From positions 1 through 54,383 of the IMG/VR virus record IMGVR_UViG_3300032282_004873: a stretch of DNA of 54,383 bases; one strand, 5' to 3'. Positions within the stretch are counted from its first letter, which is position 1, and every line of letters starts with the position of its first letter. This DNA is from a virus. The notes under the pieces were generated by a model that saw nothing but the letters and a program-made list of their open reading frames with translations, had not been told where the DNA came from and ran no database searches. Both the position numbers and the translations under genes were made by a program. This document shows positions 1-54,383 of the stretch, piece by piece.

Positions 1-2
1 AA

Positions 3-56
3 TATTTGATTGATGGTCCTGCTCGTTTCTGGCGTATTTTACAAGAAAACAAATGA
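3..56 (+). CDS. C-terminal end of an unknown upstream gene (partial)
   Basis: An open frame entering from the left edge gives 17 residues ending RFWRILQENK and stops at TGA 54-56. Too little remains to recognise a family. It lies on the same strand as everything downstream and is followed by 48 bases before the next start. That it is coding is inferred from the dense gene packing only. Confidence 0.45.
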   Translation, partial: YLIDGPARFWRILQENK

Positions 57-104
57 TTTAAATGGGCAATAATATGTGCTACTCTGATAAATGGAGTTGA
101 AGCA

Positions 105-245
105 ATGACTATTGAACCAAAGACTAAAACAGAATTTACGCCCGATACAGATGATGTTTTTTTTATTCCCGAGCGAGAACCAAATGATCGGGAGCATTAT
201 GAACAGGATACTGAATGGCCTGACGAGGATGAATACCGTGAGTGA
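105..245 (+). CDS. Small acidic protein of unknown function (46 aa)
   Basis: The frame starts at ATG 105, with a GGAG ribosome binding site at 93-96 (8-base spacing). It encodes 46 residues, strongly acidic towards the end (PDEDEYRE). No family is recognised. Its stop overlaps the GTG start chosen for the next gene by 8 bases, which fits translational coupling. The good ribosome binding site and this arrangement favour a real gene over the alternative of a longer N-terminus on the downstream enzyme in another frame. Confidence 0.6.
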   Translation: MTIEPKTKTEFTPDTDDVFFIPEREPNDREHYEQDTEWPDEDEYRE

Positions 246-1242
246 TCGTTTTTATAAGCCTTACGTTGATATTGGCGCTCTTGACTACAAGGATATTTTC
301 CTTGTTCCTCAATATAGCGAAGTAACCTCTCGTTCTCAAGTTGACACAAGCGTATGCCTTGGTGAACTTAAGATTGATGTTCCCGTTATTTCTGCTAATA
401 TGGATACAGTAACCGGTGGTGAAATGGCTACTGCTATGCATCGTGCAGGTGCTATCGGAGCTATTCATCGTTTCATGCCGATTGATCAAAATGTAGCAGA
501 GTTCAATGCTGCAATTCCTTCATTTGTTTCTATCGGCGTAAATGAAGAAAGCAAGGTTCGTGCAAAGGCTCTATATGATGCAGGTGCCCGCTACTTTGTT
601 ATTGATATTGCCCACGGTCATTCCCGTATGATGCGTGATATGACAACTTGGCTACGAGACACTTATCCAGACGTTTTCATTATGGCTGGTAACGTTGCTA
701 CGGGTCAAGCTGTTAAGGATCTTGCCTCATGGGGCGCTAATGCTGTAAAGGTCGGTATTGGTCCCGGTAATGTTTGCACTACAAAGAATGTTACTGGTGT
801 TACCGTTCCTCAGTTTAGTGCTGTAATGGAATGTGCTAGTGTTCTACATACTATGTATGGCAATAAGCCTCTTATTGTAGCTGATGGTGGTATTTCTGAG
901 ATTGGAGATATTGCCAAGGCTCTTGGTGCCGGTGCTGATCTTGTAATGTGTGGACGTTTGTTTGCAAGTGCTCGTGAAGCTCCTGGTGAACGTGTAGGAG
1001 GTAAGAAGGTTTATCGTGGTATGGCAAGCAAGGATGCAATGCTAACCATTCGTAACGTCTCTTCTTTGCCTACTGCCGAAGGCATTTCAACATTAATTGA
1101 CGCAAGTGAGCATAGCGCAGTTGATATCGTAAATCAGATTAAGGGAGGATTGCAGAGTTCATTCTCTTATTCTAACGCTCGTAATCTCTGTGAATTCCAT
1201 TTAAATGCAAAGTTTGGAATTCGTCATACACAAATGAAGTAA
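238..1242 (+). CDS. IMP dehydrogenase / GMP reductase family enzyme, no CBS domains
   Basis: A TIM-barrel purine nucleotide oxidoreductase of 334 residues. Visible signatures, counted from GTG 238, are ANMDTV near 53, the nucleotide loop [16 protein letters not shown] with the catalytic Cys near 180, ADGGI near 215-219 and [10 protein letters not shown] near 264. IMPDH of about 490 residues usually carries two CBS domains between barrel strands. These are absent, and the length and the C-terminal [15 protein letters not shown] segment look more like GMP reductase, so the direction (IMP to XMP, or GMP to IMP) is open. The start is taken as GTG 238 because GAGG at 225-228 sits 9 bases upstream; ATG 229 abuts that site and has no usable spacing. 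In a phage such an enzyme would shift guanine nucleotide pools, possibly for replication or for the GDP-sugars made downstream (inference). Confidence 0.9.
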
Positions 1243-1246
1243 TATA

Positions 1247-2209
1247 ATGAAGTACCAACTACCACTATTTGAAGATCCAACAACCCTTCCAACCGGAAAG
1301 CATCACGTTTCTTATTCTGAGATTTCTGACTGGATGGATTGTTCTTATCGCCATCGTCTCAAGCACGTTGAAAAGATCAGTCTTGGAAAGCCAAGTATTC
1401 ACACAGAATACGGTCAGGTAATTCACGACGTTCTTGAAAACTTTATTCTTGGTAAGCATGAGCTTAACGAGGATACAATCGCTGCTGCTACAAAGCAGTT
1501 TCGTGAGCATTGTGATAAGCTAAAGGAGGAGCATAACGTTGAAGTGTCCGATAAGGATTTCAATGATTTTGCTGCTTCTATTCCTGAGATTGTGAATGCG
1601 GTTCCAGCGTTTATGGATGAAACATTCCCAGGATGGACGGGATTTGCCGCCGAGCACGCTCTATATGAAAGTGTGGCAGGACAAACAAATAAGTGGTTTA
1701 AGGGCTACATTGATACTGTTATTCGTATGCCGAAGAATGCTCGTAAGAAGCGTGGCAGTTCCCTTCCAGATAGTGAAGGCAAGGCTGTTCCAATGCGTCT
1801 GTCTGAGTTGGTTGGTCAAGTCAAGACGGACGAAGAGAAACAAGAGTTTGGTGACGGATACGAGTTTTGGATTTTGGATTGGAAGACTACTTCATGGGGC
1901 TGGGACGCTATGAAGAAGAGAGATTTCCAAAAGCAGCTACAGCTTGTTTTCTATAAGCATTATTTCTGCCGCCTTTTCAATCTACGTCTTGATCAGGTTA
2001 AGTGTGGATTTGTCTTGCTTAAGAGGACGCCCCGCAAGAGCGATAACAGTCGTTGTGAGCTTGTTCCGGTAAGTGTAGGACCGAAGACAGAAGCCAAGGC
2101 TCTTGAGGTTTTGAACAATATGATTAATCAAGTAGCGAGTGGTAGAGCGATTAAGAACAGGGCATCTTGTAGGTTCTGCGATTATAATGGCACGGATCAT
2201 TGTACCTGA
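1247..2209 (+). CDS. PD-(D/E)XK nuclease, RecB/AddB/Cas4 type, with probable Fe-S cysteines
   Basis: A 320-residue nuclease of the PDDEXK_1 type. The N-terminus has YSEISDWMDCSYRHRL (23-38) and YGQVIHDVLE with His60. The active site is visible as Glu136, Asp156 in KGYIDTVIR, and ILDWKTT with Asp211/Lys213, followed by the QKQLQLVFY helix (228-236). Cys32 together with Cys308, Cys311 and Cys319 matches the spacing of the 4Fe-4S set that staples AddB- and Cas4-type nuclease domains. No helicase domain is attached, so it is likely a stand-alone exonuclease in recombination, repair or degradation of host DNA (inference). It begins 4 bases after the purine enzyme stops and is followed by a terminator-like hairpin. 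Confidence 0.88.
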   Translation: MKYQLPLFEDPTTLPTGKHHVSYSEISDWMDCSYRHRLKHVEKISLGKPSIHTEYGQVIHDVLENFILGKHELNEDTIAAATKQFREHCDKLKEEHNVEVSDKDFNDFAASIPEIVNAVPAFMDETFPGWTGFAAEHALYESVAGQTNKWFKGYIDTVIRMPKNARKKRGSSLPDSEGKAVPMRLSELVGQVKTDEEKQEFGDGYEFWILDWKTTSWGWDAMKKRDFQKQLQLVFYKHYFCRLFNLRLDQVKCGFVLLKRTPRKSDNSRCELVPVSVGPKTEAKALEVLNNMINQVASGRAIKNRASCRFCDYNGTDHCT

Positions 2210-2240
2210 TATAACCAAAAAAACCGGCGTGAGATAAACT

Positions 2241-2272
2241 ATCCTGTGAGCTGTAAAGCCACAGGATTTTTT
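2241..2272 (+). terminator. Rho-independent terminator-like hairpin
   Basis: The 8-bp perfect stem ATCCTGTG (2241-2248) / CACAGGAT (2260-2267), with an 11-base loop, runs directly into a six-T run (2267-2272). It lies 31 bases after the nuclease stop codon and would separate the nucleotide/nuclease genes from the glycan cassette. Confidence 0.8.
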
Positions 2273-2359
2273 ATGTTTATGATTTGGATGAACGCTGCTG
2301 TATTAGGGATAGCAGTTTTAATTTTTATTGGAACAATAAGGTTAGGTAAGAAAAAATGA
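2273..2359 (+). CDS. Possible 28-aa single-span membrane peptide
   Basis: A 28-codon frame begins right after the terminator and ends in TGA overlapping the ATG of the next gene (ATGA at 2356-2359). The peptide has a hydrophobic core (AAVLGIAVLIFIG) followed by a positively charged tail (RLGKKK), which suits one membrane segment with a cytoplasmic C-terminus. No convincing ribosome binding site precedes ATG 2273, because the terminator T-run occupies that space; the internal ATG 2288 is no better. It may be real, or a chance frame. Confidence 0.35.
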   Translation: MFMIWMNAAVLGIAVLIFIGTIRLGKKK

Positions 2360-2871
2360 ATATTACATTTCGTGCTCTATTAAAAGAAATTGGTCGTCCT
2401 GTTAGTGGGATAATTCATGTTGGAACAAACCTTGGAGATCAGGCGAGAATCTACTCAGATAATCATGTTCATCATGTATTATGGCTGGATAGAAATCGTG
2501 GTAATTTGTCTGAACTATATAACAAAACCAAGCAATATCCTTTAATACAGCAATATATTACCGAGGTCTTTTTAGATAAAGATATTCATAATGTTTCAAA
2601 AACGTTTGATGGTTTTCAAAGAGAAAACATTGCTCGTTTGCCAATTGAAAGATATGATACTTTGATAGTTGACGTAGATGATGGTAGTGAGATAAAGGTA
2701 CTAAAAGGGTTTGAAAATAATCTTAGTCGTACACCGTCATTTATAAGAAATATACACACAAAGGTCCGTGGTGCAGGAGATATGGATGCATATCTCTCTC
2801 GTTTTGGATTTAAGCAAACTCTAAAAAGTCTCAACGAAATAGGTTGGGGCGACGTTCTATATACAAGGTGA
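2356..2871 (+). CDS. FkbM-like SAM-dependent methyltransferase (short, divergent)
   Basis: A 171-residue protein with a Rossmann methyltransferase pattern. The segment IIHVGTNLGDQ (19-29) stands in for motif I, WLDRN (43-47) for the acidic end of strand 2, and TLIVDVDDGSEIKVLKGFE (102-120) matches the FkbM pattern in which a D-x-D/E-G strand is followed by xVLKG. FkbM enzymes O-methylate sugars and polyketides; a sugar hydroxyl is the likely target given the neighbours. AGGTTAGG about 9-17 bases upstream serves as ribosome binding site. The protein is shorter than typical FkbM members, and the acidic motif is DDGSE rather than DVEG, so activity is not assured. Confidence 0.65.
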   Translation: MNITFRALLKEIGRPVSGIIHVGTNLGDQARIYSDNHVHHVLWLDRNRGNLSELYNKTKQYPLIQQYITEVFLDKDIHNVSKTFDGFQRENIARLPIERYDTLIVDVDDGSEIKVLKGFENNLSRTPSFIRNIHTKVRGAGDMDAYLSRFGFKQTLKSLNEIGWGDVLYTR

Positions 2872-2875
2872 TAAA

Positions 2876-3880
2876 ATGAAGATTAGCGCATATTGCACAG
2901 TCCGTAATGCAGAAGAGATGGAATATCCATACTTGGAGTCCATCCGTAGTCACTTGGCATTTGCAGATGAAGTAGTTGTTTTTGACACAAGCAATGGCAA
3001 AGATGCAACGCTTGAAAAACTAAATGCTTTAGCTGCCGAAGAACCAAAACTTAAAGTTGTTCATAGCGACAAGATTGATTGGAATGCTCCAAATCATGGT
3101 ATGTATGATGGATATACAAAAACATTGTCAAGGAAGCAATGCACAGGTGATGTTCTTTGGCAATTTGACATAGATGAAATAGTGCATGAAAATCATATTT
3201 CATTAATCAGACCGTTAGCAGAAACTTTCATGAAGCAAAATGGTTATGATTTGTTGGCACTTCCTGTGATAGATTATTGGGGACGAGATGGCAAAGCTAG
3301 ATTAGACGTAACCGTATGGAAATGGCGTTTATCTAAAAACTATTCATATATTGTCCACGGCATTCCATTACAACTCCGCAAATATGAAAACGGATTGTTA
3401 TATGCCCATCATGGCACCGATGGTTGTGATTATATTAATGCAGATACTGGGCATATCATTCCATGTGCCGGATATCTTCCTCCTGGTTTTGAACAAATGA
3501 AGCAAGCATCTATTAGAGATGAAAAGCTTGTTGCCAAGGTAGAGAAGTTTTTAAATGAAACATATAGTCAGTTGCCAGGTGTTCACCATTATTCTTGGTT
3601 TAACATAGAGCGTAAGATAAGAAACTTTAGAACGTTTTGGAACTCTTCTTGGAAGAGTTTGTATAATGAAGACAGGGACGAAAGAGGAAATCCATTCTTC
3701 CCAGGTCTTACATGGGAAGAGATTACGGACGAGATGATTAAACAGAAGGCGTTAGAGTTGGAGCAGGGAACCGGCGGTCACGTATTTCATCGTCCTTGGG
3801 ATGGAAGCAAAAATAACTCTTACGTAGTTCATATGGGTCATCCAAATATTGCAAAAGCATGGATTGAGGCAAATAAATGA
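2876..3880 (+). CDS. Glycosyltransferase, GT2-like (GT-A fold)
   Basis: A 334-residue protein starting MKISAYCTVRNAEEM, a usual opening for GT2-like enzymes. The segment EVVVFDTSNGKD (32-43) looks like the nucleotide-binding strand, and LWQFDIDEI (94-102) contains the DxD metal/nucleotide-sugar motif at 98-100. The rest (WGRDGK, HYSWFNIERK) suggests a phage-type member with an extended C-terminal half rich in aromatic and His residues. Donor and acceptor cannot be read. Its stop overlaps the next gene by ATGA, so it is co-translated with the following transferases. Confidence 0.75.
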   Translation: MKISAYCTVRNAEEMEYPYLESIRSHLAFADEVVVFDTSNGKDATLEKLNALAAEEPKLKVVHSDKIDWNAPNHGMYDGYTKTLSRKQCTGDVLWQFDIDEIVHENHISLIRPLAETFMKQNGYDLLALPVIDYWGRDGKARLDVTVWKWRLSKNYSYIVHGIPLQLRKYENGLLYAHHGTDGCDYINADTGHIIPCAGYLPPGFEQMKQASIRDEKLVAKVEKFLNETYSQLPGVHHYSWFNIERKIRNFRTFWNSSWKSLYNEDRDERGNPFFPGLTWEEITDEMIKQKALELEQGTGGHVFHRPWDGSKNNSYVVHMGHPNIAKAWIEANK

Positions 3881-4605
3881 GTAGTGAAATATTATATGTT
3901 TTAATGCCAGTTCACAATGGCTCCAAAACAATTGAAAGAGCCATTAATTCAGTATTTGATCAAAAAAACGTTGATATTGATTATCGCTTATGTGTGGTAT
4001 TAAATAACTGTACTGACAATACCGAAGATATAGTTAAATCATCCAAATGGAATGATAAGATTGATATCTTAAAGTGTAATACAAAAGGCATCGTACCGGC
4101 ATTAAACACAGGTCTATATTTCTGTTTAGGTCGTGGTGCTACTCTTATAGCAAGACAAGACGCTGATGACAAATGGCATCCAAAGAAGCTACAAACTCAA
4201 ATAGAATATTTGAGAGAGAATCCAAATGTAGATATATGTGGCACTTCATTACGATATGTAAAGCCGGATACATTTGAACCTACTCATGAAATGAAATATC
4301 CAACTGAACACGAACAATGTGTTGGATGGTTATTAAAATCACAAAATCCGATTGCCCATCCTTCTGTAGTTTTTAGAAGTAAGATATTAGAGAGATGTGG
4401 GGGTTATGATAATAGTTTGCCATTGGCTGAAGATATGAGTCTATGGTTCCGAGCTATCATTAACGGTTATCGTTTGGGTAATATTGAATATCCTTTAGTT
4501 GACTATACGTTTGTTCCAAATCCCAGATACAATCCTGCTGCTCCACAACTTTTAGCTGCAATCGGAACAAACATTTTAAAAGTATTTGGAGTGCATGAAA
4601 TATGA
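3877..4605 (+). CDS. Glycosyltransferase family 2
   Basis: A 242-residue GT2 enzyme. It has YVLMPVHNGSKTIERAINS (7-25), the nucleotide-binding VLNNCTDNTEDIV (41-53) and IARQDADDKW with the DxD-type motif at 95-97. A downstream acidic stretch (LPLAEDMSLW) matches the ED catalytic-base region of the family. It uses ATGA overlaps at both ends with the neighbouring transferases, so the three are translated as one set. Confidence 0.9.
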   Translation: MSSEILYVLMPVHNGSKTIERAINSVFDQKNVDIDYRLCVVLNNCTDNTEDIVKSSKWNDKIDILKCNTKGIVPALNTGLYFCLGRGATLIARQDADDKWHPKKLQTQIEYLRENPNVDICGTSLRYVKPDTFEPTHEMKYPTEHEQCVGWLLKSQNPIAHPSVVFRSKILERCGGYDNSLPLAEDMSLWFRAIINGYRLGNIEYPLVDYTFVPNPRYNPAAPQLLAAIGTNILKVFGVHEI

Positions 4606-5285
4606 TGATTGATATCATAATTCCAACATATGAATATAAAGGTCTATGTCGTGAAATGTTAGAACAATGTTTGCAGAGTATTGATATGCAAACTTATAAA
4701 AATTACAACGTTATTATCGTCGATCATTCAAAAGACGATGTGATAGAAAAATATGTTAAAAAATGGAAAATTCCAATTTCTTATCATCGTAACGAACGTG
4801 GACGTGGTAATAGTTCAATCAATATGAATGAGGGGCTTAAACTGGCGACCGGAGATTATATAAAAATATTACATATGGATGATTGGTTTTGCAATAAAGA
4901 TGCTTTAGCATTAATGAATATTGCAATTCAAAAAGAACCTGAAAAGAGTTGGGGTGGTTTTGGCTTTAATCATTTCTATGAACAAGAAAATCAAATTTCT
5001 CGCTTTATTAAACCGCACATCAATTCTGATATACGCACTCTTTTAGGCTGTCCTTCTGTTTCATTCTTTATTAACAACAAGAAAGAACCCATATATTACG
5101 ATGAAAATTTGATTATTATTAATGATTCGGATATGCATATCCGACTAGGAAAAAAATATGGCAATCCGATATTAATTGATGACATATGTGTTACAATTCG
5201 TATGCATGAAAATCAAGTTTCAAATAATGTTTCAAATCAAAAACATTTAGAAGAAATTGCTTACTATAGGAAAAAAAATTTTTAA
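4602..5285 (+). CDS. Glycosyltransferase family 2
   Basis: A 227-residue GT2 enzyme. IDIIIPTYEYKGLCREMLE lies at 3-21, NVIIVDHSKDD at 36-46 and ILHMDDWF at 89-96 (DxD-equivalent MDD). It is short, with a brief C-terminal region; NDSDMHIRLGKKYG probably holds the catalytic base. It overlaps the preceding transferase by four bases. This is one of the most AT-rich genes in the window (runs such as aaaaaaaatttt at its end), unlike the genes after 11449. The sugar donor is unknown. Confidence 0.88.
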   Translation: MMIDIIIPTYEYKGLCREMLEQCLQSIDMQTYKNYNVIIVDHSKDDVIEKYVKKWKIPISYHRNERGRGNSSINMNEGLKLATGDYIKILHMDDWFCNKDALALMNIAIQKEPEKSWGGFGFNHFYEQENQISRFIKPHINSDIRTLLGCPSVSFFINNKKEPIYYDENLIIINDSDMHIRLGKKYGNPILIDDICVTIRMHENQVSNNVSNQKHLEEIAYYRKKNF

Positions 5286-5297
5286 GGTGAAAATACA

Positions 5298-5999
5298 ATG
5301 GAAATACAATTAGATGAATTAACCAAATTAGCAAACTTGTATGCATCAGACAAGGGTACAATTGCTCCTTCTACTGGGCATCATGGACCTCGTTTACATT
5401 TTACTCCTGTATACTCAAAATATTTTGAGCATCTAAGAAATGAAAAAATTACTATATTAGAAATTGGCGTTGGAAGCGGACCATCATTGAAAATGTGGTA
5501 TGAATATTTTCCAAATAGCTCAATTCATGCTATTGATGTAGTTCCACAGAAACAACACGAGAATGAACGTGTTAAAACACATATATGCGATCAGTCAGAT
5601 CGTTTTTCGCTAATGAAAGTAATGGAAAATATAGAGCCACCAGATATCATAATAGATGATGGTAGTCATGTTGTTACACATCAACAAATTAGTTTAGGTT
5701 TTTTATTTCAATGCCTAAAAGAAGGTGGACAATATTGGATTGAAGATTTACACACATCAGATCGAACAGTTTGGAATGGTAAAACGTTGTATGGCTATGA
5801 TATGACTGTAAAAGAAAATCATTCAACCGTTGAAGTGATAGAAAAATATATTGACAGTAAAACGTTTGATAGTCCATATATGTTAAAAAAAGAAAACGTT
5901 TACATAACTGACAATTGTGTTGAGTGTAAATTGTTTGATTTGCCACCAACTAGTTGGGGGTTTAATAAAATAGCTTATTTTAAAAAGGGAAAGAAATGA
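5298..5999 (+). CDS. Class I SAM methyltransferase, MycE/TylE-like sugar O-methyltransferase
   Basis: A 233-residue protein. LYASDKG (14-20) and YSKYFEHLR precede motif I ILEIGVGSGPSLKMW (53-67); IHAIDVVP (76-83) ends strand 2; DIIIDDGSH (116-124) and YWIEDLHTSD (146-155) follow. The paired IDDGSH and IEDL motifs are those of the metal-dependent family of mycinamicin MycE and tylosin TylE, which methylate sugar hydroxyls. AAGGTGA lies just upstream as ribosome binding site. A related enzyme type (TylF/MycF) is two genes downstream, so the two probably act on the same glycan at different positions (inference). Confidence 0.8.
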   Translation: MEIQLDELTKLANLYASDKGTIAPSTGHHGPRLHFTPVYSKYFEHLRNEKITILEIGVGSGPSLKMWYEYFPNSSIHAIDVVPQKQHENERVKTHICDQSDRFSLMKVMENIEPPDIIIDDGSHVVTHQQISLGFLFQCLKEGGQYWIEDLHTSDRTVWNGKTLYGYDMTVKENHSTVEVIEKYIDSKTFDSPYMLKKENVYITDNCVECKLFDLPPTSWGFNKIAYFKKGKK

Positions 6000-6064
6000 T
6001 TAATATGTCTCATTACTATTTTGGAACTATTCGAACGTTTTTCGAAATGGTGGAAAAAATATGA
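5996..6064 (+). CDS. 22-codon bridging ORF between two overlapping neighbours
   Basis: ATG 5996 overlaps the TGA of the methyltransferase (ATGA), and its own stop TGA 6062-6064 overlaps the ATG of the epimerase at 6061. It encodes 22 residues starting MINMSHYYFGTIRTFF. No known peptide is recognised. It fills the only gap between the two genes exactly, so it may be a coupling or leader peptide that carries ribosomes across. A chance frame is possible at this length. Confidence 0.35.
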   Translation: MINMSHYYFGTIRTFFEMVEKI

Positions 6065-7098
6065 AAATATTAGTCACAGGTGGCGCAGGTTTTATTGGTA
6101 GTGCTCTGATAAAGAGAATGAGTGAATACGGCTGGTCTATTGATGTAATAGATAATTTATCAAAACAAGTGCATGGAAACTCGCCAGAAACCAACTCTGA
6201 AACGTTTAAAAAAATTAAAAATATTTCTAATGTTATTATTGGCGATGCTAGTGATGTTAAAAGTTATGAAAGTATTTTTGATAAAGAGTATGATTCAATT
6301 ATATGTTTAGCGGCAGAAACTGGGACTGGTCAATCCATGTATCAGGCAAAAAATTATTGCCAATCAAATATAAGCTCAATTGCTTTATTAAATGATTTGA
6401 TAGTGCAAAAAAAGATAATAACAAAAAAAATAATATTAGCGTCTAGTCGAGCAGTTTATGGCGAAGCAACATTGGATAAAAATAAAAATCCATACCCATC
6501 GTCAGAAGATGATAAGCTTGATCCTAAATCAATATATGCTATAACTAAGTTGACACAAGAACAATTGATATTAACAGGATTTCCGGATATATCAGCATTA
6601 ATATTTAGATTTCAAAACGTTTATGGGCCAGGACAAAGTTTAATTAATCCTTATACCGGTATTTTATCAATATTTTCTACGGCATTATTAAATGATAAAG
6701 ACATATACATATTTGAAGATGGATTAATGACAAGGGATTTTGTGTATATTGATGACATAGTAGATGGACTAATATTAGGTATACAATATGAAACTGAACA
6801 AAAGCTTACATTCAATTTAGGCTCCGGAGAAAAAACAACAGTTTTACAAGTTGCAAATACTCTCAAAAGGCTATATCAAAAAGATACACGTATTATCATA
6901 ACTGGCGAAAAAAGAATTGGAGACATAAGACACAATTACGCAGATCTAAAAAAGGCAAATCAAATAGGATATGTGCCTAAAGTTACATTCGCAAATGGAA
7001 TCTGCAAGTTTGCCGAGTGGGTTTTGTCTCAGAATATTAATAAATCCATGTATGAAGAAAGCATACAAGAATTACGAAAAAGTAAGCTATTAAAATGA
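6061..7098 (+). CDS. NAD-dependent sugar epimerase/dehydratase (extended SDR), dTDP-rhamnose 4-epimerase-like
   Basis: A 345-residue extended SDR. The NAD-binding glycine motif is VTGGAGFIGS (5-14). LAAETGTGQSMY (83-94) is a segment I associate with dTDP-L-rhamnose 4-epimerases (WbiB type). ILASSRAVYGEA (125-136) and the catalytic Tyr159-x3-Lys163 follow, with MTRDFVYIDDIVDG as the usual C-terminal SDR motif. It would interconvert a nucleotide sugar at C4, possibly host-made dTDP-rhamnose, since no rhamnose synthesis genes are in the window (inference). Other nucleotide-sugar SDRs cannot be excluded. A GGTGGA ribosome binding site lies in the bridging ORF just upstream. Confidence 0.85.
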   Translation: MKILVTGGAGFIGSALIKRMSEYGWSIDVIDNLSKQVHGNSPETNSETFKKIKNISNVIIGDASDVKSYESIFDKEYDSIICLAAETGTGQSMYQAKNYCQSNISSIALLNDLIVQKKIITKKIILASSRAVYGEATLDKNKNPYPSSEDDKLDPKSIYAITKLTQEQLILTGFPDISALIFRFQNVYGPGQSLINPYTGILSIFSTALLNDKDIYIFEDGLMTRDFVYIDDIVDGLILGIQYETEQKLTFNLGSGEKTTVLQVANTLKRLYQKDTRIIITGEKRIGDIRHNYADLKKANQIGYVPKVTFANGICKFAEWVLSQNINKSMYEESIQELRKSKLLK

Positions 7099-7127
7099 AA
7101 ATAGATTTTTGAGAAAGGTTAAATATT

Positions 7128-7814
7128 ATGAATTATTATGGTGACATTGTTGCTTCAAATGCAAACTTAGGATTCATGTTTGATGAAAATTTTGTTTCGG
7201 CATATAAGAATTGTGTTGAAGCTGATAGAGGTCGTTTATTGTTAAATGGATATGATATACGATGGAGAATACATACATTATTATTTGCAGCCAAATTAGC
7301 AACTAATCTAGATGGAGATTTTGTTGATTGCGGCTGTGGTTTTGGATTGTTTGCATCGGCAATATTGAGTTACATTAATTTGCAAAACACGAACAAAAAA
7401 TATTATATGTTCGACACCTTTGAAGGACTTTCTGAAAAGTATAGTACATCTGACGAAATGATAAGAAATACGTTAATTTATAAAACTATTCCTTCATATT
7501 ATGATGAAGTAGTTGAACGTTTTAAAAACAAAGAATATGTTCGGATTGTAAAAGGAGCAGTACCGGAATCTTTAGCTGAAGTCAATATTGATAAAGTAGC
7601 TTTTTTAAGCATTGATATGAACTGTGTAATACCTGAAGAAAAAGCTTTGGAGCATTTTTGGCCTCGTTTAGTTAGTGGTGGAGTTATAGTATTTGATGAT
7701 TATGGATTTCCAAAGCACGAAGAACAAAAGAAAGCTCATGATTCATTTGCAGCAAAACATAATTTGGTAATATACACGTCTCCTACTGGTCAAGGAATTT
7801 TAATTAAGCCATGA
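7128..7814 (+). CDS. TylF/MycF-type macrocin O-methyltransferase family protein
   Basis: A 228-residue protein of the TylF family. GDFVDCGCGFGLFAS (63-77) is motif I; YYMFDTFEGL (92-101) is a family hallmark; VRIVKGAVPESL, then FLSIDMNCV and GGVIVFDDYG (about 185-194), carry the acidic residues that bind metal and substrate. Known members methylate a sugar hydroxyl (macrocin, or mycinamicin III at its javose unit). GAAAGG sits upstream with good spacing. Its TGA overlaps the ATG of the GT10-like gene. Methylation of a deoxysugar built by this cassette is the straightforward reading. Confidence 0.87.
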   Translation: MNYYGDIVASNANLGFMFDENFVSAYKNCVEADRGRLLLNGYDIRWRIHTLLFAAKLATNLDGDFVDCGCGFGLFASAILSYINLQNTNKKYYMFDTFEGLSEKYSTSDEMIRNTLIYKTIPSYYDEVVERFKNKEYVRIVKGAVPESLAEVNIDKVAFLSIDMNCVIPEEKALEHFWPRLVSGGVIVFDDYGFPKHEEQKKAHDSFAAKHNLVIYTSPTGQGILIKP

Positions 7815-8623
7815 GTTCACACCTAAACATAGATATAAAATGTGATTTTATATCTTTTGACTTGTACCATGAAAAGAAGCTTGAATTGTATGTGAATCAA
7901 ATACCAACGGCTGCTCCAGAGCAAAATACATTAAGATTTGTCTATATTATTGAACCATATCAAATATGTGACTTAAGATATCAGGCTTTAGCTAGCTACA
8001 AAAAAACATATGATTTTCTTTTGACGCATGATGAAACTCTATTAAAGAAAGTTGACGGTTCATACCTAATGGAATTTGGTTCCTGTTGGATTAGAGATTT
8101 TCAGCACGAAGATAAAGAATATTCTGTTTCTTTCCTCTGTGGTGGCAAAACAATAACGTCTGGGCATAACCTCAGACACGAGATATGGAACTCTTCTCAG
8201 CTAATCAATATCCCTAAAAACTTTTTTATATCCGGCAATTATTCCGGTGGCTTACATAACTCATATGGATATCCGAGACTAGGAAATAAAAAGCATCAAT
8301 TATTTCAGAGTATGTTTCATATATGCATAGAAAATGTAAAAAACAATAACTTCTTTACTGAAAAGTTGATTGATTGTTTGTACGCAAAAACCGTCCCAAT
8401 ATATTACGGCTGTCCTAATATTGGAGATTGGTTTGATACACGTGGTTTTATTATCGTTGACAATGTTAATGATGTTGTTGAGGCAACCAACAACCTGACG
8501 ATTGATACGTATATGCAAAAGCTTGAATATGTCAACAGCAATTATTTGGCTTGTTTAAAATTTGCCGATTTCAATCAACACGTTAAAAATAAAATAGAGA
8601 GTATATTAAGCTTGTTTCCATGA
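7811..8623 (+). CDS. GT10-like (alpha-1,3/4-fucosyltransferase family) glycosyltransferase
   Basis: A 270-residue protein with the fucosyltransferase donor-binding block near its C-terminus. FHICIENVKNNN (169-180), FFTEKLIDCLYAKTVPIYYG (181-200) and CPNIGDWF match the GT10 pattern of F-x3-x-EN, TEK, and a VP-x2-x-G end. Members transfer L-fucose from GDP-fucose, and some phage and bacterial members use related GDP-sugars. The N-terminal acceptor half is short. The donor is likely the product of the neighbouring Gmd and Fcl/ColC-like enzymes. It overlaps the genes on both sides by four bases. Confidence 0.8.
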   Translation: MSSHLNIDIKCDFISFDLYHEKKLELYVNQIPTAAPEQNTLRFVYIIEPYQICDLRYQALASYKKTYDFLLTHDETLLKKVDGSYLMEFGSCWIRDFQHEDKEYSVSFLCGGKTITSGHNLRHEIWNSSQLINIPKNFFISGNYSGGLHNSYGYPRLGNKKHQLFQSMFHICIENVKNNNFFTEKLIDCLYAKTVPIYYGCPNIGDWFDTRGFIIVDNVNDVVEATNNLTIDTYMQKLEYVNSNYLACLKFADFNQHVKNKIESILSLFP

Positions 8624-9537
8624 CAAAGATTTTAATTACTGGTGCTACTGGAATGGTTGGAAGAAATATAGTTCTTCATCCTGCTGCTAATGATTTTGAC
8701 ATACTAGCTCCATCCCGAAAAGAATTGAATTTATTTGAATCAGGCTCGGTTAACTCCTATATAAAAACTCATAAGCCTGATGCGATAATTCATTGTGCCG
8801 GTAAAGTAGGTGGCATACAGGCTAATATTAAAAATCCATATGGCTTCATGTATGAAAACATGATTATGGGTCTGAACCTAGTGAACGCTGCTAAAGAACA
8901 AGGTATCGAGCGTTTAATTAATCTTGGAAGCTCTTGTATGTATCCAAGAAATGCAACCAATCCTCTAACAGAAGAAACGATACTAAAAGGCGAACTGGAA
9001 CCGACAAATGAAGGATATGCCATAGCAAAGACTGCAATAGCCAAACTATGTGTATATGCCGGAACAGAGGGGTATAAGTATAAGACCCTCATTCCTTGTA
9101 ACCTATATGGATATTGGGATAAGTTCAATCCAGAGACTAGTCATATGATCCCGGCAATAATACACAAAACGCATCAATCCAAAATAAATGGAAATACTCC
9201 AGTTGAAGTTTGGGGTACTGGTAATGCAAGAAGAGAGTTTATGTTTGCAGAGGATTTAGCAGATTTTATATATTTTTCTATTAATAAACTTGATTTGATT
9301 TCTGATATGATGAATGTAGGTTTAGGAATTGATTATTCGGTACGTGAATATTATCTAGCTGTTAAAGAAGTTTTAAATTCAGAAGCGGATTTAAGATTTA
9401 ACTTGGAAAAACCTGAAGGAATGAAGCAAAAAGTTGTTGATGTAAGTAAACAACAAAAATTAGGATGGTTTCCTAAAACAGACTTACATACCGGAATTGA
9501 AAAAACCTATAAGCATTATATGGAGCATCATAAATGA
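8620..9537 (+). CDS. fcl: GDP-L-fucose synthase / ColC-like 3,5-epimerase-4-reductase
   Basis: A 305-residue NADPH-dependent SDR. GATGMVGRNIV is at 8-18; INLGSSCMYPRNA (100-112) contains the catalytic Ser and Cys106; Tyr133-x3-Lys137 lies in NEGYAIAKTAIAK; SHMIPA contains His175; VWGTGNARREF follows. These match GDP-fucose synthase residue for residue, including the Cys/His pair used for epimerisation. It would turn GDP-4-keto-6-deoxymannose into GDP-L-fucose. ColC of colitose synthesis is a homologue acting on the 3-deoxy substrate. With a ColD-like gene immediately downstream, that role is an equal alternative. It overlaps both neighbours by ATGA. Family certain; substrate open. Confidence 0.92.
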   Translation: MTKILITGATGMVGRNIVLHPAANDFDILAPSRKELNLFESGSVNSYIKTHKPDAIIHCAGKVGGIQANIKNPYGFMYENMIMGLNLVNAAKEQGIERLINLGSSCMYPRNATNPLTEETILKGELEPTNEGYAIAKTAIAKLCVYAGTEGYKYKTLIPCNLYGYWDKFNPETSHMIPAIIHKTHQSKINGNTPVEVWGTGNARREFMFAEDLADFIYFSINKLDLISDMMNVGLGIDYSVREYYLAVKEVLNSEADLRFNLEKPEGMKQKVVDVSKQQKLGWFPKTDLHTGIEKTYKHYMEHHK

Positions 9538-10694
9538 AAGAGATAAAACTGGTTTCAGACACTATCGATAAAGCCGACATTGAACGGTTAACTAAATGGC
9601 TTTCTAGCGATCAAATTCCGAGACTTACTAAAGGTCCAGTTACGATTGAGTTTGAAGAAAAATGGTCCTCTTATTTGGGAGTTAAGCATACCACGTATGT
9701 AAATTCCGGTTCTTCAGCAATACTATTGGCGCTAGCTGCTCTTAAACAAGCTGGGCTTAAAAATGAAAAAGTTGTTGTACCAACATTAAGTTGGCTTACA
9801 GACATATCTTCAGTAATGCAGCTTGGTATGCAGCCTATTTTGTGTGATTGTAATCTTACTGACTTGTCAGTTGATTTAGAGCATCTAGAAAATATATTCA
9901 TCAAAGAGGAGCCGTCTGTTTTAATATTGGTTTCTGTTTTAGGCTTAGTGCCACAGATGGACAAAGTTTTAGAGCTTTGCAAAAAACATAACGTTCTATT
10001 AATAGAAGACGTGTGTGAAAGTATGGGCTCTGAATATAATGGGAAGAAGCTTGGAACATTTGGAGACATATCTCTGTTCTCTCTATATTACGGACACCAT
10101 CTAAGCACGATTGAAGGCGGACTAGTCTGTACAAATAATGAAAGTCTTTATTACGTAATTAATTCAATGAGATCTCATGGCTGGGATCGTGATTGGCCAA
10201 AAGAAGTTCAAGAAAAATATCGCAAAGAATATCAGGTATCTGATTTTGATGCCCTATACACTTTCTATTATCCAGGCTTCAACTTAAGGGCTACCGATTT
10301 GCAGGCTTACATTGGTTTGACACAGATTGATAAACTCAACAATTTTGCAAAAATAAGAAATAACAATTTTCAAACATACAACAGACTCCTGACAAAGAGT
10401 CTTCTTAACATTAGAAATGACCAACAAAATTTCATTTCTAATTTTGCCTATCCATATCTTTCAAACAATAGAAATAAAATAGCAAATGCATTGATGGAAA
10501 ACAACGTTGAAGTACGTCCATTGATAGCAGGTTCCCTCGCACGTAAGCCATTTTGGTATAAAACCTATGGCATTGTGGCGCTTCCGAATGCAGACTTGAT
10601 CAATGAAAAAGGTTTTTATATCCCAAATCATCAAGATTTGACAGAGGAAGATATCTCAAGGATATGTGATATCATTCACGAAAACGAGGAATGA
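9534..10694 (+). CDS. colD: ColD-like PLP sugar 3-dehydratase (DegT/StrS fold with Lys to His)
   Basis: A 386-residue DegT/DnrJ/EryC1/StrS-fold protein. NSGSSAILLALAAL (57-70) binds the PLP phosphate, and LIEDVCESMGSEYNGK (156-171) holds Asp159 for the pyridine nitrogen. At the position of the Schiff-base lysine the sequence reads SLYYGHHLSTIEGG (183-196), so His188 replaces Lys. This swap is the mark of GDP-4-keto-6-deoxymannose 3-dehydratase (ColD) and of CDP-sugar E1, which deoxygenate C3 rather than transaminate. The SMRSHGWDRDWPK and PGFNLRATDLQA stretches also recall ColD, and no Cys-rich iron-sulfur region of the E1 type was noticed. With Gmd and a ColC/Fcl-like gene beside it, GDP-colitose synthesis is likely (inference). 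Confidence 0.85.
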   Translation: MKEIKLVSDTIDKADIERLTKWLSSDQIPRLTKGPVTIEFEEKWSSYLGVKHTTYVNSGSSAILLALAALKQAGLKNEKVVVPTLSWLTDISSVMQLGMQPILCDCNLTDLSVDLEHLENIFIKEEPSVLILVSVLGLVPQMDKVLELCKKHNVLLIEDVCESMGSEYNGKKLGTFGDISLFSLYYGHHLSTIEGGLVCTNNESLYYVINSMRSHGWDRDWPKEVQEKYRKEYQVSDFDALYTFYYPGFNLRATDLQAYIGLTQIDKLNNFAKIRNNNFQTYNRLLTKSLLNIRNDQQNFISNFAYPYLSNNRNKIANALMENNVEVRPLIAGSLARKPFWYKTYGIVALPNADLINEKGFYIPNHQDLTEEDISRICDIIHENEE

Positions 10695-10695
10695 A

Positions 10696-11433
10696 ATGAT
10701 CTTATCATTATTAAAGGGTGGATTAGGAAATATGATGTTCCAAATTGCTGCTGGAGCATCATTGTCTCATGACTTGAATACAGAGTTTGTTTATACTTTG
10801 GATGGCTGGAACTGCGTAACAAACTATAATATTCAAAACTTTCCGAATACTATTTTTAAAAAGCTTAAGCAGGTTAAGATAGATTCCTACGTAGGAAACA
10901 TCAGCTTATATAGAGAAAAAGATTTTTCTTACAGCCCGGTGCCTGCAAATAGTAATCTTGCACTTGATGGATATTTTCAGAGCGAGAAATATTTTACACA
11001 CAATAGAGAACATATCAAATCTCTTTTTGATATTCCTGTTGATGCGAAATATAAAGACCATACCTTCATGCACGTTAGAAGAAAAGACTATTTGTTGCAT
11101 TCGCAAGTTCATCCAACTTGCCCTGTTTCATATTATAAAGAAGCATTAAATGTCATAGGCGCAGATAAGGTTATCATATTGAGTGATGATATTGATTGGT
11201 GCCGAAAGAATATTGATATTGGACAGGCAGAATTTAGTATGTCTAAAACAGAAATTGAAGACTTGTCTATAATGATATCATGTAAAAATTCAATTATAGC
11301 TAACAGCACCTTTAGTTGGTGGGGAGCCTGGTTATCAGATAGTGATAAGGTTATTGCTCCAAAAATGTGGTTTGGTCCACAAGGTCCAAAAAACTGGACT
11401 GACATATATGCTAGAAATTGGATAACGATTTGA
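10696..11433 (+). CDS. GT11-type glycosyltransferase (alpha-1,2-fucosyltransferase family)
   Basis: A 245-residue GT11 enzyme. KGGLGNMMFQIAAG (7-20) is the family opening, HVRRKDYL (126-133) the GDP-sugar binding block, VIILSDDIDWC (159-169) and ANSTFSWWGAWLS (202-214) the C-terminal motifs. The start is ATG 10696, six bases after the GAGGA site at 10686-10690 that lies inside the end of the dehydratase gene; an upstream in-frame codon at 10666 lacks support. GT11 members use GDP-L-fucose, some GDP-colitose. It is the second fucosyltransferase-type enzyme in the cassette, implying at least two linkages. Confidence 0.9.
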   Translation: MILSLLKGGLGNMMFQIAAGASLSHDLNTEFVYTLDGWNCVTNYNIQNFPNTIFKKLKQVKIDSYVGNISLYREKDFSYSPVPANSNLALDGYFQSEKYFTHNREHIKSLFDIPVDAKYKDHTFMHVRRKDYLLHSQVHPTCPVSYYKEALNVIGADKVIILSDDIDWCRKNIDIGQAEFSMSKTEIEDLSIMISCKNSIIANSTFSWWGAWLSDSDKVIAPKMWFGPQGPKNWTDIYARNWITI

Positions 11434-11448
11434 GGATTGAGGGGCTTT

Positions 11449-12426
11449 ATGCAGAAGACGGCATTTATTACTGGTATCACCGGACAAGATGGTTCTTACC
11501 TTGCCAAGTTACTTTTAGACAAAGGTTATCTTGTTGTAGGCATGAAGAGAAGAACTTCTCTTATAACAACAGACAGATTAGATGATGTTGCAATTTTCAG
11601 TCATCCAAATTTTAGACTTGAATACGGCAATATGACCGATTCAAGTTCTATGTATACTCTTCTTATGAAGTACAAGCCGGACGAGATCTATAACCTAGCT
11701 GCACAGAGCCATGTACGAGTTTCTTTTGAAGTCCCAGAGGAAACCTTAGACGTAGTTGGTGGTGGCGTATTGAAGCTTCTAGAGGCTTATAGGCTAATCT
11801 GCCCACAAGCACGTTTCTATCAAGCATCGTCTTCAGAGATGTATGGAGACAACGTTAACGTTCCTCAAAATGAGGAGACACGTATGACACCGGCTTCTCC
11901 ATATGCTTGTGCTAAGTTGTATGCTCATAATCTTTGCCGTAACTATCGTGAAGGTTATGGGCTTCATATATCTTCTGGAATTCTTTTTAATCACGAAAGT
12001 CCAGTAAGAGGTGAGACGTTTGTTACTCGCAAGATTACTCTTGCAGCAGCTAATATTAAGCTTGGCAAACAAGAAACATTATATCTTGGAAATCTTGACG
12101 CAAAGAGAGATTGGGGATTTGCTGGAGATTATGTTGAGGCAATGTGGTTAATGTTGCAACAACCAAAAGGCGATGATTATGTAATTGCTACTGGAGAAAC
12201 ACACACGGTTAGTGAGTTCCTACAAGTTGTGTTTGACCATGCCGGTTTAGACGTTAACAAACACGTCAAGATTGATTCACGACTATATCGCCCACATGAG
12301 GTTCCAATATTGCTTGGTGATAGTGCTAAAGCTGAAAGAATATTGGGATGGAAACCAAAGACAACATTCCGTGGTTTGGCTGAAATGATGTATGAGGCAG
12401 ACTATCATAGAGCTTTAAATCTTTGA
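11449..12426 (+). CDS. gmd: GDP-mannose 4,6-dehydratase
   Basis: A 325-residue SDR with every Gmd hallmark: [18 protein letters not shown] (6-23), [13 protein letters not shown] (82-89), [10 protein letters not shown] (124-133), catalytic Tyr152-x3-Lys156, and [16 protein letters not shown] (180-195). [18 protein letters not shown] and RPHEV follow. It makes GDP-4-keto-6-deoxymannose, the branch-point substrate for both the Fcl/ColC-like and the ColD-like enzymes upstream. ATG 11449 is chosen because GAGGGG (11439-11444) precedes it by four bases; a TTG at 11437 would extend it by four residues but overlaps that site. Codon use is less AT-biased than in the transferases upstream. Confidence 0.97.
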
Positions 12427-12442
12427 TATTGTAGTTCTAAAC

Positions 12443-12487
12443 ATCTCCTCATATATTAGCGAAAATAGTAACATCATTTGAGGAGAT
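12443..12487 (+). promoter_or_regulatory. Hairpin sequestering the ribosome binding site of the next gene
   Basis: A perfect 9-bp inverted repeat, ATCTCCTCA (12443-12451) and TGAGGAGAT (12479-12487), flanks a 27-base AT-rich loop. The 3' arm contains the GAGGAGA Shine-Dalgarno of the glycosyltransferase starting at 12492, so the folded RNA would hide it. The loop ends can add A-T pairs (12453 with 12477, 12454 with 12476). There is no T-run, so it is not a simple terminator. Translational control, for example by temperature, a protein or a processing nuclease, is inferred. Confidence 0.6.
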
Positions 12488-12491
12488 AGTA

Positions 12492-13823
12492 ATGTCAGAA
12501 GAGAACACATTTCTCACCGCTTTTAATTTTAAAAAGAAGTATAAGGTAATCACCCTTTCAGATCATCCACTTGCGCCATCGGGCGTTGGTGTTCAAGCTC
12601 GTTTCTTGATTGATGGTCTTATCAAGACCGGTCAATGGTCATTCCGCTGCTTAGGCGGCGCTATGAAGCACGCAAAGTATGACACCATAGCTGTGAACCC
12701 TGACTTCATTGTAAAGCCTGTAGACGGCTTTGGAAGCAAGGAATTGATACGTCAGCTTCTCATTGCAGAACAGCCTGATGCTATCTTCTTGTTTACAGAT
12801 CCACGTCAGTTCACTTGGCTTTGGGAAATGGAAGATGAAATCCATCAAGTATGTCCAATCGTCTATTGGCACGTTTGGGACAATGATCCATATCCAGCAT
12901 TTAACTTCCCATGGTATGAAAGCACCGATCTAATCAATTGCCTTTCTTATAAGACATTTGAACTAGTCAAGCCACATTTCCCAGAGAAGACCAACTACAT
13001 TCCTCACACCTTCCCAAAGCAAGTATATAATCCTCTTCCAGAACAACAGATTGAACAACTAAAGAAGCAAAACTTTGGTGCAAAAGCTGATTGGTTTAAG
13101 GCTCTTTGGGTTAATCGTAATGCTACACGTAAAATGCCTAACGATGTTCTATTCTCATGGAAGACATTCCTTGATGATCTTGAAAAGAAAGAAGGACACC
13201 GTAATGCAGTTCTAATCATGCACACAGATCCTGCTGATATGGAAGGTCCAAATCTTCTTGCTGTATCTGATATGCTTGGATTAAACGATAACGTTTGGTT
13301 CTCAAATGATCGTCTCCAGTTTGAGCAAATGAATGTTATGCATAATCTTGCAGACGTAACAGTTAACATTTCAAAGAATGAAGGCTTCGGTCTTTCTACC
13401 CTTATTTCATTACAGGTTGGCAAGCCAATCATTGCTCTTAAGACCGGCGGCGAAACACGTCAGGTAGAAGATTATCGTAATGGTTATCAATACGGCGTTG
13501 CTATTGAACCAGCCAAGCGTTCATTAGTTGGTTCACAGATGGTTCCTTATATCTTTGAGGACTACTGCACAGAACGTCAGCTAGCAGATGCTTTTATGGA
13601 GATTTACAGTTGGACACCAGAGAAGAAGGCAGAGTTCCGTGAGAAAGCTGCTGAATATCTTGAGCATGAGTTCAAGTATGAAAATATGGTTCAACAATGG
13701 CATGAAACTATGTTAAAGTGTGTAGAAGACTTTAAGGCTAACAAGGAAGCTGGAACAAATAAGCGTTGGAAGCTAACAGGCATTAATCCAGCTCCTGCTA
13801 ACAAGTTAATCAATATCAAGTGA
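12492..13823 (+). CDS. Glycosyltransferase, GT4-like (GT-B fold)
   Basis: A 443-residue GT-B enzyme. The N-terminal domain opens with VITLSDHPLAPSGVGVQARF (18-37), a glycine-rich acceptor-side loop. The C-terminal domain has LWVNRNATRK, AVLIMHTDP and ISKNEGFGLSTLISLQVGK, the E-x7-E-type motif that contacts the donor nucleotide, then PIIALKTGG. The length is normal for GT4. A strong GAGGAGA site precedes it but lies in a hairpin. A second GT4-like gene follows at once. Sugar and acceptor are unknown; the codon use matches Gmd and late genes rather than the very AT-rich transferases at 4600-8600. Confidence 0.85.
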   Translation: MSEENTFLTAFNFKKKYKVITLSDHPLAPSGVGVQARFLIDGLIKTGQWSFRCLGGAMKHAKYDTIAVNPDFIVKPVDGFGSKELIRQLLIAEQPDAIFLFTDPRQFTWLWEMEDEIHQVCPIVYWHVWDNDPYPAFNFPWYESTDLINCLSYKTFELVKPHFPEKTNYIPHTFPKQVYNPLPEQQIEQLKKQNFGAKADWFKALWVNRNATRKMPNDVLFSWKTFLDDLEKKEGHRNAVLIMHTDPADMEGPNLLAVSDMLGLNDNVWFSNDRLQFEQMNVMHNLADVTVNISKNEGFGLSTLISLQVGKPIIALKTGGETRQVEDYRNGYQYGVAIEPAKRSLVGSQMVPYIFEDYCTERQLADAFMEIYSWTPEKKAEFREKAAEYLEHEFKYENMVQQWHETMLKCVEDFKANKEAGTNKRWKLTGINPAPANKLINIK

Positions 13824-13837
13824 TAAGGGATATAGTA

Positions 13838-15019
13838 ATGGCAAAGAAAACAGTTATACTTCGTGGTCCGGTATTAACCGAAAGTGGTTATGGCGTTCAT
13901 GCTCGTCAGGTAGCTCGTTGGCTATTTGATTTGGCAGATAGAACTGGTAATATTGATGTTGTTACAGAGCCTCTTCCATGGGGCGCTACTCCTTGGCTTG
14001 TTGATGCATATGCTCATGATGGTCTTGTAGGTCGTCTTATTCAAGCTGCTGGCAAAAGAGACAAATATGATGTTTCTCTTCAACTACAGCTACCAAACGA
14101 ATGGAATCCTTTCCTTGCAGACTTTAACGTTGGATTAACTGCTGGCGTTGAAGGCGATGTTTGCAATCCTGCATGGATTTCATCTATCAATCGTATGGAC
14201 CTTGTAATCGTTCCATCAGAGTTTGTTAAAAACGTATTCGCAAATACTGGCGAAATAAAGACAAAGATGGTTGTTATTCCAGAAGCATTTATTGATGCTG
14301 TCGCCAAGCCAGAACTACCAACACTTGATTTGGAAGACATTAAAACAGAAACCAATTTCCTACTATTTGGTCAAGTTACTGGAAACAATCCAGAGAATGA
14401 TCGTAAGAATCTTTTCTACAGCGTTAAATGGATTTGTGAGCAGTTCAAAGACAATCCAGATGTTGGCGTTGTAATAAAGACAAATACTGGTCGTCATACA
14501 GTTGTAGATCGTCTAAGAACTACAAATCTATTGGCACAACTTACCATGGAAGTCAAAAACGGAGCAGAGTTCCCAAAGATCTATCTACTTCATGGAGATA
14601 TGAGCGATAATGAAGTAGCAGCTCTTTATCGTCATCCAAAGATTAAAGCTCTTGTAGCTCCAACAAGAGGTGAGGGTTTTGGTCTTCCTATTCTTGAAGC
14701 AGCAGCATCTGGTCTTCCAGTTATTGCTACCGGTTGGAGTGCTCACACAGAGTTCCTTGGCAAAGGCAAGTATGTAAAGCTTGACTACAGACTCGAGCAG
14801 ATTCATCAAACCCGAGTAGATAATCAGATCTGGATGCCAAACGCCAAATGGGCAAACGTAAAGGAAGATGATTTCAAGCATCGCCTTAAGAAGTTTGTAG
14901 AAAGCCCACAGATGCCACAGCAATGGGCTAAGGAGCTGTCAGAAACTCTTAAGAAGGAATATTCTTTTGAGGTGGTTTCAGCTCAATACACAGAAGTTCT
15001 TAAGGACGTATTAGGATGA
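13838..15019 (+). CDS. Glycosyltransferase, GT4-like (GT-B fold)
   Basis: A 393-residue GT-B enzyme. VILRGPVLTESGYGVHARQV (5-24) parallels the glycine-rich opening of the preceding transferase. VIVPSEFVKNVF marks the inter-domain region, and PTRGEGFGLPILEAAASGLP with VIATGWSAHTEFL is the classical GT4 donor site. The start is ATG 13838, with AAGGGA at 13825-13830 (7-base spacing); the frame is open back to GTG 13820 overlapping the previous stop. The end overlaps the next gene by ATGA. The two GT4 genes look like a functional pair adding successive sugars (inference). Confidence 0.88.
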   Translation: MAKKTVILRGPVLTESGYGVHARQVARWLFDLADRTGNIDVVTEPLPWGATPWLVDAYAHDGLVGRLIQAAGKRDKYDVSLQLQLPNEWNPFLADFNVGLTAGVEGDVCNPAWISSINRMDLVIVPSEFVKNVFANTGEIKTKMVVIPEAFIDAVAKPELPTLDLEDIKTETNFLLFGQVTGNNPENDRKNLFYSVKWICEQFKDNPDVGVVIKTNTGRHTVVDRLRTTNLLAQLTMEVKNGAEFPKIYLLHGDMSDNEVAALYRHPKIKALVAPTRGEGFGLPILEAAASGLPVIATGWSAHTEFLGKGKYVKLDYRLEQIHQTRVDNQIWMPNAKWANVKEDDFKHRLKKFVESPQMPQQWAKELSETLKKEYSFEVVSAQYTEVLKDVLG

Positions 15020-15426
15020 CAATATTTTTTGGAATATTGAGTTTGATGCTCCTAATTTCACTAGGAGCATCAATATTTTATCTAATTCGTTTTGCACGGA
15101 TTATTATGATTATTGAAGATGATTTTTCTGATGCTATTGAAGCATTAGAGGACACGGAAAAAACATTAGAAAAAATACTTGGAATGAGATTGTTCTTTGA
15201 TAGCAAAGAAGTTCAATTGGTTGTTCAAGAAGCTATGTCAGAAGTCAAAAATAGTAAAATGTCCATAAATCGTGTTGCTCTTAAATTTGTTGATCGTAGT
15301 AAGCAGAAATATACAGTAATTGTTGAAGAAGAACCAGATATCCGTGAACTTCAAGAAAGAATCATGAGAGAACGTCTGCTCCGAGGAGATATGGTAGATG
15401 AAAATACGCAAGAAAACTTCCGTTGA
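15016..15426 (+). CDS. Unknown protein with N-terminal membrane anchor
   Basis: A 136-residue protein. Residues 3-34 are hydrophobic (FFGILSLMLLISLGASIFYLI, then IIMII), giving one transmembrane segment. The remainder is charged and largely helical (DAIEALEDTEKTLEKIL; RELQERIMRERLLRGD), perhaps coiled-coil, and would face the cytoplasm or periplasm. No family is recognised. Its start overlaps the second GT4 gene and its end overlaps the sigma factor gene by 29 bases in another frame, so it belongs to this operon. Confidence 0.8.
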   Translation: MTIFFGILSLMLLISLGASIFYLIRFARIIMIIEDDFSDAIEALEDTEKTLEKILGMRLFFDSKEVQLVVQEAMSEVKNSKMSINRVALKFVDRSKQKYTVIVEEEPDIRELQERIMRERLLRGDMVDENTQENFR

Positions 15427-16240
15427 TATATCAGCAGACATAGAAGAGGTTAGCTCATTGTTAACGGTTGAAGTCCGTTCTGAATCTATTCCTCCTGTAT
15501 TATATCCAGAAAAGAAAAAGGGTAGAAAAAAGATTAAGCGCAAGGGCGATCAACCAACGCTTGTCAATTATTTTACTGATAAAACACAAGAGCAGATTGT
15601 TGTTTATCAACAAGAAGCCGATACGGAAAAAAAGAAAAAGATTTATGTTAAGGAGATACTTCCTGCCTTTGATAGTCTTGTAGAAAATCTAATAAACGTT
15701 TACGGGTTTTCAGTAATGTATGAGAGCAAGCAAGACCTTAAGCACGAATGTCTCCAGTTCCTATATACTGCCGTTGATAAGTTTAATGCTGAAAAAGGAA
15801 GTAAAGCTTTCTCTTACTTTAACGTTGTAGCAAAGAACTGGCTTACCATTAAAAGTAAGCAAAATATGAAACGTGCTCAGAGCTACATTTCCATAGACGA
15901 CCGTGACAATTTATCAAAAGAAGACCTTGAACAGATTGAAACACAACAGTATCATCCAGGTTTTGAAGAGCTTTATACTACAGTAAACACTCTAGAGCAT
16001 TTGACAAAACTTGTTGGTGCCATAGAAGATAAGACTAAGACTGAGAATGAAAAAATGGTAGTTAATGCCATTAAGGTTCTTATCAGCAATCTTGAAGATG
16101 TTGACCTTTTAAGCAAGAGGGCGATATTACTCTATGTAAGGGAACTCACAACTTTAAGTTCAAAACAACTATCAATTGTATTGAGCTCTCTTAAGAGACA
16201 TTATCGTGATGTTAAGAATGGTGACGAGTTCAGCATTTGA
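15398..16240 (+). CDS. 55: Late-transcription sigma factor, T4 gp55-like
   Basis: A 280-residue protein. The middle section QDLKHECLQFLYTAVDKF (112-129), SKAFSYFNVVAKNWL (135-149) and KQNMKRAQSYISIDD (154-168) has the pattern of the sigma region 2 core (polymerase binding and melting) found in T4 gp55. The first 60 residues are basic and low-complexity (KKKGRKKIKRKG). gp55 replaces the host sigma on RNA polymerase to read late promoters, usually with a sliding-clamp activator. It is longer than T4 gp55 (about 185 residues), mainly through its N- and C-terminal extensions. GAGGAGA at 15382-15388 precedes ATG 15398. It sits just ahead of the virion genes that it would control. Confidence 0.82.
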   Translation: MKIRKKTSVDISADIEEVSSLLTVEVRSESIPPVLYPEKKKGRKKIKRKGDQPTLVNYFTDKTQEQIVVYQQEADTEKKKKIYVKEILPAFDSLVENLINVYGFSVMYESKQDLKHECLQFLYTAVDKFNAEKGSKAFSYFNVVAKNWLTIKSKQNMKRAQSYISIDDRDNLSKEDLEQIETQQYHPGFEELYTTVNTLEHLTKLVGAIEDKTKTENEKMVVNAIKVLISNLEDVDLLSKRAILLYVRELTTLSSKQLSIVLSSLKRHYRDVKNGDEFSI

Positions 16241-16254
16241 TTAACATTATATTT

Positions 16255-16264
16255 ATTCTATATA
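16255..16264 (+). promoter_or_regulatory. Candidate late-type -10 element (TCTATATA)
   Basis: The 56-base gap between the sigma factor and the next gene holds ATTCTATATA about 33-42 bases upstream of ATG 16297. A similar TCTATA-A/G/T core recurs in other gaps of this window (18090, 18115, 27527, 53208). T4-type late promoters consist only of an extended AT-rich -10 box, so this could be one, but no -35 or start site can be shown. Confidence 0.3.
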
Positions 16265-16296
16265 TAAGTTAGAAAGTTTGATATATTTAGGGGTAT

Positions 16297-16779
16297 ATGG
16301 CAAAGAAAAAGACCCCTGTTTATCAACCTGCTGCCCCAACATTTGTGGCTCAAACTCCTCCAGATGAACCTGATGTTACTGGAATGGAAGTTGGCTTCCG
16401 TCGTCCTAATATAGACGACCTTGATGAAAAGATTAATAAACAGCTACACGACTTCTCTTCGCTTCTTAATCAGATATCCTCTGTAGAAGATAAGCAGAAG
16501 GCGCTCTGGAAGCAGATATATGAGAATGCGGTTCAAGACCGTAAGAATGCCTATATCATGTGGATAGACCTTTATGGATATGTTCATGCCAATCCTAATG
16601 AGCACGCTATTCATGGTCAGAACTTGTCTCGTTATATGGAACGTATGAGCAAGGCAAATGATCAAATTCTTAAGTTAACTGAGTTGGTTTCTAAGGCAAG
16701 TGAAGAGGATTTGGACGAAATGATGTCAGATGATGATATTTATGACCGTATCCAAAAAACTACCGGTCTTAAACAATGA
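16297..16779 (+). CDS. Unknown phage protein, possible terminase small subunit (gp16-like)
   Basis: A 160-residue protein. The N-terminus is proline-rich and disordered (YQPAAPTFVAQTPPDEP). A long helical region follows from about 40 to 145, with HGQNLSRYMERMSKANDQIL (108-127) and LTELVSKASEEDLDEMM. The size, the central helical pair, and a weak likeness of that region to the middle of T4 gp16 (164 residues) suggest the small terminase subunit, which oligomerises and loads the large subunit. The large terminase lies far away at 53645, which is unusual. Treat the name as tentative; an unrelated helical scaffold or accessory protein is possible. Confidence 0.4.
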   Translation: MAKKKTPVYQPAAPTFVAQTPPDEPDVTGMEVGFRRPNIDDLDEKINKQLHDFSSLLNQISSVEDKQKALWKQIYENAVQDRKNAYIMWIDLYGYVHANPNEHAIHGQNLSRYMERMSKANDQILKLTELVSKASEEDLDEMMSDDDIYDRIQKTTGLKQ

Positions 16780-18068
16780 ACTTATCAAAACGTCAACAAT
16801 TAATAGAAAAAGTTAAGAACAAAATTCGTCCTATTGTTTTAGAACAAATGGAAGAAGGTGGTCTTGGTGGGCATATGGCTCACTTACATGAAGACCAAGG
16901 ATTAACTTTTGGTGAACTAAAAGCCATTTTTCATCAAGCAAGTAAAGGCAAGTTAGAGAGCGTTACGGAAAAGCTTGATGGTCAAAACATATTCTTTACT
17001 TTCAGCCCAACTGAAGGGTTAAGATTTGCTCGCAATACCGCCCACATTAAAACTAATGGCATCGGAGCAGATGAAATTGAAAGCCGTTGGGCGGATAAAC
17101 CAGCGGTAGCGGCTGCATTTGGAAAAGCTTTCAAAGTGTTATCTGCTTCTATCGCTTCATTACCTCAAGCAGATAGACAACAAATATTCAATGATGGGAA
17201 GATTTGGTATTCAGCGGAGATTGTTGGCACATTAAATCCGAATGTTATCAACTACGATCAAGATGCTGTTGTATTTCACGAGAGTGGCGCTGTCTATGAT
17301 GAAAATGGACAGCCGCTAAATGTTGACACAAGTGCAGCTTTTGCAAAACTTGTTAGTTCTGTTAATCGTATGCAAACTGCAATCAAAGATAGTGGCTGGA
17401 AAGTTCTTGGACCAGTTATGGTTCCATTACAAAAGCTTTCTAACAACGAGCCTCTAGAGGTCGCCGTTTCAGCTCTAAATGAAGTTATGAACAAGTATGG
17501 AATGTCAAATGACAATACACTTGCAGAAATGTTTGAAGAATATATTATCTCAGATAAACTGAAGGATATCGTTGCTGACGATGATACTAAATCATATATT
17601 GCAGAACTTGCTTCAGATTTTGACAACACAATAACAAGCAAGAAGCCGATATTGGCAGATTTGGTTAATGAAGGCTTAATTCAAAAAGAAGATTTGAAAA
17701 AGATTAGTTCTATTATTAAAGATGGTCTTGTTCTTTATACCGCATTTGTGGATCCGGTCAGAGAGATAGTTACAGAGTTTGCTGTTGACGTTTTAAAAGC
17801 GGTTCAAAGCTATCTCATAATAAATCCAAACGAAGAAATACAACGTTTACGTGACGAAGTTCAAAAAGCAATATCTACTATCCAACAAACCGGAACGGAA
17901 CATTCTAATCAAGTATTAGAAAAAGAACTTGGCAGATTGCATAACTTAGATAACATTACAAGTTCCATGGAAGGCATAGTTTTCAAATATAACGGGAAGC
18001 TATATAAGCTTACAGGAGCTTTTGCTCCAGTTAATCAAATACTTGGAATAGCTAAATACGGAAGATAA
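16776..18068 (+). CDS. Nucleotidyltransferase/RNA-DNA ligase-like protein with long internal insertion
   Basis: A 430-residue protein with motifs of the covalent nucleotidyltransferase (ligase/capping) superfamily. VTEKLDGQNIFF (63-74) is motif I, with Lys66 as candidate adenylylated residue. LRFARN (82-87) may be motif Ia, IWYSAEIVG (143-151) resembles motif III, MEGIVFKYNGK (398-408) motif IV, and KLYKLTG (408-414) motif V. Between motifs III and IV lie about 245 mostly helical residues, far more than usual. The N-terminus GGLGGHMAHLHED recalls a protein family seen in marine T4-like phages, whose function I do not know. It overlaps the preceding gene by ATGA and directly precedes the baseplate genes. 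Nucleic-acid end joining is an inference from motifs only. Confidence 0.65.
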   Translation: MNLSKRQQLIEKVKNKIRPIVLEQMEEGGLGGHMAHLHEDQGLTFGELKAIFHQASKGKLESVTEKLDGQNIFFTFSPTEGLRFARNTAHIKTNGIGADEIESRWADKPAVAAAFGKAFKVLSASIASLPQADRQQIFNDGKIWYSAEIVGTLNPNVINYDQDAVVFHESGAVYDENGQPLNVDTSAAFAKLVSSVNRMQTAIKDSGWKVLGPVMVPLQKLSNNEPLEVAVSALNEVMNKYGMSNDNTLAEMFEEYIISDKLKDIVADDDTKSYIAELASDFDNTITSKKPILADLVNEGLIQKEDLKKISSIIKDGLVLYTAFVDPVREIVTEFAVDVLKAVQSYLIINPNEEIQRLRDEVQKAISTIQQTGTEHSNQVLEKELGRLHNLDNITSSMEGIVFKYNGKLYKLTGAFAPVNQILGIAKYGR

Positions 18069-18089
18069 TATCTGTCCAACTCTATTCAT

Positions 18090-18122
18090 TCTATAGATTT
18101 TGTTTTAGCTTATATCTATAGA
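18090..18122 (+). promoter_or_regulatory. Candidate late promoter region with two TCTATAGA boxes
   Basis: The 56-base gap before the spike gene contains TCTATAGA twice, at 18090-18097 and 18115-18122, spaced 25 bases apart. The first sits 28-35 bases upstream of ATG 18125, a suitable place for a -10 box. The second would lie on top of the ribosome binding region, and no Shine-Dalgarno is visible there. Promoter function is inferred from recurrence in gaps. Confidence 0.3.
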
Positions 18123-18124
18123 GT

Positions 18125-19870
18125 ATGAGATTAGGAACAAATATAGCCAGACTATTGACTGGTGGTGGAAGTCTAAATTTACGTAGCGAAGCTCTACGAG
18201 CAACAATGACTAATGCAGAAATGCCTACTTTACTGAAGGCAGTTGTTTTAGATGTTGTTACTGATGTGTCCGTTATTGATTATGACTATATCGATAGAAT
18301 AAGTGCTATAGTAAACAATCCTGAGTTTGTGCCTTTGATGACTCCTAACTCTATTGTTGCAAGAATAGTTTCAAATAACGAAGGTACCAGCATTAACAAT
18401 ACAATGGTTTTCTTTCCATTGTTTTCTTCTCATTTCATGTTGCCTATCAGCCCAGGCGAACAAGTATATATTATATATGAAGATTTAGCAGGTACTGGAA
18501 ATAAACTTGGATATTGGATTGACCGCATACCAGGTTTTTCAACATTTGAAGACCCCAATTATACTCACTATGATAGACGTTTTGATCCAACTGGAAATCC
18601 TTTAAACTATACAACAAAAGATTTAGCAAACAGGAAGACAGAAAGCTCTCCGGAAACGTTTCAAAATGGAGGCGGAACTCCACAAACATATACAATAAGA
18701 AACAACGAAGAAGAGAGAGAGAATACCGATAACTCATCAGACTCGGCAAATCCGAATAAACTGGGAAGCAATGGACCAGATAACAATGTTTATAACAACA
18801 TATTTGACAAAGCTTTTGCCACTCCATTAATAACTCCCGAGCCGGTTCCTCGCTGGAAAAAACGACCACAAGAACTGGTTTTGCAAGGAACAAATAATGC
18901 TCTTATAGTAATAGGAGAGGATAGAAATGGTCCCATCTCTGGTGCATTAATTAATCCTCCAGTTGATATAACAAAACAAGGACGTGCGCCTCGTTATGCT
19001 GGTGCTATTGATCTTGTAGTTGGTAGAGGACGTTATTTCCCTGCGATTGGAGAGAATCCAAAAAATTCTGGAACAACAAATCCGCCGGGTGAACTTTCTA
19101 CTGCGCCATTAATCGTAGATAATACACGTGGATTTCTAGAGACGGATAAGAATCCATTTAGAACCAGTAGAGAAAACATTGCTAATCCGAATGAGGGCAA
19201 TCCAAGCCCGATATATGATGCTGCTCGTATATACGTGGTTCAACAAAGCCGAGTTGACGAAAATTATAAGTTAATACCGAGCGATAATGGTGGTATTGAA
19301 TATCCAGATGGAACTATACCGAATGAGCAGCCGCCTGAGAATGGTTTTATTGGTAGAAGTTATGTTGTAGCGAAAGCTGACCATTTGCGTTTAATTGCCA
19401 GAAGAGAACCGCAAATTGGTGATGAAGAAAACATTGCCGGAACCGTTCTCATAATGCGAGAGGGAAATAAAAATACGTATACGCCTACTGACAGCGTAGA
19501 TCCGGAAAGTGACCCAGATGGCAACTTGGCTTACATCTATATTGATAAGTTAGGTAGAATTCAAGTAGAAGCAAACAGAATATATCTTGGACAAGCTACC
19601 GGAGAAGCACAACCATATATCAGGTATGCAGCATATGAAAATACAATTAAAAAACTGCAAGGCGAGATAGATGATTTGAGACAATTCGTTAAAAATTTCC
19701 ATGATACGGTTAAAAGTGGTTTCCAATCAGCATCTACCACTCCAACTGCTCCTTACTCACCAATAACAAGTTTGGTTGCTTCATACGCACAAATATCAAC
19801 ACAAACGGTTCCATCAGCGCCAAATGTAGAAATTGATAAAGCAAAGTCAAAGAAGGTTTTTGGAGAATAG
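18125..19870 (+). CDS. Baseplate hub/spike protein candidate with N-terminal OB-fold (gp5-like)
   Basis: A 581-residue virion protein. Residues 35-150 read as a beta-rich OB-fold type domain (KAVVLDVVTDVSV, SIVARIV, LPISPGEQVYIIYED, GYWIDRI), like the N-terminal domain of T4 gp5 and VgrG-type spikes. A long Asn/Gly/Pro-rich middle follows, then AYIYIDKLGRIQVEANRIYL (about 476-495), the type of short beta repeat seen at the start of a trimeric spike, and a helical tail (IKKLQGEIDDLRQFVKNF). No lysozyme motif was seen, unlike T4 gp5. It opens the baseplate block ahead of gp25 and gp6, which supports a central hub or spike role. Confidence 0.6.
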   Translation: MRLGTNIARLLTGGGSLNLRSEALRATMTNAEMPTLLKAVVLDVVTDVSVIDYDYIDRISAIVNNPEFVPLMTPNSIVARIVSNNEGTSINNTMVFFPLFSSHFMLPISPGEQVYIIYEDLAGTGNKLGYWIDRIPGFSTFEDPNYTHYDRRFDPTGNPLNYTTKDLANRKTESSPETFQNGGGTPQTYTIRNNEEERENTDNSSDSANPNKLGSNGPDNNVYNNIFDKAFATPLITPEPVPRWKKRPQELVLQGTNNALIVIGEDRNGPISGALINPPVDITKQGRAPRYAGAIDLVVGRGRYFPAIGENPKNSGTTNPPGELSTAPLIVDNTRGFLETDKNPFRTSRENIANPNEGNPSPIYDAARIYVVQQSRVDENYKLIPSDNGGIEYPDGTIPNEQPPENGFIGRSYVVAKADHLRLIARREPQIGDEENIAGTVLIMREGNKNTYTPTDSVDPESDPDGNLAYIYIDKLGRIQVEANRIYLGQATGEAQPYIRYAAYENTIKKLQGEIDDLRQFVKNFHDTVKSGFQSASTTPTAPYSPITSLVASYAQISTQTVPSAPNVEIDKAKSKKVFGE

Positions 19871-19871
19871 T

Positions 19872-20141
19872 ATGTCAAAGGCAAAATTAAAAGCAGCAAT
19901 AAAGAATGCATTTGTAAAACAACAAAATCCAAGCTCAACTGATTCTGCTCTTGAAGGTGTTTCAAATGATATATCTGATGCAATATATGATTATGTTGTT
20001 GAAGAATTGGAGGAGTTAAAAAAGAAACTGTTGGATCCTGGGGCATTTACTTCTACGCCTGCCGAAACCTCTGGAGAGGGAACTGCTACTAATTCTATAA
20101 CACCAGGAACTATAACAACTTATAAGCCTGGTATTTCATAG
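19872..20141 (+). CDS. Small unknown baseplate-region protein (89 aa)
   Basis: The start is ATG 19872, preceded by GGAGAAT at 19861-19867; the frame is open further upstream inside the spike gene but the ribosome binding site decides. It encodes 89 residues: a basic helical N-terminus (SKAKLKAAIKNAF), an acidic helix (DAIYDYVVEELEELKKKLLD) and a Thr/Gly-rich tail. No family is recognised. Lying between the spike candidate and gp25, it is probably a small structural or assembly component. Confidence 0.7.
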   Translation: MSKAKLKAAIKNAFVKQQNPSSTDSALEGVSNDISDAIYDYVVEELEELKKKLLDPGAFTSTPAETSGEGTATNSITPGTITTYKPGIS

Positions 20142-20161
20142 TTCTGTATATTTAAATCAGT

Positions 20162-20632
20162 ATGGCAATACTATCTTTTAAAGATGTTGGAGTAATCTCC
20201 AATCAAAATAATCTTGCGGCAAATGCCGCAGATAATGTATTGCCAATTGGATTCAAGACTCCTTTAGAGACTGACGATGGTAGCTCTATATTTAAAATGC
20301 ACTATAACTTAGCTGACCAGATAACTGATAATCTTAGAAACCTAATATTAACAAATCACGGAGAACGTTTGGCATTTTATGATTTTGGCGCAAACATCAG
20401 ACCTTTGCTCACAGACTTTACAAATAAAGACAACTTTGATGCAGAGGCAATGGCTAGAATAAAGAAAGCTGCGACAAAATATATGCCTTTTGTTGAGCTA
20501 ATCGGTTTTGAATCAAACATTGATCGTCTAGAAAACGTATATACCGGGATTATAAAAATATTAATAATTTATAAGTCACAATTGGCAAATATTGGAGAAA
20601 CCGGTTTAGAGATAACATTATTTATAACCTGA
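20162..20632 (+). CDS. 25: Baseplate wedge protein gp25 (GpW/gp25 family)
   Basis: A 156-residue protein of the gp25/GpW family. The conserved core is NLRNLILTNHGERLAFYDFGANIRPLL, with the E-R and F-G positions (GERLAF, 68-73; DFGANI, 75-80) that define the fold. T4 gp25 (132 residues) forms the inner wedge core with gp6 and gp53, and links hub to wedge. The extra length here is mainly N-terminal. It is followed four bases later by gp6, the same order as in T4 and in contractile systems generally. Confidence 0.9.
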   Translation: MAILSFKDVGVISNQNNLAANAADNVLPIGFKTPLETDDGSSIFKMHYNLADQITDNLRNLILTNHGERLAFYDFGANIRPLLTDFTNKDNFDAEAMARIKKAATKYMPFVELIGFESNIDRLENVYTGIIKILIIYKSQLANIGETGLEITLFIT

Positions 20633-20636
20633 TATT

Positions 20637-22475
20637 ATGGCAACAGATACAAAAAAACAAGTTCTTAAGCAAATGAGGCAGCGCCGATATCTTAATAAAG
20701 ATTTTGACGGCTTACGCAATGATTTGTTAGATTATGCAAGAACTTACTTCCCAGACAGAATTCAAGATTTTTCTGAAGCCAGTTTGGGAGGTTTGTTGTT
20801 GGATTTAGCTGCTTATGTTGGTGACGTACAAAGCTTCTATCTAGATCATCAGTTCTTTGAAAATTTTCCAGAGAGCTCGATTGAAAACAATAACATAGAA
20901 AGACACTTGAGAAAAGCTGGAGTTCCAATCGTTGGGGCGGCCCCATCAGTTGTTTCTGTAACATTTTTTATAAGAGTACCATCTCTTCAGAATGGTACTG
21001 CTCCAGACGCAGACGCATTACCTATTATTAAAAAAGGTACAATCGTTCGTGCAGGCAACTCTACAGAATTTGAACTAATAGAAGACGTTGATTTTACAAA
21101 GAGAAAAGTTGATGGAAGCTTGCAAGCAACTGTCAATGTTGGTCTTACCAATCAAAATAATGTCCCGCAGAATTTCATTCTCACATTAGACGGACTATGC
21201 ATCTCTGGCAAAACAACAATAGAAACGTTTACATTAGGCAGCTTCGTCCCATACAGATCAATCAGCCTTCAAAATCCTAATGTCACAGACATTGTTAATG
21301 TTGTTGACGGATTAGGTAACGTATACTATGAAGTTGATTATCTTACTCAAGACACCGTATATAAGGGAGTTAGCAACGTAGGATATGATTCTCAATCCGT
21401 ATCTGAAAATATAGTGCCAGTTCCTGCTCCATATAGATTTATTAAAAACACTTCATTGCAAACCAGATTGACTAGCTTAATCTTTGGTGGCGGTTCAGCA
21501 GATAGTCTTAATGATGATGCCATTCCGGATCCAAGTGACTTTGCTTTGCCTTTGTATGGCAAAACTACATTCTCTAAATTCTCCATTAACCCAGGAAATC
21601 TATTGAGAACTTCTACTTTAGGTACTACAGCTCAAAACACCACCTTAAGCATAACCTATCGCTTTGGTGGCGGATTAGCAAATAACGTAGAAGCTGGTAC
21701 GATTAATTTCATTACCAATCTAATAATGATTTTCCCAAATAATCCAAATTCTTCTGTTAGTGCTTTCGTTAGAAACTCAACAGATGTAACCAATAGATAT
21801 TCTGCTTCTGGAGGCGATGAAGCTCCAACAACAGAGGAACTGAAAGCAAAGATACCTGCTTATACAGCAACTCAAAATCGTATCGTTACAAAAGAAGATC
21901 TTATTGCGAGAGTATATACTTTGCCATCAAACTTTGGACGTGTATTCAGAGCCGCAATTCGTTCAAATCCAAACAATCCATTGGCATCTCAATTGTTTGT
22001 CATATGCAGAAATTCTCAAAATCAACTAGCTTATGCTTCTGATACCTTGAAGAAAAACTTGTCCACTTATCTTAATGAATACCGACTAATATCTGACGCA
22101 ATTGACATCTTAGATGTAAAAGTAATTAATATTAACGTTAAATTTTCAATTGTTGTTGACCCTACTCAAAATAAAGAACTCGTATTACGTAACGTTTTGA
22201 ACAACGTTAAAAACTATTTCAGTATAAATAATTTTGACATTGAACAGCCGTTAATACATAACGATATTCAGAACATTATTTTCAATACTCTTGGAGTAAC
22301 TTCTGTTGTTGGGTTAGAAATAGGAAATGTATACAATACCGTTAACAATAGAGTTTATTCAAGTCAGGTATATGACATAAAAGGAAATACATATAGAGGA
22401 ATTGTGTTTGGTCCACCAGGTTCTATGTTTGAACTCAGATATCCGGATTACGACATAACAGGAACAGCAGTATAA
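20637..22475 (+). CDS. 6: Baseplate wedge protein gp6 (baseplate J-like)
   Basis: A 612-residue protein, close to T4 gp6 (660). The N-terminus RYLNKDFDGLRNDLLDYART (17-36), PDRIQDFSEASLGGLLLDLAAYVGD and QFFENFPESSIENNNIERHL is typical of T4-like gp6. VTKEDLIARVYTLPSNFGRV (about 419-438) is the conserved gpJ-like region. gp6 dimers build the continuous ring of the inner baseplate and drive its conformational change. The start lacks an evident Shine-Dalgarno, as do several structural genes here. Confidence 0.93.
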   Translation: MATDTKKQVLKQMRQRRYLNKDFDGLRNDLLDYARTYFPDRIQDFSEASLGGLLLDLAAYVGDVQSFYLDHQFFENFPESSIENNNIERHLRKAGVPIVGAAPSVVSVTFFIRVPSLQNGTAPDADALPIIKKGTIVRAGNSTEFELIEDVDFTKRKVDGSLQATVNVGLTNQNNVPQNFILTLDGLCISGKTTIETFTLGSFVPYRSISLQNPNVTDIVNVVDGLGNVYYEVDYLTQDTVYKGVSNVGYDSQSVSENIVPVPAPYRFIKNTSLQTRLTSLIFGGGSADSLNDDAIPDPSDFALPLYGKTTFSKFSINPGNLLRTSTLGTTAQNTTLSITYRFGGGLANNVEAGTINFITNLIMIFPNNPNSSVSAFVRNSTDVTNRYSASGGDEAPTTEELKAKIPAYTATQNRIVTKEDLIARVYTLPSNFGRVFRAAIRSNPNNPLASQLFVICRNSQNQLAYASDTLKKNLSTYLNEYRLISDAIDILDVKVININVKFSIVVDPTQNKELVLRNVLNNVKNYFSINNFDIEQPLIHNDIQNIIFNTLGVTSVVGLEIGNVYNTVNNRVYSSQVYDIKGNTYRGIVFGPPGSMFELRYPDYDITGTAV

Positions 22476-22484
22476 GGTTAACTT

Positions 22485-24074
22485 ATGTATAGAATATTAA
22501 CAGCAAGCAAAGACACATATATAACTAACAAATATATTGCTGGTCAACGTTGTATAACATCTAACGTGGGTCAAGCAGCTACTCTTGATCTATTCAAACT
22601 TTATGATGAAACTACTGTATTAAGTGGTACAACTGTAATTTCTGGAGTCTTAGAACTAACAAGGTTTTTACTTCAGTTTGATTACGAACTATTACAACAA
22701 ACAACTGCTTCATTTCTTAATATTGATGACCCAAGCTTCAAAGCATACGTCTCTCTCAAAGACGTATACGGCGGTCAAACTACCCCTTCAAACTTTTCTA
22801 TAAGGCTTATACCGCTTGCTCAAGATTGGGATGAAGGCAGGGGTCTAGACGTTGTAGCATTTCGTGATTTAGATACAGCAAACTTTCTTACTGCTTCCGT
22901 AGTAACAGGAACTCCAAATGTATGGTTCTTATCCGGGGCAGCAGAGAGCGGGTCGATCGGCGATTCAAATATTGATATAATAGTTTCTGGTAATCTCGGT
23001 GCTGGATTGCAAGATTTAACAGTCACTCAGCAGTTTGCTCGTGGTGATGAAAATCTTTATATGGATGTTACTACTCTTGTTAGTTCAGCCATGGCAGGTG
23101 ATTTACCAAATTATGGCTGGAGATTGTCTTTCATTGATGCCCAAGAAGAAGACAATGTAACACGTTTCGTTAAGAGATTTGGTTCACGACACGCTAACAA
23201 TGCAGACCTTCATCCACAGCTTATAATCAAATATAATGATCAGATAAGAGATGATATGGGAAATACTCTATTTAATGTTTCCCAAAGTTTATTTACATTT
23301 AATCGTGTTAATGGTGGATATCAAAATTATTTCTCTGGTAGTACAGAGATAACCGGCTCAGATAGCTTGTTATTAAATCTATATGGCGAGAAGTATCTCA
23401 CATATTATACTTCCAGCTTCTCTCTTTCTCATAGCGCCAGCATTAATCATTTAACCCGTAGTCTTTATTCTATAACTCAGAGTTTTTCTGGTAGTCAGTA
23501 TCTAATTGGTAGCGTTCCACAACCAGGTATTTACTACGCAGATGTTAACTTGAATACGGTAGAAAATACCGTGCTTAAAGACTTCCTAACCGGCTCCACT
23601 TCTCAGGAGTTTACCTACGCCTGGACCAGCTTAGATGGCACGCTCACGTATGCTTCTGGCAAGACCCTCTACAAGCTCCCACAAGGCTCTATAAGCAACG
23701 TAGAAGAGAAGAACTGGGTAGTCAACATAACCAACCTTAAACAAGAGTATAAGGGCTCTGAGCAGGCAAGATTGCGTATCTTTGCATTAGATTACAACAC
23801 AGAGCAATCTGCCAGCAGATTACCATTGCAACCAAAGAGCGTTGTTTTGGAAAATCTAAAATGGAGATTGATTAACGCTTATTCTCGTAAGGTTATTGTC
23901 CCATTTGATGATGTGGCAACAGTTTGTTCATATGACGCCGAGGGAATGTATTTTGACCTCTGGATGCAGGATTTTGCCAAGGGCGAAGTTTATGAACTTG
24001 AATTGATGATTACTTATGGTGGTAAGGATTACTTCATTAGTAATAACGGATTCCGATTCAAGGTGATGCCATAA
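22485..24074 (+). CDS. Virion structural protein between gp6 and gp7, N-terminus DNRLRE-like
   Basis: A 529-residue, mostly beta-strand protein rich in Ser/Thr/Gly. The first 60 residues (ASKDTYITNKYIAGQRC, then NVGQAATLDLFKLY) have the shape of DNRLRE-type adhesive domains. LQFDYELL, VYMDVTTLV-like (ENLYMDVTTLVSSAMAG, about 190-206) and LIIKYND follow the same theme. The C-terminal part ends FRFKVMP. AAGG lies 10 bases upstream. The position between gp6 and the gp7-like wedge implies a baseplate part, perhaps peripheral or host-contacting. No T4 homologue is recognised. Confidence 0.75.
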   Translation: MYRILTASKDTYITNKYIAGQRCITSNVGQAATLDLFKLYDETTVLSGTTVISGVLELTRFLLQFDYELLQQTTASFLNIDDPSFKAYVSLKDVYGGQTTPSNFSIRLIPLAQDWDEGRGLDVVAFRDLDTANFLTASVVTGTPNVWFLSGAAESGSIGDSNIDIIVSGNLGAGLQDLTVTQQFARGDENLYMDVTTLVSSAMAGDLPNYGWRLSFIDAQEEDNVTRFVKRFGSRHANNADLHPQLIIKYNDQIRDDMGNTLFNVSQSLFTFNRVNGGYQNYFSGSTEITGSDSLLLNLYGEKYLTYYTSSFSLSHSASINHLTRSLYSITQSFSGSQYLIGSVPQPGIYYADVNLNTVENTVLKDFLTGSTSQEFTYAWTSLDGTLTYASGKTLYKLPQGSISNVEEKNWVVNITNLKQEYKGSEQARLRIFALDYNTEQSASRLPLQPKSVVLENLKWRLINAYSRKVIVPFDDVATVCSYDAEGMYFDLWMQDFAKGEVYELELMITYGGKDYFISNNGFRFKVMP

Positions 24075-27000
24075 TGCCTATTGATAATACAAATAGCTTA
24101 ACAAGAGGAACACCGGGTTTATTCACTCCAACGGTCGTTAGATCATTAGAAGAGCCCAGTAATGAATCTATTAGTTTGAGTTTATCAACTCCAGCAATAT
24201 CAATAGAAAGCTCTATTGATAACACGTCGTCTTTTAAATACAACTTGCCAAATACTGGGTTGCGTTCAACTCAGCAATTAAAAGTTGATTGGTCAGACTT
24301 TTCAAATCACACCTTTTTCAATTCGGCACAAGTAAAAGTTAACGTTGCTTTTGATAAAATATTAAACGGATATCCGTTTGATGGAAATCAAGGCTCAACA
24401 GAAACGTTCTTAGACTCTTTAACAGGTTTTGAAAAATATATTTACGACAGATATCCAAAGTCTCAAAACTATTTGTTTTTGTCTGGTACTAATAGCGGAT
24501 ATGAAGCTGCTGGAGGTACATATATTACCATCGTGGACAAAGCAGGTGCTGCTTATACAGATATGTCCACAAATACAAGCGGGAAATCGGTTATTAATCC
24601 AAAACTCAATCCAATGACATTTGAATACTGGATTAATATACCAGCGATGGCTAATGATAATCAAGTTATATTAGATAAACATACCGGTTCATTAGGATTT
24701 GCTATTGTGCTTAATTCAACAGCACTTACCACTTATGCAACCAGTTCCATATACATCGTTTCTGCTTCTTCCGTTGAAACTACACAGGTCATATTTCCAA
24801 AAAATCAATGGAACCATATTGCCTGGGCATGGAATAGAACACCAGGATATAACGGAATAACAACTTATCTAAACGGAAAACCATATGGTACCAGTTCTAT
24901 ACCGGTAGAGTTTGATATCATCGATGTTGTTAGCAATATGTATATTGGTTCTGGCAGTTCCATTGCTGGATTTACCCCGACTAATACTTTGTCTGGCGCA
25001 TTGGATGAATTACGAATCTGGCATTCGGTACGTACTGCAAATGAAATATATCAAAATTATCAAAAGTCTGTATTTGCAAATCCGAACTTGAAAGCTTATT
25101 ATAAGTTTAATGAGCCTTCTGGCAGTATGTCACAAGTTACTATTGATGCATCTTCTAATAGCTTGCATGGAAACTTAAATTATTACGCATACTCAATATT
25201 GAATGTACGCAATATATTAACTGCAACATTGTGGTCCGGAAATAGTCCTGTAATATATGAGAATATTAATTTTTGCCCAAATCTATTTCCAAATCATCCA
25301 GACGTTGTAACTTATAGAACTAGCTTCTATAATAGTGCCAGCATATATGACTATGAAAATCCGAATCTTATAACTAAGATAATCCCAAAGCATTATCTGT
25401 ATGAGGGACAAGTTCAAGATTCTTTAGAGACTGAAGAGGGAGCAATTGTTAACTCCTTGACTTCTGGTACTGATCCACGATCTACTAGATTAGGCGGCAC
25501 ACAAACACTTCTTCTATTGTTGTATACGTGGGCTAAGTTCTTTGATGAAATGAAGCTATACACGCAGGCTTTTTCTGACATTAATTTCGTTGATTATAAT
25601 GAAACTGATACCGTGCCAGATCAGTTTTTACAGAAACTAGCTGAGAGTCAAGGACTTGATTTGCCACCTCTTTGGACCGGCGCTTCAATTGATCAGTTTA
25701 TTAATGCACAAAACTACGGCGACACTCCAGATTCAAACAACGTTTCTTTGCAATTTGTTCAAAATCAAATATGGAGACGCATATTAATAAATCTTCGTGA
25801 TATTGTAACTGCCAAAGGAACGGTATATGCCGTAAAAGCTTTCATCAGAGCAATCGGCATTGACCCAGACAACAACTTTAGAATTAGAGAATACGGCGGT
25901 CCTACTAGTCAAAATCTCGGATTCGTAAGAGATAAAAGAAACGAAGTATCAAGCATATTAACTTTTATTTCCGGTGGTTTGCTTCAGAGTCCATTCTTAT
26001 CTGGCAGCAGAGTTGAGCCAGGATATCCAGAGATGGCAGGCACTTCAAATGATGGACTTTTCACTTCAGGCTCTTGGACATATGAAGCTACCTACAAGCA
26101 TCCATTGAACAGAGTCTATTCGTCCAATGAAAGCTTAGTTCGTTTCATGGCTACTGGCAGTAGTTTTACTTCTAGTGGTGCTCTTGTGGCAAACTTAATA
26201 GCATATTCTGGAAGCTATTCCTATCCGGTTTCAACTACCAGTTCTTTGACCTTGTATGTTCGTCCTAACTCAAATGTCAGTTCACCATACATCGCTCTTT
26301 ACCTTTCTGGCGTGGACATATTTGATGGCGACAAATGGTATATATCATTTGGCAAAAGACGAAATGATGATGACTTAGATTCTGCAATATCTAGTTCATA
26401 TTTCTTACGTGTCGCAAAAAATATTAATGGAGACATATATTCATTAACGACTACCAGTTCTTGGTTTAATGATTATGCTGGTGGCGGTATTAACGTATGG
26501 AACCAAAAATCTGCTACCCTAAACAGCAGCGGCTCTTACTTTGTAATTGGTTCTGGCTCTATTGATACTAGCGTGACTAGCTTCTTAAACGATTCATCTG
26601 TGGCACCAAGTAAAGCCAGAGAAACGAAGTTTAACGGAGACGTGTCATATGTCAGATTTTGGAGCAAATACTTGAATGATGATGAGTTCTTAGAGCATAT
26701 AAGAAACGTTAAATCTTTGGGCGTCCAAGACCCACTTACAAATTTTAATTTCGTTACTTATAAGAGCAGTTCATGGGAGCGTTTGCGTATTGATGCCAAT
26801 ACTGATCAAATTGTTACCCAATCAAATACTTTGGGAAATCTAGATATATTTGATTTCTCTCAAAACAACTTGCACTTATCTGCAACTCAGTTCCCGACCA
26901 GTAGTCAAATTATCAATCCGGAACGTTACTATTACAGCTACATATCTCCAAAGATTGATGAAGCTAGCACGACCAATAAAATACGTATACGTTCTTTTGA

Positions 27001-27508
27001 GCAATTTGAAAATGTTCAACAAACACCTTGGGCACAAGTTACTCCAGTATTTGAGATTCCAAGGTTTGAAGAACCAACAGATAGCACCAAATTTACAATT
27101 GATTTCAGTATTGTAGATGCACTAAATCAAGACATTATATCAATATTTTCAACATTAGATGATTTAGACAATATATTAGGAAATCCGGAACTAGTTTTTT
27201 CACCGGATTACCCTGGATTAGAAAATCTAAGAAACGTTTACTTCAATCGTTTAACAGATAAAATTAACTTGAAAAACTTCTTTGACTTCTTCCAATGGTT
27301 TGATACAAATATTGGTACATTCGTTGCTCAATTGATTCCAAAAAAGACTAAGTTTTATGGCACCAATTTCGTTATTGAAAGCCATATGATTGAGCGACCA
27401 AAGTTCCAATATCTTTTTGAAGAAATATATCTTGGCGATAGTAGTCGCAGTTCGTTGAGAGATACGATACTTCTTCAGTTATTTGTTGCCAAATTTGTAA
27501 GATACTAG
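24074..27508 (+). CDS. 7: Baseplate wedge protein gp7-like with LamG-type lectin domains
   Basis: A 1144-residue protein. Residues about 177-352 form a LamG/concanavalin-like domain (MTFEYWINIPA, QWNHIAWAWNR, LSGALDELRIW, LKAYYKFNEPSG). Residues about 476-600 contain TLLLLLYTWAKFFDEMKLY, LAESQGLDLPPLW, IWRRILINL and AKGTVYAVKAFIRAIGI, the KGT-type motif of P2 gpI/T4 gp7 wedge proteins. A second lectin-like region spans about 660-885 (FNGDVSYVRFWSKYLNDDEF). The C-terminus has GTNFVIESHMIERPKFQYLF. The size matches T4 gp7 (1032) and it follows gp6 closely, with a one-base overlap to the preceding gene. The inserted lectin domains could bind surface glycans (inference). Confidence 0.75.
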   Translation: MPIDNTNSLTRGTPGLFTPTVVRSLEEPSNESISLSLSTPAISIESSIDNTSSFKYNLPNTGLRSTQQLKVDWSDFSNHTFFNSAQVKVNVAFDKILNGYPFDGNQGSTETFLDSLTGFEKYIYDRYPKSQNYLFLSGTNSGYEAAGGTYITIVDKAGAAYTDMSTNTSGKSVINPKLNPMTFEYWINIPAMANDNQVILDKHTGSLGFAIVLNSTALTTYATSSIYIVSASSVETTQVIFPKNQWNHIAWAWNRTPGYNGITTYLNGKPYGTSSIPVEFDIIDVVSNMYIGSGSSIAGFTPTNTLSGALDELRIWHSVRTANEIYQNYQKSVFANPNLKAYYKFNEPSGSMSQVTIDASSNSLHGNLNYYAYSILNVRNILTATLWSGNSPVIYENINFCPNLFPNHPDVVTYRTSFYNSASIYDYENPNLITKIIPKHYLYEGQVQDSLETEEGAIVNSLTSGTDPRSTRLGGTQTLLLLLYTWAKFFDEMKLYTQAFSDINFVDYNETDTVPDQFLQKLAESQGLDLPPLWTGASIDQFINAQNYGDTPDSNNVSLQFVQNQIWRRILINLRDIVTAKGTVYAVKAFIRAIGIDPDNNFRIREYGGPTSQNLGFVRDKRNEVSSILTFISGGLLQSPFLSGSRVEPGYPEMAGTSNDGLFTSGSWTYEATYKHPLNRVYSSNESLVRFMATGSSFTSSGALVANLIAYSGSYSYPVSTTSSLTLYVRPNSNVSSPYIALYLSGVDIFDGDKWYISFGKRRNDDDLDSAISSSYFLRVAKNINGDIYSLTTTSSWFNDYAGGGINVWNQKSATLNSSGSYFVIGSGSIDTSVTSFLNDSSVAPSKARETKFNGDVSYVRFWSKYLNDDEFLEHIRNVKSLGVQDPLTNFNFVTYKSSSWERLRIDANTDQIVTQSNTLGNLDIFDFSQNNLHLSATQFPTSSQIINPERYYYSYISPKIDEASTTNKIRIRSFEQFENVQQTPWAQVTPVFEIPRFEEPTDSTKFTIDFSIVDALNQDIISIFSTLDDLDNILGNPELVFSPDYPGLENLRNVYFNRLTDKINLKNFFDFFQWFDTNIGTFVAQLIPKKTKFYGTNFVIESHMIERPKFQYLFEEIYLGDSSRSSLRDTILLQLFVAKFVRY

Positions 27509-27526
27509 TTTTTCAACAATAACATA

Positions 27527-27534
27527 TCTATAAT
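27527..27534 (+). promoter_or_regulatory. Candidate -10 element TCTATAAT
   Basis: The 31-base gap after the gp7-like gene holds TCTATAAT six bases before ATG 27540. It matches the core seen in other gaps, but it is so near the start codon that a transcript from it would have little or no leader. No Shine-Dalgarno is visible. It may therefore be a promoter for a leaderless message or chance AT-rich sequence. Confidence 0.2.
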
Positions 27535-27539
27535 AGAAT

Positions 27540-28508
27540 ATGTCAAATTTAGATTTCAAATCTCAAAGAGTCAACTATAACCAAGAACCATCAAGCCGCT
27601 CAGAATACGATGATGGTACATTTGGTTTGGAATTTTTTGCTTTTAATGACACTAAAGATAAAGGTCAAAGCCTCGCCGCAGCAATTTATAACCAGTCTGG
27701 TTCCGGAATGGACACGTCCGGAATTGATGATGTTCGGCAAGGCGTAGAAATAAGAACGTTAAAGCACGTTTTCGGAAGCAATCAGCCAAAAATATGGTCA
27801 GGAAATATACATCATTTTACCCGTGTAACCACCTATGGACAATTTCGTTCATGGACTGAATACCAGAATGATATATCGTATTACGATAACGTTATTCCAT
27901 TTAATCCAATCTTATATATAAAGTCACAAAACAATGGGGTGGATACGTATCCTTACCCAATATATTTCAATGATGGACCACAACAAAGTGAAGAAGTTGG
28001 TGTTGAACCATTAACACATCCATTCAGATTAGCTAGCTCGGTTATTGAAGGCGCATTCCCGGCTCATAGACCAAAAGGAAATATTGAAGATGGCAATCCA
28101 ACTCAAGCAATTCCTCAATCAAACAACAGAATACTTCAGTTTATTGAATATGCAGCTCCACTAACTGCCGATCCATTTCTTGATGCAGGTCAACAATATA
28201 TTGGTGATGGACCTATTGAAGATGACATTATAATTGATGGTTATGTTCTATTTACACAACGTCTTGGAGATCCATTTGACGATACCGAAGATGAAGAAAT
28301 AGTAAAGCAATTAGAAATAAATGTAGCAACTAGCGGCAGCTTAGATTTCTTAATGGCACTTAAACAATTGCACGTTGAATTAGACGATGATATTAGAGAA
28401 ACTTATACTCAAAAATCAGCAACAGCAGGCTATACTGTATATGGACCAGAACAAACTCGTTATGGAACAGATAGTGTTGCTTTCGTCGGATGGTTGAGAG
28501 GTAGTTGA
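27540..28508 (+). CDS. Virion structural protein, unknown role
   Basis: A 322-residue acidic protein. The N-terminus is polar (SNLDFKSQRVNYNQEPSSRS); the middle mentions THPFRLASSVIEGAFPAHRP; the C-terminus is GYTVYGPEQTRYGTDSVAFV followed by GWLRGS. I do not recognise a domain. It sits right after the gp7-like wedge and one base before another unknown structural gene. Co-location suggests a peripheral baseplate or tail-fibre attachment part. AT-rich codon use and Gly/Tyr/Asn richness match the neighbours. Confidence 0.7.
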   Translation: MSNLDFKSQRVNYNQEPSSRSEYDDGTFGLEFFAFNDTKDKGQSLAAAIYNQSGSGMDTSGIDDVRQGVEIRTLKHVFGSNQPKIWSGNIHHFTRVTTYGQFRSWTEYQNDISYYDNVIPFNPILYIKSQNNGVDTYPYPIYFNDGPQQSEEVGVEPLTHPFRLASSVIEGAFPAHRPKGNIEDGNPTQAIPQSNNRILQFIEYAAPLTADPFLDAGQQYIGDGPIEDDIIIDGYVLFTQRLGDPFDDTEDEEIVKQLEINVATSGSLDFLMALKQLHVELDDDIRETYTQKSATAGYTVYGPEQTRYGTDSVAFVGWLRGS

Positions 28509-28509
28509 T

Positions 28510-30441
28510 ATGAGCAGACAAGAAAAAAGATCCAGAATAAGAATGTTGCCTCCTAGAGTTCAACTTCAACAAATGGATGCACTTACCGGTTCATACCCGA
28601 CTAATGTTAGATTTTCAATTGATGGGAGAACAGGCAACTATCCCATTGGTTTTAATGACATATATACAATCCCATTCCTATCTTCAAAAAAATATATACC
28701 AGCAGTAGGATTTACAGAAAATAATATTTGGTTAGCCAATAGCCAATCAAATGATCTTACTTCGAGCATTGTTACTACCGGTAGTGTCCGTTCTCAAATC
28801 ATTGAGGGATTACCATTTTTTCATTTTACTCCTGGGCAAGATTTGACACCGTTCCGAGACAACGAACAGCCGAGCGCAGATGGCAAATCAGAAAACAATT
28901 CTTTCTTTGCAACTGGAAGTGCCATATCAGAAGTTGGCGAAGGATTTAGCAGTCCACTTTGGAGTAAAGATAAAATAGAAATTGATTTGTCTGTCAATTC
29001 CCCACAAATATTGAATATTGATCTATTAAATGATGAAAATTCTCAACAAATGTCTTATTTCAACTTTGCAAATAAAACATGGGAGGCTTTGAGCGACATA
29101 TCTTTAACTGATTCAAATATTCGTAGTGGTTCATTATCAAATTTACAAGGCAAAAATATAACAATCGGTTTTGCTCCGTCTTTAGGTGTACCAAGAGTTT
29201 ATGTTCCGGCAGCCATGGGAGATTTTGTACACGGCTATTATTTCATGAAAACCGCAGGTACTCAGATAAGCAACTTTGGTTTTCCTCTCAATTCAAGATA
29301 TTATGCAACTAGTTCTCAGCAATATAGCATTTCAAACAATATTCAGCATCCGTTTTTATTAGAGAAAGTTGTTTTGATTATTAGTATGAGTTCCGTTTCT
29401 ACTCCAATTTACACAAATGCAATTAATGACGGTTTTGTTGCTGCGCCTTTAGCAAACGGACCATATACGGCGGCGGGCTATTCAGAAAAAACAATAATAC
29501 CGTTTATGACCAATAACTTTTTCATATTGCATCAACGTGAAAATGCAGGTAACTTAAGAATGTTTTCTGATTTGGCTGACACAACTGGAACGAGCATTAT
29601 TCCAAATAACGGTATAACTTCCGAAAGAAATTTAATAACAAATTTAAGAATTACTTCTGTAAATAAGCCAGGAAATTTGGATTGGAATACTGGCGGCGTT
29701 CCTTTGGATGGAGGATATGAACCAACAATTGGTGGCGGTGCGGAAGTAGATTTGCAAACGTATCTTTCAGAACACAACTATGTACATATTGATCCATCTG
29801 GTGGGTCTTGTGAGATCAACCCAGCTCAACAGTTGGTTGTTAGTGGCGCCGTGAAGCTTTCAAAGTTATTAAGAAACTCATATGTAATTGAGGGAGTTTC
29901 ACGATCATTTCCTGGAATTTCTGTAATGTCTCAAAGTCCAACAGACGTTAACAAAGTCCGGACGTTATCAAGCGGATTAACAGTAAGTGTAGGAAATCCG
30001 GTGAGTATTGGGTTTAAAAGCAACGTTGAAGCAGGCGGCAGGAATGGACTTGGATTCAATAGAATTTCCAACAGAGATTTTATATCCCCTGCAAGCGTTG
30101 ACACGGCAGAAAATATTAGATTTGCTCCTAATGGAACCGGAACAACTGATGGACAATCAGTTACTTTAAATAATTACGTTGGCTACTTGTCCGATACCGA
30201 ACAAGTCAATCCATATATAATAATGCCAGGGGATAAATTGGTTTTTGGTTGGCAATTACCAGCGCCTTTTGGAAACATTCATAATCAATCTGGCGGGTAT
30301 TTGGATTTGGCAGTAAAAACAACAATATGTCCTGGTATGAAAGTTATCCTTTATGGGAGTTACATAAGAGCAGGTCGTGAACATAATGACGGAACAAATC
30401 AACTTCTATCTTCTGATAGCGTACATGAGGTAATAGAATAA
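28510..30441 (+). CDS. Large virion structural protein, unknown role
   Basis: A 643-residue protein with a basic, extended N-terminus (MSRQEKRSRIRMLPPRVQLQ), then alternating beta-like segments and loops. Recognisable stretches include GFAPSLGVPRVYVPAAMG, HPFLLEKVVLIISM and PGDKLVFGWQLPAPF (about 576-590), then TTICPGMKVILYGSYIR near the end. No signal peptide or membrane segment. GAGAGG upstream is a fair ribosome binding site. No family is recognised. The polypeptide may be a large coat-like or baseplate plate protein; the operon places it with 27540-31729 as a set. Confidence 0.7.
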   Translation: MSRQEKRSRIRMLPPRVQLQQMDALTGSYPTNVRFSIDGRTGNYPIGFNDIYTIPFLSSKKYIPAVGFTENNIWLANSQSNDLTSSIVTTGSVRSQIIEGLPFFHFTPGQDLTPFRDNEQPSADGKSENNSFFATGSAISEVGEGFSSPLWSKDKIEIDLSVNSPQILNIDLLNDENSQQMSYFNFANKTWEALSDISLTDSNIRSGSLSNLQGKNITIGFAPSLGVPRVYVPAAMGDFVHGYYFMKTAGTQISNFGFPLNSRYYATSSQQYSISNNIQHPFLLEKVVLIISMSSVSTPIYTNAINDGFVAAPLANGPYTAAGYSEKTIIPFMTNNFFILHQRENAGNLRMFSDLADTTGTSIIPNNGITSERNLITNLRITSVNKPGNLDWNTGGVPLDGGYEPTIGGGAEVDLQTYLSEHNYVHIDPSGGSCEINPAQQLVVSGAVKLSKLLRNSYVIEGVSRSFPGISVMSQSPTDVNKVRTLSSGLTVSVGNPVSIGFKSNVEAGGRNGLGFNRISNRDFISPASVDTAENIRFAPNGTGTTDGQSVTLNNYVGYLSDTEQVNPYIIMPGDKLVFGWQLPAPFGNIHNQSGGYLDLAVKTTICPGMKVILYGSYIRAGREHNDGTNQLLSSDSVHEVIE

Positions 30442-30442
30442 T

Positions 30443-31729
30443 ATGCCAATTTTTGATCAATATGAAGTTGAACCAGCATCAGCATATAGCGGAAGTTATG
30501 CTGCAAATTATGTCGTTTATATAACTAGCTCAATAGGTTCAGACGGACAATTAATCAATCAAAAGTTTTCAACTAATAAGAGAGTTGTTGCTATTGACAA
30601 AGTCTCCGGAATTAAAGATTACTTTGATAACGTTATCTGGAACTATGAAACATATCTCAATATATTCTTTAACAAAGGACAGCCAGGCAGAATAAATCGT
30701 AATTTGAATTGTTATTCAAGTGAAACGTTTTTAGATTCAATCGCCCCAGATCCTACGGCTATTCATGAAATTAATGGGGGAAAAGTATCTGGATATTTAG
30801 GTCAGCCTTTGTTATTATTGACATATGGAGAAAATCTTACTTCTTCTACAGACGGACAAACAGTTACTGATAATTTATGGTATCAAAATTATCCTTTTCA
30901 GTCCACTTATAAGAATGTAAAAAAGCTTTTTACTCCAACGAAATATGCGAGCAATATAAGTTACGCATTGTCTACTCATTGGGGGCCTACAATACCAAAG
31001 ACAGATGCGGAATGGAGAGCTAGTACAACAGCTCCTGTAAAATTAAATTCGGACAACTTCTTGATTGGATGGCTTGCCACTAGTGCTTCCTATCCATATT
31101 CACATTTCACAGACACGACAACTGTTTTATCTGAGAGCAGAATAACAAACAACAATTTATTAATTCATTTGGGAGGCAGAAGAAGAGTTAGTCCAGCGAT
31201 AACGTTCCCAGGTTCAATAAGTCAATATGTTTATGATAACGACATATTAGATGATTATTTTGGATTTGGCAATGTTACGTCATATAAAAATGTTGGATTT
31301 GATTTGAAATATGAATATGGTGCCACAAGCAGTCCTATCGTTACTGGCTCCAATAATTCCTCATGTTTAAACTTTGTATATTCAAATACGGTAAGAGGCT
31401 TTAAATACGGACTATATTCCGCAAATCAAGTTAACACCAAATGTACTTTTAGACTCGGCAGATACGGACAAAATAGAGATATGTTAGAGGGTCGCACGAC
31501 CGTAGCTAGTCTTATAAAATCTCAAATTAATCCTTATACGAATGAACAAATGCCTAGAACGCTATTTTATCCTTTGCAGATCTCATTTGTGTCAGGTACA
31601 ACAATATATAATCAATCTAAAGATTATGTAACTGCAACAAATCCAAGCTACAATCCATATGATAGTGGTATTTATGACATATACTATCGTAGTGGAAAAC
31701 CATTCTTTGATAGAGATAACGAGGATTAA
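30443..31729 (+). CDS. Virion structural protein, unknown role
   Basis: A 428-residue protein, rich in Tyr, Asn and Ser. It starts MPIFDQYEVEPASAYSGSYA and includes NYVVYITSSIG, LLLLTYGENLTSS and DSGIYDIYYRSGKPFFDRDN at the end. GAGGTAA (inside the end of the preceding gene) is its ribosome binding site, and it begins one base after that gene stops. No domain is recognised. It forms a close-packed trio with the two genes before it, which suggests a shared structural sub-assembly. Confidence 0.7.
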   Translation: MPIFDQYEVEPASAYSGSYAANYVVYITSSIGSDGQLINQKFSTNKRVVAIDKVSGIKDYFDNVIWNYETYLNIFFNKGQPGRINRNLNCYSSETFLDSIAPDPTAIHEINGGKVSGYLGQPLLLLTYGENLTSSTDGQTVTDNLWYQNYPFQSTYKNVKKLFTPTKYASNISYALSTHWGPTIPKTDAEWRASTTAPVKLNSDNFLIGWLATSASYPYSHFTDTTTVLSESRITNNNLLIHLGGRRRVSPAITFPGSISQYVYDNDILDDYFGFGNVTSYKNVGFDLKYEYGATSSPIVTGSNNSSCLNFVYSNTVRGFKYGLYSANQVNTKCTFRLGRYGQNRDMLEGRTTVASLIKSQINPYTNEQMPRTLFYPLQISFVSGTTIYNQSKDYVTATNPSYNPYDSGIYDIYYRSGKPFFDRDNED

Positions 31730-31732
31730 TCT

Positions 31733-32692
31733 ATGGCTGGTTTGTTAGATCAAAAAACACGTATACTCGATACATTAATAACAAATCAAGGCAGAAGCCA
31801 AGCAGCTTCCGGCAAGATGAAAATAGAATACGTATCATTTAGCGATGCGGGCGCCATATATGCCCTAGATACACTAGTGTCTGGTGGCTTAGACTTTACT
31901 TCACGTATAACGTTTGAAGCCGGTAATCTGCCACAGGACCAGATTGTATATGAAGTAGATGATTCTGGCAAGCTACTAGGAAACTTTATAAGCGGTGAAA
32001 CAAACTATACGGTAACTGCTGGTCAAATATATTTAAGTGGTTCTGATGGAATCAACAATACGATAGCTACCGGCTCCCAATTCAGTTCCTTGTCTGATAT
32101 ATTAACAAGAGCTTCATTAGATAACTTTAAAAGATTATCTATATTGTCTAGCCCAGACCCTATATTTGAAAACTATAATGAATTCAACGTATATCCGCAG
32201 AGTGTATCTTACGATTTAACTCCCACAAAACCAATACCGAAAAACTCAATACAGAATATTAATATTGACAAAGTTGAAAGCCTGTTTTACGACAAGAGAC
32301 TTTCTCATATTCCAAACTTTAAATTTTTACCGCCAATCAATAAGCCGTTACCAGGACGTGTTAATGCAACCCCAATTGGCGATTACACCAATGTCAATCA
32401 AAAGCCAATATTGCAATATTCAGATTTGGCTGTTGAATTAGATGAATTAGAAAAAAATGGCTATAAGAAAGATGTTCAATTTATTGAAACAAGCAGAGAC
32501 AACAATCTCCTATGTCAATTTTTTGAAATGTACGATAACCAAGTTGTAAAGTTAGATGTTATAGATTTTGGCACATTTCCTGCCGATGAAAATGGTAAAG
32601 TCAAGCACGTATTTTTCGTAGGGAAAGTATTTACTGATGGGTACAATGTAAGCACATATGTAAATCTATTTGTTTTAGTGTTTGAACAATGA
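31733..32692 (+). CDS. Virion structural protein with N-terminal LD-LLT-GR module
   Basis: A 319-residue protein. The N-terminus MAGLLDQKTRILDTLITNQG then GRSQAASGKMKIEYVSFSD has the same pattern as the protein at 41312 (ILDAVLTDTGRRFLAKNDG). This module, with LD, LT, GR and a phenylalanine-aspartate end, recurs in T4-like phages of marine type. The rest is beta-rich with IETSRDNNLLCQFFEMYDNQ and HVFFVGKVFTDGYNVSTYVN near the end. GAGG precedes the start. Likely a baseplate or tail part; exact role unknown. Confidence 0.72.
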   Translation: MAGLLDQKTRILDTLITNQGRSQAASGKMKIEYVSFSDAGAIYALDTLVSGGLDFTSRITFEAGNLPQDQIVYEVDDSGKLLGNFISGETNYTVTAGQIYLSGSDGINNTIATGSQFSSLSDILTRASLDNFKRLSILSSPDPIFENYNEFNVYPQSVSYDLTPTKPIPKNSIQNINIDKVESLFYDKRLSHIPNFKFLPPINKPLPGRVNATPIGDYTNVNQKPILQYSDLAVELDELEKNGYKKDVQFIETSRDNNLLCQFFEMYDNQVVKLDVIDFGTFPADENGKVKHVFFVGKVFTDGYNVSTYVNLFVLVFEQ

Positions 32693-32711
32693 TATGAGTT
32701 GAGTAACCGAA

Positions 32712-35195
32712 ATGACAATATTCAATATTAAACTAAATCAACCATCAAAAATAATATCATTGCCTAATGTCTATGCGACGTTAGAAGATATTGTTGGCGG
32801 ATTTTACAAATATAGAATCACATATGTAGTAGATCCTGTAGCTGTCGTTAGAGAAAAAGCTTACATAGTAAACATACACGTCTCAGATCAGCTTAATAAC
32901 GACACAAACAACCCCAACTTAGTAAAAAATAATAATCCAAAAGATATTATTCTCAATTTGAGAAAAATGGGTGGACTTTATAAAAGTGCTGGATTGGTAA
33001 CTCCCAAATATTTGGTGAGTATTAAAAGCGATATTACTTCAAGATTGCCAAACAATCAATTGCCGACATTAAACACGACGAATGTTCTCGTAAATAAAAC
33101 GCCTTTAAAAACGATTACACAACTGTCAACAAAGTCTGTTTCAACGTTAAATGAACAAAGCCAAACCAATCCTGTAATGACTGTAAGTCTCAATAAGCCA
33201 AAGTCAGTAGACAATGGCTTAACAAATCAAACAGTTGTTAACAATAAAGTTAAAAGACAAATGACAGATTTGTTGTTTGAAGGCAGAATTGATCCAGCTA
33301 GTTTAACAACTGGAAAAACAAATAGTATATCTCATTCAAGTAAAACATATTCTGGAACCATTCCAAGTGCTCCATACACACAAAAATCTGCCATTAAAAA
33401 TGACATCAGGGCAATGAACATTGTTGCCTCTCAGCTAAACTCTGCTACAAAGCAAAAAATATATTCTCAGTCACAACTTTCGCCTCAAGCTACGATGACA
33501 ATCGTAGAAAAAATTCCAGTCAATCTGCTTACAATAAGCGAAATCGTCAATATTCCAATTGGCTCTTTAGGCAAAAGAGATTTCAATATAATATTTGAGC
33601 TTAATAATGGAGAAGGTCAACTAATACAGACCGAAAAGAGATTTGTCGCTCACGGTTCAAACATATCAAATATCATCCCGACAAAAGAGCCAACAGTCAA
33701 ATCCGTCCCTATCAACGTCCCCGGTCGTGCTTTGTTTGAGATTACTCAGGAAGACTCAAACTCTAAGGGAATTTACATATATAGAAGAGAAATAAATCCA
33801 AACAATCAGTTGTCAAAATCCAGTTATAAGTTAATTGGAAAGGTACCTTTGCTTAAAGGTGCAAAGGCTTTTTATGAAGATAAGATCAAAACAATCAATA
33901 ATGCAATATATCGTTTTGTTCCTTATGTCACAGATGAAATGCCTGGCTCTATATTCACATCAGCAGCAGTACGATTCTATAGAAGCGGAATAATAAAGAA
34001 AGAGAAATATTATCGTCGTCAAAACTCAGGTGTACTTTTCTACAATATATTGGATACGTATATTGAAATTTTACTTTCTCAATATTCAATAAACGCAATA
34101 GAAGCCAAGATATACAGAAGAAACGTTACCAATCATCAGAAAGAATATGATTTGGTTGGGATATCTACGTTACGCAACAACTCTGATACGCCAATTTCTT
34201 TCAAAGATTACAATGTAAAAAACAATTATATGTATGAGTACAAGGCTGTACTGATATATCCGGATGGAAGCAAACAAACAGCGCCAAATACAATTGTTGT
34301 TCGTTACAGCCCGATTCAACAAAACATTGCAGTTACTAAAATTAGCAACCTTAACATAACAACCTATGAAGGCTTGCAAGATGTTACGTTTAATATTGAA
34401 TACAGCCTTTCAGAAAAAGATTTTGAGCTAATCAAGAAGCTGTTTAAAGAACAAAATCTTGTATCTGAGTATCAAAGAAACATAATAGAAAACAAAGACA
34501 AGCTGAAAACGCTATTGGCTTATAAAATTGTTAGATTCAATCTGACAACTGGAGACATAGAAGACTTTGGCGTCATAACTTCTACAAGTTTTAGCGACAG
34601 ACAATTTGGTCTTTCACGTAGCGTTAAAAATCTAGATTCGGCTTCTGAATACGTGTATAAAGTCATAACGTATATACGTAGTCCTGAAACCTTAATGCCT
34701 AAACTAACAAGAACAGTTGCTACAACTGTTGAAGGCAAACTAGCAAACTATACTCTTAACCCTTATAAGTGGTTACAGCCAGTAACGTTAACAGAAGGCA
34801 ATATTGTTACCGATAGAACATTATTAACAAATCACGCAAAGCAACCATTAATACAGGGAAATGTTGTTGACGTTCAAAATATTCCAATTAATTTGTCAAA
34901 AATATTGCCTGTTTTATCTAATGCGAATGCTACACAGGTTCAAGAACGTTCTATACTTATTGAATGGAAAGTTGATGGAGACTTGGAAAAAATAGATCAT
35001 TTCGTAATAAAACTAGAAATGACGAACTTAACAACAATCGTAGGAACAGTACATAACATATCAAGTAATAACACTTTCAAATTCCTTGATTTACTTACTG
35101 ATGGTGAAAGTGGTTCATTAAGTTATAATATAGTTCCGATGTATTATGATTACACACAAGGCGCTCCTATAAAGACAAATACGATAGTTATATAA
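32712..35195 (+). CDS. Large virion protein with FN3-like repeats
   Basis: An 827-residue protein. After an N-terminal region to about 330 with a Thr/Asn-rich linker, it shows repeated fibronectin-III-like units. One starts near 334 (GRALFEITQED, GIYIYRREIN), the next near 462 (AIEAKIYRRNV, EYDLVGISTL, YEYKAVLIYPDGS), a third near 558 (LAYKIVRFNL) and a fourth near 740 (SILIEWKVDGDLEKIDHFVI). The Y-R-R strand recurs in the protein at 39399. FN3-like domains in phage are exposed adhesive or spacer modules. A fibre or baseplate role is inferred. Confidence 0.7.
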   Translation: MTIFNIKLNQPSKIISLPNVYATLEDIVGGFYKYRITYVVDPVAVVREKAYIVNIHVSDQLNNDTNNPNLVKNNNPKDIILNLRKMGGLYKSAGLVTPKYLVSIKSDITSRLPNNQLPTLNTTNVLVNKTPLKTITQLSTKSVSTLNEQSQTNPVMTVSLNKPKSVDNGLTNQTVVNNKVKRQMTDLLFEGRIDPASLTTGKTNSISHSSKTYSGTIPSAPYTQKSAIKNDIRAMNIVASQLNSATKQKIYSQSQLSPQATMTIVEKIPVNLLTISEIVNIPIGSLGKRDFNIIFELNNGEGQLIQTEKRFVAHGSNISNIIPTKEPTVKSVPINVPGRALFEITQEDSNSKGIYIYRREINPNNQLSKSSYKLIGKVPLLKGAKAFYEDKIKTINNAIYRFVPYVTDEMPGSIFTSAAVRFYRSGIIKKEKYYRRQNSGVLFYNILDTYIEILLSQYSINAIEAKIYRRNVTNHQKEYDLVGISTLRNNSDTPISFKDYNVKNNYMYEYKAVLIYPDGSKQTAPNTIVVRYSPIQQNIAVTKISNLNITTYEGLQDVTFNIEYSLSEKDFELIKKLFKEQNLVSEYQRNIIENKDKLKTLLAYKIVRFNLTTGDIEDFGVITSTSFSDRQFGLSRSVKNLDSASEYVYKVITYIRSPETLMPKLTRTVATTVEGKLANYTLNPYKWLQPVTLTEGNIVTDRTLLTNHAKQPLIQGNVVDVQNIPINLSKILPVLSNANATQVQERSILIEWKVDGDLEKIDHFVIKLEMTNLTTIVGTVHNISSNNTFKFLDLLTDGESGSLSYNIVPMYYDYTQGAPIKTNTIVI

Positions 35196-35196
35196 C

Positions 35197-38100
35197 ATGG
35201 CAAAAATAAAGAGCACAACAGGAACATCAGTATTTGGATTAAGTGTTAGAGGTTCTACTTCTAAATCAGGTGGAATTACCACCCAATCAACGCCGAGCTC
35301 TGGAACACCAGGATTTAGTGGCGGTCCATCTACGTATATCACGACAAAAACGGCAGCATTGTCATCAAACGTTGCAGGTACTACAGGACTAGGAACAACT
35401 CTTTTAAACACCGTCCTACGCTCTACAACGCTGCCTCTTAAATTGCCTGCCATGGCTTTTAAAAGACTTTCAGATTCGGTCTATAAGAACCTAGATTTTG
35501 TCTACAAGGGAGACTTGGTTAACTACGCTAAAACAACGATACAAAATTCTGAGTTTAGACCAGTATCAGATTCCGGTGTTCATGAGTTTCGTCCGGAAAT
35601 ATTATCAGTTTTGGATTTTCAACCTATATGGCAACCGGGTGCGGTTACATTACAACAAGATGTTGTTATAAGAAGAAATTCGGACGTTGGCGATATGATC
35701 AACTTCCAATTCCAAACGAAGCAGCTTAGACAAGAAACATTATTGGGGCTTATTAAAAACATTAAAGATGCGGCATCTAATGGCAAAGATCCATTTGTTG
35801 ATATTAGAAATGAATATTTGTCTCAAATGCGTAACGTACAACAGACCTTGAATTATGTTGATAGCGTTATTGACAATATTAACTTGATTAAAAACTCTCT
35901 TGAAATCAAGAAGATTCCCGCAGAATCATATCAAGTGTTAGAAAACAGCGTAAACACAAAGATATCTCCAATAAGCGACTATTTCGCTTCAAGAATGCAA
36001 TATAGAAAAGAACAATACGATGCATTTTCTGAAACAAAACTAATGCTTCAATTTTTCTTTGATCTTCAGAATATGCTCGAGAATTATTCGGCAGGGTTGC
36101 TATCGTTAATAGATAATGATAGAAAATTTGATTACAGCCCGACCGTTTTGGATAAGACCTATACGTTACAGAATGCATTTACTTTTAGCATTAAAAACTT
36201 CAGTTCTACAACTGGACCAATAAATGCAAACTCAAAAGACTTCTTCAACAAGTTTATAAATTCTTTACCGGCGGAACCTGATCAAAGAATAATATTATTA
36301 ACCTACTTGTTAGCCAAAGAATATTTGATCTCAAACGGCTTGGGTGACTCAACAAATCTTAATCTTTTAAGTAGCGTTGGAGTTAATCCAGACAATGCAT
36401 CAAGTATATTTTCAAGCATTATTGGAGACGTTGGAAATACAATATTTGAACTACCAAAATCTCCAACAAACAACTCATTAGCATCCTTAATGTTTATTGA
36501 TTCTGGGGATCCTAATGCCAAAGTATTAGCTTTTGAAAACAAATATATTGATTCAGATGATCAAAAGACTTTGTACGTACCGGGGTCTTCATATTTTACA
36601 GATTCAATCATTACTTCAAACGGCAAAGCATGGAATACAAAACCATATACAGACTATGCAAACCGTTTCAATTCTGTTGTTTTAAACAATAGAACATTGC
36701 TTGAGAATCTGCTGAAGTTTAATGTATACGATAGAAGCGGAAACACAGAAGGTAGCTCAGGCGGTACAACAAAAACACAGCCATCAAATATAACTCCAGC
36801 TCAACTGAATCAAAAGTTTATAAAAACCATCTATTCCTCATTTGATAAATTGACTTCAGATGAAGAAAGTATATTGGCAACTATAGGTAGCTTATCAACA
36901 AACTACGCAGAGAAAATAGTATTAGAACAACAACAAAGAAGTGTAAGAGATGCTTTGGAGAGCGAGACTGATCCTGTACGATCAGCGGCACTCAACAGAA
37001 TCAATACTCGCATCAATAATAGATTGTCCGATATTAATGTCCCAGAAATAAGTAACGACGTTCAAGTATCTACCGATCAAGCACTATTAATGGCTATATT
37101 CAATTTGGCTTCTTCTGGATATCCAGAACTCAAACTTCATTTGTTTCAATTGTGTATATTGGCAGGGCTAGCTAGAAATAAAGATTTGAATGCTACAAAT
37201 ATATTTACATTGCTAGCCAACACCGAAATAAAGAACTCAAAAGATATATCAGAGTTGTTGACTCTTTCAAATATTCCAACAGCCAATGGAGATTTGTTAT
37301 CTACGATAATATCATCATACACAAGAAACGTTTCTCGTGAGATCACCACTATTCTTAACAATATATTGACAGATAGTGGACGAAGACCTCCGGGCTCAAA
37401 AGAGTTGCAGTTCTACGTTGAAACTGGAGATATATCAAATGTATTGACTAGATGTGCTATAGGGCAAGGACCATCTGGGAATACTAATATGATTTCTTAT
37501 TTCTGCAATCTAGCAGAAACGATATTTGATTCTGCAAAGATTAATGGCATCAATGTACATCTATTAAATGACGGCACAAATAGAACACGATATAATCGTT
37601 TGAGTCTTACCACTCAGTTGCTTTTTATATTTGAGATACTATCTCAATATGCTTTGAAGTATTCATCAGTTCGCTTTGGCAGTATACGTCGTATTGAACT
37701 ACCTGCTGGAATAGTAGAGCCGGTGGCGGGCGCCGAATCTATTGGAGCTGCTACCGGTATTATTTCTATCAATCTTAATGTCAACACAAATAATTTGATC
37801 CAAGAGGCATTTGAAAATATTATTAATCCAATACCGGACTCAGATAAACCAAGCCAAAGAGAACAGAACGAATATTATTCTTCTTTAGAGAACAATCAGC
37901 TAAGAATAATAAATGAGAGCAACGGCGTCAGAGATGCAATTGGCATTTTAAGAATAATCAATGACAATTTGCAAAACGCTTCTTCAAAGATACAGAACTT
38001 CTTTAATCAAACAGATTTGCAGGTATTCTTAGCTAATAGCCCAGTAAGCAACTTGAATCTATTGCAAAACTTTTCTCAGTTGCGTCTTTCAAGTTATCTT

Positions 38101-39378
38101 TTTGAAGATATCAAAGAAAGAACTTCTGTAACGGATAGTCTCGTATCAAATACCGGTGGTCCTGGATCACCAGTTACAAATGTAAACGAAAAAGAGTTGA
38201 TTGTTTCTAATGCCATTATACCTTCAGAATACAATAGCTTAGTTTCATTCTTGACTTCAGCATCAAAATATTTAGAAGCAATACCAAGCATAAACAATCC
38301 GTCTTCTTTAATCAAAAGAAACAACAAGATAATAACCGTAGGAATTCCTGCTGGCTTTTCTCGTCAATTGACAGATCGTGTGAACATATCAGATATATCA
38401 AAACAAGGTTTGCAAGATAAGCAATCTGATGTTGTGGTAGTGAATGTTTACCCAGGAGATTTAAGATTTGGCGAATTGATATTGGCACCACTTAAATACA
38501 CTTTTGACTTGAGTCTTTTTATAACCAAAAAAGATATGTTGGATCTTAATGCTGTTAATGGAGAAAATTATGATGATTTAATTGCTCGCATTAAATTGAC
38601 CGATATGGAAGATCCTTTTAACGTAAAGAAGCTTGGTATAACTGAGATGTTACAAGACCAGAAATACAGTTTCTTAAACAACAACCAAAAGGGGGAAATA
38701 ATACGAAATCATTTGAACAGCTATCTTTTGGGAATATATATTAACTTTCTAACTGGACTAAAAATAAGTGAAGAGATATTCTTAAGTCCTCAAGATTCCG
38801 GAAAATCATTAACTGCAAAAGCTGCGACGGTGGCTAAAAATTATTTGGCACAGATCGGCGAAGTGACGCCGCAAAACTACACCAATACCGAAGCTATTCT
38901 GGCAGATAGCAGCCTATCAGATTCCGTCAAAGACACATACAGACTGTTAACATACGGAAGCCTAGTCTTTAACGCTGATGAAGTTAATAAGCTGGTAACA
39001 ACACCGAAACTATTTGACAGAACATTCAATATTCCAATAGACCTTAATCAGCTCGAGATAGATATGCCAGCGACTCTCAGTACAACTGCTGGTACTGAAG
39101 CTCTTAACAAAACCTATTATCAAAAATATATTCGTAGAGTAACGACGACAAATTCTGAAGGTGCTCTTTATGTAAAATCGTATCTCACCTCGGATGCCCT
39201 TAGTGATTTCATTATCAAGAATATATTTGTTTCTATAGAGACTGCAATTGATACTGAGGCACAAGACATACAAGCAGCAAAACAAGCTGCACCAACTAAT
39301 ACTATTGGGAAGAACGCAAGTTTACCTTCTTCAATATTTACAAAGGCAATATATAACAATCCAAATAAGATTATATAG
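35197..39378 (+). CDS. Very large virion protein of unknown function (1393 aa)
   Basis: The largest ORF of the window. The N-terminus is Gly/Ser/Thr-rich (TGTSVFGLSVRGSTSKSGG). Most of the rest reads as helical, with many Asn/Leu stretches (QQTLNYVDSVIDNINLIKNS; TIFSSIIGDVGNTIFELPK). A segment near 1080-1110 (VVVVNVYPGDLRFGELILAP) is beta-like. No enzyme motif, signal or membrane span was found; a coiled-coil like pattern appears at 205-290. It might be a tape-like, neck or baseplate filler protein. The true tape measure usually lies beside tail tube genes, which are not seen here, so I do not assign it. Confidence 0.7.
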   Translation: MAKIKSTTGTSVFGLSVRGSTSKSGGITTQSTPSSGTPGFSGGPSTYITTKTAALSSNVAGTTGLGTTLLNTVLRSTTLPLKLPAMAFKRLSDSVYKNLDFVYKGDLVNYAKTTIQNSEFRPVSDSGVHEFRPEILSVLDFQPIWQPGAVTLQQDVVIRRNSDVGDMINFQFQTKQLRQETLLGLIKNIKDAASNGKDPFVDIRNEYLSQMRNVQQTLNYVDSVIDNINLIKNSLEIKKIPAESYQVLENSVNTKISPISDYFASRMQYRKEQYDAFSETKLMLQFFFDLQNMLENYSAGLLSLIDNDRKFDYSPTVLDKTYTLQNAFTFSIKNFSSTTGPINANSKDFFNKFINSLPAEPDQRIILLTYLLAKEYLISNGLGDSTNLNLLSSVGVNPDNASSIFSSIIGDVGNTIFELPKSPTNNSLASLMFIDSGDPNAKVLAFENKYIDSDDQKTLYVPGSSYFTDSIITSNGKAWNTKPYTDYANRFNSVVLNNRTLLENLLKFNVYDRSGNTEGSSGGTTKTQPSNITPAQLNQKFIKTIYSSFDKLTSDEESILATIGSLSTNYAEKIVLEQQQRSVRDALESETDPVRSAALNRINTRINNRLSDINVPEISNDVQVSTDQALLMAIFNLASSGYPELKLHLFQLCILAGLARNKDLNATNIFTLLANTEIKNSKDISELLTLSNIPTANGDLLSTIISSYTRNVSREITTILNNILTDSGRRPPGSKELQFYVETGDISNVLTRCAIGQGPSGNTNMISYFCNLAETIFDSAKINGINVHLLNDGTNRTRYNRLSLTTQLLFIFEILSQYALKYSSVRFGSIRRIELPAGIVEPVAGAESIGAATGIISINLNVNTNNLIQEAFENIINPIPDSDKPSQREQNEYYSSLENNQLRIINESNGVRDAIGILRIINDNLQNASSKIQNFFNQTDLQVFLANSPVSNLNLLQNFSQLRLSSYLFEDIKERTSVTDSLVSNTGGPGSPVTNVNEKELIVSNAIIPSEYNSLVSFLTSASKYLEAIPSINNPSSLIKRNNKIITVGIPAGFSRQLTDRVNISDISKQGLQDKQSDVVVVNVYPGDLRFGELILAPLKYTFDLSLFITKKDMLDLNAVNGENYDDLIARIKLTDMEDPFNVKKLGITEMLQDQKYSFLNNNQKGEIIRNHLNSYLLGIYINFLTGLKISEEIFLSPQDSGKSLTAKAATVAKNYLAQIGEVTPQNYTNTEAILADSSLSDSVKDTYRLLTYGSLVFNADEVNKLVTTPKLFDRTFNIPIDLNQLEIDMPATLSTTAGTEALNKTYYQKYIRRVTTTNSEGALYVKSYLTSDALSDFIIKNIFVSIETAIDTEAQDIQAAKQAAPTNTIGKNASLPSSIFTKAIYNNPNKII

Positions 39379-39398
39379 ATAAGAGCAAGAGATATCCG

Positions 39399-41294
39399 AT
39401 GACAATCTCATTACCATCAAAAAAGGCGATATTATTAGACGCACCAGGAGAATTAGACAGACTCAGTTTAGAGTTTGTTTATAATTTCTTTGTGCCGGAC
39501 GAATGCGTTAACGAACAACCGCAAAATACGTTACCAAATCTTATAAGACAGCAGTTGACTAGCACTACACAGAATGTGACTCTGCAAAACATATTGAAAC
39601 AAAGAAAATATGAACGCTACGTTCCTAGATACATTAATATCGGTTGGACTCCAGTAACCATAGGAATTCGTCCAGATCTTGTAGAAACAGTTTCAATAGC
39701 TGACAATATAGCCAAAGTACAAGATGAAGAAAGTCTCGCTGGTAACACTTTTAGCTCCGTTGCTTTTAGAGACAATGGTGTAGATGGAAAGGTTAATTTT
39801 GCCATCAAAAGATCCATGGAGGAAATGTTAAAATCGCAAGGAATCAAAAATCCAAGCGAACTTAACACTTCTCCGTTGGAAATGGTAAAGTTATTAAACA
39901 CAATTAGTACACAAGATGTACAAGGGAATTTCTTAGCTGAAAGCTTTGTAAATCTTAAAACTGCTGGTATTGATTTTATTGACAAGCCTAAACTTGATGC
40001 AACGATTCAATCTATAGCTGATGAACTTCGCAACGTCAAACTAAAGACGAATTTGAATAATAAATTCATAGGAACGATCCTTAAGTCAGCAACTCAAGAA
40101 GTAGACAATATATTTGGTGACGAAACGTTATCTATATTGCCGGGCGCTCAAGATACACAAGAAAAAACAATCGCTCAAAATCCATCTTATATTGTAAATG
40201 CCAAAGATTACCAAATAGACCTTAACAACTATATAGCATTTGAGCCAAAAACAAAAGAAACAGACGTAATATATCAGATTATTGGCTATATCATTAATAA
40301 AGTTGAATATCCTTATAATGGTCAACCAATAACTAAAGGCGCAATTGTAATAGAAAATCCTACAATAGCAAACTTTACTGATTTAAACATCAAATATGGA
40401 ACAAAATATGGGTATAGCATACGCTCTGTATTCCTACTAAAAATCCCTGGTATAGAAGAAACTACAGGTCAATCTGGTTTGATATCTTTTTTAATATCGT
40501 CACAGGCTAGCCCAGAGTTTATCATAGATTGCAGAGAAGTAAGACCCCCAAATCCTCCTACAGATTTTAATATTGGCTGGGACTACGAGAGAAATATGCC
40601 CAGAATAACTTGGGGATTTCCTGTTGACAGTCAAAGGGACGTAAAATATTTTCAGTTATTCCGCAGAGCAAATATCAACCAACCGTATCAATTGATTAAG
40701 ATGTATGCTTTTAATGACAGCATAACGCCATTGGCAGTTGAACAATTACCGGAATACAACATCAATCCGGAAGTGGTTGAAAATCTAAGAACTGAAGATG
40801 GGTCTGCGTCTGCAAAGAACTATTATTTAGATCCAGAATTTCAAAAAGAAACAACGGCAATATATACGGTTTGTGCTATAGATGCTCATGGTTTAAGTTC
40901 GAACTACTCAACACAGATTGAGATTTCATTTGACAAGTTTAAGAATAAAATTGTCAAAAAGTTGATTTCGGTTGCAGGATCTCCAAAAGCTTACCCTAAC
41001 TTCTTTTTAAATCAAGATACGTTTGTTGATTCAATCAGAACAAATAATGCATCAAAACTATCTATTTATTTCAATCCGGAATATTTAAAGGTGTTTGATC
41101 GTGCAGGAAATGATTTGAAATTAATCAAGACAGATATTAGTGCGACATATAAACTACAGATGATTAACGTAGATTTGCAAAAAGATTATATAATAGACAT
41201 AGCTGTTAAAGAAACGTCTGATCCTATACCTACAAACGTTAATCAAATAAAGCCGCCAGATATAAACACAATTCAGGTAACTAAGTTAAGATGA
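39399..41294 (+). CDS. Virion protein with FN3-like domain
   Basis: A 631-residue protein. Residues 30-80 contain VYNFFVPDECVNEQPQNTLP; 384-510 hold a FN3-like domain starting PPNPPTDFNIGWDYERNMPR, ITWGFPVDSQRDVKYFQLF, then RRANINQPYQLIKMY and YTVCAIDAHGLSSNYS. This is related to the units in the protein at 32712. The end is a charged linker (ETSDPIPTNVNQIKPP). Twenty bases separate it from the preceding gene; only a weak AGAG site is visible. Probably an exposed fibre or baseplate component. Confidence 0.7.
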   Translation: MTISLPSKKAILLDAPGELDRLSLEFVYNFFVPDECVNEQPQNTLPNLIRQQLTSTTQNVTLQNILKQRKYERYVPRYINIGWTPVTIGIRPDLVETVSIADNIAKVQDEESLAGNTFSSVAFRDNGVDGKVNFAIKRSMEEMLKSQGIKNPSELNTSPLEMVKLLNTISTQDVQGNFLAESFVNLKTAGIDFIDKPKLDATIQSIADELRNVKLKTNLNNKFIGTILKSATQEVDNIFGDETLSILPGAQDTQEKTIAQNPSYIVNAKDYQIDLNNYIAFEPKTKETDVIYQIIGYIINKVEYPYNGQPITKGAIVIENPTIANFTDLNIKYGTKYGYSIRSVFLLKIPGIEETTGQSGLISFLISSQASPEFIIDCREVRPPNPPTDFNIGWDYERNMPRITWGFPVDSQRDVKYFQLFRRANINQPYQLIKMYAFNDSITPLAVEQLPEYNINPEVVENLRTEDGSASAKNYYLDPEFQKETTAIYTVCAIDAHGLSSNYSTQIEISFDKFKNKIVKKLISVAGSPKAYPNFFLNQDTFVDSIRTNNASKLSIYFNPEYLKVFDRAGNDLKLIKTDISATYKLQMINVDLQKDYIIDIAVKETSDPIPTNVNQIKPPDINTIQVTKLR

Positions 41295-41311
41295 TTAGAT
41301 GGAGTTAATAT

Positions 41312-42010
41312 ATGGGATTTTTACAGGGCGATACAAATAATATAATCTTAGATGCTGTTCTTACCGACACAGGACGTAGATTCTTGGCTAAGAACGATGG
41401 CAGCTTCTCAACTATCAAGTTTGCTCTTGGTGATGATGAAGTAGATTATGGTATCATTACAAAGTTTGGAAGAACTGTCGGTAAAGAAAAGATTGAGAAA
41501 AACACTCCAATCTTTGAAGCCTTGACAAATGGTTCTTTAGCACAGAAATATCGTTGTATTTCTGTTTCAAATCCAAATCTAGTTAGATTGCCTAACATTC
41601 AACTAGAAACTGGATTGACAACTGTAGCTTTAGGAACAACAAGCACAAAAACAAAGGTATTGAATCTACAACAAAATATCGTTAACGAGAATCAGATTGA
41701 CGATGAATTAGTTGATCAATCCTTTATAGTTGAAATGAATAATTTGTTCTTATATGTTGTTGGATTTTCCCCAGATAATATTGACAGCCAAAGAAAAGCC
41801 ACATACATTTTAACAAGACAACAAGCTACAACAAGCCTTGGCGGAGCAAGATTATCATTCCAAATTGGCACCCAAGCAATAACAGATACTCAGTTTCAAA
41901 TTTATGGGGCTGCTAATAATAAACAACAGATTAACACGTATGTAAAAGTATCCGGTGTCCAATCCGGTGCAGTTTTAGAATTTTTAGTTCAAATTACTCA
42001 AGGAACTTGA
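41312..42010 (+). CDS. Virion structural protein with LD-LLT-GR module (second copy)
   Basis: A 232-residue protein. NNIILDAVLTDTGRRFLAKN (9-28) and IKFALGDDEVDYGII form a conserved N-terminal module, paralogous with the N-terminus of the protein at 31733. The remaining part (VRLPNIQLETGLTTVALGTT; ILTRQQATTSLGGARLSFQI) is beta-rich. GGAG at 41300-41303 is the ribosome binding site. The short, less AT-biased reading frame and its place before 42035 suggest a well expressed structural part. The precise virion location is unknown. Confidence 0.72.
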   Translation: MGFLQGDTNNIILDAVLTDTGRRFLAKNDGSFSTIKFALGDDEVDYGIITKFGRTVGKEKIEKNTPIFEALTNGSLAQKYRCISVSNPNLVRLPNIQLETGLTTVALGTTSTKTKVLNLQQNIVNENQIDDELVDQSFIVEMNNLFLYVVGFSPDNIDSQRKATYILTRQQATTSLGGARLSFQIGTQAITDTQFQIYGAANNKQQINTYVKVSGVQSGAVLEFLVQITQGT

Positions 42011-42034
42011 TCATAGAGAGGCATTAGATCAGAT

Positions 42035-43219
42035 ATGGCTACCTTTAAAGAATTCGCAGCAGAAGACATTAGAACAACCACTTCGTTTTTAAATCAATTG
42101 GTTGATATTCTAGGTGCAGATATTTCCGGTTCATCTACCAGAAAACAATATCAAGTTTTCGTTACTGGAGGTCTTGGACCAGGAGTAACTTCTTCATTGT
42201 TTCAAACCGTATTTGATCAAGATTTTACATTACAAACTGCCAATCCTATTTTTGATATTACGTATGGCTTTTCAACTGGTTCCGATTATGTAAACAATTA
42301 TACGATTGATGCGAATGGGAAATATATCTTTGGTTCTAATACTCTCATGATGAGAGAGAAGCTTGACATCTATCGGCTATTTGCTCGTGAACTTCTTGGT
42401 AACGAAGAATCAGAATTCATTGCTCAGGCGAGCGGTTCAAATACTGCAAACACAATTAAAGAAGCGGCATTCATATGTTTTAAGCGTTTGTTTGCACGTG
42501 ATAAAGTTAAAAGAGAAACAACAGCAATCAGATTCTTTATGTCAGCTTCTGGAAATGGCGTTGCCGTTCCGACTCCTACTGACGTTAAAAACAATATTGT
42601 CATTCCAGGTGTTAGCGCATCTATTCTCACAGACATTGGTTCAAGTGTTAATCGTCTATTCCTTCAAGGTGGAGAGGTTTCTACCATAGTAGATTCTGCA
42701 AATACAACAAATGCACTAGGTCTTCTTTTCCTTGACCGTGGTATCATGGTTCTAGATATGTCACGAAGCTTTGATCAAAAGACTTATATCTCTGGCGCAA
42801 TCAGCTCCGTACAGTATACAACTGGCATTAATCCAAATATGTCTGCTTCCATACTAAACTTTGCAGCAAGCGCCTCAATAGATGATTTCCTTGATCATCT
42901 ATGCTCAACAAGATTTACATCGTCAAATGAGACTTCTATTACATTCCAGAATATAACAAATATTAACAGTAGCATTTTCTTCTGCCGAGCTGCTGCTGAT
43001 GAATTCAACTATTCTTCTAACCCAACATTTACAGATGAAAATAACAGAATAGTTGTTATTGATGCTGGTCAAGAAGTTGAACAGAAATCTTTCGTATTTG
43101 CAACATCAATCGGAATGTATGATGCATCTGATAATCTTCTTGCAGTTGCAAAACTTTCACGTCCAGTTCTTAAAGATGACGAACGTGATATCACATTTAA
43201 AGTCCGACTTGATTTCTGA
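42035..43219 (+). CDS. Virion structural protein with shared C-terminal module
   Basis: A 394-residue protein. It begins MATFKEFAAEDIRTTTSFLN, has LMMREKLDIYRLFARELLG and a low-complexity Ser/Thr/Asn middle, and ends in FATSIGMYDASDNLL, then AVAKLSRPVLKDDERDITFK, VRLDF. The last 40 residues align without gaps to the end of the next protein (43228), 9 identical positions including the P-x-LK and FK-x3-D signature. GAGAGG lies about 16 bases upstream, distant for a Shine-Dalgarno. Codon use resembles Gmd and other less AT-rich genes, as for abundant proteins. Role unknown. Confidence 0.72.
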   Translation: MATFKEFAAEDIRTTTSFLNQLVDILGADISGSSTRKQYQVFVTGGLGPGVTSSLFQTVFDQDFTLQTANPIFDITYGFSTGSDYVNNYTIDANGKYIFGSNTLMMREKLDIYRLFARELLGNEESEFIAQASGSNTANTIKEAAFICFKRLFARDKVKRETTAIRFFMSASGNGVAVPTPTDVKNNIVIPGVSASILTDIGSSVNRLFLQGGEVSTIVDSANTTNALGLLFLDRGIMVLDMSRSFDQKTYISGAISSVQYTTGINPNMSASILNFAASASIDDFLDHLCSTRFTSSNETSITFQNITNINSSIFFCRAAADEFNYSSNPTFTDENNRIVVIDAGQEVEQKSFVFATSIGMYDASDNLLAVAKLSRPVLKDDERDITFKVRLDF

Positions 43220-43227
43220 TATATGAT

Positions 43228-45555
43228 ATGTCAATACAAAAAGTTACAGCAGATGATTTTGAAACGTTTACCCTAGTAACAAACCCAAGAAGAACATACG
43301 TATCTTCTTCTGTTAACGGGGTGACTGGTTCTGTCAATTTATTTGCCAGACGTTCTGAGATTCAAAAAGAAATATATCCGCTATCGCTTTTTAGTGCCAG
43401 CTTATATAACGATCAAAATTTAGACGAATTGCGTAAAGATATACTGTCTTTAACCAGTTCGAATATAACCAGCAGTATTGAAACATATCTTAATGCAGTT
43501 AATGCACAACAAACATCTGCACGTCTAAATCAAAAGTTAGAAATAATAAGATTTGATCCGCCATTTCGTTTCAACTCAAATACAGGCAGAAAGCTAACTG
43601 TTATCAATACTTTGATGCCTTATTACAGGACAAAGTATCCGACAGCAAATTTCTCTTACACCAATTATCATTGCTTAAACTTTTACTCGGCAAGTAATGT
43701 TCCGACAGGTTCTGTATATCTATATCCAAATCCTTTTAGAGAAGACGACAACTCAATAACTCAATATGGGTTCTCTGGTTCCTTCTCTTTTGATTTTTGG
43801 ATTAAGCCAAAGTATTCAAGTGTAAATGGAAAATATCAGCCTGGTACAATAATGCACTTAACAAACTCATATGCTTTGAGTTTGGTGTCAGGTTCTGCAA
43901 GGGATATTAATGGTAATACTTCAGGGTTCCGAATATTGTTGCAACTATCAAGTTCGGCAGATATAGCTCCCGATGCTATTACTCCTGGTACTTACGCAAT
44001 ATTTTCAAATGACAATTCTATTCCTATTAATGAATGGAGCCATGTTACTGTAAGATGGGGCGGACCAAGTTACAACTATGGAACCGGTTCTTTTATTATT
44101 AACGGAGTACAGCAAGGTCTATTCGTCATAACTGCTAGTATGGCAGTTGGTGTAACTGGTTCTGGTATAAAGCCGGATCCTTATGTAATGGCTGTAGGAA
44201 ACTATTATCAAGGTTCAAATTACGGAACAGATTCATTGTCATGGTTCTTTTCACATCCGGTTGCCTACAGAGAAGGTTTGTACGAATTAGAAACAGACCC
44301 ATCCCAGGAACAGCCAATTAGATACAGCTTCAATTATCCATTGAAAGCTGAAGTTCATGAGCTTAAGCTATATGACAAATATCTAAATAATTCAGAAATA
44401 GAATCTTTGTCCACCAAAGGACCAGAGTTGGAAACAAATCTTAGATTCTATCTACCTCCATTCTTCACAGAAGAAAGTCCATATCGTCGTTTTGACGGAA
44501 TGCAAGGGGGAATTCCTGTAACTCCATTTTTCGGAAAAGATGGAACAACATATCAACCATTCGCAACTGATATGGCATTTGGTTGTGGTGGGCATTTTAT
44601 TAATCTAGAAAATTACGTAAGAGATTTTGCTACAGGACGTTATCCAAGATTACTGAATTTGACTTCTAGTTTTTATAATCAGACTACACCGGTCGCATTG
44701 TCAGCAAATGCATATCTGTACTCAACCGGTTCTAATATTAAAAGACAATATTCAATACTTCCTAATGATAATGGCAAGTTTTATCCAAATTTCAATCTTT
44801 TAAGACCATTAAGCGGCTCTACATTTGTTGATGATTTAGGGATATATACGCCAGGACTTATATCATTGAGGAACATGATTACTGGAACGTTTCCTGCTGA
44901 TGTTCTTGTGGAACAGAATAGCATAGGCGCAGCTCTTGCTGGTGGAAATAATCCGGAAGATTTTGGTAGCGTACCGGGGACTAGTCTTACAATTTATAAT
45001 AGAACCAAAGATGGTACCAGCAATCAAATCGTATTTTTTGATATAAGCAATATGTTCTATGGAAATAGAATTAATCCTGGCACATTTGTAATGACAGATT
45101 CAGATTTAAGTGGCTCGAGCGGGTCCGTTGGATTAGTTATTAAGGATGATTTGTATGGAAATCTCTATCGTGCTGATGTAACTGGCTCCTGTGCTACATG
45201 GGCATCAATCGGCAATATATTTTATGATGAAGGAATCATTCTACTTAAAATGCCTCAACTATATTTCTTTGGTTCAAAGCAATATTATATAGAATTTCAA
45301 GGCATTCAGAATATTCACGTATTAACGGTTAATGCATATGCTCGTCCGTTACAACTTATAAGTTCTTCATATGCCGCATATCAAACTGGCTCAATTGATG
45401 ATGTTTCAAATAATACCGATGATAGCTACGTATTCATTTCTAACGTTCTCCTTCATGACGATAATCTAAACGTCATTGGAAGAACATCTGTAGCTCAACC
45501 GATCCTTAAGAGAAGCGGCGATAAGTTCCTCTTTAAGATCAAAATGGACTATTGA
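43228..45555 (+). CDS. Virion protein with LamG-like lectin domain
   Basis: A 775-residue protein. Residues about 178-395 form a LamG/concanavalin-like domain: FSGSFSFDFWIKPKYSS, INEWSHVTVRWGG, GSFIINGVQQGL and AEVHELKLYDKYLNNSEIES. Later parts are beta-rich (TGSVGLVIKDDLYG-like stretches). The C-terminus (ISNVLLHDDNLNVIGRTS, AQPILKRSGDKFLFKIKMDY) matches the last 40 residues of the preceding protein. LamG-like folds in phage tails bind surface glycans. No Shine-Dalgarno is visible. It closes the structural operon; receptor-binding or fibre function is inferred. Confidence 0.75.
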   Translation: MSIQKVTADDFETFTLVTNPRRTYVSSSVNGVTGSVNLFARRSEIQKEIYPLSLFSASLYNDQNLDELRKDILSLTSSNITSSIETYLNAVNAQQTSARLNQKLEIIRFDPPFRFNSNTGRKLTVINTLMPYYRTKYPTANFSYTNYHCLNFYSASNVPTGSVYLYPNPFREDDNSITQYGFSGSFSFDFWIKPKYSSVNGKYQPGTIMHLTNSYALSLVSGSARDINGNTSGFRILLQLSSSADIAPDAITPGTYAIFSNDNSIPINEWSHVTVRWGGPSYNYGTGSFIINGVQQGLFVITASMAVGVTGSGIKPDPYVMAVGNYYQGSNYGTDSLSWFFSHPVAYREGLYELETDPSQEQPIRYSFNYPLKAEVHELKLYDKYLNNSEIESLSTKGPELETNLRFYLPPFFTEESPYRRFDGMQGGIPVTPFFGKDGTTYQPFATDMAFGCGGHFINLENYVRDFATGRYPRLLNLTSSFYNQTTPVALSANAYLYSTGSNIKRQYSILPNDNGKFYPNFNLLRPLSGSTFVDDLGIYTPGLISLRNMITGTFPADVLVEQNSIGAALAGGNNPEDFGSVPGTSLTIYNRTKDGTSNQIVFFDISNMFYGNRINPGTFVMTDSDLSGSSGSVGLVIKDDLYGNLYRADVTGSCATWASIGNIFYDEGIILLKMPQLYFFGSKQYYIEFQGIQNIHVLTVNAYARPLQLISSSYAAYQTGSIDDVSNNTDDSYVFISNVLLHDDNLNVIGRTSVAQPILKRSGDKFLFKIKMDY

Positions 45556-45588
45556 GTTAGTGTAATATATAATACCCATATAACCTCT

Positions 45589-45625
45589 TCTAATTGGTAG
45601 GGTTCCACTTATCATCTAATTGGTA
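45589..45625 (+). repeat. 11-bp direct repeat in the gap before the gp4-like gene
   Basis: TCTAATTGGTA occurs at 45589-45599 and again at 45615-45625, start to start 26 bases. The 72-base gap also has an AT-rich box TAATATATAATA near 45562-45573. The second copy ends three bases before ATG 45628 and no ribosome binding site is present. It could be a regulator binding pair or a small duplication; nothing else in this gap explains it. Confidence 0.5.
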
Positions 45626-45627
45626 TT

Positions 45628-46116
45628 ATGACTAAAACAACTACTAAGAAAACCCCTACAAAACGTAGAAAGAGAACCCGTAAGGGCAAGAGACAATCTC
45701 ACTATATTACGGGCACACATATATCACCAAAATCTCCCCGTCCTATTCAATATCGGTCTTCATGGGAGTTGTATGTCTGTAAACATTTTGATGAAGATCC
45801 TCAGATCACATCATATGATTATGAGCCATATAAAATAGCTTATACATCAAATGCAAGGTCTGGTAGGGTTAGATTTTATATACCGGATTTTGTTGTTAAC
45901 TACGCTGATGGCTCTCAGAAGATTATTGAAGTCAAACGAAACTCTGCGTTGAATAATATTACGGTAGTAAAGAAAGCAGAGGCAGCAAGAAGATGGTGCG
46001 AAAGTCTAACAAAAAAGGGAAGGTTGACGACATACGAGTTTTGGACGGAGACGATAATATTCCCGATCCGAGCACGGTTTCTTCTTCTGGAGAAACAGCA
46101 ACAGAAAAAAGAGTAG
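45628..46116 (+). CDS. 4: Head-completion PD-(D/E)XK nuclease, T4 gp4-like
   Basis: A 162-residue protein, close to T4 gp4 (150). A basic N-terminus (KKTPTKRRKRTRKGKR) precedes PIQYRSSWELYVCKHFDEDP (39-58), containing Glu47, FYIPDFVV with Asp87, and IIEVKR with Glu101-x-Lys103. Spacing and motifs match the TnsA-like nuclease core of T4 gp4, which completes heads, perhaps by trimming DNA ends, before the tail joins. The last 124 bases overlap the next gene in another frame. It starts a new transcription block after the structural genes. Confidence 0.85.
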   Translation: MTKTTTKKTPTKRRKRTRKGKRQSHYITGTHISPKSPRPIQYRSSWELYVCKHFDEDPQITSYDYEPYKIAYTSNARSGRVRFYIPDFVVNYADGSQKIIEVKRNSALNNITVVKKAEAARRWCESLTKKGRLTTYEFWTETIIFPIRARFLLLEKQQQKKE

Positions 46117-46658
46117 TAGATTTAGGTCTTGATATATCCACGTCTGTAGTTGGCATATGTGTGTTAGATAGCAAGACCGGTCAACTTATAAAGCTTACTC
46201 ATAAGAAGCTTGTTAAGTTTGAAGATGAATATGAGAAGGCAGATAACTTCCTTTCAGATTGGGTAGAACCATCTTGGAAAGTTCGCCGCATATACATTGA
46301 GGAAGCCGCCAAAAAATTTACACCTGGTTTTTCCTCTGCTGACACAATAATGACACTAGGACGTTTCAATGGCATTCTTTCTTATATGGTTTATCAGTTA
46401 TTTGGCGTTAAACCTATTATGGTTAATGTTCGCTCTGCCCGCTCTAAGCTTAACATTAAAATAGATTATAAAGATAAATCTTCATCCACGAAAGACAAGG
46501 TTTTTCTTATTGTTAGAACTTTAAATCCCAGTTTTCCGTGGATAATCCGTGAGGCTAAAACTGGACAGTTTAAAGGTCAAATGATATATGATAAGGTTAA
46601 CGAAGATATGTGTGATGCATGGGTTTTATGCAGAGCAGGTATGTTATTAAATCCCTAA
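45993..46658 (+). CDS. RuvC-like Holliday junction resolvase
   Basis: A 221-residue RNase H-fold protein. VVDLGLDISTSVVGICVLD (41-59) gives Asp47, IYIEEAAKKF (100-109) the Glu103/104 pair, and NEDMCDAWVLC (203-213) Asp205/Asp208. This D-E-D-D layout matches RuvC-type resolvases, which cleave four-way junctions; T4 uses the unrelated gp49. The only ATG is 45993, giving 41 residues of charged linker before the fold and a 124-base overlap with the gp4-like gene. A later non-ATG start (TTG near 46041) is possible but has no clear site. Confidence 0.8.
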   Translation: MVRKSNKKGKVDDIRVLDGDDNIPDPSTVSSSGETATEKRVVDLGLDISTSVVGICVLDSKTGQLIKLTHKKLVKFEDEYEKADNFLSDWVEPSWKVRRIYIEEAAKKFTPGFSSADTIMTLGRFNGILSYMVYQLFGVKPIMVNVRSARSKLNIKIDYKDKSSSTKDKVFLIVRTLNPSFPWIIREAKTGQFKGQMIYDKVNEDMCDAWVLCRAGMLLNP

Positions 46659-46662
46659 TATT

Positions 46663-47271
46663 ATGTCGGCAACAAAGAAAAATTCTAACAAGCGTATAGA
46701 GAACGATTATTATCCAACTCCAAGTTGGTGCGTTGATCGTCTATTAGATGTTCTTCCTATTAAGGACGGCAACTGGTTAGAGCCTGCTGCTGGTGATGGG
46801 GCTATTATACGGGCTGTAGGAGCGCACAAAACCTTTATGCCTACTTGGACTGCTGTAGAGCTACAGGATAGGTTTAAAAGCGTTCTAGAGGCTTCTGTAG
46901 ACCCAAGCCGGGTTCATATAGAAAGCTTCTTGGATGCCCCATTATCTAAAGAATATGATGTTGTTATAACAAATCCACCATTTTCAAAAGCATTAGAGTT
47001 TATAAAGAAGTCAATAGAGTTGGAGCCAGAATATGTCTGTATGTTATTACGACTTAACTTCATGGGTAGCGGTGAGCGGTCAGATTTTCTCCGAAAATAC
47101 ACCCCAGATATCTATGTCATTCCAAATCGTCCGTCATTTAACGGTAAGGGAACTGATAGCATTGAGTATGCTTGGTTTGTTTGGGATAGGAATAAAGATT
47201 ATGGATCTTCTGGATCGGGACTGATAAAGATCCTTAAGGATACAGATGTAAAAATCCGAAAGAAGAAGTGA
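46663..47271 (+). CDS. Adenine-specific DNA methyltransferase-like protein (NPPF, orphan)
   Basis: A 202-residue class I methyltransferase. NDYYPTPSWCVDRLLDVL (14-31) is the entry common to phage N6-adenine enzymes, WLEPAAGDGAI (38-48) motif I, and VVITNPPFSK (100-109) motif IV with the NPPF catalytic loop. The C-terminus (RPSFNGKG, SIEYAWFVWD) is conserved in this small phage type. No restriction endonuclease or separate target-recognition domain is next to it, so it is likely an orphan protective or regulatory modifier (inference). Confidence 0.8.
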   Translation: MSATKKNSNKRIENDYYPTPSWCVDRLLDVLPIKDGNWLEPAAGDGAIIRAVGAHKTFMPTWTAVELQDRFKSVLEASVDPSRVHIESFLDAPLSKEYDVVITNPPFSKALEFIKKSIELEPEYVCMLLRLNFMGSGERSDFLRKYTPDIYVIPNRPSFNGKGTDSIEYAWFVWDRNKDYGSSGSGLIKILKDTDVKIRKKK

Positions 47272-47272
47272 T

Positions 47273-48274
47273 ATGTATACCCGAGGTCAAGCAATAGATT
47301 TCATTACCAAAATCTTTGGTGAAGGATCTCTGTCAAACCAAGGTGCCAATATATCTGTTGTTTGTCCTGTCTGCATTAGTAAGAACGGGTCTTTTTACAA
47401 CAAGCGCAAACTGGCTATCCGAACTGATAACTTCGCAAATCATTGCTGGGTTTGCAATTATAAGTCTCGTAATCTTGCAGACTTAATCAAAAGATATCAC
47501 CCAGGTTATTTCACAGAATACCTGACAAGGTTTGTAGGAACTCAGCAATTAAAATTTACCACCAATAATAACAACAAGGTTGCAGAAGCTGAGTTCAAGC
47601 TTCCTAATGGATTTCAGCTATTGGCATTACCCAATAAAGATCCAAATATGGAAATAGCATATCGTTCTGCAATTAGCTATATTGCAAAGAGATTTGGATT
47701 AGAAACAAAAGACCTTGATCCTTCTCATCTTTGGTATTGGAAGTTTGGAATTGTTTTAGAGGATAGAGCTTTTGTTAATCGTGTTATTATGCCATCATTT
47801 ACTATTGATGGTGAATTAAACTATTTTACCGGCAGAGCATTTGTAGACGTTAATCCAAAATATCTTAATCCCCATGTTCAAAGAGAAGATGTTATCTTTA
47901 ATGAGATTAACATTAACTGGAAAGAACCCCTGACAATAGTTGAGGGTCCATTTGATCTTATTAAATGTAATCAAAATGCTACGTGTTTATTGGGGTCGGA
48001 TCTAACAACAGAATATAAGTTATTTTTGATGTTGGTAAAACATAAAACTCCGGTAATATTGGCATTAGATCCGGATGCAAAAGATAAAGCATTAAAGGTA
48101 GCGGAACTATTAAGTGAGTTTGATGTTCCAGTATCTTTACTTGATATTCCTGCGCCTTATAAGGACGTAGGAGAGTTAACACAAACACAGTTTAACTCCT
48201 TATTGGAAACTGTTACACCATTTAGTAAGGACTATTTGCTTAGAGCAAAGATATCAAGAATACTAAAGGTGTAA
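47273..48274 (+). CDS. 61: DNA primase, DnaG/T4 gp61-like
   Basis: A 333-residue primase, near T4 gp61 (342). The zinc site is CPVC (31-34) with CWVC (58-61). The TOPRIM core shows IVEGPFDLIK with Glu224 and Asp228, and ALDPDAKD with Asp266/Asp268. It would make RNA primers for lagging-strand synthesis with a replicative helicase, not present in this window. The start is one base after the methyltransferase stop, and GAAAGAAG precedes it. High sequence conservation of both metal sites suggests an active enzyme. Confidence 0.9.
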   Translation: MYTRGQAIDFITKIFGEGSLSNQGANISVVCPVCISKNGSFYNKRKLAIRTDNFANHCWVCNYKSRNLADLIKRYHPGYFTEYLTRFVGTQQLKFTTNNNNKVAEAEFKLPNGFQLLALPNKDPNMEIAYRSAISYIAKRFGLETKDLDPSHLWYWKFGIVLEDRAFVNRVIMPSFTIDGELNYFTGRAFVDVNPKYLNPHVQREDVIFNEININWKEPLTIVEGPFDLIKCNQNATCLLGSDLTTEYKLFLMLVKHKTPVILALDPDAKDKALKVAELLSEFDVPVSLLDIPAPYKDVGELTQTQFNSLLETVTPFSKDYLLRAKISRILKV

Positions 48275-48278
48275 GAGA

Positions 48279-51200
48279 ATGACAAAAATAGTTCAGATTT
48301 CGGATATCCATTGGCGTGGTATTGCTCGTCATGACGAATATACAGAAAGCTTTGAAAGACTTTTTGATACTCTCCGGCGTAGGATTAAGCCTGACCTTAT
48401 CATTAATACTGGAGATACATTCCATACGAAGACCCAAGGGATTACGCCCGAGGTTATTGAGAAGCTATCATGGATGCTTAGAGGGCTTGCTGATATAGCT
48501 CCAACCATTACAATGCTTGGTAATCACGATGGTAATCTAACCAATAGTGATCGTCAGGATATTATATCTCCTATCCATGAGGCAATCAATCATTCAGATG
48601 CTTATCTTCATAAGAAGTCTGGAACATATTCCCTTCCAAGAGAAGTAAAGGGTGGCAATCGTTTTGCTCTTCACGTATTCTCGCCATTTGATGAAGATGG
48701 TTGGAAGGCGATTAAACCAATCCAGGGCAAGATTAATATTGCTCTATTTCACGGTTGCGTATCTGGTTCAAAGACAGATATGGAGTTCCGTCTTATTGAC
48801 GGCGAAAGAGACGTTGCATTCTTTACAGGCATGGATTTCGTCATGCTTGGAGATATCCATAAGCAACAGTTCCTTGCTTATCGTCTTGATAAGAAGGGTG
48901 CTACTAAGCCATGGGTTGCATATCCCGGTTCATTTATTCAGCAGAACTTTGGAGAAGCGGAAACCAAGGGTTTCCTTGTTTGGGATATAAAGAGCGAGAA
49001 GGAATGGGACGTTGAGTTCCATGAGCATGAGAATAGAGCGCCATATGTTTCAGTAGAGTGGGCTGGAACGGTTAATAGCACTCTACGTCATATAGAAAAG
49101 ACCCGTAAGGAACGTGCATATATTCCTGGCACTCGTTTCCGCATTGTAAGCAATCAGCCTATTCAGCAGGTTGAAGCCCGGCAACTACTAAATGAACTTA
49201 AGGAGCATAAGGGTGCTTCTGAGGTTGTATTCAAGTATGACCTTATCAATCGGATGGAAACGATTGAAACGGATGGGCATCAGGTTCTTAAGACAAATCT
49301 ACGCAATGATCCCGAGGCGCTGGTAAGGCTCTATAAGGAGTTTGTAGAGGCGCACAAGGAAAGCTACGTCCTAAATGAAGAACAGCTTGGAGAGGCTTCT
49401 AACGTCGTTCGTGGCTATCTTACAAGGCTCAACATAGAAGACGTTGATAATGCAGTTCGTAATGCTTCATGGAGCCTTAAGAAACTTAAGTTTGATAATA
49501 TCTTCCGTTATGGTGAAGGTAATGAAGTTAACTTTGATGGCTTGGAAGGTGTTGTTGGTATCTTTGGTCCCAATAAGATCGGTAAGAGCTCTATCATTGC
49601 AGCTATCATGTATGCCCTATTCAATACAACAGATAGAGGTCCGCTAAAGGGCGCTCATATCATCAATAAAAATAAGAAGCATTGTTCTGCTGAATTGACA
49701 TTCTCTATTGCTGGAGAAGAATACCTTGTTAAGAGAGAGACTATCCGGAACTCTCCGAAGAAGGCTGCAAAGAAGGATGATGATAAGACCGTTACCAGCC
49801 TTAATCTATATAAGATTGAGAGCGATGGAACTCTTACAGAAAAGAATTCCATTTCAAGGGATGAAACCGATAGAGAGATCCGTAAGCTTGTTGGTCAGCC
49901 CCAAGATTTCCTTCTAACTGCTCTATCAAATCAGGGTGGCATTAACAAGTTTATTGAAGAAGGCGCCACACAGAGAAAGGCAATTCTTTCCCGTTTCCTT
50001 GATCTTGAACTTTTTGATAAGCTCAATGTTTATGCCAAGGATGATTTCTCAGCCCTTAATGAGAAGACCAAGAAATATATTGGATTTGATTGGGCATCTG
50101 CTCTTAAGCGTGGGCATCAAGAGGTAGAAGAGATTGAAAAGAAGATTGCCGATATTCAAACAAGTCAGCGTTCAAATCTTCATGAAAGAGATGAACTACG
50201 TCTCTGGATAATGCAACATCAGAATGTTATGCAGACTGTATCTTCAACTCGGTTTAATGAGCTGAAGAACGACATTGAATCAAAAGAAAAAACTCTCGCA
50301 TATCTTCTACGTCAAGAAGAAGAATATGAGATTAACGTTAATAACATTAGAAATGAGTTGGACAAGGTTCGTTCAGCACGTTCAAAGTATGATGTTAAGT
50401 TGTTACATGAAAAGCTTGAAAAGCTTGATCGTGTAAAGGGTGAAATATCTACTATTAAGCAATCCTTTGTTAAGGAAACAGAAACTCTAGAGCAACAAAA
50501 GAAGTCTATTAAGCGTCTTGAGACAGTTCCATGTGGAGATAGCTTTCCAACCTGTCGCTTCATAAAGGATAGCCATGCCGATAAGAAGCTAATGCGAGGA
50601 CAGGAAGAACGAGTAAATCAACTTCAAGATAGCATTAATGAGCTTAATGTTGTAGCCGAGCTTCTTATTGAAGATAAGATTGCTGAAACCTTAAAGATGG
50701 ATGAACAGGCGTCCAGGGTTCAGTTTGAATTAGAAACAAAACTCAATAAGACAATCTCAGATAAGAATGTCCGAGAAAAGGATATTTCCATAATCAAGTC
50801 TCAACTTGAAAAGAATGAAGTTGAATACAAGAAGCTTAAGGAGTTGCTAGCATCTTCTGAGAGAAAAGAGTATGAGAATAAGAAGTTAATGCTTGATGTT
50901 GTTGTTGAGCATTTAGAAGCCCGAGACAGAGAAATGAGAGATTTGTTTGTTTCTCTTGGTGGAAAGAACGAAAAACTCAAGCAACTAACAAAAGATCGTA
51001 TTGAGTGTAAATCTGACTTGGAAAAGCTTAAGATATATGAGACAGTTCAACAAGCATTTTCAAAAAATGGCATTCCTGCGATGGTGCTAAAAACCCAACT
51101 ACCAGCGATTAATATGGAGTTGGCTAAAATATTGGACAATGTAGTTGATTTTAAGGTAAGTTTGGAAACCGATATATCTTCTAATGTAATGGACGTATAC

Positions 51201-51509
51201 ATAGAAGATGGGCACTCAAGACGGATTATTGAGCTTGCCTCTGGAATGGAAAAGATGATATGTTCTCTTGCTTTGCGGGTTGCGCTTATTAATCTATCCA
51301 GCCTCTCACGTCCCGATATCTTTATAATAGATGAAGGTTTTGGAACGTTAGATCAGGAAAGCATGATTAAATGCATGGATTTGCTAACTATGTTTAAATC
51401 ATATTTCCGAACCATTATGGTAATAACTCACGTAGATCCAATCAAAGAAGTAGCAGATAAGATTATAGACATTTACAATGATGGGTTAGAATCAAAAGTA
51501 GAAGCATGA
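48279..51509 (+). CDS. Fused Mre11-Rad50 (SbcD-SbcC, T4 gp47-gp46) nuclease-ATPase
   Basis: A single 1076-residue frame with both parts of the Mre11-Rad50 complex. The N-terminal half is a calcineurin-like nuclease: ISDIHWRG (Asp9, His11), INTGDTFH (Asp46), MLGNHDGN (80-86), FHG (His158), LGDIHK (Asp192, His194). The C-terminal half is an SMC-type ATPase: Walker A GPNKIGKSS (430-438), coiled coil about 600-930, a signature-like LASGMEKMICSLALR (about 986-1000) and Walker B FIIDEGFGTLD (1015-1025). The hook has CGDSFPTC (752-759), C-x6-C rather than C-x2-C. In T4 the two are separate (339 and 560 residues). It would resect DNA ends for recombination-dependent replication. A four-base ATGA links it to the next gene. 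Confidence 0.92.
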   Translation: MTKIVQISDIHWRGIARHDEYTESFERLFDTLRRRIKPDLIINTGDTFHTKTQGITPEVIEKLSWMLRGLADIAPTITMLGNHDGNLTNSDRQDIISPIHEAINHSDAYLHKKSGTYSLPREVKGGNRFALHVFSPFDEDGWKAIKPIQGKINIALFHGCVSGSKTDMEFRLIDGERDVAFFTGMDFVMLGDIHKQQFLAYRLDKKGATKPWVAYPGSFIQQNFGEAETKGFLVWDIKSEKEWDVEFHEHENRAPYVSVEWAGTVNSTLRHIEKTRKERAYIPGTRFRIVSNQPIQQVEARQLLNELKEHKGASEVVFKYDLINRMETIETDGHQVLKTNLRNDPEALVRLYKEFVEAHKESYVLNEEQLGEASNVVRGYLTRLNIEDVDNAVRNASWSLKKLKFDNIFRYGEGNEVNFDGLEGVVGIFGPNKIGKSSIIAAIMYALFNTTDRGPLKGAHIINKNKKHCSAELTFSIAGEEYLVKRETIRNSPKKAAKKDDDKTVTSLNLYKIESDGTLTEKNSISRDETDREIRKLVGQPQDFLLTALSNQGGINKFIEEGATQRKAILSRFLDLELFDKLNVYAKDDFSALNEKTKKYIGFDWASALKRGHQEVEEIEKKIADIQTSQRSNLHERDELRLWIMQHQNVMQTVSSTRFNELKNDIESKEKTLAYLLRQEEEYEINVNNIRNELDKVRSARSKYDVKLLHEKLEKLDRVKGEISTIKQSFVKETETLEQQKKSIKRLETVPCGDSFPTCRFIKDSHADKKLMRGQEERVNQLQDSINELNVVAELLIEDKIAETLKMDEQASRVQFELETKLNKTISDKNVREKDISIIKSQLEKNEVEYKKLKELLASSERKEYENKKLMLDVVVEHLEARDREMRDLFVSLGGKNEKLKQLTKDRIECKSDLEKLKIYETVQQAFSKNGIPAMVLKTQLPAINMELAKILDNVVDFKVSLETDISSNVMDVYIEDGHSRRIIELASGMEKMICSLALRVALINLSSLSRPDIFIIDEGFGTLDQESMIKCMDLLTMFKSYFRTIMVITHVDPIKEVADKIIDIYNDGLESKVEA

Positions 51510-52132
51510 TTACAGCAAATAACACAAAGAAGACTCAAACAAGAATTCCTCGTAGCCGAGGACGAAGTGTAACAATCCCCCCTCCACCGGTTGATGAAGA
51601 GTTGGAGGAGACTGTTTCAACTGAACCGCCACCTCCACCTCCTCCAACAGACTTGGAGAAGCTTAAGAGAAAGACTTCAAAAAAGGAAGAAGAAGAACAG
51701 GAAGAAGCTCCTGAAGAACAGGCAGAAGAAACTGTAATATATTCTGACCGTTTCGTCCTTCAATCAGAAGGAATAGAAGCCTTCCGGATTAAGAACGTAG
51801 AACTTCCAAAGATTATTTTTGCTCAACACAAGAATAGTCAGTCTATTAAGGAGAAGAGCACGATTATGGTATATTTTTATACCATGCCCCATGAAAAGGG
51901 TGACACTCTTTACCCATGGAGAAAGTTGTTTGAAGCCGCCAAAAAGAATGCAATCAAGTTCTCTATCAAGTGGCTTGATGAAAAGGGTAAAGTAGAATCG
52001 GAATGGACATTTGGTGGTGCTCGCATTCAAGGTGTGGATCTCGGAAGCGCAGCATATGAGAAGCCAGAGCCAAGTGAAGGCGCAGTAGAGTTTTCATATC
52101 AAACAATCAATATTGACGGAATTGAATTCTGA
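51506..52132 (+). CDS. Unknown protein with proline/glutamate-rich N-terminus
   Basis: A 208-residue protein. Residues 1-75 are disordered and compositionally biased: PPPPVDEELEE, then PPPPPPPTDLEKLKRKTSKK and EEEEQEEAPEEQAEE. From 76 on it is a compact beta-rich domain (YSDRFVLQSEGIEAFRIKN, STIMVYFYTMPHEKGDTLYP, ESEWTFGGARIQGVDLG, VEFSYQTINIDGIEF). The end has a weak look of tail-tube-like folds, not enough for a call. It overlaps the fusion gene by ATGA. Unusual composition marks the linker as a flexible tether. Confidence 0.75.
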   Translation: MITANNTKKTQTRIPRSRGRSVTIPPPPVDEELEETVSTEPPPPPPPTDLEKLKRKTSKKEEEEQEEAPEEQAEETVIYSDRFVLQSEGIEAFRIKNVELPKIIFAQHKNSQSIKEKSTIMVYFYTMPHEKGDTLYPWRKLFEAAKKNAIKFSIKWLDEKGKVESEWTFGGARIQGVDLGSAAYEKPEPSEGAVEFSYQTINIDGIEF

Positions 52133-52168
52133 ACCTATAAACAATAACCTCTCACAAAAAATAGTAAA

Positions 52169-52495
52169 ATGAACAAGAACAGTAACTTTAAGAAGAATCG
52201 TAACAACAGCCAAAACCGCAACAACAACGCTCGTCGTGTTAGCCCAACAGATCGTGCTCTTGAGCTTCTTGGTGTATATCAGGATACTCTATGTATGGGT
52301 TTTAGCGAGGAAACTTGGACACAGGCGACTCGTATTCTAAACGAGATTAGTATGCACGTTGATCTAGATACGCATCGTGAGTTGGGCACTCTAATGACCG
52401 AAGCGTATACGGATGGAAACATTCAGAATACCATTCTTGGTTGTGAACGTGTAGCGTTGAACCTTCAGAAAACACAAACAAGAACAAATCGCTGA
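52169..52495 (+). CDS. Small basic unknown protein, Asn-rich N-terminus
   Basis: A 108-residue protein. The N-terminus is a repetitive Asn/Lys/Arg stretch (NKNSNFKKNRNNSQNRNNN), likely disordered and nucleic-acid binding. The rest is helical (DRALELLGVYQDTL, TWTQATRILNEIS, LGTLMTEAYTDG). No family is recognised. No strong ribosome binding site was identified upstream of ATG 52169. A hairpin with terminator features follows its stop codon. Confidence 0.7.
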   Translation: MNKNSNFKKNRNNSQNRNNNARRVSPTDRALELLGVYQDTLCMGFSEETWTQATRILNEISMHVDLDTHRELGTLMTEAYTDGNIQNTILGCERVALNLQKTQTRTNR

Positions 52496-52521
52496 TTAAT
52501 AAAAACAGGTTAGAATTCAAG

Positions 52522-52551
52522 ACCCAAGGGATATAATGTCTCTTGGGTTTT
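52522..52551 (+). terminator. Terminator-like hairpin with TATAAT in its loop
   Basis: ACCCAAGGGA (52522-52531) pairs with TCTCTTGGGT (52539-52548), 10 bp with one G-U, around the 7-base loop TATAATG; a four-T run (52548-52551) ends it. The T-run is short, so it may attenuate rather than stop transcription. The loop and its edge contain TATAAT, which could act as a -10 box for the HNH gene that begins 7 bases later; the two roles conflict and neither is proven. Confidence 0.55.
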
Positions 52552-52557
52552 CCGCTT

Positions 52558-52890
52558 ATGAAACAAAGAAGAAAAACTGGTCAAGACAAGTTAGTCAAAG
52601 ATAAATGTGAGATATGTGGCTTTGATAGAAGTGCTGCATTAAATCTCCATCATATCATTCCTCAATGTGATCCAAGATGCACAAATGACAATCATAATCT
52701 AGCTGTGGTATGTCATTCCTGTCATGATCTTGTTCACGCTGGGGAAATAACGATTATAGGCGTATATAAGAGCACGGCTGGAAGAAAGCTAATGTGGTTT
52801 AAAGAGGGACAAGAGCCGCCCTTGCCAAAAGAGCTTTGGATAGTTAAAGAAAATCCTATGGTTGTAATGAGGGGAAACAAAAGGGGATAA
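52558..52890 (+). CDS. HNH endonuclease
   Basis: A 110-residue HNH nuclease. CEICGFDRSAALNLHHIIPQ (19-38) has the first zinc CxxC pair and the HH catalytic site; HNLAVVCHSCHDLVHAGEI follows with the second CxxC and the terminal His. The start is ATG 52558, directly after the hairpin, with no Shine-Dalgarno; the frame is open from TTG 52543, which lies in the hairpin arm. It might be a free homing nuclease, but its place three genes before the large terminase also fits a packaging-linked HNH protein as known for HK97-type phages. Confidence 0.85.
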   Translation: MKQRRKTGQDKLVKDKCEICGFDRSAALNLHHIIPQCDPRCTNDNHNLAVVCHSCHDLVHAGEITIIGVYKSTAGRKLMWFKEGQEPPLPKELWIVKENPMVVMRGNKRG

Positions 52891-52909
52891 GCTTATCATA
52901 ATATCTTCT

Positions 52910-53203
52910 ATGGAAAAGAAGATAGAAAGTTTACATGACGGTAAAGTTGTAGTTGTTAAACCAATTGATACAAGCAATATCGTTCCTTTGTTTTGCAAGC
53001 TTTGTTGTTATCCCATGAAAACAATAGAAGATAGCATATCTTATCGTAAGGTAGGAGTTTGTTCTCATTGTGATGGTAGATGGACAAATGACCGGCGTAT
53101 AGATTGGAATGCAGATAAGCTTCCCAGCCTGGATTGGGATGAGTGGGCTGAATATATAGAAATAAGAAGAATAAGTGCTCGTTCACCAATCAGTTTCCGC
53201 TGA
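52910..53203 (+). CDS. Small zinc-ribbon protein, unknown role
   Basis: A 97-residue protein. CKLCCYPMKT and VCSHCDGRWTNDRRIDWN give two CxxC knuckles (29-32 and 51-54), a zinc ribbon suggesting nucleic-acid or protein binding. A tryptophan-rich acidic end (LDWDEWAEYIEI) follows. No enzyme motif. It lies between the HNH nuclease and another small gene just upstream of the terminase; the ribosome binding site is not evident. Family not recognised. Confidence 0.75.
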   Translation: MEKKIESLHDGKVVVVKPIDTSNIVPLFCKLCCYPMKTIEDSISYRKVGVCSHCDGRWTNDRRIDWNADKLPSLDWDEWAEYIEIRRISARSPISFR

Positions 53204-53207
53204 AAGG

Positions 53208-53215
53208 TCTATAAT
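53208..53215 (+). promoter_or_regulatory. Candidate -10 element TCTATAAT
   Basis: In the 31-base gap before ATG 53235, TCTATAAT lies 20-27 bases upstream of the start and a clear AGAGG ribosome binding site lies between. It equals the core found at 27527-27534 and resembles those at 16257, 18090 and 18115. It could drive the terminase operon; evidence is recurrence only. Confidence 0.3.
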
Positions 53216-53234
53216 TAGAAAAAGAGGCAAAAAT

Positions 53235-53645
53235 ATGCTTGTTAAAGACTATCAAAAATTTATCAATCTCTCAAAGCTCCTAAATACCAGCTTTGGTTCA
53301 GATACCAGCAACTATAATCGTGTTTATCAAACTCAATCAGTTAAGTTTGATTTGTTAGATGATGGTGCCCTTAAAATCCGTTATCTTTGTATTGTGAACT
53401 TTGGTTCCGATACAATGATGCGTGAACTTATGCGCCGTTATAGAGATGAAGCAACAAGCTTTATTGAAGCCGCACTCAAACAAGTTAAAGAACAATACGC
53501 CGAAAAATATCCAGGTCAACCAGTTCCAAACTTTACTCTTCAAGAAGAAAGCTGCAACGAAGATATAGAATATATTTCATATTACAACTATACTGGTAAT
53601 CGTAAGGCATATTATCGTTTTGGATGCCTTGTAGAAGTTGACTGA
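53235..53645 (+). CDS. Unknown phage protein upstream of the terminase
   Basis: A 136-residue protein. The start is ATG 53235, with AGAGG upstream; the frame extends further upstream into the preceding gene but without such a site. The sequence (YQKFINLSKLLNTSFGSDTS; IRYLCIVNFGSDTMMRELMR; YISYYNYTGNRKAYYRFGCL) is alpha/beta, with a helical middle. No domain is recognised. Its stop shares a base with the terminase ATG (TGATG), so it is co-translated with it and may belong to packaging. Confidence 0.78.
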   Translation: MLVKDYQKFINLSKLLNTSFGSDTSNYNRVYQTQSVKFDLLDDGALKIRYLCIVNFGSDTMMRELMRRYRDEATSFIEAALKQVKEQYAEKYPGQPVPNFTLQEESCNEDIEYISYYNYTGNRKAYYRFGCLVEVD

Positions 53646-54383
53646 TGCCCGCTAAAAAGAATTTAACGTTAGGAACAGTTCCAAATCGTGCAGCGCAAAT
53701 GAAAGAAATCATGCGCTGTGGCACAGATGCATCTTATTTCATTTCTAAATACGTTAAAATCTCCCATCCGGTTAAAGGTCCAATCCCGTTTGAAACCTTT
53801 CCATATCAAGATAACTGCCTAAAAGCTTTCCAAAAACACCGTTTCGTCATAACAAACAAAAGCCGTCAGTTAGGTCTTTCTACCTTATCTGCGGCTTATT
53901 CTCTTTGGATGGCTTTATTCCAGCGTGAAAAGAATATTCTTGTCATCGCTACTCGTCTTGAAGTTGCAAAGAACTTCATTAAGAAGGTTAACGGAATGTA
54001 TGACAACTTGCCAAAGTGGCTTGTCATGCCTCAAATTAAAGCACGTTCTGTTAGATACCTTGAGTTCTCTAATGGTTCAAAGGTTCAAGCTGTTCCTACT
54101 GGCACCGATGCTGGTCGTTCAGAAGCTTTGTCTTTGTTAATCATTGACGAAGCTGCCCACGTTGATGGTATTGATGAATTATGGCTTGGTTTGTGGCCTA
54201 CTCTATCTACCGGTGGTAATGCTATTCTAATTTCTTCTCCTTCTGGTGTAGGAACCTTGTTCCACAAGATTTGGGTTGGTGCTAAAGAAGGTGAAGATGG
54301 AGAAGGTAATCCAAACCCTGGTAAGGGACAAAATAACTTCTATCGCATAGAACTTCCATGGACAGTTCATCCAGAGAGAGATC
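53645..54383 (+). CDS. 17: Terminase large subunit, gp17-like (5' part, truncated by window end)
   Basis: The first 246 residues of a large terminase ATPase. KSRQLGLSTLSAAYSLWMAL (72-91) carries a Walker A-like SRQLGLST, typical of T4-type terminases. Walker B is ALSLLIIDEAAHVD (161-174) with catalytic Glu, and LISSPSGVGT (195-204) is the coupling motif. PFETFPYQDNCLKAFQKHRF (48-67) is the adenine-binding region. The nuclease domain lies beyond the window. It pumps DNA into the prohead. Reading frame is intact to the edge; there is no sign of an intein in the visible part. Confidence 0.95.
   Translation, partial: MPAKKNLTLGTVPNRAAQMKEIMRCGTDASYFISKYVKISHPVKGPIPFETFPYQDNCLKAFQKHRFVITNKSRQLGLSTLSAAYSLWMALFQREKNILVIATRLEVAKNFIKKVNGMYDNLPKWLVMPQIKARSVRYLEFSNGSKVQAVPTGTDAGRSEALSLLIIDEAAHVDGIDELWLGLWPTLSTGGNAILISSPSGVGTLFHKIWVGAKEGEDGEGNPNPGKGQNNFYRIELPWTVHPERD

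Follow-up and report, generated by a model that had tools for sequence, protein, structure and literature searches.

The 3,6-dideoxyhexoses are a class of sugars familiar as surface antigens of bacteria; can a phage supply the enzymes to make one? The question is raised by a gene cluster in a viral contig (IMG/VR record IMGVR_UViG_3300032282_004873), whose whole 54,383-nucleotide stretch was analysed and is referred to here as the window. A sequence-only reading had proposed a GDP-colitose branch at 8620-12426, composed of Gmd, a ColD-like enzyme with His for Lys and an Fcl/ColC-like enzyme. The three ORFs were found where it had placed them: 8620-9537 encodes 305 aa, 9534-10694 encodes 386 aa, and the Gmd ORF runs to 12426. 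A GT11-family gene that it had omitted lies between 9534 and Gmd (ATG at 10696, end at 11433). We consider, at a probability of roughly two in three, that Gmd, the 3-dehydratase 9534 and the ColC-clade SDR 8620, set together with GT11, constitute a phage-borne GDP-L-colitose module and likely a complete phage-encoded route to such a sugar.

Organization of the locus

The features of the region are as follows.

2876-3880, + strand: glycosyltransferase-like ORF (GT2 match, PF00535, below the Pfam cut-off)
3877-4605 and 4602-5285, + strand: two GT2 glycosyltransferase-like ORFs (PF00535)
6061-7098, + strand: GalE/RmlB-type SDR, specificity not assigned (Pfam, NCBIfam and PDB matches)
7128-7814, + strand: TylF-type methyltransferase-like protein (PF05711, 57.1 bits)
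7811-8623, + strand: GT10-family (fucosyltransferase-type) glycosyltransferase (PF00852, 28.1 bits; cut-off 23.9)
8620-9537, + strand: ColC-clade SDR, proposed GDP-4-keto-3,6-dideoxymannose 5-epimerase/4-reductase (identity to O55 ColC, clade, catalytic set)
9534-10694, + strand: His-type PMP-dependent nucleotide-sugar 3-dehydratase, ColD-like (His188, best PDB match ColD, tree)
10696-11433, + strand: GT11-family glycosyltransferase, candidate colitosyl- or fucosyltransferase (PF01531, 96.1 bits; cut-off 23.9; 29.3% identity to WbgN)
11449-12426, + strand: Gmd, GDP-mannose 4,6-dehydratase (above the curated TIGR01472 cut-off, 442.8 against 415 bits)
12492-15019, + strand: two GT4-type glycosyltransferases, adjoining Gmd in sister contigs too (Pfam; synteny)

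Within 8620-12426 the order, all on the + strand, is colC-like SDR, 3-dehydratase, GT11 and gmd, and the first three are tightly coupled. The start codons of 8620 and 9534 each fall within the stop of the preceding gene (ATGA), the overlap between 8620 and 9534 is 4 nt long, and the GT11 start lies one base past the 9534 stop. For Gmd, ATG 11449, which has a GAGGGG stretch upstream, is more likely the start than TTG 11437, the start in the ORF list. The G+C profile of the window dips to 0.31 at 5-8 kb, but it offers no evidence that 8620-11433 was imported, as the value of 0.35 over 8620-11000 is matched elsewhere in the window, where the range is 0.33-0.43. No match to manB or manC was found within the window.

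In the proposed pathway, Gmd would convert GDP-mannose, presumably the host's, to GDP-4-keto-6-deoxy-D-mannose. Glutamate would charge the cofactor of 9534 to PMP, a Schiff base would form at C4 of the sugar, His188 would take the cofactor proton, the C3 hydroxyl would leave and hydrolysis would yield GDP-4-keto-3,6-dideoxy-D-mannose. Inversion at C5 and NADPH reduction of C4 by 8620 would give GDP-L-colitose, from which GT11, perhaps along with GT10, could transfer colitose to a glycan, presumably of the host surface or the virion. This chemistry is taken from the ColD/ColC literature; our observations are of families, the His188 replacement, clades, gene order and neighbourhood counts, and we infer what 9534 acts on, what 8620 makes, which donor the glycosyltransferases use and which glycan is the target. 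Such a pathway suggests remodelling of a surface sugar by the phage in the course of infection.

ORF 9534 and the 3-dehydratase families

ORF 9534 has a DegT/aminotransferase fold with His188 in place of the aminotransferase Lys. The motif SLYYGHHLSTIEGG is present as the sequence-only reading had described, its first His being residue 188, which aligns with the identically numbered His188 of ColD. When 42 rows of relatives chosen as 3-dehydratase-like were aligned, 20 columns were invariant, that of His188 among them, so that the His is a family trait, not a chance replacement; no Lys column in that alignment is invariant or 90% conserved. With neighbour classes set by our own phmmer score thresholds, and '3-dehydratase' or 'aminotransferase' assigned by whether His or Lys references scored better, 171 viral ORFs were classed as 3-dehydratase and 169 of them have His188 (contigs recur between scans; the exceptions were one truncated ORF and one weak Lys match); all 11 classed as aminotransferase have Lys at this position.

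ColD was the best solved match by sequence (178.6 bits by phmmer against the PDB; E1, 147.8; perosamine synthase, 134.9) and by predicted fold. A structure model, which had been proposed earlier as a check on the placement of His188, reached a pLDDT of 96.0 and returned ColD as its top match (Z 48.3, rmsd 2.0, 368 aligned), followed by E1 (Z 46.5). A BFVD search found no close viral model, its first six rows being at 16-19% identity; four of the six are named as giant viruses.

A 111-row quick tree, in which the active-site column was kept and L006, L010, L012, L014, L020, L021 and ORFs shorter than 300 aa were left out, separated 9 Lys rows from 102 His rows (SH-aLRT 100). As the earlier reading had anticipated, 9534 groups with the His-type 3-dehydratases, away from the sampled Lys aminotransferases. 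The ColD branch (6 rows, support 100) is separate from the 91-row branch holding 9534 (99), so that 9534, lying in a sister branch outside the E. coli ColD clade, is a ColD-like 3-dehydratase rather than ColD proper. The description 'ColD-like' therefore stands as regards His188, the fold and the His-type grouping, but places the protein beside E. coli ColD, not within its branch.

An assignment as a Lys aminotransferase was rejected on His188, the tree position and the lack of a conserved Lys column in the 42 rows. GDP-perosamine synthase, whose substrate is GDP-4-keto-6-deoxymannose, has the same fold (Z 45.5) but is a Lys aminotransferase (K186A mutant entries) where 9534 has His188. That the genes are decaying passengers, or that 9534 is an aminotransferase using another Lys, is scarcely credible against intact, coupled ORFs and, in the same 42 chosen rows, invariant active-site columns with no conserved Lys; nothing was found in its favour.

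E1/RfbH (CDP-4-keto-6-deoxyglucose 3-dehydratase) shares with 9534 the fold and the His for Lys. It differs in forming a separate branch and in having the segment DCYCAPGCDNTC, the equivalent of which holds none of the 6 Cys of 9534; no E1 [2Fe-2S] Cys cluster was found in 9534, and a Cys-spacing pattern had no match. An E1/RfbH-type enzyme was rejected on the missing cluster. A wider version, in which 9534 would use a different nucleotide sugar (CDP- or dTDP-linked, or GDP-heptose) and something other than colitose would be made, is very improbable. It would accommodate RfbH being the top NCBIfam model of 9534 (224 bits, below its cut-off of 423) and the Campylobacter ColD homologues that, in the available passages of PMC10440746, act on GDP-heptose. 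However, the E1-type Cys cluster is missing and Gmd is a near neighbour; a Gmd is also present in 50 of the best 80 viral loci found by the 9534 family, and 64 of these 80 carry an Fcl-family SDR and 42 carry both (each of our three locus scans comprised the best 80 of more loci found, not de-replicated). The frequency of these two genes thus indicates a GDP sugar. The best reading is that 9534 is predicted to deoxygenate C3 of GDP-4-keto-6-deoxymannose.

ORF 8620 and the choice between fucose and colitose

The predicted 8620 protein is 50.2% identical to O55 ColC versus 36.4% to WcaG. In the phylogeny with Fcl and ColC that the sequence-only reading had proposed, it fell in the ColC clade and not in the Fcl clade. 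This 17-row clade, which includes 12 bacterial ColC rows (two identical), had support of 100/100 in a tree from which seven rows were left out, and other trees gave the same placement (98/94, 100 and 100). Two over-long or gappy rows were left out of the 98/94 tree; a later SDR tree, for which 37 of one scan's 80 loci were considered, also dropped seven divergent rows (four long branches and three without the Cys/His pair); and the largest took the SDRs of 158 of 160 loci, leaving out two repeats of the L015 contig and four ORFs shorter than 270 aa.

The GDP-L-fucose synthase model NF047922 gave 306.7 bits, below its cut-off of 500. ColC was not named among the best 60 solved-structure matches, the closest of which is a fucose synthase at 249 bits, whereas O55 ColC scores 350 bits; on these two scores and the clade, a plain Fcl was rejected. 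ORF 8620 keeps the catalytic Ser, Cys, Tyr, Lys and His (WcaG positions 107, 109, 136, 140 and 179), a set common to Fcl and 8620 and hence not diagnostic of ColC. Because the Cys/His pair used by Fcl is kept, the residues alone would allow a 3-hydroxy substrate. At the ColC-diagnostic positions the window scores 14 of 14, a partly circular count, the positions having been picked from a set including the window; the Flavobacteriaceae rows are the fair check. Duplicates (L006, L021, L023 and L107), SDR ORFs shorter than 280 aa and weak matches were left out before the catalytic residues were compared.

Alternatively, 8620 may be mainly a GDP-L-fucose synthase serving GT10 and GT11, with 9534 part of a separate 3-deoxy branch finished by the host, by SDR 6061 or by a phage enzyme elsewhere. 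GT10 and GT11, assigned by Pfam matches, are fucosyltransferase families, ColC-clade SDRs accompany Gmd with no 3-dehydratase found in four viral records (L117, L118, L120 and L121), and in the cyanophages S-CAM7 and ACG-2014f the 3-dehydratase stands beside an Fcl-clade SDR. We nonetheless regard this as unlikely, since 8620 directly adjoins, and by 4 nt overlaps, the 3-dehydratase gene and shares Lys168 with O55 ColC and 6 of 7 Flavobacteriaceae ColC proteins. Asn takes its place in L117/L118 and His in L120/L121; but this Lys is missing also from L077 (Ser) and L289 (Thr), whose loci still contain a 3-dehydratase.

A bifunctional 8620 would yield both GDP-L-fucose and GDP-L-colitose in a ratio set by 9534, with glycosyltransferases that take both donors. 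It shares the catalytic Cys/His with Fcl, its clade is found both with and without a 3-dehydratase, and the available passages of PMC12409901 describe the GT11 enzyme WbgN as accepting GDP-activated colitose, fucose and L-galactose. This is quite unlikely, since ColD accompanies ColC in all seven Flavobacteriaceae loci, which suggests specialization. GDP-L-colitose is the product that we propose for 8620 from its sequence relationships. The GT11 protein had no PDB match at E 0.001.

Related gene sets in bacteria and phages

All four protein families are common to the window and the E. coli O55 set gmd-colC-colD with the GT11 alpha-1,2-colitosyltransferase WbgN (locus L111), at identities of 50.2% (ColC), 49.4% (Gmd), 28.9% (ColD) and 29.3% (WbgN), and colC and colD likewise overlap in O55. 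The window differs in being phage-borne, in its gene order, in having a 3-dehydratase from the sister branch and in the lack of a manB/manC match. In Flavobacteriaceae, the seven ColC genes all lie beside His-type ColD and Gmd (one of the seven genomes was first found via its ColD), and none of 23 Fcl genes has a DegT-fold neighbour within its 3.9-kb locus. At locus L058, a 3-dehydratase from the branch of 9534 itself follows immediately after a ColC-clade gene. Outside Flavobacteriaceae, Fcl-type SDRs occur in 28 of the best 80 bacterial loci found by 3-dehydratase, and ColC in 4; thus, SDR class and 3-dehydratase are not paired one-to-one.

The chemistry is already known from bacteria, and related gene sets are common in phages. 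The earlier expectation that a full 3-deoxy branch would be uncommon in a T4-like phage failed for the combination of Gmd with an Fcl-family SDR and a His-type 3-dehydratase, which occurs in cultured cyanophages and many IMG/VR contigs; it held only for the pairing of a ColC-clade SDR with a 3-dehydratase, seen, among the viral records fetched, in the window and in one more. S-CAM7 (KU686213) and ACG-2014f (NC_026927) carry, one after another, gmd, an Fcl-like SDR, a His-type 3-dehydratase and a glycosyltransferase that scores as GT11; in S-CAM7 they are annotated as GDP-mannose dehydratase, GDP-fucose synthetase, putative CDP-4-keto-6-deoxyglucose-3-dehydrase and GT11. They differ from the window in that the SDR is in the Fcl clade and the 3-dehydratase in another subclade (34-36% identity to 9534). 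Phage relatives of these enzymes, those of cultured cyanophages included, carry annotations such as 'aminotransferase' or 'hypothetical protein'.

The sister loci L117/L118 share the neighbourhood of the window (ColC 59%, Gmd 82%, both GT4s) with no 3-dehydratase between ColC and Gmd, and in L120/L121 the ColC-clade SDR is fused to Gmd. As these four records, all possibly fragments, gave no 3-dehydratase, phage ColC-clade SDRs are apparently able to work without one, and are then perhaps fucose synthases. Holding bacterial ColC, the window and L015 together without L117, L120 and L121 was weakly rejected (AU p 0.034; the group was named after the tree was seen), suggesting that the 3-dehydratase pairing is not a one-clade trait. 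Such syntenic pairs with and without the 3-dehydratase make fucose-or-colitose specificity directly testable.

Tentatively, aquatic phages may have a single His-type 3-dehydratase core in common, frequently accompanied by Gmd, GT10 and GT11, and exchange the SDR that finishes the sugar between three or more classes (the ColC clade, the Fcl clade and a third unlike both). Different 3,6-dideoxy or 6-deoxy sugars would result and vary the host or virion surface glycan, with some lineages gaining or losing the 3-dehydratase and GT11 as a unit.

Phage sugar chemistry has probably been under-read, with related enzymes under generic names. In the available passages of PMC10653327, the viral metabolic genes listed include gmd, fcl and ascC/ddhC/rfbH. 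Phage-made colitose was absent by title among literature matches for colitose and bacteriophage, and the available passages on related topics described no phage colitose pathway. Between 20 and 46 kb, 9 of the 10 ORFs tested had no PHROG match; the description 'T4-like' rests on a single baseplate-wedge protein, best matched by phrog_219 (E 2e-15). The closest relatives of this protein with a named host, at 31-32% identity, are from phages of Microcystis and Flavobacterium.

Composition and proposed chemistry of the sugar gene block

In the window, a virus record of 54,383 bases, the ORFs of the proposed colitose-type set are intact and coupled, and lie within a larger sugar gene block:

upstream of the GT10-family gene: GT2-type genes, a TylF-type methyltransferase and a GalE/RmlB-type SDR
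7811-8623: GT10-family gene
8620-9537: SDR (8620)
9534-10694: DegT-fold protein (9534)
10696-11433: GT11-family gene
11449-12426: Gmd
directly after Gmd in gene order: two GT4-type genes

Inside the block, G+C falls to 0.31 at 5000-8000, whereas Gmd and the GT4 genes have 0.38-0.41. GDP-colitose chemistry is known from bacteria. In the proposed pathway, Gmd would convert GDP-mannose to GDP-4-keto-6-deoxymannose, from which 9534 would produce GDP-4-keto-3,6-dideoxymannose; 8620 would then yield GDP-L-colitose, and the GT11 enzyme would transfer the colitose. WbgN of E. coli O55, a GT11-type enzyme annotated for colitose transfer, accepts fucose too (PMC12409901), and GT11 family membership alone therefore does not fix the donor. 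The adjoining glycosyltransferases are compatible with either a host-surface glycan or the virion as destination of the sugar.

A separate TTG-start ORF at 112-1242 resembles IMP dehydrogenase/GMP reductase, with scores under the curated cut-offs.

Phylogeny and neighbours of the SDR

8620 shares 50.2% of its residues with O55 ColC, against 36.4% with WcaG, a fucose synthase; the nearest solved structure is also a fucose synthase, which would mislead if taken as a guide to function. In agreement with the sequence-only reading, 8620 grouped with ColC and not with Fcl in four trees, with support of 98/94, 100 (quick method), 100/100 (a tree whose 12 bacterial ColC rows included one identical pair) and 100 (FastTree). 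In human fucose synthase, one Cys and one His serve both epimerisations (PMC12362431). Both residues are retained in 8620, so its substrate is not decidable from sequence.

A bacterial neighbour control gives the ColC clade a meaning. Among Flavobacteriaceae, at least 7 of 397 genomes contained a ColC-like match at E 1e-80, a lower bound because scoring covered part of the candidates in each genome. All seven genes adjoin a His-type ColD and a Gmd, one of these genomes having previously been found via its ColD. The 23 Flavobacteriaceae Fcl genes (23 of 199 genomes) all had Gmd in their loci, and a DegT-fold gene was found in none of these 23 loci of 3.9 kb. The converse does not hold everywhere: 80 bacterial loci selected by their 3-dehydratase held an Fcl-type SDR in 28 cases and ColC in 4. 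In locus L058, a ColC-clade gene lies immediately upstream of a 3-dehydratase from the same branch as 9534.

Residue 168, chosen after inspection and offered as a lead only, is a possible marker for substrate type. It is Lys in 8620, viral contig L015, O55 ColC, L058, L083 and 6 of 7 Flavobacteriaceae ColC proteins; Asn in viral records L117 and L118 and 22 of 23 Flavobacteriaceae Fcl proteins; and His in viral records L120 and L121. Ser (L077) and Thr (L289) occur in two loci that hold a 3-dehydratase.

A probable His-type 3-dehydratase

The Lys-to-His swap has been described as the most important difference between 3-dehydratases and aminotransferases; a [2Fe-2S] cluster is present in E1 and SpnQ and absent from ColD, in which glutamate regenerates PMP (reviewed in PMC8987622). 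Residue 188 of 9534, the first His of YYGHH, aligns in register with His188 of ColD, and the Cys segment of E1 is absent from the window's 9534. By sequence, the solved structures ranked ColD, E1 and perosamine synthase, in that order. ColD also came first in Foldseek and VIA-align searches with the predicted model (pLDDT 96.0), the latter giving Z 48.3 (rmsd 2.0 over 368), followed by E1 (46.5) and perosamine synthase (45.5), although such fold likeness is by itself no proof of function.

In a 111-row tree built by a quick method, 9 rows of Lys enzymes separated from all His enzymes (support 100). The latter included separate branches for E1 (4 rows, support 90) and ColD (6 rows, support 100), and a much larger one of 91 rows (support 99), which contains the subclade of 9534 and no characterised reference from the set used. 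The 3-dehydratases of phages S-CAM7 and ACG-2014f fell elsewhere within this 91-row branch. The ColD-like assignment from the sequence alone stands in that 9534 groups with the His enzymes. On this evidence, 9534 probably resembles ColD in its mode of action, though it lies outside the ColD clade.

Distribution and exchange among phages

Gmd, fucose synthase and fucosyltransferases have been reported in cyanophage S-SCSM1 (PMC9602691), and a published catalogue of viral metabolic genes includes gmd, fcl and ascC/ddhC/rfbH (PMC10653327); among the literature matches listed, we found no paper on phage-made colitose. Using tBLASTn, relatives of 9534 were found in 76 of 50,697 phage records (54 named Synechococcus; best identity 35.6%). 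The active site, inspected in four of the 76, had His in three and Lys in one (L112). S-CAM7 and ACG-2014f carry gmd, an Fcl-like SDR, a 3-dehydratase and a GT11-type gene consecutively. The set of Gmd, SDR and 3-dehydratase, which had been expected to be uncommon, is present in both phages and in many IMG/VR loci.

Among the best 80 of 593 confirmed IMG/VR loci of the 9534 family, all 80 encoded a His-type enzyme, accompanied by an Fcl-family SDR (64), Gmd (50), GT11 (34) or GT10 (32), with an SDR at most 300 nt away in 43. Apart from the ColC clade, their SDRs fell into a third class (29), the Fcl type (4) or, by our own thresholds, no class (31); one locus can enter these counts twice. The best 80 of 108 loci by ColC alignment included a His 3-dehydratase in 63, Gmd in 61 and both in 50. 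At our own thresholds, manB/manC was found neither in any of these 80 loci nor in any of 102 3-dehydratase loci; GDP-mannose would therefore be host-supplied.

Third-class SDRs (rows of L001-L003, L005, L007-L014, L016, L018, L019, L022 and L108) score poorly against both references and make up a clade of their own, mostly from phages (18 of 22 rows in one tree); they keep the catalytic residues of ColC/Fcl, yet are unlike both.

In a 161-row tree to which the SDRs of 158 of the 160 loci of the two scans were added, the ColC clade comprised the window, L015, L117, L118, L120, L121 and bacterial rows. Only two of these six viral records, the window and L015 (also the contig of L107, L119 and L235), hold a 3-dehydratase; pairing of this enzyme with a ColC-clade SDR is rare in phages. 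None was found in the records of L117, L118, L120 and L121 (17.8, 48.6, 320.5 and 46.8 kb), each of them possibly incomplete, and the SDR of these phages may make fucose. L117 and L118, whose SDRs are identical, match the window in ColC (59%), Gmd (82%) and the GT4s (62% and 56%), and lack between ColC and Gmd the 3-dehydratase and GT11 pair found at 9534-11433 in the window. This pair looks like a unit that the otherwise syntenic contigs lack at this place, and the pattern of exchange around the set is of interest. In the IMG/VR contigs L120 (5998-8001, 668 aa) and L121 (5998-8004, 669 aa), the ColC-clade SDR and Gmd form one ORF.

The SDR at 6001 in L122, from a locus with Gmd and a 3-dehydratase, is the viral one that falls closest to the ColC clade without lying inside it. 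A PD-(D/E)XK nuclease-like protein (PF12705) at 1247-2209 of the window has relatives in L015 and at the left edge of L117.

What the first reader, a model, noticed from the sequence alone, without database searches (positions are those of the whole stretch)
48279..51509. Mre11 and Rad50 fused in one 1076-residue polypeptide
In T4 and bacteria the nuclease (gp47/SbcD) and ATPase (gp46/SbcC) are separate genes. Here the calcineurin-like motifs (Asp9 to His194) and the Walker A at 430, signature and Walker B at 1015 lie in one open frame, with a linker near 345-400. Fusion would fix a 1:1 ratio and tie the nuclease to the ATPase head. The usual signature LSGG is replaced by LASGMEK and the hook Cys pair is C-x6-C.
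Basis: seen in the sequence. Interest (0 to 1): 0.75.

Follow-up and report, generated by a model that had tools for sequence, protein, structure and literature searches.

The report
Phage Mre11–Rad50 fusion, already described
This phage gene joins the two halves of a DNA-break repair machine (the nuclease Mre11 and the ATPase Rad50) in one protein; the join is real but was described in 2011 and is routine in this phage's relatives, although some of those relatives show something newer, the same gene cut again inside the nuclease, apparently by mobile 'homing' genes.

Summary
One uninterrupted 1076-codon frame (48279-51509, +) carries a complete Mre11/SbcD nuclease (residues 1-320), its Rad50-binding helix pair (345-387) and a complete Rad50/SbcC ATPase (397-1076). 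Four independent contigs (65-92% identical) carry it unbroken, so it is not an assembly error. It is not new: Mre11/Rad50 fusions were reported in 2011 (Mimivirus R555, Bacillus phage 0305phi8-36, plasmids, eukaryotes; PMC3175470), with aquatic viruses, probably phages, proposed as main carriers. Here 115 of 162 classifiable relatives are fused. Most likely role: a recombination nuclease working like T4 gp46/47 (inferred). Verdict: new member of a known kind. By-product of more interest: in 47 relatives the gene is split again, inside the nuclease domain just after its last metal-binding motif. In four loci a homing-endonuclease-like gene lies between the halves, in others only its remnants. 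The state changes at least 5-7 times on the trees, and the broken ends are oppositely charged. This looks like recurrent homing-endonuclease 'genes in pieces'; I found no published Mre11 case.

The parts
48279..51509 (+). fused Mre11-Rad50 (SbcD-SbcC) gene, 1076 aa
48279..49028 (+). Mre11 calcineurin-like nuclease core, residues 1-250; metal/catalytic residues D9, H11, D46, N82, H83, H158, D192 (usually His), H194
   Evidence: Pfam Metallophos; model aligns to S. aureus SbcD 7dog_B over residues 2-321, Z 24.9; invariant or nearly invariant in 55 fused relatives
48885..48908 (+). residues 203-210, loop between strands 197-203 and 209-215; intact here, the place where relatives are split or carry homing endonucleases
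49029..49238 (+). Mre11 capping domain, residues 251-320
   Evidence: model secondary structure; 7dog_B alignment to residue 321
49245..49310 (+). disordered linker, residues 323-344
   Evidence: pLDDT under 50 over 323-337
49311..49439 (+). helix-loop-helix, Rad50-binding domain of Mre11, residues 345-387
   Evidence: helices 345-358 and 367-387 in the model; assignment as HLH by position and by PMC3175470
49440..49466 (+). short junction between HLH and Rad50, residues 388-396
   Evidence: Rad50 alignments begin at residue 396-398
49467..50090 (+). Rad50 lobe I, residues 397-604
49566..49592 (+). Walker A GPNKIGKSS, residues 430-438
50091..51068 (+). coiled coil, residues 605-750 and 763-930
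   Evidence: model helices
50532..50555 (+). hook C-GDSFPT-C, residues 752-759
   Evidence: C-x6-C in 127 of 149 relatives
51072..51506 (+). Rad50 lobe II, residues 932-1076
51234..51254 (+). ABC signature LASGMEK, residues 986-992
   Evidence: SGMEK in 139 of 149 relatives
51318..51338 (+). Walker B region IFIIDEG, residues 1014-1020
   Evidence: D1018 and E1019 invariant
47273..48274 (+). upstream neighbour: DNA primase-like (Toprim)
   Evidence: phrog_47 E 1.6e-36
51506..52132 (+). downstream neighbour, 208 aa, unknown, overlaps the fusion stop by 4 nt

Best explanation
A genuine viral Mre11-Rad50 (SbcDC) fusion in a tailed phage with a contractile-tail type baseplate. Shown: one open frame; nuclease, cap, helix pair and ATPase folds in the canonical order; conserved catalytic motifs; intact copies in many independent viral contigs. 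Inferred: two chains dimerise through their nuclease and ATPase heads into one M2R2 clamp; ATP binding closes the heads and ATP hydrolysis opens the nuclease to DNA ends; the coiled coils meet at a C-x6-C hook. Also inferred from T4 gp46/47: the enzyme resects phage DNA ends to feed recombination-dependent replication. Fusion in the order Mre11-HLH-Rad50 suits the complex because the Mre11 C-terminus already sits next to the Rad50 N-terminus (PMC3175470).
For: Pfam/PHROG domains in order. AlphaFold model mean pLDDT 84.7 matching SbcC head 7yzo_D (Z 32.1, residues 398-1076) and SbcD nuclease plus cap 7dog_B (Z 24.9, residues 2-321). 69 of 88 first loci have one ORF spanning both parts; in 14 of the other 19 the ORF is cut by a contig end and 5 are split. 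115 fused of 162 classifiable in the larger set. Invariant D9, H11, D46, H83, H158, D192, H194, K436, D1018, E1019 in 55 relatives. Neighbours are a primase and other DNA-metabolism genes. Microcystis phage Mel-JY01 and Tenacibaculum phage pT24 carry fusions too. Published precedent PMC3175470.
Against: No biochemistry. Two metal-site letters differ from cellular Mre11: GDxxH instead of GDxxD, and GDIH instead of GHIH; the same two changes are reported in Mimivirus R555 (PMC3175470). pTM of the whole model is only 0.48, so the placing of nuclease against ATPase is not established. The 2:2 state and the replication role are inferred.
Confidence: 0.9

Rival explanations
1. Assembly or sequencing error that joins two neighbouring genes (gp47-like and gp46-like).
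For: In T4 and Herelleviridae the two genes are separate and close together.
Against: Independent contigs L001-L004 (65-92% identical) are open in one frame through the junction with no indel; dozens of distant relatives likewise.
Confidence: 0.01
2. The nuclease half is catalytically changed or dead and the protein serves mainly as an SMC-like DNA tether.
For: Third metal-site Asp is His (GDTFH) and the His of GHxH is Asp (GDIH), in 155 and 157 of 162 relatives.
Against: Both positions still hold metal-binding side chains; D9, H11, D46, N82, H83, H158 and H194 are invariant or nearly so; Twort-like phage SbcD also has GDLFH; strong conservation of the site argues for use.
Confidence: 0.08
3. 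The fused chain is cut after translation into Mre11 and Rad50, so the fusion is only an expression device.
For: A disordered stretch 323-344 could be accessible.
Against: No conserved cut site was seen, though none was searched for systematically; where relatives break the chain they do so inside the nuclease, never between HLH and Rad50 (sampling is biased to this family).
Confidence: 0.04

Closest known systems
Mimivirus R555 and other Mre11/Rad50 (SbcDC) fusions, Yoshida et al. 2011, PMC3175470
   Same: Same domain order Mre11-HLH-Rad50 in one chain; same GDxxH and GDxH changes at the metal site; reported as abundant in aquatic viral metagenomes and probably from phages; includes Bacillus phage 0305phi8-36.
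   Different: R555 is 1351 aa and from a eukaryotic virus. The window protein belongs to a phage clade I did not compare with R555 directly (its sequence was not in the collections searched).
Microcystis phage Mel-JY01 WWT39521.1 (PP395634) and Tenacibaculum phage pT24 BPT24_019 (LC168164)
   Same: Single-chain Mre11-Rad50 in cultured phages, annotated only as 'AAA domain' and 'DNA repair'.
   Different: Mel-JY01 is 28% identical to the window protein and has a CxxC hook. pT24 is found through the nuclease only (27% to a relative of the window protein) and is 1310 aa.
T4 gp47/gp46 and Herelleviridae SbcD/SbcC
   Same: Same two enzymes; in Herelleviridae also near the primase.
   Different: Separate genes; CxxC hook; T4 gp47 has GHFH and GDIFD.
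Homing-endonuclease 'genes in pieces': Aeh1 nrdA with mobE, T4 gene 60 with mobA, phage 25 gene 43 (PMC2988022)
   Same: Explains the split relatives: an endonuclease gene in a functionally critical site splits the gene into two coding regions.
   Different: Different target gene (Mre11), many parallel cases with graded decay of the endonuclease, and charge-polarised broken ends.

Membership tests
Mre11/Rad50 (SbcDC) fusion proteins | calcineurin-like nuclease and SbcC/Rad50 ATPase in one open frame, nuclease first | tested here: met
Mre11/Rad50 (SbcDC) fusion proteins | capping and helix-loop-helix regions retained between nuclease and ATPase | tested here: met
   model helices 345-358 and 367-387; SbcD nuclease+cap 7dog_B aligned 2-321
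Mre11/Rad50 (SbcDC) fusion proteins | sequence kinship with published members such as R555 | not tested
   R555 sequence not in the collections searched; shared GDxxH/GDxH changes known only from the paper
Mre11/SbcD nuclease | DxH, GDxxD, GNHD, H, GHxH metal site | tested here: inconclusive
   most ligands canonical; GDTFH and GDIH are substitutions, family-wide
Rad50/SbcC ATPase | Walker A, Walker B, ABC signature, coiled coil with hook | tested here: met
   Walker A 430-438, Walker B to 1019, signature SGMEK in place of SGGE, coiled coil 605-930, C-x6-C instead of CxxC hook
Rad50/SbcC ATPase | ATPase activity and zinc-mediated hook dimerisation | not testable with these tools
   needs purified protein

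The most novel reading that the evidence does not exclude
The phage Mre11-Rad50 fusion gene is a repeated target of homing endonucleases that insert in the nuclease domain right after its GDIH metal motif. They leave, after decay, a two-gene enzyme whose nuclease domain is shared between two polypeptides: ORF1 holds the catalytic site, ORF2 the rest of Mre11 plus Rad50. The halves re-join through a beta-hairpin whose new ends evolved opposite charges. Both halves together would form a working nuclease, and covalent nuclease-ATPase linkage is lost while HLH-Rad50 linkage is kept.
Probability: 0.65. Interest if true: 0.55.

Novelty: new member of a known kind. Interest (0 to 1): 0.35.

Why it matters
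The fusion itself adds a well-resolved phage clade to a protein type known since 2011 and supports that paper's proposal that phages are a main home of it. Single-chain versions could simplify structural work on the nuclease-ATPase head. The split relatives matter more: closely related phages carry the same conserved nuclease whole, interrupted by an endonuclease, or in two pieces, a natural series for asking how enzymes survive being broken by selfish genes and how broken halves find each other.

Tried and rejected
Assembly artefact: rejected by independent relatives. Novelty of signature and hook: rejected, family-wide. Plasmid collection: no match covering most of the query. Bacterial/archaeal genomes: the best 80 loci match mostly the conserved ATPase end, the best being residues 893-1065 at E 6e-17; a few span nuclease to ATPase at about E 1e-9 over stretches whose length suggests separate sbcD-sbcC genes, not opened individually. 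Programmed frameshifting for the split relatives: disfavoured, because the two ORFs stand in different frame relations in different loci and many overlap by a start-stop ATGA/GTGA/TTGA. Intron: disfavoured for L090, where the endonuclease ORF overlaps both halves and leaves no room; not tested by splicing or an RNA-family scan. Reading the extended hairpin as a product of splitting: not settled, since fused L045, L054 and L083 have one without a split.

Full report
OBSERVATION. The window is a virus record (IMG/VR, 54383 bases). ORF 48279-51509 (+) is open for 1076 codons. Pfam finds Metallophos at 3-195, AAA_23 at 402-671, SMC_N 400-1067 and SbcC_Walker_B 981-1037 (the last three are below Pfam's curated cut-offs but agree in place and order). 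PHROG 77 (SbcC-like) matches 298-1074 at 1.5e-54.

NOT AN ARTEFACT. Seven viral contigs came from a first scan. Four carry the whole gene in one frame (L001-L004; 65-92% identical over the whole protein), and three run off contig ends. The alignment has no indel over the nuclease-ATPase junction among them.

ANATOMY. AlphaFold2 with 55 fused relatives gives mean pLDDT 84.7, pTM 0.48: nuclease about 1-250, cap about 251-320, disorder 323-344, two helices 345-358 and 367-387, junction 388-396, Rad50 lobe I from 397, coiled coil 605-750 and 763-930, lobe II 932-1076. The second-look structural comparison puts residues 398-1076 on the E. coli SbcC head (7yzo_D, Z 32.1, rmsd 3.2, 350 residues) and 2-321 on the S. 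aureus SbcD nuclease and cap (7dog_B, Z 24.9, rmsd 3.3, 282 residues) (Foldseek). [quoted passage not shown] maritima, as cited in PMC3175470). The relative placing of nuclease and ATPase in the model is not to be trusted.

FAMILY TRAITS. Over fused and split relatives: GDxxH at the metal site in 155 of 162, GDIH in 157 of 162, SGMEK signature in 139 of 149, C-x6-C hook in 127 of 149 (15 of these also hold a CxxC) and CxxC alone in 15. T4 gp46 and the Staphylococcus, Enterococcus and phage G proteins have CxxC.

ALREADY DESCRIBED. Yoshida, Claverie and Ogata (Virol J 2011, PMC3175470) reported Mimivirus R555 and twelve other fusions in bacteria, plasmids, eukaryotes and Bacillus phage 0305phi8-36. 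They argued that aquatic viruses, in part probably phages, are the main carriers, that the order Mre11-Rad50 suits the known complex with a short linker, and that R555 has the same two metal-site changes as seen here. My scans agree: 600 candidate stretches (limit reached), 547 encoding relatives, in one viral scan. In the cultured-phage collection only 4 of 429 matching records cover 80% of the query, among them Microcystis phage Mel-JY01; Tenacibaculum phage pT24 is another cultured fusion. A jumbo-phage survey lists SbcC and SbcD as near-universal (PMC7824862).

SURROUNDINGS. Upstream lie a T4 gp4-like head-completion/TnsA-like nuclease, RuvC-like resolvase, DNA methyltransferase and a Toprim primase; downstream an unknown 208-aa protein overlapping the stop by 4 nt, and an HNH endonuclease. 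The rest of the window has baseplate-wedge and sugar-nucleotide genes. This fits a T4-type replication-recombination module in a myovirus-like phage (inference).

A SECOND FINDING IN THE RELATIVES. Five of the first relatives are broken at one place, between query residues about 202 and 210, inside the nuclease domain. A scan with the first halves and classification of all loci gave 115 fused, 47 split and 7 unclassifiable at contig ends; some loci are near-copies, and 28 split rows remain after dereplication. ORF1 holds every metal-binding motif; ORF2 holds the rest of Mre11, the helix pair and Rad50. In 23 of the split loci the ORFs overlap by 4 nt at a start-stop.

WHAT MADE THE SPLIT. In L117 and L120 (identical in this stretch), L158 and the 484-kb phage LR756508 (L090) a 295-306-codon ORF lies between the halves. 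Those of L117 and L158 match homing and HNH endonuclease families (phrog_3339, phrog_559) and are 42% identical. That of L090 is of another type (HNH-associated zinc-finger part plus TnsA-like nuclease). In L109/L110 the gap is the first 39 and last 108 nt of the L117 endonuclease gene (95% and 93% identical), in L118 its last 61 nt (95%), in L122 its last 45 nt (93%), with 15-18-nt traces in L124 and L133. L118 (split with remnant) and L153 (fused) are 87-89% identical in DNA on both sides of the site. On the trees the split state changes at least 7 times (108 rows, quick method), and at least 5 (N part) and 6 (C part) times in careful trees of 49 rows, with sister pairs of split and fused. 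This is what repeated homing and decay would give; direct mobility was not shown.

THE BROKEN ENDS. In 28 non-redundant split loci the ORF1 tail has mean net charge -6.5 and the ORF2 head +4.7 (start choice is mechanical and wrong for a few, such as L115 and L130). A fused relative with a long hairpin at this site (L045) is predicted with strands 191-203, 215-220 and 225-238 (pLDDT mostly above 90), so the split falls in a turn between paired strands. L045 and L054 lack the charge pattern; L083 (fused) has it. A charge-assisted strand pairing of the halves is my inference.

LIMITS. Loci were found with queries from this family, so ratios of fused to split are not population frequencies. The literature library is open-access only; absence of a published split Mre11 there is weak evidence. 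Function of all forms is inferred.

VERDICT. Real, well conserved, functionally plausible, already known as a kind. Interest of the given finding is modest; the recurrent splitting raises it somewhat.

Noticed in passing
L059, L061, L064, L066, L067, L090, L095-L130 and others: Relatives of the fusion are split into two genes inside the Mre11 nuclease domain right after the GDIH metal motif, often with a 4-nt start-stop overlap.
   Followed up: yes
L117:2979-3881, L120:5171-6091, L158:5124-6011, L090:6665-7582: Homing-endonuclease-like ORFs lie between the two halves of the split nuclease; graded remnants remain in L109, L110, L118, L122 and traces in L124, L133.
   Followed up: yes
split loci, ORF1 C-terminus and ORF2 N-terminus: ORF1 tails are acidic (mean -6.5) and ORF2 heads basic (mean +4.7), suggesting complementary strands that hold the halves together.
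   Followed up: partly
L045, L054, L083: Fused relatives with a long hairpin insertion at the very split site; either the state before splitting or genes re-fused after it.
   Followed up: partly
hook of the family, window 50532-50555: The Rad50 hook is C-x6-C (PCGDxFPxC) in most of this clade but CxxC in its other branches; zinc binding by the longer spacing is untested.
   Followed up: partly
window 6061-15019: Cluster of sugar genes: three nucleotide-sugar epimerases, an aminotransferase and glycosyltransferases, as if the phage alters a surface polysaccharide.
   Followed up: no
window 45628-46116: 162-aa protein matching both T4 gp4-like head closure (phrog_218) and TnsA-like endonuclease (PF08722), the same nuclease type as in the L090 homing ORF.
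   Followed up: no
L105:5016-7766: ORF2 of a split locus is interrupted twice by stops within the frame while its near-copies L104 and L106 are open; sequencing error or decay.
   Followed up: no
Tenacibaculum phage pT24 BPT24_019 (L092:5980-9912): Cultured phage with a 1310-aa Mre11-Rad50-like fusion annotated only as 'DNA repair' / 'metallo-phosphoesterase'.
   Followed up: partly
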